Position numbers and translations under genes: made by a program
Source: Naumovozyma dairenensis CBS 421
Taxonomy: Eukaryota > Ascomycota > Saccharomycetes > Saccharomycetales > Saccharomycetaceae
Direction: 5' to 3'
DNA length: 64,000 nt
Assembly (NCBI RefSeq): GCF_000227115.2
Contig: NC_016489.1
Location: forward strand, 620,001-684,000
Shown: piece by piece, positions 1 to 64,000 of the stretch
Layout of the letters: every line of letters starts with the position of its first letter
How positions within the stretch are numbered: the stretch's first letter is position 1
The notes under the pieces: generated by a model
Seen by the model: the letters and a program-made list of their open reading frames with translations, nothing else
Told to the model about the DNA's origin: nothing
Databases searched by the model: none

Positions 1-9
1 CAACCACAT

Positions 10-1316
10 ATGATGTTTATGGGAGACCGTTCTTTTCCAGGCGCTGGTGATCAGCAACAGGTTCAACAACAACCGGGACAAGGACAAGCTCAGGGACTTC
101 CACAAATGTTTTCTTCTCAACTGAATAACCAACCTCATTTAGCCTCACAACAACAACAGCAACAACAACAGCAGCATCAAACACAGTCTGGTATGACTCT
201 ACAAGAATTACAAAAAAAGCAAGATAATTTGATGAATACCTATATGGCAAAACAAAAATTGGATGCATTACTGAGTCAACAATCTCATAGTCAAGGTCAA
301 GCCCAACCATCCCAAATATTTAACAATAACACAAATGCAAACATGTTGGCCAATTCACTGACGACTTCAGCTCCACCAGGATTGAATGTCTTCCAACCTC
401 AACAACAACAACCTCAGCAACAACAGCAGGGACAACAACAGCAGCAGCCTGGTATGATGAGACCTATAGCATCTCAGCTGTTAAAGCAACAGCAGCACCA
501 CCAGCAACAGCAACAACAACAACCGCAAACACAACAACAACTACCCCCACTAATGTTGCCGCCACCAAACCATCTTTTTATTCGTGAAGTTTGGTCTAAT
601 AACTTACATAGTGAATTCGTTATGATCAGAAAATTAATTAAACAATACAATTACGTATCAATCAGTACCGAGTTTGTTGGAACCATGGCAAGACCTATTG
701 GTAATTTCCGTTCAAAGACAGATTATCATTATCAAACAATGAGATCCAATGTTGATCTTTTAAATCCAATTCAATTAGGTATTTCATTGAGTGATTCTCA
801 AGGGAATAAACCTGATAATGGTCCCTCTACATGGCAATTCAATTTCCAATTTAATATTTCTAATGAAATGATGTCTAATGAATCTATTGAACTGTTAAGA
901 AAGTCAGGTATAAATTTTGAAAATCATGAGAAAAATGGGGTGGAATTAATGGAGTTTGCTCAATTAATTATTGATTCTGGTCTCTTACTGGATTCTAACG
1001 TTACATGGATTACTTATCATACAGCCTACGACCTAGGATTTTTGATTAATATTTTAATGAATGATTCAATGCCAAATAATAAAGAAGATTTTGAATGGTG
1101 GGTCAATAAATATATGCCAAACGTTTATGATCTAAATTTGATCCATAAGATAATTAAAGATTTTACTCAACAACCTCCGGGATTACCTGGCTTATTGAAT
1201 CCTAATGACAACTCCAATAATACTAATAATCTTTCCGGTAATGCTGGATTGAATGCGTTGGGTGTACCACCACCTCCACCTCCTCCACCAGGCGTCAATA
1301 TCACCGACTCTACGGC

Positions 1317-1350
<34 letters not shown>

Positions 1351-1566
1351 CCATCCCAGCATCATCAGTATACTTTAACATCTTTAGCCGATGAGTTAGG
1401 TATTCCAAGATTCCCAGTGTTTACGACAACAGCTGGACAAAGTTTATTAATGCTATTATCTTTTTGTCATTTAAGCAAATTATCGATGCATAGATTCCCC
1501 GACGGTACTGATTTTGTCAAATATAAAAATGTTATTTATGGTATCAATGGTATGATCGATAATTGA
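10..1566 (+). CDS. POP2: CCR4-NOT deadenylase subunit Pop2/Caf1
   Basis: Pop2 is a 3'-5' poly(A) nuclease subunit of the cytoplasmic CCR4-NOT complex and removes mRNA tails. Residues 1 to about 185 are Gln-rich low complexity, as in the S. cerevisiae protein. The RNase D-like (DEDD superfamily) domain follows. Catalytic positions read S-T-E in VSISTEFVG (about 219-221), D in YHTAYDLGF and Q in AGQSLL, the same non-canonical S/E/D/Q set as S. cerevisiae Pop2. About 60 residues of Pro/Asn-rich sequence, including runs of eight P and eleven N, interrupt the domain between the third and fourth catalytic positions. The ATG at 10 is the first in the window, but the frame stays open to base 1 (Q-P-H), so the true start may lie outside and the 5' end may be partial. 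BRE5 follows on the same strand, as in S. cerevisiae, but 6.5 kb away. Confidence 0.95.
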
Positions 1567-1636
1567 TATTCATCATTCTATTATTGTATTTTTCATCATA
1601 CCTGTATATTTCATTCCACAAGTAATATTTTGAAAC

Positions 1637-1668
<32 letters not shown>

Positions 1669-4600
1669 TATATACATACATACATACAAACATACATATA
1701 TAACGCTATTATTGTATATATATATATATACCGTCATATACACTATTCAAATTGTCTCTACATTTAATATATATACAGTAATTAAAGATCGATTTGACTT
1801 TATAGCTGGTGAAACGAAATTGCTCGCATAGGCAAATGTCACTGTATCTTTCGCTTGCAAAGAAAGGGAAGAGTGTCTACTGTCTTCATTGGCAAGAAAA
1901 AAGTTGGAAAATCCCTACTGTAAACTTATGAACATACATAGATTAGTTACTCTATCAAGCATATAGCAGAGCTCATCCAGGTGGACTGCATATCATTATC
2001 ATGCATAGGACTATGCGATCTAATCAGAAGCTCCCAGATTAAATCTCTGAACGAAGTCCGTACGGATTCCTTCTTTTTAAATCCTGCTGTTGTTGCCTAC
2101 AGGTATCAAAGAGACCAGCTCTGATGAGAGCCAAAGTTATACCCACAACTATGCTATAGGAATGGCTGAGTGGTATATGATCTTCTCTATATGCTTGCTT
2201 TTAGAAATGAAATCAGCACCTTAAAGTACTAATTCAAACTCCAAACCTATGAACATATTTGGCAGAGTGTTACCATCTTCTGCAATACAGAGTGTACTCG
2301 ATACAACTAATTGTCACTCACCGTCAGTTTTGAGCTCCTGAGAGTAAACCTATAGAAAATCCTAAGATCCTAAGATTTTTGTAAGGAAAGGCTAAGGGCC
2401 AGAAAGAAATGACCCACAAAAGTCATAACACTAATTGTTGCTGCTTTTCGTAATTTCTGATAGTTCAGCTAAGCATCATTCAGAAAGTATTACTTTCATA
2501 GCAAAAGTTACGTATTTTTTGTGCTTTCCAATTAAATAGCTCAACCTTTATGGAATGTAATTACGTATTCAATACTTGAAGACGATTTGTTTCTAATCCC
2601 TAATAAAACAGATATTTCTTTCCAACTTTATGCAAATGCTAACAATTCATTTTGGCATGAAAAACTGTATATCAAATAAATTATTTTGGTACCATTATCA
2701 ATTCCTTCTTTTATGATATGACCACTTTCAGACATGATTTGCCAATTTTTCGATGACTTGCACCGAAGATAGAAGGGTTAGAAATGGTAGCCACACTATT
2801 GTCTAAGAAGTTCAAGGCTAACTTATTTGTTATTGTTGCAATCTATCTCGGTATAAGCTTTTACGTAATCTTAGGTATAACACCGAATAAGATGGATCCC
2901 CCTCCTGACAGAATTCTATCTTTTACATTTCAGTGGTCTTCTTGTAACGAGAGATATCTTTATCAACATTTTTATCGTTTCTTTTGCCTTATGAAAAATA
3001 ACTTACTTGTGGGAGTAACGAACGATCTCAAATAAATCAGCTTCAAAAACCTGGATGGTAGAAAATAACTGATGGAGTACTTGCCTAACTAGTGACGGTA
3101 TTTACAACTTTATTATTATTGGAATGCTGAATCCCTCTGTCAAAATAGAAGATAGTTCAGATCATGAGCAAAACTTGGATACTTACCGTTTAATGTAGAA
3201 ATCTTGCCATTGAGTTTTTTAGAACCGATAATGGACAATTTAGCACGTTCGATTCTTTAAGAAAACGGGTTTATTAGCGGTACCATATTTGCTGACTGAT
3301 TGAAGGCGTTTGTATAGCTGCCTCAGCAAATGAAATCGTAATTTATTTTGGACGTATGGTTTGTGGACCAGAACTTCTTGACCAAATGACAAAAGACTTG
3401 AAACACTGGAACGAAGGTGCAATGCTCGGGCCGAGTGACGAAGTGAATCTATATACAGACTTTCCCTTATTAAATCAGAAGATAAGACATGTAGAAAGGC
3501 ACACTTTGAGGTAGCAACTTAGAGTTAAGTAATGTACGACAAACGTCCATACCAGTAAAATCCAGAAGTCCCATTGTTAGAAGATGAATTCCAACTGAAG
3601 TTTACAATAATAAAATACCTTATTTACTGAAGACAGCTGAATTACACGGTATATATATCCTGGTGTCATAAGTTCGGAGCTCCAAAAATAAATATAAATT
3701 ACCCTCCTCCCTTATGACCACCCATGACATTGGTGCCCACTAATATGAAACGTTATATATATTTTCAGTATTCAACGCCATTAAAAAAAAATATGGCTCT
3801 TTTGTGAAAATATCCTTGTGAACTTTGTGTATTTGCCGCAACATGTATCTCATCGATTAACTCTTCCTTCCTGTTTCAGTCTATATCTATTCAATTTAAG
3901 ACATTCAATAGTGAAGAGACCCATAAGAGTGCAACATCTATTTTTTTCCCACAGTATGGCGCCCCCATCATGTGAAGACTCGTAGTAACCACTGGTAACA
4001 AACGGTTACCAATGGTAACTGTCGGTCCTTCGGACTTGGGCGTGTAACTCCTTCCTAATCCGGAAACCACTTACACAGCCCGGGGCCATTGTTTACTTTT
4101 CCTTTCTGGGACCGATGGCCCTTAATTTTGATGCTTTTGTGGCACCAGCACTTTCTTTCTTTGAGACAATGGAGGAACCCTTTGTGTTGTGTCTGAAGTT
4201 ATCCTAAAAAAGAGTAATGGCTCCCATGACTCAAATGGGTAAAGAACGGTTGCTACGTATGGATTTAGCAGTCACTTTGAACGTTTGGTGCTTTACAATT
4301 ATAATGAGATGGAACACTTAAGAAAAAATGGTAGAATACCTGTCGGAAATTGAGTACTTTCGGGTAAGACAAGATATCAATCTCCTGTCTGGTAAATATT
4401 TAAGTATCACCAGGAAAATTCACTTGGGGTAGCCTTCAAAATGGTTCTACTTTCCTCAAGATCCCTATTTTTTCAAACGAAGAAGTGTATCAAAAGTTGA
4501 CCACAACATACTAATTCTCCATCTCTCTTTCCTTTTTCTTTGTCTTTGTAATTATTCATTTTTTTCTAACAGTTTTGCACATTAAAGTATTCTCAGCCTT

Positions 4601-4694
4601 TTAATTGAAGCACAACAAAATAAAAAATAATTATTATAAAAAGATAAGATTAAGTTTCCGTATTGCTCCCTATATATAAAATTTTGAGCTAGTG
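1567..4694. other. Gene-poor region downstream of POP2
   Basis: There is no convincing intact gene. From about 1635 to 1735 the sequence is TA/CATA-rich low complexity, presumably the POP2 3' end. The rest has normal composition but is broken by stops in all frames. Short open stretches look like decayed coding sequence: a hydrophobic 83-codon ORF at 2784-3035, an integrase-like RTDNG motif at 3218-3277, and an unrecognised open stretch of about 65 codons at 3297-3500. None has a clear family match by eye. Together with 5182-8059 this separates genes that are direct neighbours in S. cerevisiae. Confidence 0.6.
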
Positions 4695-5181
4695 ATGTTA
4701 CAAACAGTTCGTACCCTCAAGAACTCAAGTGACTATGAAAAAGTGGATCTAATAGAAGCAGTGTTAGATCCTATCACCAAAAGAGTCCTTAAACTTCAAG
4801 GCGACTCAATGCCCAATCACAACCTTATTTCGAACAAGGTACAAATCAATATTATTGAACTCCCAACTCCTGAACCTACTTCTCCAGAGGAAAGGGAACG
4901 AAGGACAATGCCAGGAAACTAAGACAACTCAATGGGGTGGGGGTCCCTATAGTGGCAAGAAGCTATGTAATGCGTGTGGGTTTTTTTTATTTGAAACGGA
5001 AAGGTATCATGGTATCAGAAATGGTAGTGCAGTGATGAGACACAGAAGATGTAAGAATCCCAAGTAACGTTTGAATCCTGATATATTCGATGTTGATGAT
5101 GAATATATGAGGAAATTGAGAAATGATAAAAGTATCAACGAGAATTTCCAAGATATTCCATTATCTTTTCTTTTTCAATAG
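4695..5181 (+). pseudogene. GATA zinc-finger transcription factor relic (GAT2-like)
   Basis: Two overlapping open stretches in different frames encode one broken GATA-type protein. The first runs from ATG 4695 to about 4920. The second (about 4855-5067) contains a finger core with W-G-G-G-P-Y, then KKLCNACGF, then RHRRCKNPK. A normal finger is CxxC...TPxWRRGPxG...LCNACGL. Here the first Cys is lost, the second remains eight residues before the Trp, and CNAC is intact. An in-frame TAA at 5065 interrupts the frame, which then stays open to TAG 5179 with an acidic tail (NPDIFDVDDEYMRKL). Spacing and the basic RHRR segment resemble Gat2-type fingers; this assignment is by eye. One frameshift, one internal stop and the lost Cys support a pseudogene. 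Confidence 0.75.
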
Positions 5182-8059
5182 GAGTATTTCCATATTCTTC
5201 ACATTTTAATTGGATCCCAATGGCACCGTATATGTTCCACTAGATAATATAACGTCCACCTTTACAGTATATAATAACATTAATAATATTCTGAATAAAT
5301 TTGTAACACTAATAATAGTCCGAATAATAACTATAATAATATAATTAAAAGAAACATATAATATATTATATGTTTCAATAATTGTCTGAATGTTTTTGTA
5401 GCTATAAAGCTTGTTCAGAAGTATTACAGATTCAGACGCCTGATTACTGTCCGTTTTCAGACAGTTGCATCAGTCGCGCGGTGTTATTATTTGTGTATTC
5501 CTTCTTTCAATGTCAGAGTTAATTTTGATTGATCAAACCTCCTTGATATATGGACATATATTAGAGCAACTCCTATAGTTTTCCCCAGGATTCCAGCTAT
5601 ATTCACTTGTTTCTGACAAATAATTCAGCTGGAATGTCTAAATAATTAATAATCTTCCAAAAAAAAAATATCGGAATATTCGACGTAGATCTTTTATATC
5701 AAATCTTCTAGAATATTTTCCGCAAGCAAACTTCGAAATGAATCCAGTTAACCGCCCGAAGCCTACACCAACCACCGCCAACATCTTCACAGTTGAAGAG
5801 TTAATGCATAGAAAACGTTGTTTCTTAGATATGGGATTGTTTTTCAGGATCTTGGTTTTTCTATATAGGCAAATTAATCTATCCCATGGTGGGTCCTAAT
5901 ACAGGAAAAATTATGGGTTCCTCACCTTTCCCAAGCGGAATGCCTCCATGTACACCATGGCAAATACCTTTACCTAACAATAATTCCAGAAATATCTGGT
6001 GTCCTTAATTTGTTTGCCGATCATATTGCTTATATTTTTAGTAACCGTAATCCGCTCTCAAATCATATTACTGTTTCCAGTACCGTTTCCACCACCAAAG
6101 TTCAAATGGAAAAGAAGAAGGGAAGGTGAACAATTCACATGTGGTCAAGTTGAGAGGAACTGACAGTAGACAGTAAAGTAGTGATTTTTCACAAATCTGT
6201 AGGTCAATTTGGAACCTATTTATATGAGGTTGAAAACATATTACGATACAGAAATTTCAACTTCCAGAATTGGTTACCAAAGACCAAGAGGAGTCTTAAT
6301 ATGTTTTGAGGATAAGAATATTTCTGAAACAATTTTTGATAATTAGAAAGTGACAGATGTCTTGACAAAGATTTTTAGTTCCAGTTTTTAATAAACCCCT
6401 TCATCGCATTCTTTTGTTATCTTTTTAAATTCTTTTCTTTGCTTAAATCCTAAATGACAATTAATGGCCTTTTTACCAAGAAATACATTAATAAATAAGC
6501 CATGTAACATATGAAAAATAATAAAATGTACGCTGCAAGTCAACTTCCTTGAAGAAAAAGTAACTGTAGTTCTTTTGGTTTCCTATGAGGGTAATCGGAA
6601 GTCAATTATTGTCCTGCAGCATACAATAGTCCCATGTGCCTGATCATTTATTCGAAGTGTACAAAGAGAAATTAGTAAAAAATAAAAAAAAATTGAGGTA
6701 TTTAAACTATTGAATTATTACGGGGAACCGTTAGATTGGAAGGAACCACCAAGGAAATTTATTTGGTGTTAGATGTAATTTACCTCTTTTTGATAATTCA
6801 GAGTTATTTTATTAACCACGTTCAGGTATAATATATGGGTTGGTTTTAGTTACTTATTTTATACGGTAAGCAGAGGGGATAATAAGGTGACTACGTAAAG
6901 GCTCTAAGATCGGTAACCTTCTCTGAAGTAGCCTCGATTGCCAAGTTCTTATTAGTAGTTCTTGGAAGAGTCTCTTTAGTATAGAACATATTTTGAAAAG
7001 CTTTACTTTAACAATATTTTACAACTAATTAGGTGTCTATGTACATAATCAAAGGTGGTAGGGGTAAATTTTTATATAGAGAAATTGCCATGATGAGGGG
7101 TGAAAATCCTGTGTAATTTTGCATATTTATTTCACTTTTTACTGACACTATAAATCATTATATACGGCGCTGAGAGAGTGTCACAGGCAATGTCACTCCA
7201 AGCTAGAGACCATATAAAGAAGAAATAAGTATTAGAAGTCCCTATGATCTTCTTTCGTGACGGGCGTTCAGAGCAAACATAATGGTTCATAAGCTGTACT
7301 TACTTCTAGAATTTTAATCAGTGGTTATATCTGGTTCCTTTAATAAAAAGAAAAAATACATAAATATCTGCCATATCGTTGAAGGAATATAATCGATATT
7401 TTATTTCCTCAAAAACCGAACTCAGGGACCACATATTTAAATGTCAATCATATATCATTCGTACTAGTTCTCGTTGTTGATCTTTTATCTAGAATGTATT
7501 GAATTTGTTTGTCCATTGCCATGGTCTCGTCTTGCAATCAAAATTTTTTTCCTTGATCCCGCGCTTCTTTAATATGGGAAAACTCGGGTGGGTGGCGGTA
7601 AGAACATTTTTAACAACATTTTGACTCAATTCAGTCGAGAAAAAGAACAAGACATGCTCCATCCTAAATAGAAGAATTAGGTTGGTTGCGACTGATATTT
7701 ATACATTACAAATATTGACAACAGGATAGGTTGTCTTATTGCGCTTTACTAGCTCTTCTATTCTACATTATCACGTCATTGAACATCGTATAGTCCGCTA
7801 TCATTCATTTGTCAAGCAACGATCCTAAACCTACCATATTTATTCACGTAGAAGAAAACAAACGACAATAAACACTGCATATATCCAGCATTATAGCATA
7901 CGCGTTACTATACCAATCTAACGAGCATACTTTCATATTCCCATCCCAAGTTTTGCCTATAATAACGACCTCCTTTCCATTACTAGCAACGATAACGAAA
8001 ATAATACTCCGACAAATATTACTCTATAAAAAACAACGATTATATAATCAAAAGAAAAT
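5182..8059. other. Gene-poor region upstream of BRE5
   Basis: No intact gene is visible. It holds a 26-bp perfect palindrome (5351-5376), a 53-codon ORF at 5738-5899 with no recognised relative, and a coding-like relic around 6226-6400 interrupted by an in-frame TAG. The last several hundred bases before 8060 presumably contain the BRE5 promoter and leader. No LTR ends, tRNA or long direct repeats were recognised. Confidence 0.55.
5351..5376. repeat. 26-bp perfect palindrome
   Basis: Both 13-base arms match exactly: GAAACATATAATA followed directly by its reverse complement TATTATATGTTTC, with no spacer. It lies about 170 bp past the end of the GATA pseudogene. A transcript through it would fold into a stem with almost no loop, so it may be a termination or cruciform-prone site; the function is unknown. 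Confidence 0.85.
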
Positions 8060-10147
8060 ATGGGTACTCCTCCAACTATTCAAGAAGTGGTTTACACTTT
8101 TGTACAAACATATTATGATAGAATGCAAAATGATCCAATTAGAATGTCCAGCTTGTACTCGACTACTGCCGAATTCACTCATATAAATTATAACGCTCAT
8201 TTGGACCCAAACGATACCAAGGCTGATAATGATCTTATTTTACCAACTATTAAATTAATTGGTAGAGAAAACGTTTACAAATTCTACAAGAGACATAAGG
8301 AGAAAATTTCCAATATTAATTTCAAGTTGAATTCTGTTGATTTCCAATCCACTAATAATAATAATATTTTAATTATGACATACGGTGAACTATTCTGGAA
8401 AAATAATAATGACAATGATATCGGACCAACTTTTAAATTCGTTCAAACTTTCATCTTGAATTCATTGAATAGTTACTATACCAAATTCGATATCGTTAAT
8501 GATTTCATTAAATTCATACCTGATGATTTGGAGAATTATGTCATAATATCGCAACAAGATGAACAACAAGGAAAAGTGGAAGATCCAGTAAATTACAACA
8601 TAGGGACTAAACATGAAATTAGGAAGGAAGAACAGGATGCAATAACTAAAGGTTTTCTCAAAGAAGAGAAAGACGCAAAGAAGGAAGAAAAATCCGTGGA
8701 ACAAAATATAGCAAAGGCTCCAACCCACGAAGAACTCAAAGAGACACCGTCGAAAAGTGATATAAAAGAGGGTAAAGAAGAATTATCATTATCCGAAAAG
8801 CACCTGTCAAATAAAACGAAGGCGGAAATAGATGAAAAGATGAACGAATCTGAAATAGTACCAAAGAAACCTTTGAAAACAACATCTCCAACTATTGCTG
8901 ATGATGAGAATATAAATAGTGTGGATGAAAAACACCATCTCGAGAAAAAGCAGCATACAAAACAAAATAAGGCAGAAAAGAAAAGTCACCCTCATCAACA
9001 TCAATCCCATGACGATATAAAAAGTGCAGAAAACGAAAAAGGAAAAGAAAAAGAAATATCCAAACTGAAAAATAGTCAACCAATTAAAAATGATGGAGCA
9101 GAAGAGAATATATCCGGACCAACGAAAGCTGCTGCTGCTTCATCCATAACCGTTCCGGTCACTTTTACTTCTACAAATCTAGAAAAGGAAAAAACGACCG
9201 AGCATGTTGCCCCAAAGCTTACAGTAAGGGAAGAATCAAACGAAAATAAGAAAAAAGTGGAAGATGAAGAGATAGCAACGAAGCCATCCAAGGAAGTAAG
9301 CGGACCACAGCCAGTTTCTTCTTCCTCTTCCTCTTCTGTTACTGGAGAAGCCATACCACCAACATCAAGTGCTTCAACATCTATTACTACGGTCGAATCA
9401 CCTATTGCAAATAAAATGTCTACAAGTACTACAGCTGTCCGAGAAACTGATGAAAAACCCAAGACAGAACCTGCAGTAACACCTGTAGTTACACATGCAC
9501 CTGCTCCAGTACCTCCAATGAAAATGACATGGGCATCTAAATTGTCAGATAAAGTTAAAGTCGTGAAAGCTACTCCTGTTATTACCGCAGCATCAAATTC
9601 AAATGCATCTGATGACTCCCCCACTAATAAGAAATCAAATGCTAATAAAATAATTAATAAGAATTTCGTTGAATTCACCAAAGAAGCATCTCAATATCGA
9701 TTAGATCATAGTAATAGAAATGGTACTTTTGAGATGGGTAACCGTAACAATAGTAACAAAGGCAATAATATCAGTAAAAGAAGGCATGGGAATGTTAATA
9801 AAGATGGGTATTTCCCTATTTTTGTTCGTGGTATTGGATCCATGAAAGAAGAAAAATTGAAGTCACTTCTAGAGAAACAATTTGGCCCAATTATGAAAAT
9901 GTATATGGGTGACAACTTTTCAGTTGTCGATTTTGCCAATCAAGAAAATCAAAGTCAAGCTTTAGATAAGAAATTCTTCAAACTTGCCGATGGTACTGAA
10001 CTTCTTTTAGAAAAGAAGACTGCAAGGAAAAATAATAATAACAACAATAACACTAACTCTACTAATTATTCAAACTCTCGTCCAAGGAAGTATAATAACA
10101 ACAACACCCACAATTTTAACGATAGTATAAATAAAAAGTCCGACTGA
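8060..10147 (+). CDS. BRE5: Ubp3 deubiquitinase cofactor Bre5 (G3BP-like)
   Basis: Bre5 partners the deubiquitinase Ubp3 in deubiquitination of COPII/COPI components, ribophagy and stress-granule biology. Residues 1 to about 145 form an NTF2-like domain (IQEVVYTFVQTYYDRM at the start). A long, highly charged Lys/Glu-rich and Ser/Thr-rich linker follows. A conserved MTWASKL motif lies near residue 490. A C-terminal RRM-type domain at about 590-660 contains YFPIFVRGIG and FSVVDFAN, and a basic Asn-rich tail ends the protein. At 695 residues it is longer than the S. cerevisiae protein (515), almost entirely through the linker. The ATG at 8060 starts directly at the NTF2 domain and agrees with the known N-terminus. 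POP2-BRE5 orientation is conserved with S. cerevisiae. Confidence 0.95.
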   Translation: MGTPPTIQEVVYTFVQTYYDRMQNDPIRMSSLYSTTAEFTHINYNAHLDPNDTKADNDLILPTIKLIGRENVYKFYKRHKEKISNINFKLNSVDFQSTNNNNILIMTYGELFWKNNNDNDIGPTFKFVQTFILNSLNSYYTKFDIVNDFIKFIPDDLENYVIISQQDEQQGKVEDPVNYNIGTKHEIRKEEQDAITKGFLKEEKDAKKEEKSVEQNIAKAPTHEELKETPSKSDIKEGKEELSLSEKHLSNKTKAEIDEKMNESEIVPKKPLKTTSPTIADDENINSVDEKHHLEKKQHTKQNKAEKKSHPHQHQSHDDIKSAENEKGKEKEISKLKNSQPIKNDGAEENISGPTKAAAASSITVPVTFTSTNLEKEKTTEHVAPKLTVREESNENKKKVEDEEIATKPSKEVSGPQPVSSSSSSSVTGEAIPPTSSASTSITTVESPIANKMSTSTTAVRETDEKPKTEPAVTPVVTHAPAPVPPMKMTWASKLSDKVKVVKATPVITAASNSNASDDSPTNKKSNANKIINKNFVEFTKEASQYRLDHSNRNGTFEMGNRNNSNKGNNISKRRHGNVNKDGYFPIFVRGIGSMKEEKLKSLLEKQFGPIMKMYMGDNFSVVDFANQENQSQALDKKFFKLADGTELLLEKKTARKNNNNNNNTNSTNYSNSRPRKYNNNNTHNFNDSINKKSD

Positions 10148-10762
10148 TTGAATTTAACTGAAAGCATCGATAAAAATAAAACATATCCTAAAGAAACGCA
10201 ATATAAATTGTAAAAGAAGGGACGACGATTTGGAATTAACGGAACGCCGACAACGCCACTACCGCTACCGCCATTAGTACCACAGGTGTACAATCAATAT
10301 AATATATAGGGAGGCCTCATAAAAACTGCAACGACAGAATCAATAGAAACGATGTAGTTCATCTCCTTTGTACATATACGTATATATAAAAATACATAAA
10401 AAAATATAAGTAAAAAAAAGTATAATATAATGAAACGACTTAGAGAAACGAAGATGAAGTGAAGCTTTTTTAGTTTTTAGTTTCTTTTCTGTCTTTTTAT
10501 GTTTGTGACGCATTTTCTAAAGCCGTATAACGCGACGATTAAATTTGGTGAAAACTACAAACCGACGCAACTTTTTTTCGTTGTTTGGAAAACGCTCACT
10601 TTCTCAAAGTTTGTTCAGTTTCCATTATATCAACATCCTTCTCAAGAACTACTTTACGTACAAGGTGTTTTATAGACAGTTTACAATAAGATCAAGCAGG
10701 TGTTCATCGATTCAATCCTTCCATCGAAATCAATAACAACCAATTAAAAACAAAAACTAACA
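10148..10762. promoter_or_regulatory. BRE5 3' end and RPS28 promoter region
   Basis: No gene is visible. The second half should carry the RPS28 promoter and leader, which ends in an A-rich stretch just before ATG 10763. No canonical Rap1 site was recognised by eye. Confidence 0.45.
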
Positions 10763-10966
10763 ATGGATTCTAAAACCCCAGTTACTTTAGCTAAAGTCAT
10801 TAAAGTCTTAGGTAGAACCGGTTCTCGTGGTGGTGTTACTCAAGTTCGTGTTGAATTCTTGGAAGATACTTCCCGTACTATCGTTAGAAACGTTAAGGGT
10901 CCAGTTAGAGAAAACGATATTTTGGTCTTGATGGAATCTGAACGTGAAGCTCGTCGTTTACGTTAA
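10763..10966 (+). CDS. RPS28: 40S ribosomal protein S28 (eS28)
   Basis: This 67-residue protein has the full length and sequence typical of yeast eS28, a small-subunit protein at the mRNA exit/decoding side. The core [19 protein letters not shown] and the C-terminal [10 protein letters not shown] are intact. Codon use is strongly biased, as in highly expressed yeast genes. The neighbouring SWT1 and SEY1 match the S. cerevisiae RPS28A locus (YOR167C). An unusually long gene-free stretch (1.38 kb) follows. In S. cerevisiae the RPS28B mRNA has a long 3' UTR hairpin that mediates Edc3-dependent autoregulation, so this downstream region could do the same (inference). No intron is seen. Confidence 0.97.
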
Positions 10967-12346
10967 GGAAATTGAAATCAATTTAACATAATGTTTTATT
11001 TTTTTCCCCTTCATATTTCTACTTTCTATTTTATCTCACATTTAAGTTTTTTTTTTTCAATTGGTTGTTGATTGATTTTTTATCTATTTATTATTATTAT
11101 TTGTTTTGCTTTTTTGTTAGGTCACTGGTGCTTATTATTACATTGCTATTTGGGTTTGAATTTGTTATGGCCAGCCATATGATTGCTTATTGTATAAAAA
11201 GACAAGACCTTTTTATGAGAGAAGTAGAAAATAAGTGATGCTTATTACTTCTATTTTAATGTCTTCTTTTGTTATCAGTTTTTAAGTGTCAAAAAAAACG
11301 AAAGGAGCTCAAGAGGTACTTCAATGTTGCTATTACTATCTTTCCAATGCTTTGGCTTGCTTTTTTTTTTATAAAGTCCTCAATTTAAACATCACAATGA
11401 TTTGGAAGTTTGATGAGTGTTATTGTTGTCATATAAGGAAAAAATTGAATGATTGAAGTTATTCAATTTCTACTGGTTTCTTATATAAGCACAACATACC
11501 AACGCAAGAGAAACTTTCTTAGTGAAGATTATAACTCAGGAATATAAAGAAAAAGAACCTCCGGAAAGTTAGATAATATTTGTTGCAGGAATCCCTCTAA
11601 TATATCGGTTTGAAGTACCGACGGTCCGTGTCTTTCATACATCTTACTGCCGAATATTCAGATGCGTCTCCCTTATTTTTTTTGATACGTTTCAAGAACA
11701 AAGCAACAAAATGTTGAAGACGGAACGGATAGAAGAATGATGCTACGAATCACTTATTGTTATCAAATTGAATCTCATTGAGAAAAATGAAGAGTTCTTT
11801 AATGACCTTTGTACTAGATGTGCAATAAATGATTGTTTTATCCCATTGATTCATATTGTAGTCCATATTCATACGTGCGTTCAATATGGATAATAAGAAT
11901 TGACCAAAAGTAGGTAAATATAATAAATAAATAATAAATAATTAATTTCTGACCGTGTGAATTTGTGACGTTTATATGTATGTATTTTTTTATTTTAGTT
12001 TTTAATTAAAATTTTAAAATTGAAATGTAAGGATGTATAATCCCCGATGTCTGGATGTTAAAGACCGGCGGTCACTCTGATAGAAAATGTGACAAAAACT
12101 TGAAAATTGCACATTTCAGTCTTAGACTGAAAAAATTAATTATATAAGATCATATGAATTGAAAAATTAGCTTAATGCGCCTTAGCTCAGAGCAACGTCT
12201 TAGGGGACCAAATTGCTACGTTCTTATCTATTTTTGCATCATATAGATCCTAATCAAACGGTGTTCTACTTCTATGTCGGTTCTATGTGTTCGTTCATTA
12301 ATTATTGTATACTTAATATAACCAAAAATAGTGGTACCCTAATAAT
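10967..12346. other. Long gene-free region after RPS28
   Basis: There is no ORF of interest in 1.38 kb. It holds T-rich sequence just after the stop codon and a small perfect hairpin at 11605-11621 (TCGGT, 7-base loop, ACCGA). The SWT1 promoter should lie in the last few hundred bases. It could contain a long RPS28 3' UTR. Confidence 0.5.
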
Positions 12347-13960
12347 ATGACTTTACCCTCAATATATGCTACCGGACGAGATAAGATCGATTCATTGTCG
12401 AAAAGTCATTCTCATAGATCGCCCGGCATTACATCATCCTCTTCTTCCTTAGATGAATTGAAATCATTTTCAGATCCTAAAACAAGCCATGGCACCAAGT
12501 ATTCGATTGAAGATCTTGACCGAATAATACTCCAGAAGAACGGCCATAATGACAATAACAATAATGAAAGCACTATTACTCAACAATATAATGATAATAT
12601 ACCGCATGAATTAAATCCATATTCAATTGCCGAAAAACACGAATCCAATGATGATTTAGAAGATGACATTCCCATGGTGGATATAAATGATGAGAATGAA
12701 ATTGAGCAACTCTTGAATTATTTATCTAATGAACGAAGTACTTTTACTTCAACTCGAAGTAAGACATTGCAAGACGATTATAGGAGTAATACCAGCATGG
12801 TACCACAGCAAGAACAATTATATGAATACCAACAATGGGAACAAGAGCAAGAACACTTTACTAATAATGTGTCAATCTTACAAAATGAGTGTGTAAGTGG
12901 TGTTAATTCTATAGCCAATGAAAATACCAATAACGTGGCTCTACCGAAGTTGAAGACCATGTTTGTTATCGACACAAATTTCATCATTTCCCATTTGAAT
13001 ACTTTAGAACATTTAAGACAACTTTACAGTGTATATCATCATATAATTGTAATCCCAAACACTGTCCTTCAAGAATTAGATGGATTAAAATCTTCAAGAA
13101 ATAACGATAATTTTAATAATAAATCAACAACAGTCGCCAGTTTGGCAAGATCGGGAAATCAATGGATATACAAAAATTTAGCTAATGTTCAATCTGGTGT
13201 CGTCGGACAGAAATTAAGAGAAAGGCTAAACCCAAATTTAACTAAGGATGATTCTATCTTGGATTGTTGTCTTTACTTCAAGGAAAAATTAAACTGCTTT
13301 GTCATTCTTTTATCTAATGATAAGAATTTATGTTTAAAGGCATTGACTGAGAATATCTTGACAGTTTCATATAGGGATGGAATGACTGCTGAATTAATTG
13401 CTACCAAAGCTTATCAAGAAAATATATCAAGATATGGTGGTTCTGGTACATTGTCAAATGAGCAACAAAGAAACGCTGAAGGTATCCATAAACATATAAC
13501 CACAACACCATCAATTTCATCCCCGAGTTCTGAACTATCACTACAACAACAACGGTTTATTGTAGAAGATGTGTCTAAATATATTTATGAGGAAATTTAT
13601 TCTCTTGTTTCTGTGGCCATTGAACATGTTCTAATTGAAGAATATGGTGAAGATTTGGAATATTTAGGATTCGACGAATCACAAATTAAGACACTGCGTG
13701 ATTGTACCAAAATTCTCTATAAATATTGGATATCTGTATTTTCTGAGTATTTTAAAAAATCAAAACTGAAACAGAATGATTGGAAAGATTTACCTCAATG
13801 TTTAATTAATGCTCCATTGAAAAGCAATGATTTGAAAATTTTTGTTCAATTTTGGCAAGATATTTTACAAAATCTATATCAAAAGCGAACTCATAGAGAA
13901 ATAGAAAGACTAAATTCATTTTTTACTCAATTTCATGAATTATTATCTCGATTAAGTTAA
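12347..13960 (+). CDS. SWT1: PIN-domain RNA endonuclease Swt1
   Basis: Swt1 is a PIN-domain endoribonuclease involved in nuclear mRNP quality control at the nuclear pore. Residues 1 to about 200 are acidic and Asn/Gln-rich, without a recognised domain. The PIN domain starts at KTMFVIDTNFIISHL (Asp 209) and includes VLQELDGLK (Glu 243), DDSILDCCLYF (Asp 301-306) and LLSNDKNLCLKA (Asp 325), the acidic residues expected for metal-dependent cleavage. A mostly helical C-terminal part follows. At 537 residues it is somewhat longer than the S. cerevisiae protein. The RPS28-SWT1-SEY1 order and orientation match the YOR167C-YOR165W block. The ATG at 12347 is the first in the frame. Confidence 0.9.
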   Translation: MTLPSIYATGRDKIDSLSKSHSHRSPGITSSSSSLDELKSFSDPKTSHGTKYSIEDLDRIILQKNGHNDNNNNESTITQQYNDNIPHELNPYSIAEKHESNDDLEDDIPMVDINDENEIEQLLNYLSNERSTFTSTRSKTLQDDYRSNTSMVPQQEQLYEYQQWEQEQEHFTNNVSILQNECVSGVNSIANENTNNVALPKLKTMFVIDTNFIISHLNTLEHLRQLYSVYHHIIVIPNTVLQELDGLKSSRNNDNFNNKSTTVASLARSGNQWIYKNLANVQSGVVGQKLRERLNPNLTKDDSILDCCLYFKEKLNCFVILLSNDKNLCLKALTENILTVSYRDGMTAELIATKAYQENISRYGGSGTLSNEQQRNAEGIHKHITTTPSISSPSSELSLQQQRFIVEDVSKYIYEEIYSLVSVAIEHVLIEEYGEDLEYLGFDESQIKTLRDCTKILYKYWISVFSEYFKKSKLKQNDWKDLPQCLINAPLKSNDLKIFVQFWQDILQNLYQKRTHREIERLNSFFTQFHELLSRLS

Positions 13961-14332
13961 GTTAGAGCTTGGTTAGGAAGAGTGCTGAAGGAAATAACGA
14001 TGTTTATTGTATAATACGTAATAGTATTATCATTAGATAAATACATGTATATATATTCCAACTTTTTTTATTCGTAGTGGCTACGTCGTTTGTATATAAA
14101 ATTGCAAATACGTAAGTACATACAAAGTAAAGTTTATATCAGAACATTCTCTTTTGCCAGGATCAATTCATTTTGTCATCATAATTTCATGTTATGTCGC
14201 TTCAGACAATCTTAATTACCCGTTTGCGAAGTTATAGAGACATAACAGCTACAACAAATAGAAATTTAAGACTTTCACAAGGCAGGTAAATAAAATCTAA
14301 AGGATGTTATTGAATAGTAATACAAAACCTTT
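13961..14332. other. Convergent intergenic SWT1/SEY1
   Basis: This short AT-rich spacer lies between convergent genes. Apart from presumed 3' UTRs, nothing further was seen. Confidence 0.6.
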
Positions 14333-16780
14333 TCACATATCCTCCATTTCGTAGCTCTCAGAGTCCTTTTCTTTAGAAACCTTTTTTGTAGTTTGTCGTT
14401 TTTTCCCATGTTCGTCATCATCAATGACAAATTTTCTTAATTTTGACTTTAATGTTCCCTTCGTTTCACCAATGGCAGTATTGATGATAGTAATTACTGG
14501 GCCCCATAAATCAAACTTATGAATAAAATAAAATGTTACAACGGAAATTATTATTAACGTAACGAAAAGTGGATTTTTAATAACAATCATAAATTCATTC
14601 CAACCAAGAACAACTAAGAGACAATAGATCCAAATAGGGATATGTGTTGTAGTCGTAATGATTGACCTCTTAGCATCTAATACAGTTAAGTTGATTTGTC
14701 TTCTGAATTGACTTAGGATTTTTTCCTTTTGTAATTCATTGAAAATATGAGCAAATCTATTAGTATGATAAATACCTAATTCGTCTTCATATTCTTTTTC
14801 TTCATCATCATTATCATCATCGTCATCGGATTCATTGCCAAGAGGCGATGATACATCAGGGATTATTTCAATATTATATGAAGTTTTTGCTAAAGAGAGA
14901 ACTGTAAATACCTCTAAAGCATGTTCTTTAGCAAGGGCAAATGCTTGATCAATTTCATCTTCATTTGTCCATAACCTTGGAGCATCGTTATGATCATATC
15001 TAAATTTATTTTCAAATCTATCTCTAAGAATACTTACAACGGTATCTTCCTTTAAATAATCGCGGACTGTTGTACTTAATGAATACCAAGCATGCGATCT
15101 AATTCTCTTATATGCTAGCCTGTTGTCTTCCTCACTTAAACCCAATCTAAAATCATAGTCCATGTCATCGTCATTGTTAACATCTTTTTTGACACGATAT
15201 TTCTTTAAAGTGGATTCATTTATACTTTCAAAATTTGCCAAGATAATATCCCAAACCTTCAGAGACGGATGTGATAAATTAAAGATTGTCATCTCTTTAA
15301 TTTTGTTTGATATTGTTTTATTTGATTTGGATATGATTGAATTCAATTCCTTTTCACGTAATTTATCATAAGATTCCATAACACGTTCTCTGAAAATATC
15401 AGAAATTCCGTCAGTTTCGGATAGAAGGTCTAAATTTTGAAAATTTAATAATACAGAGCTGAACTTACCGATAATTATTGTTTTATTTGAATTTAATTTT
15501 TCAATGAATGAAGGAGAGGATGGATCTTTAGCGTTAACATTTGATTCAAAAGTCAATAATAAATCAGTGGACAAGTCTTCCAGGAAAGTGTTTATAGTTT
15601 CCAAAAATTTGGAATCGATTTTATTCAACAATTCGGTTCTTTTTTCTTGATATACAACTTGATTATAACGAGAAGCATGCTGATCATATTCCTGTACTGC
15701 TAAATTTTTAATTTTTTGTAGGAAACTAGTTAATAAATCCATATCTTTAACCATTGAATTAATTTCCAAATTATATTCGGTGATCAATTTTACAAAACAT
15801 TCATTTAATATTTCATCAGTTTTAAATCTTGCAACAAGGATTTGTTGCGTAGGTAAATCTAGATCTTTATTATTTTCAATTTGTTCCCAACAATTCTCCG
15901 CATACATGGACCAACCTTCTAAGGGTAAGGGATGATGATAATTTTCCTTAAACAAAGATCCATCCTCCACAGGTAATTTGTTAAAGGAATCACCTAATTG
16001 TTTAACATCTTTAACGAATTGATCATATTGCAATAATTTATGACCTAACCCAATAAATTCTAAATCAAAGAAATCATAAAGTGTTGTATCTTTACATTCA
16101 TCAGGTTTACTTAATTCAGTCCAAATTTTCTCCAATTCATTAACTAAAGTTTCCTTTAATGAATCCATTGGTGTAACACGCACATGGTCTCTAATAACGA
16201 ACAATAATAAAACTTTATGATCACTCTTACTTTTAACAGTTTTCCCAAATAAAGATAAATTAACTTCAAAGACAGTTTTCAAAAGCGCCATATTATTCCC
16301 TTGATATAACCCAATTTGTTGTTCCCACATATTAACTAATAAAACCTCAGAAACTGCAATTGCGAAAAGAGCAGCTTTCCTTTCAAAATCTTGATCTTCT
16401 CCCCTTTCTGAACCATCAGAACCTTCCACATCTAATATAAACATGTCTGATAATGTAGGTGTTTGAGAAGAATTTGTGGTGTTGATTGTATGAGTATGCG
16501 ATAACCAGATCCCCTTTGTTGTTTGTTGTCTTTTAATTTGAGCATCCATAGTATCAAATGATGTATTGAATAGGATGTTCAATAATGTTGATTTCCCTGA
16601 TGATTGAGAACCAAACACAGAAATGACATGATAGTCTGATGTGGTTTCATCGTCTTTACCATTCGTTGAAGATAAACATTTACTAAAGTACGCAATGGTA
16701 TCCTTTGCAAAATGTTTCTTTTCATCAATTAATTGGATAGCTTCATTAGATCCTTGCTGTTGATTGTTGTCGTCGGACAT
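14333..16780 (-). CDS. SEY1: ER membrane fusion GTPase Sey1 (atlastin-like)
   Basis: Sey1 is a dynamin-superfamily GTPase that drives homotypic ER membrane fusion and maintains the tubular ER. The GTPase domain shows the P-loop GSQSSGKST, the switch QQTTKG, the G3 motif DVEGSDGSERGEDQD and the G4 LFVIRDHVR. A long helical middle region follows. An acidic stretch and two closely spaced transmembrane segments (about 705-765, including IPIWIYCLLVVLGW and PLFVTLIIISVVTFYF) precede a basic cytosolic tail, giving the hairpin topology of the family. The start is the ATG at 16780 (MSDDNNQQQG); the frame extends six codons further only through a TTG. Length is 815 residues against 776 in S. cerevisiae. 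Confidence 0.95.
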   Translation of the reverse strand: MSDDNNQQQGSNEAIQLIDEKKHFAKDTIAYFSKCLSSTNGKDDETTSDYHVISVFGSQSSGKSTLLNILFNTSFDTMDAQIKRQQTTKGIWLSHTHTINTTNSSQTPTLSDMFILDVEGSDGSERGEDQDFERKAALFAIAVSEVLLVNMWEQQIGLYQGNNMALLKTVFEVNLSLFGKTVKSKSDHKVLLLFVIRDHVRVTPMDSLKETLVNELEKIWTELSKPDECKDTTLYDFFDLEFIGLGHKLLQYDQFVKDVKQLGDSFNKLPVEDGSLFKENYHHPLPLEGWSMYAENCWEQIENNKDLDLPTQQILVARFKTDEILNECFVKLITEYNLEINSMVKDMDLLTSFLQKIKNLAVQEYDQHASRYNQVVYQEKRTELLNKIDSKFLETINTFLEDLSTDLLLTFESNVNAKDPSSPSFIEKLNSNKTIIIGKFSSVLLNFQNLDLLSETDGISDIFRERVMESYDKLREKELNSIISKSNKTISNKIKEMTIFNLSHPSLKVWDIILANFESINESTLKKYRVKKDVNNDDDMDYDFRLGLSEEDNRLAYKRIRSHAWYSLSTTVRDYLKEDTVVSILRDRFENKFRYDHNDAPRLWTNEDEIDQAFALAKEHALEVFTVLSLAKTSYNIEIIPDVSSPLGNESDDDDDNDDEEKEYEDELGIYHTNRFAHIFNELQKEKILSQFRRQINLTVLDAKRSIITTTTHIPIWIYCLLVVLGWNEFMIVIKNPLFVTLIIISVVTFYFIHKFDLWGPVITIINTAIGETKGTLKSKLRKFVIDDDEHGKKRQTTKKVSKEKDSESYEMEDM

Positions 16781-18296
16781 AGTTCCCCCAATTTTCAAGG
16801 TTTTTAAATGTGTACAATAAGACGACTTGAATATCCCTGCTTTTTCAAGAGCTTAACTTAGAATATTCGGTTTATTATTATATTCTATTCCAGGATCGTA
16901 GCAGCTCTATGATTGAATACAACAGATACTTCTCCGTCCAGGTTTGAGCATAAGTAGTAGTACGTAGACAGTTTCACCTCACGCACCTATCTTCTTCTTC
17001 TTCTTCTTGTTAAGTTTCTTTGGAATGTTGCAACTTTCCAAATATCTGAGGAAAGTTTGGGATGTCTGGGTGAATAAGTTGTGATTAAAAAATTATTGGA
17101 AATTATTTTAATTTGTGACATGGCATAAATGTGACGTAACAATAGGGGTTTCACTACAAGCGACTTATATTATTTAGAACACGAAGATATGATAAGACAT
17201 GATACAAAGGATTCTTCTACCTTTCCCAAGAAAGAGCTCTTATGCACCTAACGTTATCAATGGTATTGAAGCAATAGTTGTGTTTGTAAGAGGATAACTT
17301 GGATGACTCAAAGAAAAAGCTGCTTAGTTGACTATATTTTTTGAAGAGTTTTCAGTTCTAGTTCATTTGGAGGAAATTACTGGCAAAAGATATTGTGAAA
17401 GAAAAAAAAACGAAGATGTCCAAGGTAGCAATAAATGATGGTTCTTTGTTAATGTAGGACTTAACTATTCAAATTGTCTTATATAACTACTATTAACTGG
17501 AATTGTATAGCACCACTTTAGGGCGATAATTTCCATGTTTTCTTGCATTGTTTAGAGTGGCATTATATACTCTACCAGGATTTACATTAAAGGTCATGTT
17601 CGCGACAGCTGTCTACGTAGGTACGTAGGTAATCAAATCTTCATCTAAATCAATCTTAGATTTCCTCTTTTTTTGATAATTTTTCCTTTATATCCTGTAC
17701 CTTAATACCAAACCTACATTATCTCCCCCCTAGCTACTTGTTTCCTGTGGCGTTGAACATGCTTGAGGTCCAACTTTGGTACTTTATGTAAGAAAAAAAG
17801 GCTACGCTTCAATATCCACAATTTCACAACCTTATGTACTATTGTAAAAGAATTCGGGTCAAGAAAAATAAACCTGAGGATTGTATGTGTTATAGTTTAA
17901 GTAATAGGTCTTAACGTTGGACTATATATTATTTTATCTAGAATCATATAGAACGCCCACTAAGTATTCGATATGATTCATCAAGAAACATGTTATTTGT
18001 GGCGTTGTATGTATGGACCCTAGGGCTGGATGTTTAAATAGTTTTCCCCAGCCCTAACCTCTTGGTCGTGAAAAAACTGCTGAAAAATTTCCCTGAAAGT
18101 TTATTATCATCGAGTTGTTTTAAAGGTGAGAGATACACTTGTATACACTTGTATACACTTGTACATATAATAACGTATTGAATTGAATTGGAACAGCAAG
18201 GACTCTTTTTTGTTTAGTAGCTACTCTAGGAACACTCATCGAGGTGAAATCAACTAAAAAATAAGAACATTATTATTATTTGCTTAACAGATTATT
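16781..18296. promoter_or_regulatory. Divergent promoter region SEY1/GET4
   Basis: This 1.5-kb region lies between divergent genes and has no convincing ORF. Visible structure includes a CTT repeat near 16990-17010 and three copies of the 10-base unit ACACTTGTAT around 18135-18165, about 150 bp before the GET4 start. No recognised activator site was confirmed. Confidence 0.5.
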
Positions 18297-19274
18297 ATGG
18301 AGGACCCCGCCAAGGCTAATGCCGTCCAAGCCAAATTAGCTAAGACTTTACAAAGATTTGAAACTAAAATTAAAGCAGGAGATTATTATGAAGCTCATCA
18401 AACTCTTCGAACCATTGCTAATAGATATGTACGAAGCAAATCATATGAACATGCCATTGAATTAGTATATCAAGGTGCTACTTCTTTATTGAAGGCTAAA
18501 CAAGGTGGCTCAGGTACGGATTTAATCTTTTATCTATTAGAAATTTATGACGTAGCAGAAATTAGGCAATCAAAGGACTCAATTTCAAGATTAATTCAAT
18601 TGTTAGTGCTTGTCGATGCAACGGAACCAAATTTAAAAGATGTGGCTACTGCTATGAATAATTGGTCCATTAAATTTGGCGAATATAAATTCGGTGATCC
18701 TTATATACATAACGTCATTGCATTGAAATTATTGGCAAATGATCATGTTTATGAAGCAGAGAGATTTTTCGTCTTGGGGACTCAAGAATCTGTTGATAAA
18801 TATGTGACTCTAATTTGGGATTGGTTCTTACAAGCAACCGAGGATGCAAACGCAAACGAAAATACAAGCGAACATGTTGATGTATGCGATTTCTTTAGTA
18901 GATTGGTTTTCAATTACTTATTCATTTTAAATATTAAATTTGCTCGTTTAGCATCTAGTACATTCTTGAATTTATTCATGGAAAAGTTCAAACCATCACA
19001 CGAAATTATTGAAAAGGGGAATGCTGATAATAAAATTGTTTTCTTTAGAGATATTCAATATCAAGATTTAAATTTCCTACAATTAATTCTTTTAACATGC
19101 CAATCGAGAGACAAATCATTGTTTTTGAATTTGAAAGATCATTATACGGAATCAGCAAGTAAATATCATTCTCAACTAGAATTTTTAGGTCAAGAATATT
19201 TCGGTATAGTTGCTCCAAGACAATCAAATTTCTTACAAGATATGATGTCTGGCTTCCTCGGTGGTGGAAATTAA
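18297..19274 (+). CDS. GET4: Get4, GET-pathway adaptor for tail-anchored proteins
   Basis: Get4 forms the Get4-Get5 complex that hands tail-anchored membrane proteins from Sgt2 to Get3 for insertion into the ER. The protein has 325 residues, close to the 312 of S. cerevisiae, and is an all-helical TPR-like alpha-solenoid. The N-terminal [29 protein letters not shown] repeat region and [20 protein letters not shown] fit the family. The start at 18297 ([11 protein letters not shown]) sits directly before the conserved region. It lies between SEY1 and DDP1 as in S. cerevisiae (YOR164C). Confidence 0.93.
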
Positions 19275-19465
19275 ACTAATATCAACCACCTCATATGAAA
19301 ATATGAACTATATAAACTCTTCTATATACAAACATTATATCCGTATCATCCCTTTATCTTATATATATATAAGTATGTCTATAATATTTAAACGCCGTAT
19401 AGAAATTTACAAGAATGCACCAGTCATCATACCTATATATGCATATATATTTTTTGGATTTCCAA

Positions 19466-20460
<995 letters not shown>

Positions 20461-20572
20461 ATGCCGGAAAGATCATTTGTTATCGATACATCTAATCAGA
20501 TACCATATGTACCACCTCTACCTACTGAATCTGTTTCAAGATTTCAACTGCAACAGCAACAACAGCAACAGC

Positions 20573-20606
<34 letters not shown>

Positions 20607-23600
20607 TAAAGCCAATATGAATACAACTGCTTATGAAAGTCATCAGAAAAACAACAGTGCTATGCCTAATACATCTATAACAGCTTCAAAAGCGATTGGA
20701 GGACAGCCTTACAGCACAGCTTCTACTTCAGAGTCCACTAAGATTTCAACAAGTCTACCATCGTCTACATCACCAAATTCTATTGATACAATGGATTCAA
20801 ACAATAAAGCAACCCTATTGACAAATCCAAGAAAGAAAAGAAAGAAACCAATTAAATCATGTTCATTTTGCCGTCAAAGAAAATTGAAATGTAATCAAGA
20901 AAGGCCAGTTTGCTCTACATGCAAGACAAGGAATTTTGTAACTTGTGTTTATACTGATTATACGGGATCCCCATCTCCTAATGAAAGGAATAATCATACA
21001 GATGATACTAGTAATAGTGATCAAAATCTTGATGTTTATAATGTTACTGATGTGGGAAGTACCAATGCAGCACTATTGGAAAGAATACATCAGTTAGAAA
21101 AGCAACTAGCCACACAAACTAACTCCTCGGCATCACCATTGTCACCATCTTTTTCTTCTTCACCAATAGCAACAGCATCTTCTGAATCATGCATGAATCC
21201 GTTTAAAGATTACTACTACATTCAAACGAAAACGTCTGCTAGAAGAGTTATGTATGGACCTACTTCAATGAGAACTTTGATCATGAAAAATACTTGGGGT
21301 TTTGTTGATAAATATACACAATTATGGTCAAAAGTTAAAGAAGATAGAACTAAATGGAAAAAAAAGAGGAAAGTTCCTGAAAATGACGAATTGGGACTTT
21401 TAGAACAACAGTTTGGAGTAAATTACCAAGAACATGATGATAACAACACTACTACAAGCAACATGAATAATCAAAATACAACCATCTATGAATCTTTAAT
21501 TGAAGAAGTTGCTGCAGATTTACCAGATTATAAGAAAATTTTATCTCTCATAGAATTTTTCTTTAATAAAAAAATTCCAACCTTTTCGATTTTAATATTG
21601 TTTTTGATAAAAATAAAGTTATTAGGGATTTCGGCACTACTTTCATATCTACCAAAGATATCAAAACATTTTGTAGCATGCCGAGAAAGGAACGTCACCC
21701 ATTACTTTGATTCCCACTTTGAAAAAAATTACTACCCCATTGGTGTTGTTATTATGATATTAGCATTCACTTATTATTATGATGATATACCGAAATCAAT
21801 TCAAAAATTCTTGACTATGTTAGGTGGATTTGCAAGTGCCAAGACCTCATATATTGAAAAGGCTCAATTTTTATTATTAAGAGTTTGTTATCTAGAAACA
21901 TATCGTGGTCAAAATGATGCAACTCCTATAGAAGGTGTGATTAATCAATTAATAAGTACATCATTTAGGCTAGGATTACATCTTAATTTGAAAGAAGATC
22001 TTAATGGACATGAAACTACCGTGGGAAGAATAAAATCTATTGAAAATTTATGGGTATGGATCGTTTACCAAGATTATAAATTATCATTTCTTAATGGGAG
22101 ACCGTTACTTATAAGTAACTATCATTTTAATGCGAAAAATTGGAAAATGGATCCAACTGACGCTCCCTCGGTTTCCAAGATGAAACGATTTTTACAATTG
22201 GCAAGGCCCATGGTTAATGAAGTTCATGATGAAACTTGTGTTCCTAAATTAAATTCTCATTGTGAAAGCCTGTTAAAATTTGTGGATGTTGAGTTTCCCC
22301 CATTGAAACATTATACTGAGATGAGCTTAATTAATATAACATTAATTGAAGATATTAGAATATTGGGATCAGTTTTAGATATGTTGATCACTTTTTATTC
22401 ATTGAGATTTGCTGTCTTAAGGGAAAGATCACTTGCTTTGAAGAATCAATTAATTCATACTATCTTAGTATCATTTTCATTGTCCATTAATTTCATGAAT
22501 TTGATGTATGAATGCGATAAAGATAAGTTCCCCAAATTAATGGATAATAAAGTTCAAACTCCAACACCATACTTATCACATTCGTTATCATTATTAAATG
22601 GATTATTTCCAAGGACGCTTGCAACATTTTGTGGCTTCATTTATCTAAAATTAACATTATTTGAAAGTGGATTAATATTAGCATTAGATTTACAAACAGA
22701 AGAATGGAAATTGGGATCTCTTAGAGTACCACCTAATACAAATATTCATCTACTGGCATCGTATAATATCTATCGGAGAATTTTCGATTCATGGTTCCAA
22801 ATGGATTCAGATTATAAGAGAATATTATTTAGATCTCATGCATTTATGGTTACAATGGCTTTGGAGAGGGTTTGTAGAACTGTTTTGGATAAGACTATTG
22901 AATATAGAAAGAAAGCTGAAACAACTTGGTTGAGCCAAACTCAAAAAGAGGTTGAATCCAACAATATTGGTAATATCCAGGTGGATGAAAACCATAATGG
23001 GAGCCAAATAGGATCTAATCCTGCAGCGACAGGGGCAAGCTCAAACTCAGTAAGCGGAGAAAGAAGAAATGATGAAGCTACTCCTCTTGCCTCTATGATG
23101 AATGGAACGCAGCAGCAACAACTTCAAGAACAACAACAAGGTTTCCAATCACCATCTCGATTGCTATCTCGAACGTCCCATTTACCCATAGACTTATTAT
23201 GTAGCAAAGAACTGCCAGAAACAGCGAAGAAAAGTGATAATGGAATATTCCCCGAATCTTTAGAAACGACCATTGGGAATATGAATAATGGAACTAAAGA
23301 GAATGCTAATAATAATGCAGAAAAACAAAACATGTTTACTCATGATAACATCAATATGACACATCCGAAACAGTTAGCTACTATCAACGAACAATTCGAG
23401 GGTGCTGCGGCTCCATCTTCCACCAGCATGATTACAAATACAATTACAAATACAAATTTGAATACGAATATGAATATAAATACGTTTGAGAGTGAAGAAT
23501 ATGAACCTGAAATTGCTCAAATGTTAACTAATGAATTTTGGGAAAGTTATAATATTGGATGGGATCAGCTATTGAAACAAGCAGATTCTCAAAATATCTT

Positions 23601-23634
23601 ATCTGATTTAGCAGACGATTTTAACTTATTCTAA
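20461..23634 (+). CDS. Zn2Cys6 transcription factor of the Yrr1/Yrm1/Pdr8 group
   Basis: This protein of 1057 residues has a Zn2Cys6 binuclear cluster at about 134-162 (K-S-C-S-F-C-R-Q-R-K-L-K-C, then C-S-T-C and a final C) preceded by a basic KKRKK stretch. Before it is an N-terminal Gln tract of about 20. A heptad-like LLERIHQLEKQL follows and probably dimerises. The large middle region has the helical fungal factor homology layout. The Asn/Gln-rich C-terminus ends in an acidic hydrophobic segment (SDLADDFNLF), a likely activation domain. S. cerevisiae Yrr1, Yrm1 and Pdr8 control multidrug-resistance genes. The position fits both YRR1 (next to DDP1) and YRM1 (next to DCS2), so no single symbol is given. 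It is longer than S. cerevisiae Yrr1 (810), mainly in low complexity. Confidence 0.85.
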
Positions 23635-25525
<1,891 letters not shown>

Positions 25526-26105
25526 ATTAGATTGAATTGAATTGAATAGAGCTGGCTCTTCTTTTCTTTCTTCATTGCCTGGCGATTTTATTTTCTTTTC
25601 TGATTTTTTTCATTCTTAACTTACGTTTGTATTTAACGTTATATATATTCTAACATTTTTTAAATATTCAGGGACTACCTAAAAAACAATAGCAGTACTA
25701 AATTGAAACTAAATAGAACCTAGCATTATAATGGGTCTTATCTTCATAGCTTTAGAGAGCTTAACACTCCTTATGATGTGCGAGATCCTGCCTGACAACA
25801 AGAAAGAAGGAAATGAGAAAGGAAAAAATACAATAATAAAGAGGGGAATAGCTAATCTATTGCACATATGGTAGCGCCGTGTATTTTGTTGATCTCTAAA
25901 CAGGTGTGATGTGTGGGTGTAAATATTTTTCTTTACTCTTGGTGGTGTGAAAAATTTCATCATTACAAGATCGTCTTGAAATCTTTCTTCAATAGATAAA
26001 GATTTGGATGGTCTAGAATTGTTAATTCAAATTCATCAGTAAATTTTTCTTTGTCAAGAGAACCTGTATTAAGAAATAAAAAAAAAAACACCAATCATTT
26101 TGGCA
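25526..26105. other. Intergenic DCS/GLN4
   Basis: This region has no convincing ORF. It starts with repeated TTGAAT/TGAAT units (25520-25550). The GLN4 promoter and an A-rich leader occupy the right side. Nothing else was recognised. Confidence 0.5.
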
Positions 26106-28550
26106 ATGTCGGATTCTATTTCTGTCGATGCGTTGGCTGAACAATTCAGTCAAATTGGGTTTGAAGATGCTAAAGTTAAAGAAATTACTAAAAACAAGAA
26201 AGTTTCAGATTCATTATCTCAATTAATCTCTCAAGCTCCAAAGGATTATCAATGGAATAAATCCACTAGAGCTCTTGTCCATAATTTGGCCACTTTAATC
26301 AAAGGTTCTTCTTTAGATAAGTCTGAATTGATCGTTAATGGAATCATTAATGAAGATCTGAAAACTAATTTACAAATCTCTGCTGCTTTCAAATATATCA
26401 AGGCAAAGGGTACTGATGCCACTCAAGTGGAAATGAATGAAAATTCTGGTGTTGGTATTGTAGTTACAGATGATGATGTTAGAAAATCTGTTCAAAATTA
26501 TATTGAAGAGAATAAAGAAGCCATTTTGGAGCAACGTTATAAGTTGGTTCCTGGACTTTTTGCCAATATCAAAAATTTACCTGAATTGAAATGGGCTGAT
26601 CCTCGTAGTTTTAAACCAATTATTGATGAAGAAATCTTGAAAGTGCTGGGGCCAAAGGATGAAAGAGATTTAGTTAAAAAGAAACCAACTAAGGATTCCA
26701 CCAAAAAAAATGATAACAAAAAGAAGGTAAGTAAGGAAACCAATAAAAATGCAAATGAACCTGAAAGAACAATGTTTAATGAAGGGTTCTTAGGTGATTT
26801 ACATAAAGTTGGTGAAAATCCTCAAGCTTATCCAGAATTGATGGAAGAACATTTGAAAGTCACGGGTGGTAAAGTACGTACAAGATTCCCACCTGAACCA
26901 AATGGATATTTACATATTGGACATTCTAAAGCTATCATGGTCAATTTTGGTTATGCTAAATATCATGATGGTGTTTGTTATTTACGATTCGATGATACCA
27001 ATCCGGAAGCTGAAGCACCTGAATATTTCGAATCCATTAAGAGAATGGTTCATTGGTTAGGATTCACACCATGGAAAATTACTTATTCAAGTGATTATTT
27101 TGATAAATTATATGATTTGGCTGAATTATTAATAAATAATGGTAAAGGTTATATTTGTCATTGTACCGCTGAAGAAATTAAAAGAGGTCGTGGTATTAAA
27201 GAAGATGGTACACCAGGTGGTGAAAGACATGCATGTAAACATCGTGACAGACCAATTGAAGAAAATTTGCAAGAATTTAGAAATATGAGAGATGGTAAAT
27301 ATCAACCCGGTGAAGCTATCTTAAGAATGAAACAAGATTTAACATCACCAAGTCCACAAATGTGGGACCTTATTGCATACAGAGTACTGAATGCTGCACA
27401 TCCAAGAACTGGTACTAAATGGAAGATTTATCCAACATATGATTTTACTCATTGTTTGGTCGATTCATTTGAAAATATTACACATTCTTTATGTACCACT
27501 GAGTTTTATCTTTCCAGAGAGAGTTATGAATGGTTATGTGATCAAGTCCATGTATTTAGACCAGCACAAAGAGAGTATGGTCGTTTAAATATTACTGGTA
27601 CAGTGCTTTCTAAGAGAAAGATTGCTAAACTTGTTGATGAAAAATTTGTTAGAGGTTGGGATGATCCAAGATTATTTACATTGGAAGCTATTCGTAGACG
27701 TGGTGTACCACCGGGATCTATCTTATCATTCATTAATACCTTGGGTGTCACTACAAGTACTACTAACATTCAAGTGGTTAGATTTGAAAGTGCAATTAGA
27801 AAATATTTAGAAGATACTACACCAAGATTAATGTTTATTCTTGATCCAATTGAAGTCATTGTGGATAATTTATCCGATGATTATGAGGAATTAGTCACTA
27901 TACCATATAGAGCTGGTACACCAGAATTTGGTGAGAGGACTGTTCCATTTACTAACAAATTTTTCATTGAAAGGTCAGATTTCTCTGAAGTGACAGATGA
28001 TAAAGAATTTTTCAGATTGACACCAAATCAATCTGTTGGATTAATTAAAGTCCCACATACAGTTTCTTTCCAAAGTGTTGAAAAGGATGCTTCAGGTAAG
28101 ATTACGAAGGTTCATGTTAAATATGAAAATGAACCATTGCCCGAAGGTACCAAGGCAATGAGACCAAAGACATATATTCAATGGGTTCCAGTGTCATCTA
28201 AGTATAATTCACCAGTTAAGATTGCTGAAACAAGGGTTTACAACCAATTATTCAAATCAGAGAATCCATCATCTCATCCAGATGGATATTTGAAAGATAT
28301 TAATGATGAAAGTGAAATTATTTATGATAACTCTGTAGTGGAACATAATTTTGATCATGTTTTGAAGAATGGTCCATGGATTGTTGATTCTATTAAGAAA
28401 TCAGAATTTTATGTTGAAGAGGATAAAGAGGGTAAAGAAATTAATAGATTCCAGGCTATGAGAGTTGGTTATTTCACTTTGGATAAAGAAAGTACTAATG
28501 ATAAGATTATCTTGAATAGAATTGTTAGTCTTAAGGAGAGTTCGAAGTAA
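26106..28550 (+). CDS. GLN4: Cytosolic glutaminyl-tRNA synthetase
   Basis: Gln4 charges tRNA-Gln with glutamine. The N-terminal appended domain (about 1-190) is followed by a Lys-rich linker, then the class I catalytic domain with the HIGH motif in PPEPNGYLHIGHSKA and the KMSKS counterpart VLSKRK. The C-terminal beta-barrel anticodon-binding domain (including IERSDFSE and QWVPVSSKYNSP) is complete. The 814 residues compare with 809 in S. cerevisiae and similarity is very high throughout. The start is the ATG at 26106 (MSDSISVDALAEQF); the upstream in-frame extension uses only a TTG. It converges on the sphingoid base kinase gene, as GLN4 and LCB4 do in S. cerevisiae. Confidence 0.97.
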   Translation: MSDSISVDALAEQFSQIGFEDAKVKEITKNKKVSDSLSQLISQAPKDYQWNKSTRALVHNLATLIKGSSLDKSELIVNGIINEDLKTNLQISAAFKYIKAKGTDATQVEMNENSGVGIVVTDDDVRKSVQNYIEENKEAILEQRYKLVPGLFANIKNLPELKWADPRSFKPIIDEEILKVLGPKDERDLVKKKPTKDSTKKNDNKKKVSKETNKNANEPERTMFNEGFLGDLHKVGENPQAYPELMEEHLKVTGGKVRTRFPPEPNGYLHIGHSKAIMVNFGYAKYHDGVCYLRFDDTNPEAEAPEYFESIKRMVHWLGFTPWKITYSSDYFDKLYDLAELLINNGKGYICHCTAEEIKRGRGIKEDGTPGGERHACKHRDRPIEENLQEFRNMRDGKYQPGEAILRMKQDLTSPSPQMWDLIAYRVLNAAHPRTGTKWKIYPTYDFTHCLVDSFENITHSLCTTEFYLSRESYEWLCDQVHVFRPAQREYGRLNITGTVLSKRKIAKLVDEKFVRGWDDPRLFTLEAIRRRGVPPGSILSFINTLGVTTSTTNIQVVRFESAIRKYLEDTTPRLMFILDPIEVIVDNLSDDYEELVTIPYRAGTPEFGERTVPFTNKFFIERSDFSEVTDDKEFFRLTPNQSVGLIKVPHTVSFQSVEKDASGKITKVHVKYENEPLPEGTKAMRPKTYIQWVPVSSKYNSPVKIAETRVYNQLFKSENPSSHPDGYLKDINDESEIIYDNSVVEHNFDHVLKNGPWIVDSIKKSEFYVEEDKEGKEINRFQAMRVGYFTLDKESTNDKIILNRIVSLKESSK

Positions 28551-28771
28551 ATCTTGCTCTTATAATAAAGTATATTATATGTATATGTACGCTAATAGTT
28601 ATATTTAATTGAAAGAACAAGAAAAACAGAATTTCATATCAATGGTCAATAATTCATTGTATTCGTCTATAAATCATTACTGTCTGTAAAATGTTAGGAT
28701 ATATAAAATAAAAATAGTATAACAAAAATAAAACTGTATAAGTTTTTTAGTGGTCGTCAGAGATGCCATAT

Positions 28772-30760
28772 CTACATGAGATCGAATTTGGAATCCACAT
28801 AAGATCCATTTCTCAAAAGAGTTTTACATAAATTGGGCATAATTTCCACTTGGATTGGTTCCACGGGGAACCTCTCACCATCCACTGAGATTACACTATC
28901 TTTTATCTTTGGGATCATTTTATATGCGATAATCTTTGAATGAATAACTTCAGGATGTAACACATGAGCACCTTTATCCAATGATAATAAAATAGGAGTA
29001 ATTTTTGTTAGCGGAGTGGAAATGTCAGTAATAATTAAATCAAAAGTTCCATCGTTAGGTAACGCGGCGGGGAAGAATTTTGTATCTGCTGATATGTATG
29101 GCATTTTCCCCGTATAGAAAATATTTAAATTGTCAGTAATTTGTGGATTTAATTTTTCCCAATCATCAGGGACGCCCTTATCTAATGGATATTTTACTAT
29201 GAAATCTTGTTCAGTGACAATATGTTCAGTGTCATTAAATGGTGATGATGATGAAGAAGCGACTTGTTTATCAAGTGACCGTAATGACGCTTGTGATTTG
29301 TTATTACGATCAAAATGCAATTCTTCATTTTCACAATTATTTTTCAATTTATGTTTTATATAATGAGATTTCAATTCATCTTTAGATTTTGTAGCGTATT
29401 TAACGAAAATATCACAGGGGTATCTTTTCCCCTGTATGACGTTATATGCCACACCTAGTTCAAACCTTACGGGTCCCATCCATCTAATAAATTCTGTATT
29501 GATATCAGATTCCGCGATGACACCAAACGTTTGAGAGAGGAAAGATAAACGTGGAGATTGGTTTGCATAAGACGGTTGAGAACAACACATTAAATCTATT
29601 CTTTTTTCAATTGATTTTAAGAGACATAATGTTGCATGTGAAGTGTTATCAGTCCAATGACATGAAATACTCATTGCATTTCCTGATCCACATGGGATTT
29701 GTGTAATGGTTAATTTGTTAAATGCATCAACTCTATCAGGACGTTGATAAAGGCCATTAATTACTTCGTAGGGGATCCCATCACCTGATGCACAAGCTAT
29801 TATATCATATTTAGAGATGTCTAATGATTTTGCAATATCAGTTGCATGAGATGAATATGTTGTATTTATGATTTCGAATTTACAATTTGATGTGGAGAGG
29901 ATTGGTTTGGACCATTTATTGAAAAGTTTCGAGGCTTTCCCTTTACCACCGTGTGGGTTAATTATTATTAAAATAGACCTTTGTTGAGACACATTTTTGT
30001 AACTTCTATTCATAATTTCTTGAACCAAATCATTGGATGAGGGGAAACTTGGAAGATAATCTATTATAAGGTTAATCTTTTTTGGGATTAAATTTTCCTC
30101 TATGGGTATAACGAATGATAATTCAATCATATATTGGTTATCAGTTAAGAATTGCATGGATGAATTTTGAGATTTTAATATGACGGATGATACAGATAAT
30201 GTTTCTTCGTTTGAAAAGGGATTATCGGGTTGTACATCTTTCGTGGTTGTTTTCTGTTGTTGTTTGGGATCTGGAGATAATGATGATGATGACAGTGATG
30301 ATTGACCTTGATAACCTAATCTATAAGTATCGTTATTATTTGTTTTAGCCTCTGAGGGACCTATATATTTTGCATTTAATATTCTTGCATATGGTATTGT
30401 GGTATTTATAGGTAAAAGAGATCCATGTGAATCCGTTGGAGAGTCTATACATGATATACAACTCAATAAAGAGAGCACTGACGTACTATGGTTTGAGTCT
30501 GGGTTATCCATAGTATCATTTGCACGACTCAATATGTTATTAGGATCCAATTTACTTTCCAATATGGTTTGATCTGGATCAGTACCATTATATTGTTGCT
30601 CGGAAGCCATTGCGGTAGCATGGGATATCGGATAACATGAATTATTTTGTGATTTCAATAGGATACCATCAGAGGTCAACAGGGCTCTTGATGTTGGTCT
30701 TAAGTTTAATGAGAGTAAACCTTGGTGAGCCTCTTCTCTTTCTGAAGCAGATTCCAGCAT
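28772..30760 (-). CDS. Sphingoid long-chain base kinase (Lcb4/Lcb5)
   Basis: This enzyme phosphorylates dihydrosphingosine and phytosphingosine with ATP. The diacylglycerol-kinase-type catalytic domain includes [16 protein letters not shown], the nucleotide-binding [14 protein letters not shown] and PCGSGNAMS. The C-terminal sphingosine kinase motifs include [12 protein letters not shown] and [10 protein letters not shown]. The N-terminal part of about 250 residues is Ser-rich and poorly conserved apart from CISCIDS, possibly part of the membrane-association region. The 662 residues fall between S. cerevisiae Lcb4 (624) and Lcb5 (687). Position next to GLN4 favours LCB4, but ohnologues cannot be separated by eye. 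Its promoter carries PDRE sites (31128-31189), suggesting Pdr1/3-type or Yrr1-type control. Confidence 0.93.
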
Positions 30761-31445
30761 TATCTAGTGCAAGACTTTTTGTCGGTGTGTGTGTATGCCT
30801 GTTGGTATGGTCGATGGATAAATGGATGGATGGTGTGCCTATGAAGGAAACCGGATTAGAGTAATATGTATAATATACCAAAAAAGGAAATAAAGGAAAG
30901 GTAAACTATAGCGGCAGTCCCGAAAGGATAATACACACGTGAAGAAGTTAACAGAGGGTCCTAGTTAAACAAATACCTTCTCCATACAAGATAAAATTCA
31001 TTTGCCTTATAACAATGTGAAATATTATATATTCCATAGTCAAGTAGTATATCAAGAAAAGTTTCTTATATTGTTTTGTGATGATAGATGAAATAGCGTT
31101 ACCCTGAGATGGGTACCAAATGTTGTTTCCGCGGAGTAGTTTTCAGTTCCGCGGGTATTGTTCTTTCCGGAGTTTTCGCCTTCCGTGGAATTGATTAACT
31201 ATTATAGAAATTCGATATAGTAGTTATTACGAATGTATAGTTAGTTAGTTGTAAGAACTTGGTATTTGAAGTAGTTATTCTGATATAATTTGTTTTATTT
31301 TATTTTATTTTATTTTATTTTATTTTATTTTATTGGAACCACCATAGTTGTAGAAAAATATATATACATATATATATAGCTAAATTTTTTTTTAAAAGAT
31401 TAGAAAAAAACACAAATGTAATAAAAATATAAGGAAACATCATGA
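30761..31445. promoter_or_regulatory. Upstream region of the sphingoid base kinase gene
   Basis: This 685-bp spacer contains the kinase promoter and the PRB1 3' end. It holds the PDRE cluster listed separately, a CACGTG at about 30937, and a TTTTA pentanucleotide microsatellite (about 31292-31335). Confidence 0.6.
31128..31189 (-). promoter_or_regulatory. Cluster of pleiotropic drug response elements
   Basis: Two exact PDRE sites (TCCGYGGA) are present: TCCGCGGA at 31128-31135 and TCCGTGGA at 31182-31189. Between them are TCCGCGGG at 31148-31155 and the half-site palindrome TCCGGA at 31166-31171. The cluster lies about 370-430 bp upstream of the kinase ATG. In S. cerevisiae TCCGYGGA is bound by Pdr1/Pdr3, and Yrr1/Yrm1 bind a related WCCGYKKWW element. 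Confidence 0.75.
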
Positions 31446-33684
31446 TTAGATAATATTCATCTTTTCGAAAACGTTTCTAATTTGATCAAAGAATAAATCT
31501 GTCTTACCACTCATAGAATCTGAATCGACTAAATTTTCAAAGTTAATCTTATCCTCATGTGCTGGTTCTTCGTGCGCTTGTTCTTGCACTTTCCCGTTCC
31601 ATAAGTCGGAAATGTCACCACCAGCTCCGTTATAAATCAGTTTATTTGGAGTTCCATCTGGTAAATCGTACAAGATGTCACTTGTCGAATAAGCAATCAA
31701 CTTCTTTTTCAATTGTTCAGGTGTAATCTTCCCATCACTCTTTGAATTAAAGAACCCGGATTTAGAATCTGGTTGTAAAGAAAGGAAATAAGTCAACAAC
31801 CCAGCTACATGAGGTGAAGCCATTGAAGTTCCTGATAGCGTAGCAGTATTATCATTGCCATCACCAACATAAGTGGATAAGATGTTCAAACCAGGAGCAA
31901 AGACATCGACACATCTACCCCAATTAGAGAAATAAGCTCTATCATCACTTAAAGTGGAAGCACCTACTGTTATGGCATTTTCTGCCGAGGCAGGAGAACT
32001 ATTACAAGCATCTTGATTTTCATTCCCTGCAGCAACACTAAAATGAATCCCAGCTTCCACGGCAGCGTTAACAGCCAAATCCAAAGTTGGAGATTTACCA
32101 CCACCAAGTGACATATTTGCTGTGGACCCCTTATAATCTTTCTTATTTTTTTCATTATTTAAATGAGTTTCAGCAGCAAATTCAACACCTTTAATAACAT
32201 CACTCATTGAGCCTGATCCATTTGATCTTAAAACTTTCACAGCAACCACTTCTGCATTCTTAGCAACACCATAATGAGTGGATGCAATGGTACCAGCACA
32301 ATGAGTCCCATGACCATTACCATCAATATCTTGATCATTTGATGGTATAGTTTTCCCCCAAATAGCTCTTTTACCGAAATCTACATGATTGACATTTATC
32401 CCCGTATCAATGACGAAACAAGTTACACCCTTACCTGCATCATCATCATATAGATATTTATTGAATGATCCCAAGTTTAATCTTTCTCTATGGGATATTC
32501 TTGATAACCCCCATGGTGCGTTATTTTGAGTATTAAATTCTGTGGTTTGGACTATGGAATCACGTTCCACGTATTTGACTAGAGGGTTTAATCTTATTAG
32601 ATCGATTACTTCTTGGGTGAAATAACCTGAATAACCGGAGAGGATATTGTTTATGTTGAAAGAGGAGATTATACCCCCATTTCTGAAAGATTCTTCTTCT
32701 TCTTCTGATGTAGAATGGAAGAAATGGTGATGTGGTGGTAATCTTGATGCAGATTGTTGTTGAATTTCAGAGATTAATTCCTTGTGATATGAGATTTCAT
32801 CGATGTTGATGGAATCCTTAAAGACAATGATATATTTATTTGGTAAAATTCTTGGATGTTTGAATCCTTGAGTGTGGATGTCATCACCGAAAGTTGGAGT
32901 AATTAATGGAGCTAATTTAATATCTTGATCATCTTGATCATCTTGATCTTGATCTTTTCCTGCAGCATTTGGTGTATTATCTTTCAATTTTCTAGCAGAT
33001 TCGATGATTTGTTTGGAATATTTATGAAATATGTCACTGTACTTGTCGTTTGATACTTGTTTGTTGTCATCGGGGCGCTTGTGATGAGGACCATCGTGAG
33101 GACCGTCGTGAGGACCATCATGTGGTGGATGAGGTGGCTTGTGATGAGGACCGTCGTGAGGACCATCGTGTGGTGGATGAGAGGTGGCTTGTGGTGAGGA
33201 CCCTTGTGAGGAGGATGTGGAGGGTGGGTATTTATGATCTAGACCATCGTGTGGAGCATCATATGGATGATGAGGTAGTTTATGATCTAGACCATCGTGT
33301 GGAGCATCATATGGATGATGAGGTAGTTTATGATCTAGACCATCGTGTGGAGCATCATATGGATGATGAGGTAGTTTATGATCTAGACCATCGTGTGGAG
33401 CATCATATGGATGATGAGGAGGCTTTGGAGGATGATGAGGTGGTTTATGATGTTTCTTCTTCTTGTCCTTCTTATGTTTCTTTTTATGTTCCTCTTGCTT
33501 TTCGAAAGGATATTCACGATCATTACGACGTTTTTCGTTTTTGTGAATGGTTTTCTTCATTTGTTGTTAGTTGTTTGTCATTATCACCATGATTATTCTC
33601 GTTCTTGGCTATTTCTGGGATAACCAATGCGGAGGAGACCGTAGCCAAAGCCAAAGCCGAGATTACGGCAGATTGCAGTTTCAT
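31446..33684 (-). CDS. PRB1: Vacuolar proteinase B (subtilisin family), with an apparent N-terminal frameshift
   Basis: Prb1 is a vacuolar subtilisin-family serine protease made as a preproenzyme. The main frame (ATG at 33560) has a Lys/His/Pro-rich propeptide, then an inhibitor-like propeptide domain (NKYIIVFKDSINIDEI), then the catalytic domain with Asp in CFVIDTGINVNH, His in GNGHGTHCAGT and Ser in LSGTSMASPHVAG. The C-terminal end resembles Prb1 (FDQIRNVFEKMNII). The main frame lacks a signal peptide. One starts in another frame at ATG 33684 (MKLQSAVISALALATVSSAL) and closely resembles the S. cerevisiae Prb1 start. That frame ends at 33523, so a one-base change is needed between 33523 and about 33569, where two A5 runs lie. 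A sequencing error or a real lesion are both possible. The SOM1/PCM1 neighbours confirm the PRB1 locus. Confidence 0.85.
33233..33424 (-). repeat. 48-bp minisatellite inside the PRB1 propeptide
   Basis: Four near-identical 48-bp units start at 33233, 33281, 33329 and 33377 and encode a 16-residue repeat around PHHPYDAPHDGLDHK. A related degenerate PHDGPHDGPHHK array follows at 33080-33180. The unit is a multiple of three, so copy-number change keeps the frame. Confidence 0.9.
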
Positions 33685-34656
33685 GTTTTGTTTGCGATGG
33701 TGTTCCTGTTATGTTATGTTATGTTATTTTATAGGGTAAGTAACACACACTGTCTCTTTTGTTGTGTTGAAGAACTCGGGACAAGTGTAAGAAGAAGGAC
33801 GAGAAGAAGACCTTGTTTGTTCTCTTATATAGTCCGATTGCTCTGTTCTGTATGAGAAATTAGAGTTAGCAAGGGGCGCTGTGTGATGTGAGATGTGGGA
33901 AATGTGGACGGGTGCACTTTCTGCCAAGACATTTATAATAAGCATACAAATACGTGTGTAAGTAAAAGTACATTACGGTACTATACAGTACGGTATAGTA
34001 TGTATATTGCAAGACGTATTACCGTGAAGTGTTGACACCCAGACTCCACAATCCAGGTGCAGTCAGCGCTGTGCTGTGATGTGGTGTCCGGGCTCCGGGG
34101 AAACCTTATCGGAGCAATAAGAGGGCGCAGTACTGCAATTAGGGCAAGTCTCGGTTTGAAGGGTGCACTTGAGAGAGAATGTCGCGGCAAGCTTGGTTAC
34201 TCTTATATATATATATATATAACCCGTAACGTTAGTGTGTATAATTAAAACAGGGACTAGGACAAAAACTAAGGGTTTATCCAACATAAAAATAATTTCC
34301 AGGGTTATTTTCCAAGTTCCTTTCCAAAAGGAATAACTGTGTTTCCGAAGACCCGCACACATGTAGGGTTACATTACCATTTGGTGAATGCCATCGATAA
34401 TTACTTATCTACCTATCTTCTCATGTACAATACTCTAATACTCCAATACTCCAATATCCCAATCCAATACCTTCATAATAAATAAATACTAATCGATTTT
34501 TAGTTCCATGCGATAAGAAGTACATTTATACATTCATACGCGTAATGACACCAGATTGATAAGGGAATTGTAAAAGTAACATATACAATACATACACAAT
34601 ACATATACATTTAGCTGCATTCATAGCCCGACTGCTCTATTAAACAACATGGATAC
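33685..34656 (-). promoter_or_regulatory. PRB1 upstream region
   Basis: This 970-bp region between PRB1 and SOM1, both on the minus strand, has no convincing ORF. A TATATAAG element on the minus strand (33824-33831) lies 140 bp before the signal-peptide ATG. A GC-rich island at about 34030-34195 contains a hairpin (GCTCCG/CGGAGC) and a CCGGGG core. A TA dinucleotide run occurs near 34203-34220. Confidence 0.5.
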
Positions 34657-34929
34657 TCATATCTCTATTCTGCGAGTGGCACAATCTTTAAATAATCTCT
34701 TAAATGGGAAACATTCTATTTGCTTTTGCTTTTGCTTTTGCTTTTCCGCCATGTTTATGTTATGACCCTCCTCATGAATTCCCTTAAAATCAATATCATC
34801 ATCATCTCGATATTGACATCGGTATTGTAACAGACTCTTAAGAACACATGTGGGATCATCTCGATGTTTCCTCCTCTCTTGATCAATAATTGAATCCTCA
34901 CAATTTATCACTCTCGTTGGAGGTGCCAT
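34657..34929 (-). CDS. SOM1: Mitochondrial inner membrane peptidase subunit Som1
   Basis: Som1 is a small subunit of the inner membrane peptidase (with Imp1 and Imp2), which matures intermembrane-space proteins. The N-terminus MAPPTRVINCEDS, the middle CVLKSLLQYRCQYR and the C-terminal CFPFKRLFKDC correspond to the conserved MAPP, C-x(n)-ECQ and CSPFKRLFEHC parts of the S. cerevisiae protein. The paired cysteines fit a mitochondrial CX9C-like protein. The 90 residues compare with 74 in S. cerevisiae; the extra part is a Lys/Gln repeat (KQKQKQKQ). It lies between PRB1 and PCM1 exactly as in S. cerevisiae (YEL059C-A). Confidence 0.9.
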   Translation of the reverse strand: MAPPTRVINCEDSIIDQERRKHRDDPTCVLKSLLQYRCQYRDDDDIDFKGIHEEGHNINMAEKQKQKQKQIECFPFKRLFKDCATRRIEI

Positions 34930-35310
34930 CCTTTTCTATCCGTTCTAGTAATTTTTTTTCTCCTAAATTTATATCTACCCACGAATACTCTTAGTATATA
35001 CACATAAGAAAACCTTCTTCATTGTTAAAACTAGAAACAGACCATTAAACTAACTAACTATTTAATAACCTTTGTCTGTTTGTCCTTTTTAGTGACTCTA
35101 CCTCCCGTCTCTTCTCCATTCGGGGAAATACATTCCGAAAGAACAAGAACAAGAACAAGAACAAAAAATAGGAACATATGCACGTATTGTACGATTGAAT
35201 TAAAAGTGAAACTTTTCACTACAAAAGTGAGAATAAATTAATACATCGACACAAAACATAAAAAGGTTAGAAAAACGAAAAGAAAACAAGAAAACAAACC
35301 TAAGTTCAAC
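34930..35310. promoter_or_regulatory. Divergent promoter SOM1/PCM1
   Basis: This 381-bp spacer has no ORF. It contains a short AAGAAC repeat near 35140-35165 and an A-rich PCM1 leader. No recognised activator site was seen. Confidence 0.5.
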
Positions 35311-36996
35311 ATGTCGTCTTTCATGAATACTAATAAAGATCAATTGAAATCATGTTTCAATGAAATTTGTCAAACTAAAAATTATCATTACACCTACGGT
35401 ACTGCAGGATTCCGTGATAATGCCAAAAGATTGGACACTGTCATGTTCACCACCGGTATCGTAGCCTGTTTAAGATCATTGACTTTACAAACCTCAAACA
35501 AACATTCTGCCATTGGTGTCATGGTCACTGCTTCTCATAATCCTCCAGAAGATAATGGTGTCAAAATTATTGAACCAAATGGATCCATGCTTTTACAAGA
35601 ATGGGAACCAAAAGCAACTCAATTTGCTAACATTGCTGCTAATGAATCATTCGACGAATTTTATCAATTGTTAATTGATTCCATCGTTACTTTAGAAAAT
35701 GATCTTAACATAAAGCAACCACCAACTTTAATATTAGGTCATGATTCAAGAGATTCTTCTCCAACTTTAATGAATCATATCATTAAAAGTGCCACTTTAA
35801 TATTTAATGCTAAAATCATTAATTATAACTACGTGACTACTCCACAATTACATTTCTTAACAAATTTGACCAATACAACTGGAACAGCAGAGGAAATTAA
35901 TTATTACGATCATTTCAATAAATATTTATCTCAATTACAATCATTATATCCTCCATTTAATTTACCATTCGATAATTTAATCATTGACGCAGCAAATGGT
36001 ATAGGTGCTCCACAAGTTGAAAAATTATTATTTACTAAAAACAAATTTCCACCTTTAAACATTAAAAACCCAATTAAGATTATAAATAATGATTCTAAAA
36101 ATCCAAATTTATTAAATATGAATTGTGGTGCTGATTACGTAAAGACAAATCAAAAATTACCCCAGGGTATTCCAAAAGATATCGACGCAAATTCAACTTT
36201 GTTTTGTTCATATGATGGTGACGCAGATAGAATCGTTTTCTATTATATCGACCCAATGACAAATAATTTCAATTTATTAGACGGTGATAAAATTGCTACT
36301 CTATTCGCTAAATTTTTTTCAAATTTATTAACAATTGCAAAATTAAACCATATACTAAAACTAGGTGTGGTACAAACTGCATACGCTAATGGATCCTCCA
36401 CTAATTATATCTCTTCAAAATTAAAAGTACCAGTTTCTTGTACCAAAACTGGTGTGAAACATTTACATCATGAAGCTATCACCAAATATGACATCGGGAT
36501 TTATTTCGAAGCAAACGGTCACGGTACCGTCATCTTCAGTGATAAATTTCATTCAGAATTAACAAAATTGAAAGAATCTGGTTCCTCCCGTGAAATTAAA
36601 ACTTTACTATTGTTTAGTGAATTAATTAATCAAACTGTTGGTGATGCCATGTCTGATATGTTAGCTGTCATTGCCGTCCTGAGTATATTACAATTATCAC
36701 CAAATTCATGGGATAAAGAATATAAAGATTTACCAAATAAACTAGCTAAAGTCATAGTCCCTGATAGATCTAAATTTATCACCACTGATCAAGAAAGGAA
36801 ACTGGTGGAACCAAAGGGATTACAACCATTGCTTGAGGAAGCAGTTGCTAGTGTCTCATTGGGGAGATCCTTCGTTAGAGCTAGCGGTACAGAAGACGCT
36901 GTAAGAGTATATGCTGAAGCTAAGACACAAGAAGAAACTGAATGGTTATCTAAGAAAGTTTGTCAACTAGTTATTGAAAGCGTGACACAAGGTTAA
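35311..36996 (+). CDS. PCM1: Phosphoacetylglucosamine mutase
   Basis: Pcm1 (Agm1) converts GlcNAc-6-P to GlcNAc-1-P in UDP-GlcNAc synthesis, which feeds chitin, N-glycans and GPI anchors. Alpha-D-phosphohexomutase motifs appear in order: active-site serine loop MVTASHNPPEDNGVK (near residue 70), metal loop SYDGDADRIVF, sugar-binding loop YFEANGHGTVIF and phosphate-binding loop FVRASGTEDAVRVYAEA. The 561 residues match the family (557 in S. cerevisiae). The ATG at 35311 is supported by the conserved TYGTAGFRDNA soon after. It is divergent from SOM1 and followed by HAT2; S. cerevisiae has YEL057C between the last two, which is absent here. Confidence 0.97.
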   Translation: MSSFMNTNKDQLKSCFNEICQTKNYHYTYGTAGFRDNAKRLDTVMFTTGIVACLRSLTLQTSNKHSAIGVMVTASHNPPEDNGVKIIEPNGSMLLQEWEPKATQFANIAANESFDEFYQLLIDSIVTLENDLNIKQPPTLILGHDSRDSSPTLMNHIIKSATLIFNAKIINYNYVTTPQLHFLTNLTNTTGTAEEINYYDHFNKYLSQLQSLYPPFNLPFDNLIIDAANGIGAPQVEKLLFTKNKFPPLNIKNPIKIINNDSKNPNLLNMNCGADYVKTNQKLPQGIPKDIDANSTLFCSYDGDADRIVFYYIDPMTNNFNLLDGDKIATLFAKFFSNLLTIAKLNHILKLGVVQTAYANGSSTNYISSKLKVPVSCTKTGVKHLHHEAITKYDIGIYFEANGHGTVIFSDKFHSELTKLKESGSSREIKTLLLFSELINQTVGDAMSDMLAVIAVLSILQLSPNSWDKEYKDLPNKLAKVIVPDRSKFITTDQERKLVEPKGLQPLLEEAVASVSLGRSFVRASGTEDAVRVYAEAKTQEETEWLSKKVCQLVIESVTQG

Positions 36997-37435
36997 CACA
37001 CAAGTTTTTTAAATATATTTATATTTATATTTATATTTATATTTATATTTATATTATATTATATTATATTATATTATATTATATTATATTATATTGTTTA
37101 AAGAAATAAATATTTACCATCTCTCTCTCTCTCTCATTCTATCTTGTGTCTTTTCTCTTGATTTAAATTATAAAAGTTAATGATTAATTAAATATTCGAT
37201 CAAAAATGATTGAACATGAAAACACGAAAACGCGAAACTTGTTTTTACAATATTGGAAAATTTCTAGTAATGGGACATCTTCAAATCCAATGGGATCTTG
37301 CTTCATCTATTTTAATGATACATGAATAATATAACATTCAATTCACATTTTAATTGAGTTTTGAAACTAGATAAAAGTTTATTCAAAATATCAATTCATA
37401 GTTAAACAAACAACAAACCAGAAAGAGAAAATTCA
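36997..37435. other. Intergenic PCM1/HAT2 with microsatellite
   Basis: There is no gene. From 37012 to about 37095 the sequence is a compound TATATT/ATATT microsatellite directly in the PCM1 3' region, followed by a CT run near 37120-37135. The HAT2 leader occupies the right end. Confidence 0.7.
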
Positions 37436-38752
37436 ATGGATCAAGCAAATGCAAAACTACTTGAAAAACTGGCCGCTGACCCATCCATGCTAGCACAACT
37501 AACAAATCAAGAGGAAACTGGTAATGGTGATGAAAATAAAGAACTAACCATAGATGAAGAATATGATCTATGGAAATCAAACGTACCATTAATGTACGAT
37601 TTCGTTAGTGAAACAAAATTGACTTGGCCAACTTTAACTGTGGAATGGTTACCATCATCACATTCATCTACTCCCGTTTCAAATAGACAAGAACTTATCT
37701 TGGGGACTCATACTTCTGGTGAAGAAGATAATTATTTGAAAATTGCAGCCATTGATTTACCAGATGAAGTAGTGCAACCTTCCACAAATTCCCTGAAAGC
37801 TCAACGTGAAGATGATGAAGATGAAGATGATCAGAAACAAAAACCTCGTTCTAATATCAAGATTGTTAAAAAGTTCAAACATGAAGAGGAAATTACAAGA
37901 GCTCGTTTCATGCCTCAAAATACTGACATAATTGCAACAATTAATGGATCAGGTACAGTATTTATATATAACCAATCTAATGATAAACAATCAGCACTAA
38001 TATCAACATTGAGATTCCATAAGGAAAATGGGTACGGCCTTTCATTTAATCCAAACGATAAAGGGAAGTTATTAAGTGGATCAGATGATGGAACCATCGC
38101 TCTTTGGGATATTCAAGAAAATTCCACATTAGCAAAAAAACCACTGAAAATATGGGATTCTGTTCATAATGATATCGTCAATGATTGTAAATGGAATGAA
38201 TTCAATTCAAACGTATTTGCTTCTGTCTCTGAAGATTCAACTTTACAGTTACATGATCAAAGGGAACAGAACACCATAATTAATTCAATTAAAACAACAG
38301 ATCCTTTCAATACATTGGCATTTAGTAAACATTCTCAATATTTAATGGCTGCTGCTGGTACAGATTCACTAGTGTATCTTTATGATTCTAGAAATTTATC
38401 TGTTCCTTTATATTCTATGAACGGCCATGAAGATTCAATAACTAATTTGGAATTCTCTCCTCATACTGATGGTGTTTTAATTTCAAGCGGTAATGATAGA
38501 AGAGTCATTATGTGGGATATTAATGATATCGGTGCTGAACAAATTCCTGATGATGCAGAAGATGGTGCTCCAGAAGTTATAATGATCCATGCAGGTCATA
38601 GAAGTGCCGTTAATGATTTCTCCATCAATCCAAATATTCCTTGGTTAATGGCAAGTGCTGAAGAGGAAAACATCATTCAAGTTTGGAAATGTTCACATAA
38701 ATTACCAATAGTAGGTGGAACTCCAGAAGTGAGCGTCTCAATACTTGAATAG
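37436..38752 (+). CDS. HAT2: Histone acetyltransferase B WD40 subunit Hat2 (RbAp46/48-like)
   Basis: Hat2 binds histone H4 and stimulates Hat1, which acetylates new H4 before its deposition. The RbAp48-type N-terminus (DEEYDLWKSNVPLMYDFVSETKLTWPTLTVEW) is conserved, followed by seven WD40 repeats (for example SGSDDGTIALWDI, SVSEDSTLQLHD, GHEDSITNLEFSP and ASAEEENIIQVWK). The 438 residues compare with 401 in S. cerevisiae; the N-terminus is longer by about 30 and an acidic loop (EDDEDEDDQ) is inserted. Position between PCM1 and POL5 matches YEL056W. Confidence 0.95.
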   Translation: MDQANAKLLEKLAADPSMLAQLTNQEETGNGDENKELTIDEEYDLWKSNVPLMYDFVSETKLTWPTLTVEWLPSSHSSTPVSNRQELILGTHTSGEEDNYLKIAAIDLPDEVVQPSTNSLKAQREDDEDEDDQKQKPRSNIKIVKKFKHEEEITRARFMPQNTDIIATINGSGTVFIYNQSNDKQSALISTLRFHKENGYGLSFNPNDKGKLLSGSDDGTIALWDIQENSTLAKKPLKIWDSVHNDIVNDCKWNEFNSNVFASVSEDSTLQLHDQREQNTIINSIKTTDPFNTLAFSKHSQYLMAAAGTDSLVYLYDSRNLSVPLYSMNGHEDSITNLEFSPHTDGVLISSGNDRRVIMWDINDIGAEQIPDDAEDGAPEVIMIHAGHRSAVNDFSINPNIPWLMASAEEENIIQVWKCSHKLPIVGGTPEVSVSILE

Positions 38753-38929
38753 ATGACCCTCAAAATTATGTAAATTTTATAACGTTCTACCATGTCATAT
38801 CATCTTAGTAAATAAATGTTAATTATTTTTTTATGTTACACAATATGCAAAAAATTCTATATATATATATAGGTAGAATATAGACGTTTATGGTATTTAA
38901 TTCAAGCAAAGTAAAATTTTTATTTTTCA

Positions 38930-41900
38930 CTAGGGTATTTGTCTTTGCGATGATAACCAATTGTAGAAATCAGTGAAAGTATTGATGCCAAATTTACCCT
39001 TAGACATTACCCAACTCTTAGTCGTTTCACCATATAAATCAATCAATTTTCCATATGCAATTTCTTTATCATTCGATTCAACGTGAACAAGAATTTTCCC
39101 CAGGAAGATTGAGAATGTGGAACATAATGAATAATATAGGCTTGGGAATTGGCCGGCTTTAGAGGTTAATAAACTTTCATGCGTCCTTTGTAACAGTTCC
39201 ATGACTCTATCATCATCAGCATTCAACGATTCAATTTGAAAATTAGAGCTTTTTATCTTAAACAATTTGGTTTTCACTAATTTGACAACTTTATCTGCGA
39301 GAGATTTATCTAAAGTTTGTTTCACACATTTAATCATAGGTTCAATGAAAAGTAATAAATTTCCGAATTTCTCACCATTTTCAGTAGTCAAGGTTAAACC
39401 TTCAACATATTTCATATATATCATAAGCATATCGATGACTCTATGTTTAAAGGCAATGACATTTTCACGAGATTCCTTTACTTCAATCTTTCTTTGATTA
39501 CCCGTAGAGATATTAGACAATGCTTCCTTTCTACGCTTAAATATTTCAGACAATTGGTCATCTAATTCCATCATTTTTTCATCATCCATTGATTCTTCAT
39601 CACTCTCGTCATCATCGTCATCATTTATGGAATTATCAAGATCATTATCGGACATATTTTCAAGTTTCGCCAGGTCAACTTCTCCCTTTTCATTAACAAT
39701 ATTTTCTGGTAAATTTAAAGCTTTCGCTAAAGCACTAGTTGCCTCCTTGTCTATATTAGCAATGTCACCATTTTCAATAACATTGTCGTTATCATCACTA
39801 TCTGAGTCAGAACTGGAACCAGAGTCAGATTCGGAATTTGAAGAATTAATATCATCATTTTCCTCCTCATCCTCGTTGCCCTCTCCTTCTTCTTGGTCGT
39901 CATCTTCTTCATATTCATCAGCACCCTCGAATAAATGAGCAAACCCTTGTTTATTTTCTCTTACAGGCAATACAGCTAATAAAACATTCAATTCATTTTT
40001 ACCAATATCACTTATAAAATGTTCCCATACAGATAAACTTAATTTTCTTAAGATAGCTTTCTTTTGTGCTAATAAAGACAATAAAATTTCAGTTATACCC
40101 ACTAGAGAAGTGGATTCCTCTTGTTTGCTATTGCTGTAGAATTCGACCAACTCTTCAATGGTGGATAATGATTCTGTATCACCGGAAAATAATTGTAAGA
40201 TACACATTGAGAGTAATAATTCTAAACCTTTTGACTGTTGTGTCATTTCGTCAGTGTTTGTCATCGAGATTTCATTTAGCACTTTTAATCCATTGTTTTT
40301 TATAGTTTCTAGATCGGCATCTAATTTGTTTACTAATTCTTGGTTTCCTGATTTTTCTAGTTCAAGAATTAATTGAAGGGTATAATAGTGCCAAGAATGG
40401 GCTGCGTTTGAGGATTTTGGTGATGAGGTGGCACCGGTTAATTCAGAAAGGATTGAATATAGTCTTTCTTTAGCTAGTTCATTTAGTGCCTCATTATCCT
40501 TGCTGAAAAATGCCAATTTTACTAAGGGATTCAATAAAGGTTCGACTACGGAGTCATAGTCGAATTCAGATTTATGGCTACGAACAACATGTAAGATTGT
40601 ATCTAATGCAAATTGATTAACTATAGTAATTTCCTTTTCTGTACTCATAGCGTTAATTTGTGAAATGAATAACTTAATTAATTGTCTTAGTGTGCTGGAA
40701 CTTAAATGTTTAATAGAGATCAACTTGGACACTGTTTTAGATTTCGTTAATTTATCAAAATTAATAGAACCCCCAACATTGGTGTTAAATAATAGTGCAT
40801 CTAAACATGGAATTAATTTATTTGATGGATCATCTTCACAGACTTTAACAATTGTATCTATGGCAATTTGAGACATTTTATGAAGAAGACGTTTGTTATC
40901 ACTTGATTGGTTAATTAAGGATCTCATAAAATTTCTAGTGAAGCAAGTAGATATGAGTTTAGCATTATTTTTGCCAATGGATTGGATTGTCTTTTGGAAG
41001 ATTAAAAACCCTAAATATTTCCTTTCGCTTGAAGCTTTTTCATTAAAAAATGATTCATCAATAGCCATTTGCCAAAATTCTGGGAATCTAATAAATTCGT
41101 TTGAATCTTGATTCTTCTTTATCTTTTTCCTCTTTTTAGAGATATGTTTATCGTCGCTGTTCGTATCTTCTTCAGTGGTAGTAGTGGTTAAGATAGGGAG
41201 TAAAATATCCCATACAAAATGTAATCTTGGAGCCCAGTTTGCTGGCGGTTGCTTATTATTCTTCGTAGGTGGTTTTTCGTGGTCTTGAAATTCAGTAACA
41301 TTTGAATCACGCAATATGTTGGTCAATGCAGGAAGGTTACCTCTAGCTAATGGATTATTAGATTTCCAATGAGAGTTAGACAATTGGATATCTGATAGTG
41401 TTTTCTCTAATTGTTTCTTGTTAGCACTACGGTAAATAATTAGAAGATAAATGGCTAAACCCTCTTTCGAGAGAGTCAATTCATATTTATCTAAAAGAGT
41501 CAACACTAATTGGTAGAATTCGATATCAGCGTAAGGTAATAATTTTTCAATAGTTTGATAGAGCGTAAAGAAGCAAGATTCTCTTATCCAATTCTTTTTG
41601 GAACCTAATGTGAATAATTCATCAACGTACCTTATAAATAATGAAGAATCAATTTTTTTTTTATCTTCGCTTAGAAAAATAGTGGAGAATAAAGGTTCAT
41701 TTAATAAAGCTTGTAATGCAAATAATTTACCAAATAATATACCACGTTCATCTCTTCCCTTCTTCTTTTTCAAAGCAGTTTTATTTTCTGTAGCAACAGT
41801 GTTGGAATCGATTGGTAACGTTTTAGACAATAAATCAAGGAATTCATTAATGGATTGTACACCTTGTGGGGCATTATCTCCCATTCCTAACGCTAGATTA

Positions 41901-42121
41901 ATGGCCTCAGTTAAACATAATGAAAATCCAAGACGTGCACTATTTCTATCTGAAGCCAAACCTTTAATCAATCTGTTTAATACGTACGTCCATTCTTCAA
42001 TATCGTCAGGCACATTTAATTGTGATAATTCTTTAATCAATGACACGGCTGATTGTAAACGTTCTTCTTCTAAATCGGATGCTAACTTATAGAATAAGTC
42101 TCTATTCACTTTACCAGCCAT
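38930..42121 (-). CDS. POL5: Nucleolar rDNA-binding protein Pol5 (Mybbp1a-like)
   Basis: Pol5 is a nucleolar protein with a DNA polymerase V/Mybbp1a domain, needed for rRNA synthesis and ribosome assembly despite its name. The start MAGKVNRDLFYKLASDLEEERLQ and the following VPDDIEEWTYVLNRLIKGLASDRNSARLGFSLCL are highly conserved. The body is a long helical repeat array. A strongly acidic Asp/Glu/Ser tract lies around residues 740-860. The protein has 1063 residues; S. cerevisiae has 1022. The start is ATG 42121; upstream codons in frame begin only with GTG. It is convergent with HAT2, as in S. cerevisiae (YEL055C). Confidence 0.96.
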   Translation of the reverse strand: MAGKVNRDLFYKLASDLEEERLQSAVSLIKELSQLNVPDDIEEWTYVLNRLIKGLASDRNSARLGFSLCLTEAINLALGMGDNAPQGVQSINEFLDLLSKTLPIDSNTVATENKTALKKKKGRDERGILFGKLFALQALLNEPLFSTIFLSEDKKKIDSSLFIRYVDELFTLGSKKNWIRESCFFTLYQTIEKLLPYADIEFYQLVLTLLDKYELTLSKEGLAIYLLIIYRSANKKQLEKTLSDIQLSNSHWKSNNPLARGNLPALTNILRDSNVTEFQDHEKPPTKNNKQPPANWAPRLHFVWDILLPILTTTTTEEDTNSDDKHISKKRKKIKKNQDSNEFIRFPEFWQMAIDESFFNEKASSERKYLGFLIFQKTIQSIGKNNAKLISTCFTRNFMRSLINQSSDNKRLLHKMSQIAIDTIVKVCEDDPSNKLIPCLDALLFNTNVGGSINFDKLTKSKTVSKLISIKHLSSSTLRQLIKLFISQINAMSTEKEITIVNQFALDTILHVVRSHKSEFDYDSVVEPLLNPLVKLAFFSKDNEALNELAKERLYSILSELTGATSSPKSSNAAHSWHYYTLQLILELEKSGNQELVNKLDADLETIKNNGLKVLNEISMTNTDEMTQQSKGLELLLSMCILQLFSGDTESLSTIEELVEFYSNSKQEESTSLVGITEILLSLLAQKKAILRKLSLSVWEHFISDIGKNELNVLLAVLPVRENKQGFAHLFEGADEYEEDDDQEEGEGNEDEEENDDINSSNSESDSGSSSDSDSDDNDNVIENGDIANIDKEATSALAKALNLPENIVNEKGEVDLAKLENMSDNDLDNSINDDDDDESDEESMDDEKMMELDDQLSEIFKRRKEALSNISTGNQRKIEVKESRENVIAFKHRVIDMLMIYMKYVEGLTLTTENGEKFGNLLLFIEPMIKCVKQTLDKSLADKVVKLVKTKLFKIKSSNFQIESLNADDDRVMELLQRTHESLLTSKAGQFPSLYYSLCSTFSIFLGKILVHVESNDKEIAYGKLIDLYGETTKSWVMSKGKFGINTFTDFYNWLSSQRQIP

Positions 42122-43058
42122 GATGTTTTTCACGATGGTTGCTTTTAATGATTAGAAGTGAGAAGTGCAAATAAAGAAGGATGGCTAAAGTATAAATACT
42201 TGGTGTACTAGATCTGGTTATAGCGGATTTGTCTTCCGAGTATTTCACATATAATTATGAAGATTTTTTTCATTTTACATAATCGCATCGAAAATATTGT
42301 TGATATTTTTTTATTTCTCGAAAGCGAGGGCATTAGGCGGGGTAATAAGATTTCTTGATGATGACACATTACCATTAAATACAAATATTTAATATAGCAT
42401 TAGTTATTAATTATCATATTGTTAGCTCTTGAAAACAGTTAGGGTCAATATTGTCATGTTTTGGGAAGTCCTTTTTTTCTTTTTCACCTTTATCAAAACG
42501 TTAAGTCGAACGGGATCATGCCGTTTTTTGGTAACGACATAAGATAATATAAGATGAATTTAAGCAAGATACAGACTGAAAGACAAATTATCCAGATTGT
42601 CGATAATAGATTAACCTTCCTTATTAGTATCTCCATGATTTCCTTATTTTATAGCTGTTAAACAAATATTATTACTAGAGTACATAGGGAGCTTTTATCT
42701 ATAAAACGTAGAGGAATGCGGCTATTTTCAGAAGCGAAAAATACAAAGTGAGATATGATATCACTCCAAGATTTTGATCAAAAAGGAAATACTTCCTAGA
42801 CGAAATATCAAAAGCAAAGTACATGCTGGTATCAGAACAACATGTCAGTGGTTGTGAATTACGTACTTTTTAGAGAAGGTACCTGGTCGAAGTATGGCGT
42901 AAAAGAAGTTTTTTTTAAGAGTCCTTTAAGTGTGCTCTTGAAAAAATGCAAAAGTCCAAAAAGGAAACAGAGATAGCAAGACGATTGTAGAAACAATACA
43001 GATATACGTACTATTCTATTCATTACAAAATAGGCTATAAATACAGAGCAAAAAATAA
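42122..43058. other. Intergenic POL5 / tRNA-Leu
   Basis: This 937-bp stretch contains the POL5 promoter and no convincing ORF. No LTR or transposon remnant was recognised next to the tRNA gene. Confidence 0.5.
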
Positions 43059-43142
43059 TGAAGGATGCGAGGTTCGAACTCGCGCGGACAACCGTCCAAC
43101 AGATCTTAAGTCTGCCGCCTTAGACCACTCGGCCAACCCTCC
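43059..43142 (-). tRNA. tRNA-Leu (anticodon UAA)
   Basis: On the minus strand the gene begins GGAGGGTTGGCCGAGTGG and ends in CGCATCCTTC with discriminator A. The anticodon loop reads ACTTAAGAT with anticodon TAA. The T-loop is GTTCGAAC. A long variable arm (GTTGGACGGTTGTCC region) marks a class II leucine tRNA. The length is 84 nt with no intron. A run of six T follows on the minus strand (about 43050-43055), giving a Pol III terminator. Confidence 0.97.
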
Positions 43143-43756
43143 ATTTGATTTATATTTTTTAATTTTTAGCACACCTTCAGATTGGAAAGAAAAACGCGCG
43201 TGCCGAAACAATAATGTCTAAATGTCTTCAATCGATATGCCTTATTATTCCTTAGAATTTACGTAAAATTACTTAGTATTGGATTCAATTCATAGAAGGA
43301 AAAAGCAAGGAAGAAAGGAAAGAAGAAGAAAAGAAAATGGTACCATTTTATTAGTATCTTTGATATCAAAAAATTCTCAATTTGAAGAAAATAGTAATTA
43401 TCAGATGTTTTTATGCATATATACTATTTTAGGAAGTGACTGATGACCCATTTGCATTCTTTAGGGATCTATTTTCATTTTAACCCTAAGTAATATGTCA
43501 TCACTCTCTAGGTATCTATAATAGAAGGATTATATTTTTTGGATAGTTTCTTGGTTAGAGAATATATCAACATAAAAAAATATTGACATAGAAGAAAGGA
43601 TGGGGGGGGGGGGAACCGGTGATTAGGCTTCAAGCAGTGCTGATAATTTCTTTAGAGTTGTACCATTCATGCCGCAAAATTTCGCAGAAACTAGTATGAT
43701 GGTTATTGCCCCGTCATACTACGCATTATTCGAATCCTTTAACGAGTTGATGAACA
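43143..43756. other. Intergenic upstream of tRNA-Leu
   Basis: No gene is seen. A 12-G homopolymer (43602-43613) stands out in this AT-rich sequence. Nothing resembles a Ty long terminal repeat. Confidence 0.5.
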
Positions 43757-44277
43757 TCAAACGAATTTTGAATAAAATGTTTGTTGTAGTTTATTAAATT
43801 CTTTATAATTTGGTAGGATCAATTTGTCTTGTTGTTGAATTAAGAAATTTAATTGAGAAATAATGGGGAAATTATTTGATAAAAAAAATGTTCTTGCCAT
43901 ATAATTGAAATTATTAATTAAATTTTGAAAATCTTTTACTTCATCATCATTATTATCTGCTGCTGTTGTTGTTGTTGGAGATAATTTTATTGGAGATTGT
44001 GGATAATTTAATGGAACGTTCATAATAAATTTAATATTCGATTTCCCCAAGACTTTATTTGAGTTATTGAAAGTGATACCATATGAAGTGACAAATTTCC
44101 CCTTTTTAAATAATTTGAAATGGTGTGGACCCAATAATGTTTCACATTGTTGTATTTCTTCATTTCTTTGTTTCAAATTCGTTTGAATTTGCACTTGATC
44201 TGTGGATTTTGGCTTATTATCAATAGTATAATCTGTTTTTTTGTCTTCATTTCTAGTTCTGTTCCTATTCTTTCTTC

Positions 44278-44308
<31 letters not shown>

Positions 44309-44623
44309 ACTGTTATTTTTCGGTTTGGCAGTGCGATCTACTATTTGACTATCACTCTTCGTACTATTAGGGTTGGTGCCTGAGTTTGTACGATGTATAG
44401 GTTGAGCCTCATTTGTCTTATCTTTATTCTTGTTATTGTTATTGTTATTGTTAATTCTTCTTCTTCTGCTTCTAGGCTTCTTCTTCAAGTGCGAATCTGA
44501 CGGTATATTGGTTGTTGGAGCAGGTTCAGAGACAGGCCTTGAGGCAGATCCTGATCCAGATACCGGAATGTTGTTGTTACCATTATTGGAGCGAGCGTTG
44601 CTGTTTGTATTATGATCATCCAT
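43757..44623 (-). CDS. Unidentified Asn-rich basic protein with a conserved-looking C-terminal domain
   Basis: I do not recognise this 288-residue protein. The N-terminal 150 residues are low complexity: Asn runs mixed with basic stretches (KKKPRSRRRR, RRKNRNRTR). The last 130 residues look folded: an amphipathic start (LKQRNEEIQQCETLLG), then LFKKGKFVTSYGITFNNSN, then KFIMNVPLNYPQSPIKL, which resembles the strand-plus-YPxxPP pattern of RWD/UBC-like folds, then a helical end. That comparison is a guess from motif shape. The start is ATG 44623; the frame extends ten codons further only through TTG. It is divergent from ACO2. Basic low complexity plus a small domain would fit an RNA-associated protein, without proof. 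Confidence 0.6.
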
Positions 44624-45509
44624 AGTTGAATCAATGTAGCGTGTGATCTTCAATAGTTAGTTCTGTGAGTGACTATGTATAAGAAAAAATAGCTAGACAA
44701 CAATTTCAATTGACACTTTTTGTTCTTCCCTTCATTATCCAAATGTTCCTCATGTAAATAATTTTTCACTCTTCGGAGCGCTATTCGAAGCGCTATTCGA
44801 AACTCAATTGCGGACTCTAATGCCTGTTTTTATAACAACTAGAGTATCCGTGACTAGATCATGGGTATACAGAACAACAGAGGAGGGTAATACCCCAGAA
44901 ACGTTTCCTTTTCGCGATGGGATAAATTCCCCGAGGAAAAAACAGAGAAATACAAATACACACAATAAGGAATCCCCCTCTTCATACGTACAGAAAAAGA
45001 GTCAACTGAACTGAACTGAACTGAACTGAACGCGCTTTTTTTCCACTGGGAAACTTCGCATACTTATTTACTTTACTTATGTAACACATACCCTACGTAC
45101 GTACACCACGTACCTACACGACGGCGGCAAAGTGAAAAATTTCCCTGGGAAAAAAACAAGCTGCACAGGGAATGGAAGAGACTCAGAGTCACTGTGAAAG
45201 CATTGCACAGAACACACAAACAATAACAAAAGAATCGATGAAAAATATCCTCGAGAACGTATTAGACAGGATTTGGTTACTAATACCCAACCCAGGTACC
45301 AAGTGCTCTTTTTTTAGCTTGGAATGCCTCGAGGGAAAAAAAATTTTCAATTAATAATGCTGATATTCAGATCAGATCTCAATACTATATATGTAACAGC
45401 TAATGAATAAATTGGCTTGAGGTATCCACCCATACTACAAGAAGATTTCTTGACTGTGCTGAAACGTCAAACAAACAAACATACATACATATTTACAAGC
45501 GCAACGACC
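44624..45509. promoter_or_regulatory. Upstream region of ACO2 and the Asn-rich gene
   Basis: This is an 886-bp divergent spacer. Visible structure: two tandem copies of AGCGCTATTCGA (about 44778-44801), a GAACT pentanucleotide array (45007-45030) and a CACGTACCTACACGACGG stretch near 45100. No convincing gene is present; the small ORFs at 44808 and 45172 have no recognisable content. Confidence 0.5.
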
Positions 45510-47903
45510 ATGCTTTCTAGAAACGCAAGGGTCGCGATCAGAAGATCCATGGCTACACATGCCACATCTCAAAAATTCTCATCAATAATACCAGAATCCT
45601 TAAGATCACGTACTCCACCATACGCGAAATTATTAGCAAACCTAGCCAAAGTGAAGCAATTAACAAACAATGCTCCATTAACATTAGCTGAAAAAATCCT
45701 ATATTCACATTTATGTGACCCTGAAGAATCAATCACATCACCAAACTTGGCAGATTTGCGTGGTGCCAAATATTTAAAGCTAAACCCTGATCGTGTCGCT
45801 ATGCAAGATGCTTCAGCTCAAATGGCATTATTACAATTCATGACCACAGGTCTACCACAAACCTCAGTCCCCGCATCTATCCATTGTGATCATTTGATCG
45901 TCGGTAAAGACGGTGAGGCTAAAGATTTACCATCCTCCATTGAAAACAACAAAGAAGTCTTTGATTTCTTGGAAAGTTGTGGTAAGAAATACGGTATCCA
46001 ATTTTGGGGCCCAGGTTCAGGTATCATTCATCAAATTGTATTGGAAAACTTTTCTGCCCCTGGGTTAATGATGTTAGGTACTGATTCTCATACTCCTAAT
46101 GCAGGTGGGTTAGGTGCCATCGCTATCGGTGTCGGAGGTGCTGACGCTGTGGATGCATTGACTGCTACTCCATGGGAATTGAAAGCTCCAAAAATTCTGG
46201 GTGTACATTTAACTGGTAAGTTGAATGGTTGGTCCGCTCCAAAGGATGTTATCACCAAATTAGCAGGTATGTTAACCGTGAGAGGTGGTACTGGGTACAT
46301 TGTAGAATATTTCGGTGAAGGTGTCAAGAATTTATCTTGTACTGGTATGGCTACCATTTGTAATATGGGTGCTGAAATCGGTGCTACTACTTCCACTTTT
46401 CCATATCAAGAAGCTCATAAACGTTACTTGAATGCCACGGGAAGAGCTCCAGTTGCTCAAGCTGCTGACATCGCGCTAAATCAATACGGATTCTTGAAAG
46501 CTGATCCAGAAGCTCAATATGATAAAGTTATTGAATTAAATCTTTCTGAGTTGGAACCTCATGTTAATGGTCCTTATACTCCAGATTTATCTACACCAAT
46601 TTCAAAATATGCTGAAACAAGTTTGAAAGAAAATTGGCCACAAAAGATTTGTGTTGGTTTAATTGGGTCTTGCACAAATTCATCATATCAAGATATGAGT
46701 CGTGTCGTTGATTTAGTTACTCAAGCTGCTAAAGTTGGTTTGAAACCACGTATACCATTCTTTGTCACTCCAGGTTCTGAACAAATTAGAGCTACTCTAG
46801 AGAGAGATGGTATCATTAAGATTTTCAAAGATAATGGTGCTAAAGTTTTGGCAAACGCTTGTGGTCCATGTATTGGTCAATGGGATAGAGAAGATGTTCC
46901 AAAGGCAACTAATGAAATTAATTCCATTTTTACTTCATATAACAGAAATTTTAGAGCAAGAAATGATGGTAATAGAAATACAATGAACTTTTTGACTTCT
47001 CCAGAAATTGTTACCGCTATGATTTATTCAGGTAACGCTCAATTTAATCCAATGACTGATTCCATTAAATTAGATAACGGTGAATTGTTTAAATTCCAAC
47101 CTCCAACTGGTGAAGAATTACCATCAAAGGGATTCGAACATGGTAGAGATGAATTTTATCCCGAATTAGAACCAACTGCAAACGCAGATGTTGAAGTTAA
47201 AGTCTCTCCAATCTCTGATCGTTTACAATTGTTAGCTCCTTTTAAACCTTGGAATGGTAAAGAATTGAAGACTAACGTTCTATTAAAAGTCGAAGGAAAA
47301 TGTACCACTGATCATATCTCTGCCGCTGGTGTTTGGTTGAAATATAAAGGTCATTTAGAAAATATCTCTTACAATACTTTAATTGGCGCTCAAAACAAAG
47401 AAACTGGTGAAGTTAACAGAGCTTATGATATTGATGGTAAGGGTTATGATATCCCGGAATTAATGATTAAATGGAAAAACGAAGGTAAACCATGGACTGT
47501 CATTGCTGAACATAATTACGGTGAAGGTTCTGCTAGAGAACATGCTGCTTTATCTCCAAGATTCCTAGGTGGTGAAATCATTCTTGTTAAATCATTTGCT
47601 AGAATCCATGAAACTAATTTGAAGAAACAAGGTATGTTACCTCTAACTTTTGCTAATGAAGCTGATTACGATAAAGTTACTGCTGGGGATGTCTTGGAAA
47701 CTGTAGGTTTAATTGACTTAGTCGCTAAAGATGGTAACAATGGAGGTTTCTTAGACGTTAAAGTCACTAAACCATCAGGTGAATCATTCATAATTAAGAC
47801 TAAACATACTATGTCTAAGGATCAAATTAATTTCTTTAAAGCTGGTTCTGCTATCAACTATATCGGTAGTATACGAAGAGCTGAAAAGGCTGCTACTAAA
47901 TAA
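45510..47903 (+). CDS. ACO2: Mitochondrial aconitase-family dehydratase Aco2 (homocitrate dehydratase)
   Basis: Aco2 is the second mitochondrial aconitase of budding yeast and dehydrates homocitrate in lysine biosynthesis. The sequence follows S. cerevisiae Aco2 rather than Aco1: PPYAKLLANLAKVKQLTNN, NAPLTLAEKILYSHLCDPEES and the C-terminal SAINYIGSIRR are Aco2-specific. Fe-S ligands are in GSCTNSS and CGPCIGQW; active-site motifs include GTDSHTPNAGG and GEGSAREHAAL. The 797-residue protein starts with a basic Ser/Ala-rich presequence (MLSRNARVAIRRSMATHA). The start is ATG 45510; 31 further upstream codons exist only from a TTG. It is convergent with ECM25, as in S. cerevisiae (YJL200C/YJL201W). 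Confidence 0.95.
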   Translation: MLSRNARVAIRRSMATHATSQKFSSIIPESLRSRTPPYAKLLANLAKVKQLTNNAPLTLAEKILYSHLCDPEESITSPNLADLRGAKYLKLNPDRVAMQDASAQMALLQFMTTGLPQTSVPASIHCDHLIVGKDGEAKDLPSSIENNKEVFDFLESCGKKYGIQFWGPGSGIIHQIVLENFSAPGLMMLGTDSHTPNAGGLGAIAIGVGGADAVDALTATPWELKAPKILGVHLTGKLNGWSAPKDVITKLAGMLTVRGGTGYIVEYFGEGVKNLSCTGMATICNMGAEIGATTSTFPYQEAHKRYLNATGRAPVAQAADIALNQYGFLKADPEAQYDKVIELNLSELEPHVNGPYTPDLSTPISKYAETSLKENWPQKICVGLIGSCTNSSYQDMSRVVDLVTQAAKVGLKPRIPFFVTPGSEQIRATLERDGIIKIFKDNGAKVLANACGPCIGQWDREDVPKATNEINSIFTSYNRNFRARNDGNRNTMNFLTSPEIVTAMIYSGNAQFNPMTDSIKLDNGELFKFQPPTGEELPSKGFEHGRDEFYPELEPTANADVEVKVSPISDRLQLLAPFKPWNGKELKTNVLLKVEGKCTTDHISAAGVWLKYKGHLENISYNTLIGAQNKETGEVNRAYDIDGKGYDIPELMIKWKNEGKPWTVIAEHNYGEGSAREHAALSPRFLGGEIILVKSFARIHETNLKKQGMLPLTFANEADYDKVTAGDVLETVGLIDLVAKDGNNGGFLDVKVTKPSGESFIIKTKHTMSKDQINFFKAGSAINYIGSIRRAEKAATK

Positions 47904-48594
47904 GCATCCAATTAATGATTTCATGATATAGAAACTTTTATTTATTTGATGTATTTATTTATTCACAGACTATATCTAAACAATCTTATTTATTAACTTA
48001 AAGCTACATACTTATTAACCAATTTATCCCATACAATTGTAGTAATACTCTAAAGAAGCATATAGAAATAAAGAAGCAGCTTTGTATAATATCACTTGTA
48101 TATTATTATACTTTATTGTATCTATTATAGCAATATTTGACAACAGGTCATGGGCCCCTGGTCCAGCAAATGAAAATAGTTAGGAATAGGAAGTTTATTG
48201 GAAATATATGTAGTTCTGACCTGAATGGTTTTCGCTGTAAGTTATAATATAACTTTTAAAACATGAGGACTTCGGCAACATATCCTACAAATAATGAGAA
48301 GTTATAACCTATAAACTTCGTTTTTTGGATAATTGCCTTTAAACGGCCCAAGAATTTGAACAAGAACTTTGGAAAAGTTACTTAGAAGAACACTGTAGCA
48401 ATATAAAGATAATATCTTAGTTATAGATGAGATTGCCATAGGTTATTTATATGTTACGTACTTCATGGATCATTGGTATAGAAGGTTACGTATCGTTAGA
48501 TTATGTTACATATTTGTAGTAACATTTATTTCCCTTCCCTTTTTTAGAATGCGGAAAGCTGCAGTGTTATATGATGCTTTTATCTTTTAATCCG
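47904..48594. other. Convergent intergenic ACO2/ECM25
   Basis: This 690-bp AT-rich spacer lies between convergent genes. No ORF, repeat or RNA gene was recognised. Confidence 0.55.
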
Positions 48595-50664
48595 TCAAAG
48601 ACCTTCGTTTCTTTTGATTTCATTCATTAATTGTAAACCTTGTAATCTTTCCTCATATAGTGCTGCTAATTTACTAACTTTATTCTCAGTTTGCAATCCA
48701 GAAAATCCTTCATTTGAAAATTTAGTCGTTTTCAAATGGTTAAGTTTAACTAAATTATTCCTTTTCTTTTGTAATTCTCTATCAAATTTTTGGAATTTAT
48801 CATCTAGCTCAATCTTAAGTATCATATCATCATTCCATGGTCTTCTTTCCTTAGCATTGCGCCTCCAATCATAGGATTCGTTATCTGTTACCATCTCCGT
48901 AACATTATTTGTTGGATGTGGATGTGGCTCATTGATATCCTTCAGTAATGTAGGGGTTTCATTACTATTGGAAGTTGATGATGAATCACTATTTATCCGC
49001 AGAGATATATTTGATACTTTGGATCTCAAAATTGGTGATGATGGTGAAATGATTTCATCTGAACGTAAAGATACATTTGAAGCCTTGGAGCTTAATAATG
49101 GTGGTTTCCCGAAGGAACGTAATGATACATTTGAAGCTTTCGAATTTAATGATGGTATCGTTTCATTTGTTAATTCAAGATTTGGAGTTGAATCTGAAGT
49201 GGAGCTTGAAGGAGTATTCGTTTTTGTAAGTACTGTGGATATGGAGGGTATTGAAGATTTTGAATTTAGACTTCGGTTTTGCATTGCTGTTCTGCTTTTA
49301 ACTGGACTAGAACTACGACTCGAATTGGTATCATATTTAGTCGGGCTTAATTTCCGTGGTTTAGGCAAAGACGGTGGTAGTGATGGGATAGACGTGGATT
49401 GTTGAGATATGATCCTCGTCCCACCAGTTGCAGATACTGTTCTATTAGTTCTACCCTCCCTTGGTTTTGGTGATGGACTCTGTAAGAGTAGGTCCACATC
49501 TTGAATATGAAGTTTGTTCATTTTGGAAAGTGAATGGATCTTATCGTACATTTCCAGTAAATTTCTAATAAATCTTGCACCGATAACTAAAGTATCATCA
49601 TTTTTCATTGAAACTCTCTCCTGACATAGCGTAGGTGCCAAACATTTGCTTAATGATTTAAGGTCATGTCTTGTTATCTCTGAATGGTTTAAAATGTTAA
49701 TAAACAGGGGGAAAATTGTCATTATTAAATCGTAATAATTATTATACAAAATAATTGTTTGGAAAGTCTTATATGTATAATCGAAGTCATCGCTAATTGG
49801 TAAAGGGATTAAAGGTACGGGTATTAACGGCTTACTCTTTTGTTTTAAAAAGTATGTAAAAACTGATGCCAATGAATAAATATCCCATTGTGACAAGTCA
49901 ATGTAATTGTTCCGTTCAATAATATCAAGGAATATGTTTACTTTTTTGTAAGAACCTGGTTTTTGGAAAACTAACTCGTTCTTAACGGAATCTATCTTTA
50001 ATCTTTTGAAGATTTTATCGAAGATTAATTGCCTATACTGTCTGTTTCCTAATGATGTTAACCTTTCAAAATAACTCTGAGGTACATCAATGTAATCAGT
50101 TATTTCGTAATCATGCAAATATACATTAAGCGATATACGTAGTCTTGTGATATCTATCATTCTCGACAATGCAGTTAAATCCGGGACGTGGACTATAGAT
50201 GCATTTGGAGAAAGATTATTATTTTGCTCTATTGATTCTGGATCAACTGTGGGGATAAGCTCAAGATCCTTATTAGAAGGGCCTTTCAAAAAATTTATAC
50301 TCATGGCATTGGAAAGTACCTGATACACTGTTCTTATGAAAAAGGATTCATGGACAATATAAGTCTTTTGTAAGTAGATCCTTGCTTCTCTCGGGATCTT
50401 AGAGAACATTTTGATACCGTAAACCCAACTAATTTTCTTAGCTGAAAATCCAGAGGAAAATACCACTAGTGAATACGGTGATGAGGGTAAAGTAGTGATA
50501 AGTCTATCCATCAATTCGTCAATCAAAAGATCATAAACCTGTTTATCTCCAATTTCCTCTGGAGAAGGTAGGTAAGTGGAATCAAAAACATAAATAGAAT
50601 GACCAGTAATTGGGTCTATTGAATATGATTTAAAAAAGATGTTATTTGTATTAATGTTTATCAT
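48595..50664 (-). CDS. ECM25: RhoGAP-like protein Ecm25
   Basis: Ecm25 is a budding-yeast protein linked to cell-wall organisation and polarity, with a RhoGAP-like region. Residues 1 to about 170 include VYDLLIDELMDRLITTLPSSPYSLVVFSSGF and WVYGIKMFSKIPREARIYLQKTYIVHES, resembling the CRAL-TRIO/BCH-like part that precedes RhoGAP domains. The GAP-like region covers about 210-400 (DLSQWDIYSLASVFTYFLKQKSKPLIP and LKSLSKCLAPTLCQE). A long Ser/Pro-rich linker contains three degenerate repeats of KASNVSLRS. A coiled-coil-like end follows. The 689 residues compare with 599 in S. cerevisiae. Linkage to ACO2 supports the assignment. Confidence 0.88.
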   Translation of the reverse strand: MININTNNIFFKSYSIDPITGHSIYVFDSTYLPSPEEIGDKQVYDLLIDELMDRLITTLPSSPYSLVVFSSGFSAKKISWVYGIKMFSKIPREARIYLQKTYIVHESFFIRTVYQVLSNAMSINFLKGPSNKDLELIPTVDPESIEQNNNLSPNASIVHVPDLTALSRMIDITRLRISLNVYLHDYEITDYIDVPQSYFERLTSLGNRQYRQLIFDKIFKRLKIDSVKNELVFQKPGSYKKVNIFLDIIERNNYIDLSQWDIYSLASVFTYFLKQKSKPLIPVPLIPLPISDDFDYTYKTFQTIILYNNYYDLIMTIFPLFINILNHSEITRHDLKSLSKCLAPTLCQERVSMKNDDTLVIGARFIRNLLEMYDKIHSLSKMNKLHIQDVDLLLQSPSPKPREGRTNRTVSATGGTRIISQQSTSIPSLPPSLPKPRKLSPTKYDTNSSRSSSPVKSRTAMQNRSLNSKSSIPSISTVLTKTNTPSSSTSDSTPNLELTNETIPSLNSKASNVSLRSFGKPPLLSSKASNVSLRSDEIISPSSPILRSKVSNISLRINSDSSSTSNSNETPTLLKDINEPHPHPTNNVTEMVTDNESYDWRRNAKERRPWNDDMILKIELDDKFQKFDRELQKKRNNLVKLNHLKTTKFSNEGFSGLQTENKVSKLAALYEERLQGLQLMNEIKRNEGL

Positions 50665-51101
50665 GTCTTGGTAAGTCTTTGTGAGTCTTGAAACGGCTAG
50701 ATATTACGTTGCCTATTAGGGATAAAAGATGTTTCTTTTTACTTAATTTTTTTGGAGTATAAGATCATGTAACTTGTTAAGTTAGATATTTCTCGAGGAT
50801 TTGTCCCAATTACTTTTCTTTGTGATGCTACTCCCCATCTTACAGATTATATAAGTGCTTGAAAGTCATTGTTGATCTTCTGTTGTTTACTTTTATGATT
50901 TTTTTTTTTTTGCTTTTTCAGTTTCGGAATAATGTTGCTTACGAAATACGATTTTCTCGAGGAAGTGACGTAGAGGCTAAAAGGAACTGGAACAACCTTT
51001 ATCACTATGGGGTCATCGAAATTATGTTCTCATTAGAGACTAAAAATATGTCTAATTAGTTGATTTCTTTCGAACAAGTGGAATGGATAATTGTATTGGC
51101 T
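50665..51101. promoter_or_regulatory. Divergent promoter ECM25/CHA1
   Basis: This 437-bp spacer lies between divergent genes. A T-rich run occurs near 50878-50892 and TGACGT near 50967. No serine-responsive Cha4 site could be confirmed by eye. Confidence 0.45.
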
Positions 51102-52106
51102 ATGTCTTTTATATACAATAAAACACCGCTATTACGTCAAACATTTGATAGTGCTAAGATTGGTCCGAGGATATTCTTGAAATATGAAAATCTTCAACCC
51201 AGCGGAAGCTTCAAAAGTAGAGGTATTGGCTGCTTAATTCTGCAACATATTAATAAATTAAAACAAGATGGGAATAAAACTGCACATGTGTTTTCTAGTT
51301 CTGGTGGAAATGCTGGTCTTGCTGCCGCTACAGCCTCTCGAAGCTTACAAGTTCCCTGTACAGTCGTTGTCCCAAAGTCGACGAAGGAGAGAATGGTCAA
51401 TAAGATCAGAAAAACAGGTGCTTCTGTTCTTATTAAGGGTGATCATTGGAAAGAAGCAGATGATTTCTTAAGAAAATCCATGAAGGAAATGGACAATACT
51501 CAAGAGCAACCAATTTATGTTCATCCTTTTGATGACCCGGTTATTTGGGAAGGTCATTCAACTATTATCGATGAAATTGTCCAAACATTACAGACTGAAA
51601 AGATTTCCATTGAAAAAGTGAAGGGTATTATATGTAGTGTCGGTGGTGGTGGCCTTTTTAATGGTATTATTAAGGGTTTAGAAAGACATAATTTAGCCCA
51701 ATCTATTCCAGTTATTGCCGTTGAAACCAAAGGATGTGACGTACTTAATAAATCTTTAAAGAACGGAACCCCTGTGCAGCTGCCAAAGATTACTAGTGTG
51801 GCCACTTCACTGGGTTCAACGTACATTAGTTCAACTGCTTTTGAAAATGCTATGAAATATAATTCTCGCTCTATTACTCTTAATGATAAGGATGTTCTGG
51901 AGACTTGCTTGAAATATAACGATGATTTCAGTATGACTTTAGAACCGGCCTGTGGGGCATCTGTTCATTTAGCTTATAATCCAGGCATTGTTGAATCAGC
52001 TTTAGGGACAGCGTTAAGTAACCATGATATTGTGATAGTGGTTCTATGTGGAGGTTCTTCATGTACTCTCCATGATTTAGAATCTTTGAATTCAAAGCTG
52101 GTGTAG
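51102..52106 (+). CDS. CHA1: Catabolic L-serine/L-threonine dehydratase
   Basis: Cha1 is a PLP-dependent mitochondrial deaminase that lets yeast use serine and threonine as nitrogen sources. The PLP lysine lies in QPSGSFKSRGIG. SSGGNAGLAAATA is the substrate/phosphate loop, CSVGGGGLFNGI the glycine-rich cofactor loop, and EPACGAS and CGGSS complete the fold. The start is ATG 51102 (MSFIYNKTPLLRQ), matching the S. cerevisiae N-terminus; an upstream extension begins at TTG only. The 334 residues are about 26 fewer than in S. cerevisiae, with the C-terminal tail missing and no continuation in other frames nearby. It is convergent with the Dicer-like relic. Confidence 0.92.
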   Translation: MSFIYNKTPLLRQTFDSAKIGPRIFLKYENLQPSGSFKSRGIGCLILQHINKLKQDGNKTAHVFSSSGGNAGLAAATASRSLQVPCTVVVPKSTKERMVNKIRKTGASVLIKGDHWKEADDFLRKSMKEMDNTQEQPIYVHPFDDPVIWEGHSTIIDEIVQTLQTEKISIEKVKGIICSVGGGGLFNGIIKGLERHNLAQSIPVIAVETKGCDVLNKSLKNGTPVQLPKITSVATSLGSTYISSTAFENAMKYNSRSITLNDKDVLETCLKYNDDFSMTLEPACGASVHLAYNPGIVESALGTALSNHDIVIVVLCGGSSCTLHDLESLNSKLV

Positions 52107-52508
52107 TCTATTGGAATAAGTCTCATCAAAAATCCTTGGACACTTTTTCTACTGTATTTAATATCAACATATATTAAGTACTTAGGTCCTAGGAAAATTA
52201 CTAGATGGATAAATAACAAAATTGATTAGTATATGAAAAAACAAGTTGGCAATATTTTTGGTATTAGATTACCAAAGAATGGAGTATCCCCCTAAACTAT
52301 GTGTGGGAATGTATAGAGAGGCTCTATATATATATATTGCGTTTATATTTTCGATCACAATAAAGTGGGGTAGAAAAAGGTCGATTTAAGACCACTTACC
52401 AAATGAAAAAGTTCATAATTTATTTTCTCTAAAGGGTCTGTTTTAAGTATTTATTGTAACTATGAAATTAATAATCATCTGCTCTTTTAAACGTATCATA
52501 ACGGCCCC
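52107..52508. other. Convergent intergenic CHA1 / Dicer-like gene
   Basis: This is 402 bp between the CHA1 stop and the probable original end of the Dicer-like frame at 52509. Only AT-rich sequence and a TA run at 52326-52338 are seen. Confidence 0.55.
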
Positions 52509-54001
52509 CTATTTATCCATCTTTGTTTTCAAAAAAACGGAGAGATTATCATCCTTCAGGGCATTAAAAGCTGCCATTTGCTCAGCTAGCTGTTTTCTTG
52601 CACCACTACCTTCACTTAGTCTGTATTTTTTTTGCCTTTGACATAACATATGGAATGGAATAGCCCTGATTTCGTTTTCCTAGTTCTATAATGCGGTTTA
52701 TAATATCTCTTACCAAGAAGGGCATATAATTCCTCTTTGAAACTCTTATCAAGTGTTCCTTGCTTCGATTCACCATTTGTCTCAAGTTTTGAAGAGGACT
52801 CATTTATTGGATGGTTCGCATTCGTGAGGCCATCACCATTATCTGTCTCCCCAAGCGCTGTATTGTTGCTTTTGCCAGGTCTGTCGGAACCTTCAGGTGT
52901 TTCTTTTGCCATTTTCATCAATTTTCTTGCCTTATCAAAGTTGTTTGATGCCGTGTAAAGTGCAATATTCCTTTCTTGATCGGTCATAGAATCTTTCTCC
53001 ATATCATCTAGGGATCTCTTCTTAAAAGTTATTTTTCCTTCGGTTGGTTTTAATCTTTTTGTGTTTCCCTGAAAACCTTTAGATTGTAGTAAGTATAATT
53101 TTTGGATCGCATTTAAAGCAGCATTCTCTTCAGCGTCAATAAAAGTATCTCCTGAACCAAGAGAAAGTTCCTCTTTCCCGAAGTCAAGCTTAATAATAAG
53201 GGGAGGAGTATCAGATATTTTCGAATATTTGAGTTCTAGACATAATGGATTCGGAAGTAATTTTTCTTCCAAAAGAGCTTTATTAGTTTTATAGGTCGGG
53301 GCTTGGGGATCTTCATACAAAGATTCTATCCATTCAGTTACGTCTGGTGGAGGTGAGCCATTGTTGTCAATTATCAATGAACCAATATATTGTTTGAATA
53401 CCAAAGGATAGTTGGTTGTAGTGCCCAGTTCAAAAAATTTTAGGGAGTTTACGCCATTTATCCAGAATCTTGTATTTTTATTTTTCAATATTTCATTTAC
53501 TTTACTGGTAAGACTTTTTGAATCAATAAGCGGGAATTGCTTGAATAGAACATTGGTAAGAATAGAAGTTAGCCACACTTCACCTAGTGCTGTTAATCGA
53601 TCAAAATATAAATGTTGCTTTTCAGGTGTACTCGTTGCTTCTCCTAACCCTGCAAAATTTAATTTCAATTGCCCATTAATGATGGGTGGTGAACACGATA
53701 ATGCCAAAGATAAGGGTAATTGAAGATTGCATTTTATTTGCGTGTCTAATTTCTTTAACTCCATCAAGTTCTTGTTATTTGAGAAGTAACGTATGGCATT
53801 ATCGTTTGTGATTATTTTTCCTACTTCACTATCCCCAGCAGCGTTGATACGATTCAGGTCCTCCTCAGATATAGAATTTTCAGATAAAACTTTGATTGAT
53901 TCATGTAATTTACGAACGGCTCGCCGTATTTGGAATAGTTGGGTCACTTGTTGAACGCCAGTGATGATGGTCTCCGAAGGCTCGCTGTTTGAGAAATCCA
54001 T
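52509..54001 (-). pseudogene. Dicer-like RNase III protein (Dcr1 type), catalytically degenerate and frameshifted
   Basis: From ATG 54001 the frame gives 461 residues. An N-terminal helical region (1-125) is followed by an RNase III domain: FDRLTALGEVWL fills the place of the signature ERLEFLGD, and YPLVFKQYIGSL the place of ADVFEAYIGGL. The acidic catalytic residues are thus D (for E), T, E (for D), L (for D, about residue 200) and K (for E, about 203). dsRBD1 spans about 239-305 (LGSGDTFIDAEENAALNAIQ). dsRBD2 begins at about 424 and is cut by TAA at 52616. In another frame, directly after an A8 run (T8 at 52626-52633), the missing half appears (YRLSEGSGARKQLAEQMA) and runs to a stop at 52509. 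Two dsRBDs fit budding-yeast Dicer Dcr1; Rnt1 has one. It may be a dead RNAi gene or a non-catalytic dsRNA-binding protein. Confidence 0.75.
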
Positions 54002-55970
54002 AAGTAAAACTAGAAATGTAGTCCTTTGCACGCTACGTATTTGTTATCTGGTGTTTTCCTTTTGATCTCTGGAAAATGAAGTTGTTCCCTGACTTGTTTT
54101 TCATATATATGCATCTTGGAAGGTAGTATTGTAATGATAATCTGGTGTTATTAAAAGATCGTCACATAAATTTTTCAGTTGAATATTACCACAAACTTGA
54201 CCTAATATATCGCCAGGTGCAAATACTGAAGAAAAAAAAGGATCAAAAAAGGCAACCTTTTAAGCTCTAAGAATGTGGAACTGGAATCGTCTTCGTATGA
54301 GGATAGTATAAAGATATCATTGAATGGAAATGAAAAGTTTGGTAAGTTTTTTTGAAAATAGAAATTATTTATATTTTTCTTCCTAGATGTATATTGTCAA
54401 CTAGATGCTAACTTGTTAAAGAAAAACATTTAAAATACTGGAAAGTAAACAAATAACAAACATTTTCATCTTAGTAAAATTTGCTGATTTAGTATTATAG
54501 CCACTATCTCTGTTCTTCTCCGCAAGGCTTAGCAATGTGATGTTATGAATCAGTGCGGTGTATGTTACTGTTTTTGTTAATTACTTGACTATTACTTAAT
54601 AGTATATATGTTATTCCATTGAATGTGCTTCCATCACCAACAATTCGAAGCAAAACCAGTTGTTACCAGATTTCTTCGTATCAAGAGAGTATCCTTTTTA
54701 ATCTTTTGTCTTATTACATTGTCCACTTATATGTTATACACCACCATTCAAGAAGTTCGTCTTGGTTACATGTTTACTCAAGTAAAAGGTGTTTTCATAA
54801 TAATCAATGTATTACTCTTTTGTTCAAAAAGAAGGTAGAAAACGGGACATCTCATAAATAGATGCAAGAACAAACTGCCACTACCTTGTTGTTTATGCAG
54901 TAACTTTAAGTTTCTTTTATATTACAGACAAAAAAAGACCGCCAAAAATATCGAGTTTTTCTTTCTCTTCAAATATATAAGGTTATTGGAATATATGGTA
55001 CATATATGTCGACTTGCAAAAGGGACATCGATTTCAGATACACAATATTGTCATAAGGTATGGTAGATATGCCGAGACGACAAGGAAAAAGAAAATCTTC
55101 ACGATGAGATATCATCGAGAAATCAAATATATAAGAAATATATATATATATATACGTTACGTATAGTACTCTTTGGCAAATGACTAAAAGGACGACTGGT
55201 TATACCTTGAAAAAGTGTAAGTAACATTGCTACACATATTTCTCCCGATTTAACTGATCCAAAGTACAGTTAAAACCTATTTCCAACAAAGGTATTATCT
55301 ATTTCTCACTAAAAATGAGAGAACAGGTTGTTGTATATTTTTTTCTCTCTTTAATGTTGCAAGTCAGTAATATTTAAAAGCAGTAATCGAAAATTTCAAA
55401 TCATGTATTTCCAGCTGGAGTTGGTAAAAGACGGTTGGAGAAGTTCTGACTGAAAAAAACACCCATGTTTAAGAAAAATCAAACTCTCTCCTCCCTAATA
55501 TATATCTTAAAATGTAATGATTTACGCTCCCCTTTTTTCACAGAGTTTTTGTCTGTTTTAATAAGTATGTATTAACAGTTTAAATTTATCACATTAAATA
55601 GATTAGCTTTGTATCCTAGGGAGTACTCACTTGAAGAGCTCGAGATTTGATACGGGAGCGATAAGAAGTAAAAAGGGAGTCAATGTCCTTCAAACTACTG
55701 TATGACGTTTTACCAACGCAGAGTATTTGAATTCGATTCATTTCATTATAATTTTAATGCATGACACACTCCCTCAATCGAATATAACTTTGTCAAGGAG
55801 CACCATTAGTATGCCAATTCTTTAAACAGAAATTAAGAAATTGGTGACAGAGAATGGGGAAGGGTTAAACTACATAGTGAAATTTAGGGACTGCTACGTA
55901 CTACGTACGATGTCGCCTGTTATGTAATTTAGTTTCTATCATATAAATTCTTTTGGCCATCCCTTTCGAG

Positions 55971-56233
55971 CAGGCATGTTACGGGTAGAAATAATTTTCT
56001 AGCCTACTCTCTTTTGGCCCTTCCTAGCCTACCCTAACCAGGTTCTAGCCTAACCCCCCTAGTTTTACCCAAAATATTTTTGGGCTGTGTTTTCTGGCAC
56101 TTAACCTAGAACCGATTTTTTCTACCCCTACTTGTGTCCTAAAATTGGAAATTTCTACCCCTACTCCTAGCCTAACTTTTGAGTCAAAAAATCGCATCTA
56201 CCTCATCCCCTAGACGAACCAGTAACATGCCTG
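55971..56233. mobile_element. hAT-like MITE (non-autonomous DNA transposon)
   Basis: The 263-bp element has perfect 12-bp terminal inverted repeats, CAGGCATGTTAC on the left and GTAACATGCCTG on the right. It is flanked by an 8-bp direct repeat, CTTTCGAG at 55963-55970 and CTTTCAAG at 56234-56241, with one mismatch. An 8-bp target duplication and termini beginning CAGG are typical of hAT superfamily elements. The interior has no transposase, but carries repeated CTAGCCTA units (at least four) and two TTTCTACCCCTAC units, like hAT subterminal binding repeats. hAT families (Rover, Roamer) are known in Saccharomycetaceae. The mismatch in the duplication suggests an insertion of some age. Confidence 0.75.
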
Positions 56234-57470
56234 CTTTCAAGAAATAATATTTTTAGAAGATCTTCCTTCAATAACTGCCGTAGCAAATTTGTACGTACGG
56301 ACTCCCCGGTAAGACAATTTCCCTAATAAAGACCGCGCGAGCTATAACATGCGATAAAACCATTTGTCTGAAAATTACAAAATTTGTCTTCCCCAAAAAC
56401 TGACAAATGTAGACCTACGGGAAAATGCTCGGGTATCTGAAGACTCAGACATCCACGCGAAATATGAAGTCTTTTTTTGGAACCAAATGTCACGGTGTTT
56501 TCCTCTTTTAGAAAAACAAAAGAAGAACTCGTAGAAGACAACTTAGAAAAGTTTCTCGTAAAATGGTCACCTTTTTCGACAACAGAGTTATCTTCAGGTA
56601 TCAATACGTACCGGGGTGGGAGAGAAGTGTGGCCACTTTTGTCCCACCTGGATAGTACCGACCCTAGACTATAGCTTACGTTAGGTAGCAATATACAAAG
56701 AAAACATACTTCACCTATTCATGTCAAAGGTAATACTTAGTAAAAGTGACCAATTCAATAAAATAGGAATCGATACATTATAATATCTTGCCCGAAAGTC
56801 TACCGGTCCAAGGCCATCCGTACTAACTCCAGTACTTTGATCGGGACCCGCAGTTTGGGGTTTCCTAAACCACGAAAAATGAGAATAGTAAGTAAAACTG
56901 CATTACAGGTTTATCGTAGCCCTTATGGATAAGATAAATTTTCTTTACAATATTTCAAGATAAAATTCTCACTAACGCGGAATTTCGCTTACTCCACATT
57001 TTTCTACAATAGAATTTTTTTATGGCATGTGTGCCCCGTAATGACAATATGCAAGTTTATTCCGCATTTTTCTTTGTGGAAGTCGCTGAAAAAAAATTTC
57101 TTCCATCACGAGGTCTAAGTTATTAACTAGGAACTTGGGGTGTAGTAAACCTGTACGTGATGAGAAGTTCTGAGAACGATAAAAATCTGGGGTAAATGAC
57201 CACTATACAGATAAATTCCGGGAACTCAAGTCTCCCTGTTACGGAACGAATGTACGCAGTATTTTTTTTATTATACTTATTTCCTCATATGTTTTAGGGC
57301 ATATAGGTCACCTGGGCATAATTTCCTGCGGAAGAAAAGTGAAAATGTGACATGTTGTTCAAACCGTTGAGAGAAATTGCATAGACGAAGGGGGCAACCA
57401 CATGTGTTTACGTCTGTTCGACACCTCTATTCCAGATACTTCAAAAAACGCTAAATATCTGCAGCAACCC

Positions 57471-57506
57471 GGGGAATTCGTGGGGAACGTGGGGAAACAC
57501 GGGGAA
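57471..57506 (+). promoter_or_regulatory. Array of four GGGGAA motifs in helical phase
   Basis: GGGGAA occurs at 57471, 57482, 57491 and 57501, spaced 11, 9 and 10 bp. Two copies fit the Mig1 core (G/C)(C/T)GGGG exactly: CCGGGG at 57469 and GTGGGG at 57480. The third also reads GTGGGG. The array lies about 730 bp upstream of the hexose transporter ATG. Rgt1-like sites (CGGANNA or its complement) occur at 57058-57064, 57329-57335 and 57710-57716. Glucose control is inferred from family knowledge. Confidence 0.5.
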
Positions 57507-58070
57507 AGAAAAAACTTTGTTCTCAGACGATTATCGTTTGTAATTATTTTGTCTGAAAAGGAGAAAATTACTCTGAGAAGACTTCTTGGAAAGACAAAAA
57601 GAAAACGTTCCACCGAAAAAAGTAAGAAATATATGTTGACACAGCAAAGAATGTACCGCACAAACCTAAAATAAAATGTTATCCCCAGAATGTCTACTCC
57701 TTTGATATTTTGTCCGTGTATATTACTGGAAGGCCGGGATAACTTTTTTCTCTTTTTCATGACACATGACTACGATTTTCCTTGGAGTAAACAAAAACAA
57801 ATGCCTGGGAGACACCTGATACTCTGGAATCCTGTAGAGGCCCGCTGGTAGAAAACATTTTTCCTAATGTTTTTCTCCATTTGTCTTTTTCCTTTCCCCA
57901 CCACCCTGCATGCTGCGACGTTTTCCTGGTAAATATTGAAAATATTTTCTAGACAAATCGCTAATGTTTTGAAATCTTCAACAAACAACTGCGTTGTTCA
58001 TAATGTCCTCGAGAAATACAATATGCCATCAGCTTGGTTCCTCCTCGATCAACTTTCACAAAAAAATTTG

Positions 58071-58078
58071 TATAAATA
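58071..58078 (+). promoter_or_regulatory. TATA box of the hexose transporter gene
   Basis: TATAAATA lies 153 bp before ATG 58231 and is followed by a leader ending in an A-rich context (AACAAAAACAATG), as usual for strongly expressed yeast genes. Confidence 0.6.
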
Positions 58079-58230
58079 GTCAAGCTTTTCTGATTTTAAA
58101 ACATCAATATCCAGTCTTTCTTCTTTCAATAGTTTATTTAAATTTTTGAATATTGCAAAAAAAAAACCAGTATTCGGTATCAAATATTCACCCATAATAC
58201 ATTTACTACAAAACATTAATAACAAAAACA

Positions 58231-59943
58231 ATGTCTGAAGCTGCAGAAAATTCTTCTGCTCAATTAGAAACTCCAGTGGAACCCACTGTTTCCAACTCCG
58301 GTTCCCAATCTAACATGTCTGCCCCTTCAGTCAAAGATGCTAAGGACGAATTGAATGACTTTGACGTCGACCAACAACCTGTCCTTGAAATTCCAATCAA
58401 ACCTGCTTCCGCTTATGTTACTATTTCCATTTTCTGTACTATGATCGGTTTTGGTGGTTTTATTTCTGGTTGGGATACTGGTACCATTGGTGGTTTCTTA
58501 GCTCATCCAGATTATTTACGTAGATTCGGTTCCAAACATCATGACGGTAGTTACTATTTCTCTAATGTCAGAACTGGTTTAGTCGTTTCTATTTTCAATA
58601 TTGGTGGTTTAATTGGTTGTTTGACTTTAGGTGACTTAGCTAACAGAATCGGTCGTAAGATGGCTTTAGTTGCTGTTGTCATTATTTTCATTATCGGTTT
58701 AATTATTCAAATTGCTTCTATCGACAAATGGTATCAATATTTTATTGGTAGAATTATCTCCGGTATGGGTGTTGGTGCTATTTCTATTTTCTCCCCAATG
58801 TTACTATCTGAAGTTGCTCCAAAACATTTAAGAGGTACCCTAGGTTCCATGTATCAATTAATGGTTACTTTCGGTATTTTCTTAGGTGATTGTACTAACT
58901 ATGGTACTAAAGCGTATGATAACTCTGTCCAATGGAGAGTTCCATTAGGTTTATCATTTGCTTGGTGTTTGTTCATGATCGCTGCCATGTTCTTCGTTCC
59001 AGAATCTCCACGTTACTTGATGGAGGTTGGTAAAGTTGAAGAAGCTAAGGCATCTATTGCTACTTCTAATAAAGTTTCTGTTGAAGATCCAGGTGTTCAA
59101 GCTGAAATTGATTTAATTACTGCTGGTATTGAAGCTGAAAAAGCTGCTGGTAGTGCTTCATGGATGGAATTATTTTCGAGAAAAGGTAAGGTTTTCCCAA
59201 GATTATTTATGTGTTGTATGTTACAAACTTTACAACAATTGACTGGTTGTAACTATTTCTTCTACTATGGTACGGTTGTTTTCCAAGCTGTCGGTTTAAA
59301 GGATTCTTATGAGACCTCTATTGTTTTCGGTATTGTCAATTTTGCTTCCACTTTCGTTGCCTTTTACGTCGTTGATAGATTTGGTCGTCGTAGATGTCTA
59401 ATGTGGGGTGCTGCTGCTATGGTTGCTTGTTACGTTGTTTATGCTTCTGTTGGTGTCACTCGTTTACATCCTCATGGTGACGATGGTCCAACATCCAAGG
59501 GTGCTGGTAACTGTATGATTGTCTTCTCATGTTTCTTTATTTTCTGTTTCGCTTGTACTTGGGCACCAATTGCCTGGATTATTGTCTCTGAAACTTTCCC
59601 ATTGAGAATTAAACCAAAGGGTATGGCTCTTGCAAATGGTTGTAACTGGTTCTGGAATTTCTTAATTTCTTTCTTCACTCCATTTATTACCGGTGCTATT
59701 AACTTTTACTACGGTTACGTCTTTATGGGTTGTATGGTCTTTGCTTACGGTTATGTTTTCTTCTTCGTTCCAGAAACTAAGGGTTTAACCTTAGAAGAAG
59801 TTAATGAAATGTGGGAAGAAGGTATTTTACCATGGAAATCACCAAACTGGGTCCCATCCGCCAAGAGAGATGCATCCATGGACATGGAAGCTTTACAACA
59901 TGACGACAAGCCAATGTACAAGAGAATGTTCAGTAGAAACTAA
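58231..59943 (+). CDS. Hexose transporter of the HXT family
   Basis: This major facilitator sugar transporter for glucose and fructose at the plasma membrane has 570 residues, the same size as S. cerevisiae Hxt1. A Ser/Asp-rich cytosolic N-terminus (about 60 residues) precedes twelve predicted membrane segments. Family motifs: [10 protein letters not shown] in TM1, [13 protein letters not shown] after TM2, [12 protein letters not shown] in TM4, [17 protein letters not shown] before the central loop, [14 protein letters not shown] in TM7, [12 protein letters not shown], and [18 protein letters not shown] at the end. The C-terminal tail ([13 protein letters not shown]) is typical of Hxt1-Hxt4. 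Codon bias is strong, suggesting high expression. Which HXT it corresponds to cannot be decided because the family expanded independently. Confidence 0.96.
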
Positions 59944-60806
59944 TCTAAATAATGATATAATGACATGACTTCTTTACCTACTTAATTACAAATTTATTTA
60001 TCTATCACTCTATATAGTTTATTCTATTTTAATTTAATTGATTTTAATTTATCATTTTTATTTATGGAAAATTTGTCCGAGAGAGCTCAGGGATTTGAAA
60101 TCTTTCTCTGTAGCTTAACTATGTAATATTAAAACCTCATCTGGGAATCCCTTATATCTTTTAAAAAATACTGATATTCGGGAAGCAGAGTTATTCTTCA
60201 CCATTTATATAGTTATAGTGTCAGTCGGCCTGTGACGTAAAAAGTTGGGAAACCAGGAATGGTATAGGTGACTGCTTTGTGCTGTTAAAGGAAGACATTC
60301 AATTGCTTCAACATAACATCTTTCCCACGACAATAACACACCCAGGTCTTCATAGGATCATTACAGATAGAGTTATTACAGTCTATATACCCAAGTTTTC
60401 TCCATTATTTGGAGTAGAAGAAGGATATTAGTGTTTTTCAAGAAAGTCAGAGATAAATCATTAAACTATAATAGTAAATCAACATTCAGTTGCTGTTTAG
60501 CATAACATATCAAAACACCTATGCATTAGACGAATAGGATGTTACACGGTAAGGAATGACAAAATTTTTGGTGTTCTTTCGTGGCTCTAAAGCCGGCTTG
60601 GGTAGTACTGGCGCACTTCCACAAGAGAGTCGGAATAGTAGAAATTCGGATGAAGTTATATTAAATTTATATTAAATTATATTAAGTTATATTAAGTTAT
60701 ATAAAAGTATTATTGGTTGGATTATTTAGTATATATAAAAGAAATTTCTAAAAGTTTGTGCGAAACAAAACAGTAACATTTTTCGTAAGTCATAACAGAT
60801 GAAGAA
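59944..60806. other. Convergent intergenic HXT / ZWF1-like
   Basis: This 863-bp spacer lies between convergent genes and has no ORF. A TTATATTAAG-type repeat at 60655-60705 consists of about five degenerate 11-base units. A less AT-rich patch lies around 60570-60640. No RNA gene was recognised. Confidence 0.5.
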
Positions 60807-62252
60807 TCACTCTAAAATACCTTTTGGACCAGTGGAACCATATGGATAAATTTCTGGTTGTGGAGCATTTGGACCTTCAACATACTTTAATAATGGAGTG
60901 AATAGAGACCAGCTGACATCTAATTCGTCATCTCTAACATAATTTGCATATTTACCTTGGAAAGCATCATAAATCAAACACTCGTAAGCTTCTGGAACCC
61001 ACTCCTTCTTATATTGTTGATCATATGTCATGTCCAATTTAATTTGGTGTAACTTATCAGCAAAACCTGGTGCTTTGGTATTAAAAGTCATGAAGATAGT
61101 TGGTTCCGGATGGAAGTGAATGACGAATTGGTTTGGTGTACAACCTTCGAACATGCCAGAAGTGTTCTTTTTGTATTGAATTCTAATTTCAACTCTATCT
61201 TCATCTAAACCCTTACCAGCTCTCATAATGATTGGAACACCTTCCCAACGATCATTGTGAATTGCAAAAGTTAATTCTGTGAAAGTTAAACACTTCGATT
61301 CTTTGTTCAAAACAGTATCATCATCCAAGTAAGAAGGCTTTTTACCATCTACGGATTTACCATATTGACCAACGGCAACGACGTTCTTTGGCCCTAAAGG
61401 TTCCATACATTTCAATAATTCTACCTTAGCATCACGGATGGCATCAGCATCATTGGATACAGGTTCTTCCATAGTAGCTAAGGTCAAGATCTGTAATAAA
61501 TGATTTTGCATAACATCTCTGATAATACCAGTTGAGTCAAAGAACCCACCACGACCTTCAGCGCCAAATGGTTCTTTAAACCAAACTTGAACACTTTCAA
61601 TGTTTTCTTTATTCCAACTTTGATTTAAGAACGGATTAGCAAATCTAGCAGTCAATAAACGTCTGACATCATCTTTACCCAAGAAATGATCAATCTTGTA
61701 AATCTCTTCTGCTCTGAATAGTGGTTTAAAACCCTTTTGCAATTCTCTTGAAGATTCTAAATCATCCCCAAATGGCTTTTCGACGATGACACGAGTAATA
61801 CCATTGTAAGCGTAAACATTCTTTTTAACTTGACTAGCGACAGTTAAGAAAATACTTGGTGGAACAGCTAAATAGAAAACACGATGAGGTTCTTGAACCC
61901 CTCTTTCATGTTCGAAATCTTCAATGGCATCATTTAACCTGATATAACCATCATCTGTATCATATTGACCTTGGATATAGGAAACCATATTGAAGAATTT
62001 TTTCATTTTAACTTCGTCATTACCAGTGGTTGATTTTCTACAGTATGGAAGACATGATTTCTTTAGCTGTTCCACAGTAACGTTGGAACGAGCATAACAG
62101 ATAATCTTGGTAGAAGGATCTAAACAACCTTCACTGTATAAACCAAATAAAGCGGGGAAGGTCTCTTTTTTAGCCAGATCACCAGAGGCACCAAAGATGA
62201 CTAAAACAGTATCCTTTTCAAATTTAACAGGTTCAGAATTGGTTTGGGTCAT
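60807..62252 (-). CDS. ZWF1: Glucose-6-phosphate dehydrogenase, divergent and short at the C-terminus
   Basis: The enzyme oxidises glucose-6-phosphate to 6-phosphogluconolactone and makes NADPH. The NADP-binding FGASGDLAKKETFPALFGL, VEKPFGDDLESS, the active site YKIDHFLGKDD and GRGGFFDSTGIIRDVMQNHLLQ are present. It has 481 residues against 505 in S. cerevisiae. It ends at EIYPYGSTGPKGILE, lacking the last roughly 24 residues, and no homologous continuation is seen downstream. The normally near-invariant segment after the active-site motif (GKELVKNLLVLRFGN in S. cerevisiae) reads GKDDVRRLLTARFAN. Identity to S. cerevisiae Zwf1 looks only moderate over the length. It may be a fast-evolving second copy rather than the main Zwf1. 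TTTTATAAAAT at about 62351 is the likely TATA. Confidence 0.88.
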   Translation of the reverse strand: MTQTNSEPVKFEKDTVLVIFGASGDLAKKETFPALFGLYSEGCLDPSTKIICYARSNVTVEQLKKSCLPYCRKSTTGNDEVKMKKFFNMVSYIQGQYDTDDGYIRLNDAIEDFEHERGVQEPHRVFYLAVPPSIFLTVASQVKKNVYAYNGITRVIVEKPFGDDLESSRELQKGFKPLFRAEEIYKIDHFLGKDDVRRLLTARFANPFLNQSWNKENIESVQVWFKEPFGAEGRGGFFDSTGIIRDVMQNHLLQILTLATMEEPVSNDADAIRDAKVELLKCMEPLGPKNVVAVGQYGKSVDGKKPSYLDDDTVLNKESKCLTFTELTFAIHNDRWEGVPIIMRAGKGLDEDRVEIRIQYKKNTSGMFEGCTPNQFVIHFHPEPTIFMTFNTKAPGFADKLHQIKLDMTYDQQYKKEWVPEAYECLIYDAFQGKYANYVRDDELDVSWSLFTPLLKYVEGPNAPQPEIYPYGSTGPKGILE

Positions 62253-63835
62253 GTTTATTGATTAATTTTTTTCTTATAGTAACGAGTTATTTTTTTTGTA
62301 AGTTTGTATTTGAGCTAAAACTTCAAAGTCTTGATGGTATTTTAAGGGACATTTTATAAAAGAAGAAAGAAATGCTGAAAAACATTATTACATGGAAAGA
62401 AGGTTTGCTTTTATATGTTTTTATAGGCTACAAGCCCAAATCTCCCATTCTGACGGGTATAATCGGGCTTATTCTCAAATAGAAGATTCCTCACTATATT
62501 CTTACCGTTAGTATCTAGTAAACCGCTTTCCTTGTAGAATCCTCGTAAGAAGACATCAATTGTATTTACGAGAACGTTTCAATCCGTCAAGTATTAACTA
62601 TTTTTATTTTACGGTATTAAGGATATATGACGGACCGGTCCTTACGTCACGTAAATAAAGGAAAGATCTCACCGCTCTTCGAGGATATTTGCCAAGCCTT
62701 TTTTCTCTGTCGGAGTATTGAAGGCGGCCTCGTGGGACTCTATTCTTTTTATGTACGTCAGCTTTTCTTAGAACCTTATTATTTTGTATGTCGCTCTAAG
62801 TAGAGACGCTAACGCAGTACTATTTCCCCGCCCCCGCAATTTGGATTATGTGTCCGGCGTTGATCACCGGAGACTCTATTCCCGCAAGTGAAAATGGCAT
62901 AGGGAAAATAAAAAGAACTTAAAGTTCCAAATATTTCCGCTCTTCATCTTCCGTTCAGCGTAAAGAAGCCACAGGAAAGTTCTTTAGGGGGGGGGGTGGT
63001 CTCACGCTTCCATCTTTCGTAATTATTTACTGCAACAACCCTCTCAAAAAATCTTTCTTATGGCCCCCTGTCGTAATTGTGTAGTTGACGTAGAGTGAAT
63101 GAAACTGCACCAAATTTTTTGCTTAGTCCTTAATATTTCCAAAAACTCCAAAGTCGCTTCTAACTGTTCACTTTCAGTCCCAAGTTTAACCTGATCGGGT
63201 TAAGGTTAGGCCTTAAAAAACCCTCAACAGGGTAACATATTTAGTATAAGGCCGTCGTCTAATATCATAAGAATAGATCGGTAATATACTTATATTGTAT
63301 CAATATGCTTTCCTACAGGAAAAATATAATTTGGAAAGCGGTTATGTTGGAAAAAATTCACAACTCCTTAGTGTGAAGCATAGTAACAAATTCGTTGTTC
63401 TCACTAGTTTACCTAAAAATCCATATTTCTTAGTATCCTAAAGAAGCCAGGTAGATATATCATATTACGTCTTTGATTTCATCCATTGTGCCATGGAGCG
63501 TTGAGACCGCTATTTAAAATAATCTATAGAAAACAACTCTTCGTTGTTTTGGGACAAGTTTTTGAAAGCGCTAAAGCATTTAGAGTGGACTCTTTAATTC
63601 CTTCGAGTTGATATCTATTGATTGCTTACCAAGTCTTGAGATATGCACTTCACTAATAAATTTAAATAAATTTATAACATTTATTATATAACTCTATATT
63701 CTATACGCATTCAGTACCTAACATTTATAGGATATACTGCTACCATATGCTTAATTTGTAACGCTACCCTGAAGCCTCGATTTGTTTTCGAGTACGGAAG
63801 CGTCCCAGATATTTAATTTAAAATTGTCGCTAAGA
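62253..63835. promoter_or_regulatory. ZWF1-like upstream region
   Basis: This 1.58 kb between two minus-strand genes has no convincing ORF. Regulatory-looking sites include the palindrome GGACCGGTCC (62633-62642), TTACGTCACGTAA directly after it (62642-62654), the dyad TCCGG-N9-CCGGA (62853-62871) and a 10-G run (62987-62996). Confidence 0.5.
62642..62654. promoter_or_regulatory. bZIP-type palindrome upstream of the ZWF1-like gene
   Basis: TTACGT-C-ACGTAA is symmetric around a central base. It combines Yap-type half-sites (TTAC/GTAA) with an ACGTCA core. It lies about 390 bp upstream of the ATG. ZWF1 is an oxidative-stress gene in yeast, so a Yap1-like regulator is plausible but unproven. 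Confidence 0.4.
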
Positions 63836-64000
63836 TTAAGCTAAAGAGTCGTGGTATACTGTAGTTCTTGGTATAGTAATTGCCCTTGCAAATAAACCAG
63901 ATAAATCTAAGAAATCCGCATTTAAATCGCTTAGCTTGGTAACTCCCAATAATCTCATAGAGAGAACTAATTCTTTAATTAAGAGCTGTGTACATAATTC
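63836..64000 (-). CDS. C-terminal fragment of a flavocytochrome b2-like L-lactate dehydrogenase (partial)
   Basis: Read on the minus strand from the window edge, 54 codons are open to TAA at 63836. The peptide includes IKELVLSMRLLGVTKLSDL, NADFLDLSGLFARAI and ends TVYHDSLA. This resembles the C-terminus of S. cerevisiae Cyb2 (an FMN- and heme-containing L-lactate cytochrome c oxidoreductase of the intermembrane space), where ELE-SM-LLGVT, LLDLS-L-AR and VLYNEVY occur in the same order. The last 10 or so residues of Cyb2 (EGPTLTEFEDA) are absent, so the protein ends early. The start and the catalytic domain lie outside the window, so it could also be a Cyb2 paralogue. Confidence 0.75.
   Translation of the reverse strand, partial: ELCTQLLIKELVLSMRLLGVTKLSDLNADFLDLSGLFARAITIPRTTVYHDSLA

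Follow-up and report, generated by a model that had tools for sequence, protein, structure and literature searches.

The window analysed here, 64,000 nucleotides corresponding to bases 620001–684000 of contig 11 (C11), carries on its minus strand a Dcr1-like gene (D4) that is, judged by its matches and its domain order, a fourth copy of the Dicer gene of budding yeasts, and a highly divergent one. The reading we favour, with about even confidence, is that D4 is a predicted pseudo-Dicer that binds dsRNA, mainly by its second dsRNA-binding domain (dsRBD2), without cutting it. The stronger result concerns the genome as a whole (13,527,580 bases in 11 contigs were searched). There, two predicted dead Dicers appear together with two Dicer genes whose catalytic motifs are intact and two Argonaute genes. 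The features of D4 and its upstream flank are, in window coordinates:

52616..54001, minus strand: D4 open reading frame, first frame; residues 19–307 match Dcr1 of K. polysporus (PDB 3rv0), E 2.2e-14
53747..53950, minus strand: Dicers_N N-terminal domain (NTD), residues 18–85; PF20860, 25.8 bits on the protein and 28.7 bits in the genome search
53303..53683, minus strand: degenerate RNase III fold region, residues 107–233, located by alignment to Dcr1
53579..53602, minus strand: signature octamer, ERLEFLGD replaced by DRLTALGE, residues 134–141, by alignment
53393..53404, minus strand: second acidic pair, D..E replaced by L..K, residues 200–203, by alignment
53081..53254, minus strand: dsRBD1, residues 250–307 (Pfam match 258–302); PF00035, 18.4 bits
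52634..52753, minus strand: first half of dsRBD2, residues 417–456, first frame; 13/14 columns shared by D1, D2 and D3 are kept
52626..52633, minus strand: A8 run, site of the frame break, seen directly in the sequence
52509..52625, minus strand: second half of dsRBD2, 38 codons plus stop, neighbouring frame; dsrm 16.4 bits alone, a coding-like codon score and 6/12 columns kept
54984..55290, no strand assigned: solo-LTR-like repeat upstream of D4, with at least 35 matches elsewhere in the genome

D4 lies 22 kb from the end of C11 opposite to that near which D1 is found, and its first reading frame (54001–52616) consists of 461 codons free of stops. Its best match in the PDB is Dcr1 of K. polysporus, and weaker matches are to Rnt1 (E 6.5e-4 and 8.4e-4) and mL44 (0.53). 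PF22935, used as a test for mL44, has no match in D4, and RNase_3_N (PF18497), which is present in the Rnt1 of this genome, has none in D4 at E values up to 1. Match strength and domains together rule out Rnt1 or, as judged by mL44, a mitochondrial ribosomal RNase III-fold protein, two identities that the initial annotation had raised against a Dicer. The Dicers_N domain is borderline, falling below the cut-off of 27 bits on the protein and above it in the genome search. In the core alignment, identity to K. polysporus Dcr1 is 53% for D1, 51% for D3, 31% for D2 and 25% for D4, and D4 differs from its relatives at ~75–81% of aligned residues. Its linker is also shorter than those of D1–D3. D4 is the fastest branch in the family tree, with 3.98 changes per column. 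The tree joins it to D2 at 88/87, and this grouping is weak because D4 and Rnt1 are long branches. Single-sequence structure prediction of D4 was unusable (pLDDT 34.9).

The four catalytic positions, whose assignment we take from bacterial RNase III, are occupied by E, D, D and E in D1, D3, K. polysporus Dcr1 and Rnt1, and by T, E, L and K in D4. Three of the four acids are lost outright in D4 (E to T, D to L and E to K), and the fourth is changed from D to E. The two substitutions first read from the letters alone, in the octamer at residues 134–141 and in the acidic pair at residues 200 and 203, are both recovered by the alignment, and the acids are replaced rather than displaced to other positions as had been considered. 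Across the RNase III part, D4 retains only one of 11 invariant acidic residues. Pfam reports no RNase III domain for D4, even with E values as high as 1 allowed, and the fold becomes visible only when D4 is aligned with Dcr1 of K. polysporus or, less clearly, with Rnt1. This part is also shorter (121 vs 139 residues), and the phenylalanine of the signature, an interface residue in bacterial RNase III, is an alanine. Both D4 and D2 are predicted to be catalytically inactive.

The dsRBD1 of D4 scores under the PF00035 cut-off of 23 bits, and in the alignment the basic residues at its second helix are lost. In dsRBD2, the piece ahead of the frame break (head) has no Pfam dsrm match and the piece beyond it (tail) scores 16.4 bits, while the two joined reach 31.4 bits (cut-off 23). 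This score across the break compares with 34.5 bits in D3, 24.5 in D2 and 22.7 in D1. A six-frame search of the genome with PF00035 returns no place in D4. The net charge of dsRBD2 is +9 in D4 vs -3 to +1 in D1–D3. On these scores and on the conserved columns given below, the broken domain is also the best-preserved domain of D4. The initial annotation had described the fold, dsRBD1 and most of dsRBD2 as recognisable; this holds well for dsRBD2, barely for the RNase III fold and weakly for dsRBD1.

The A8 run falls in the last codons of the D4 frame and is followed by 38 codons and a TAG at 52511–52509, in agreement with the earlier description of a frameshift exactly at this run and about 37 codons beyond it. 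The tail past the run is coding-like, more than expected by chance. Its codon score is 4.66. Among 704 in-frame stretches of the same length the mean is 4.50, and 51% of them have a score equal to or below that of the tail; among 1408 off-frame stretches, 0.2% score as high. A stretch of 38 codons without a stop occurs in 75 of these 1408. Since the tail codes and dsRBD2 scores best when joined, the break should be recent or absent from the organism. A scan for frame breaks was carried out on stop-to-stop ORF pairs in 138 kb (the window and loci L014–L021), with a first ORF of at least 150 codons and a continuation of at least 30. It returned two candidates, D4 and, at an A10 run, a gene in L017 (5181–8998, minus strand) that we take to be RCC1/BTB-like. 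The latter has a 51-codon coding-like continuation past its break, which suggests homopolymer errors in the assembly. The 138 kb contain 52 non-overlapping ORFs of at least 200 codons, with nine homopolymers of 8 or more, two of which are sites of a frame break; the count of breaks is a lower bound, as the scan missed that of D1. Breakage at two of nine long homopolymers favours run-length errors, and real slippage mutations fit as well. The A8 break thus probably stems from a miscounted homopolymer in the assembly or arose very recently.

Survival of the D4 frame was compared with neutral expectation, with the transition bias set at 2.5, under which 4.9% of random substitutions make stops. 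A neutral frame of 461 codons would have no more than a 5% chance of staying open once 0.134 substitutions per codon had accumulated. Fitting the D4 branch as neutral takes 2.4–2.5 substitutions per codon, with ~54 stops expected. A stop-free frame of this length at the residue divergence of D4 is therefore not neutral. Within the neutral period of 0.134, the probability of a change in every one of the four catalytic codons is 2.4e-4. Codon models, fitted on a single topology, give an omega of 0.24–0.26 for D4 over 291 codons, and omega = 1 is rejected (LRT 5.1–5.5, 1 df, p ~0.02). With a separate omega for each of the four domains (335 codons), a value of 1 is likewise rejected for D4 (LRT 20.9, 4 df, p 3e-4). 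By these models the D4 branch bears a signal of purifying selection.

Omega for the NTD, RNase III, dsRBD1 and dsRBD2, respectively, is 0.061, 0.023, 0.044 and 0.062 in D1/D3, 0.061, 0.164, 0.104 and 0.037 in D2, and 0.301, 0.324, 0.196 and 0.159 in D4, values that are rough given saturation at synonymous sites and an uncertain alignment in the eroded part. Omega varies among domains in both D4 (p 0.010) and D2 (p 3e-6). The lowest value falls on RNase III in D1/D3 and on dsRBD2 in D2 and D4, and in the latter two RNase III has the highest. The values in D4 are 2.6–14 times those in D1/D3, and its NTD is nearly as relaxed as its RNase III part.

At columns where D1 and D3 agree, D4 keeps 10/43 in the NTD, 21/101 in RNase III, 16/41 in dsRBD1 and 21/38 in dsRBD2 (dsRBD2 vs RNase III, p 1.5e-4). 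With the stricter set shared by D1, D2 and D3, the comparison of dsRBD2 with RNase III becomes 19/26 vs 14/30 (p 0.059). At columns shared by D1, D3 and K. polysporus, D4 keeps 19/78 in RNase III vs 22/60 in the NTD and dsRBD1 together, a difference that is not significant (p 0.135). Within dsRBD2, the tail of D4 is less well kept than the head at columns shared by D1, D2 and D3 (6/12 vs 13/14, p 0.026); the corresponding figures for D1 and D3 columns are 7/16 vs 14/22 (p 0.32). In D2, RNase III keeps 30/101 columns vs 81/122 elsewhere (p 6e-8), or 30/78 vs 36/60 when K. polysporus is included in the set (p 0.016), and the NTD keeps 31/43. Rnt1, a control taken as active, has the opposite pattern, with 47/78 in RNase III vs 17/60 elsewhere (p 2.7e-4).

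A search of the genome with PF20860 (Dicers_N) finds four places, D1–D4. D1 (L014:4109–6046, plus strand, 645 aa) lies on C11, 18.6 kb from the end; its catalytic motifs are intact and its dsRBD2 is broken. This break occurs at an A5 run and in the direction opposite to that of D4, with the rest of the domain continuing in another frame. D2 (L015:3505–5556, minus strand, 683 aa) is internal on C7, has an unbroken frame and shares 22% identity with D4 across the core alignment. Its octamer is NRLEYLGA and its second pair E..N, giving E, A, E and N at the catalytic positions, where the second pair stands beside alignment gaps. Two of the four catalytic acids are lost outright, and at one more position D and E are exchanged. 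The Pfam RNase III score of D2 is 17.1 bits, under the cut-off of 27, and D2 is absent from the genome's five RNase III matches at E 0.001. The linker of D2 is acidic and SESE-rich. D3 (749 aa) is located on C5, 2 kb from the contig end. It contains Dicers_N, RNase III and two dsrm stretches above cut-off, and by this domain content it is a complete Dicer gene. Two Sir1-family ORFs (L016:267–824 and 963–1727, minus strand) adjoin D3 at the chromosome end, with PF11603 E values of 7.7e-28 and 0.0055, the second under the cut-off. A separate Rnt1 gene occurs on C11 (L017:3293–4846, plus strand).

Two Argonaute genes are also present, on C10 and C4 (L018:2268–6119 and L019:2902–6468), with PIWI E values of 2.8e-70 and 3.2e-64 and 53% identity over most of their length. 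Both carry GADVTH, GEE (the glutamate segment), YRDG and YAD, motifs that we take to hold the catalytic D-E-D-D. Each is adjoined by an FKBP-like gene, presumably resembling Fpr3/Fpr4. This shared context suggests that two copies from a whole-genome duplication were kept, and the Argonautes are probably both copies of that event. Searching the genome for AGO1 and a second DCR1, as first proposed, therefore yields two Argonautes and three more Dcr1-like genes. The early suggestion of a recent loss of RNAi is not supported and is rejected on gene content, since the genome carries both Argonautes, their PIWI motifs intact, as well as D3, a complete Dicer gene.

The repeat at 54984–55290 has at least 35 further matches across the genome, a count that covers partial matches and comes from the 40 candidates scored out of 57; its length and copy number point to an LTR. 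A second solo-LTR-like repeat is found upstream of D4 at 55968–56238, with 13 matches elsewhere, again including partial ones. No RNA families were found in window positions 50000–60000 and no tandem repeats in positions 50000–58300. Further away, an ORF at 31446–33560 (minus strand), which we take to be subtilase-like, contains tandem KLPHHPYDAPHDGLDH repeats in its N-terminal part.

The dropped nuclease, together with a dsRBD2 that is kept and charged up to +9, fits a dsRNA-binding accessory or competitor. D4, like D2, would act in this capacity alongside the live Dicers, binding dsRNA or siRNA, and would fill a job given elsewhere to separate dsRBD partner proteins of Dicer. The break at A8 would then reflect a wrongly assembled run length, or damage so recent that other decay has yet to follow. 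Of the three possibilities first proposed for this gene, a dead paralogue that persists as a dsRNA-binding protein has the strongest support, from the paralogues, the erosion of RNase III and the retention of dsRBD2; the binding itself is a prediction. More tentatively, D2 and D4 may both be Dicer accessories built from Dicer itself, having given up cutting and kept their dsRNA-binding ends, which might hand over, hide or phase dsRNA. However, the fast branch of D4 and its raised omega in all domains also fit decay. D4 could be a pseudogene at an early stage, in which catalysis was lost first and constraint afterwards and the frameshift at A8 truly inactivated the gene, and we consider this quite conceivable, although short of probable. 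The frame is broken as sequenced, and the break of D1 in the same domain indicates that loss of dsRBD2 may be ongoing in the family. Decay is less easily reconciled with the lack of stops in both the 461 codons and the 38-codon tail, an omega below 1 on the D4 branch, a tail with the codon score of average coding sequence, and better conservation in dsRBD2 than in any other domain.

The remaining alternatives are given less weight than a non-cutting, dsRNA-binding D4. The dead RNase III fold might pair with D1 or D3, so that each dimer makes one cut or the enzyme is blocked. Such pairing would be in keeping with the well-kept NTD of D2, with Dcr1 being a homodimer (PMC7528652) and with the live and dead RNase III proteins paired in trypanosome editosomes (PMC9508840). 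The worst-kept parts of D4, however, are RNase III and the NTD, its RNase III part is shortened and the signature phenylalanine is lost; this explanation is unlikely for D4 and would fit D2 better. Slippage by -1 on the A run, or transcriptional slippage, could join the halves of D4 and provide two products of one gene. The run does form a slippery heptamer in the right frame, as was originally proposed, and both halves are well kept. No stimulatory RNA structure is found in the 90 bases downstream of A8 (z 0.36; 124 of 200 shuffles fold as well), A8 is not rare in coding sequence (5 runs in the 52 long ORFs, including that of D4), and the A5 break of D1, which requires the opposite direction, argues against a shared programmed shift. 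We regard slippage as very improbable. Least likely is a D4 that is still an active RNase with displaced catalytic residues: an acid is kept at one position (D to E), but the changes at the other three, the single invariant acid remaining and the lack of a Pfam RNase III match speak against it.

Dead RNase III partners are documented in trypanosome editing; an independent case in RNAi is, to our knowledge, not known, and a limited search of the literature found no report on the D1–D4 genes. Such a set, together with the two Argonautes, would be an example of an RNAi pathway that expands through gene duplication and recruits its pseudo-enzymes from the enzyme itself. According to PMC7528652, the RNAi pathway of budding yeasts seems to be the most streamlined among those characterised, and its known components number three: Dcr1, Ago1 and Xrn1. 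If the reading is true, this three-protein system becomes a pathway with dedicated pseudo-Dicers serving a live Dicer and two Argonautes.

Several known systems invite comparison. Rnt1 likewise combines RNase III with a dsRBD and is encoded by a separate gene in this genome. It has RNase_3_N in place of Dicers_N, however, and is a far weaker match to D4 than Dcr1 is. R2D2, Loquacious and TRBP are dsRBD partner proteins of Dicer that are not known to derive from Dicer. They resemble D4 in having dsRBDs without nuclease activity (a prediction in the case of D4) beside a Dicer and an Argonaute. D4, in contrast, derives from Dicer, and its contact with a partner is hypothetical. D2 is the closest parallel within the genome in that it too is a Dcr1 copy whose active site has changed, with low omega in the NTD and dsRBD2 and a place beside D4 in the tree. 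It differs from D4 in its unbroken frame, its well-kept NTD and the low identity between the two.

KREPB6-8 of trypanosome editosomes are also dead RNase III paralogues that exist beside live ones, and multiple live/dead pairs of this kind are called so far unique to kinetoplastids by the authors of PMC9508840. These proteins differ in having zinc fingers, in serving RNA editing and in forming heterodimers documented by cross-linking, mutants and modelling; any pairing of D4 is hypothetical. The budding-yeast Dcr1 proteins (K. polysporus, 3rv0; N. castellii) share with D4 the order Dicers_N, RNase III, dsRBD1, linker and dsRBD2. They are unlike D4 in that its acids are replaced, its RNase III part is eroded, its linker is shorter than in D1–D3 and its dsRBD2 contains a frame break. 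As a homodimer, Dcr1 dices dsRNA into siRNAs of 22–23 nt, an activity predicted to be lost in D4. In Dcr1 itself, dsRBD2 is dispensable in vitro and required for normal siRNA levels in cells, and it has been proposed to act as a dsRBD accessory factor, e.g. by passing siRNAs to Argonaute (PMC7528652).
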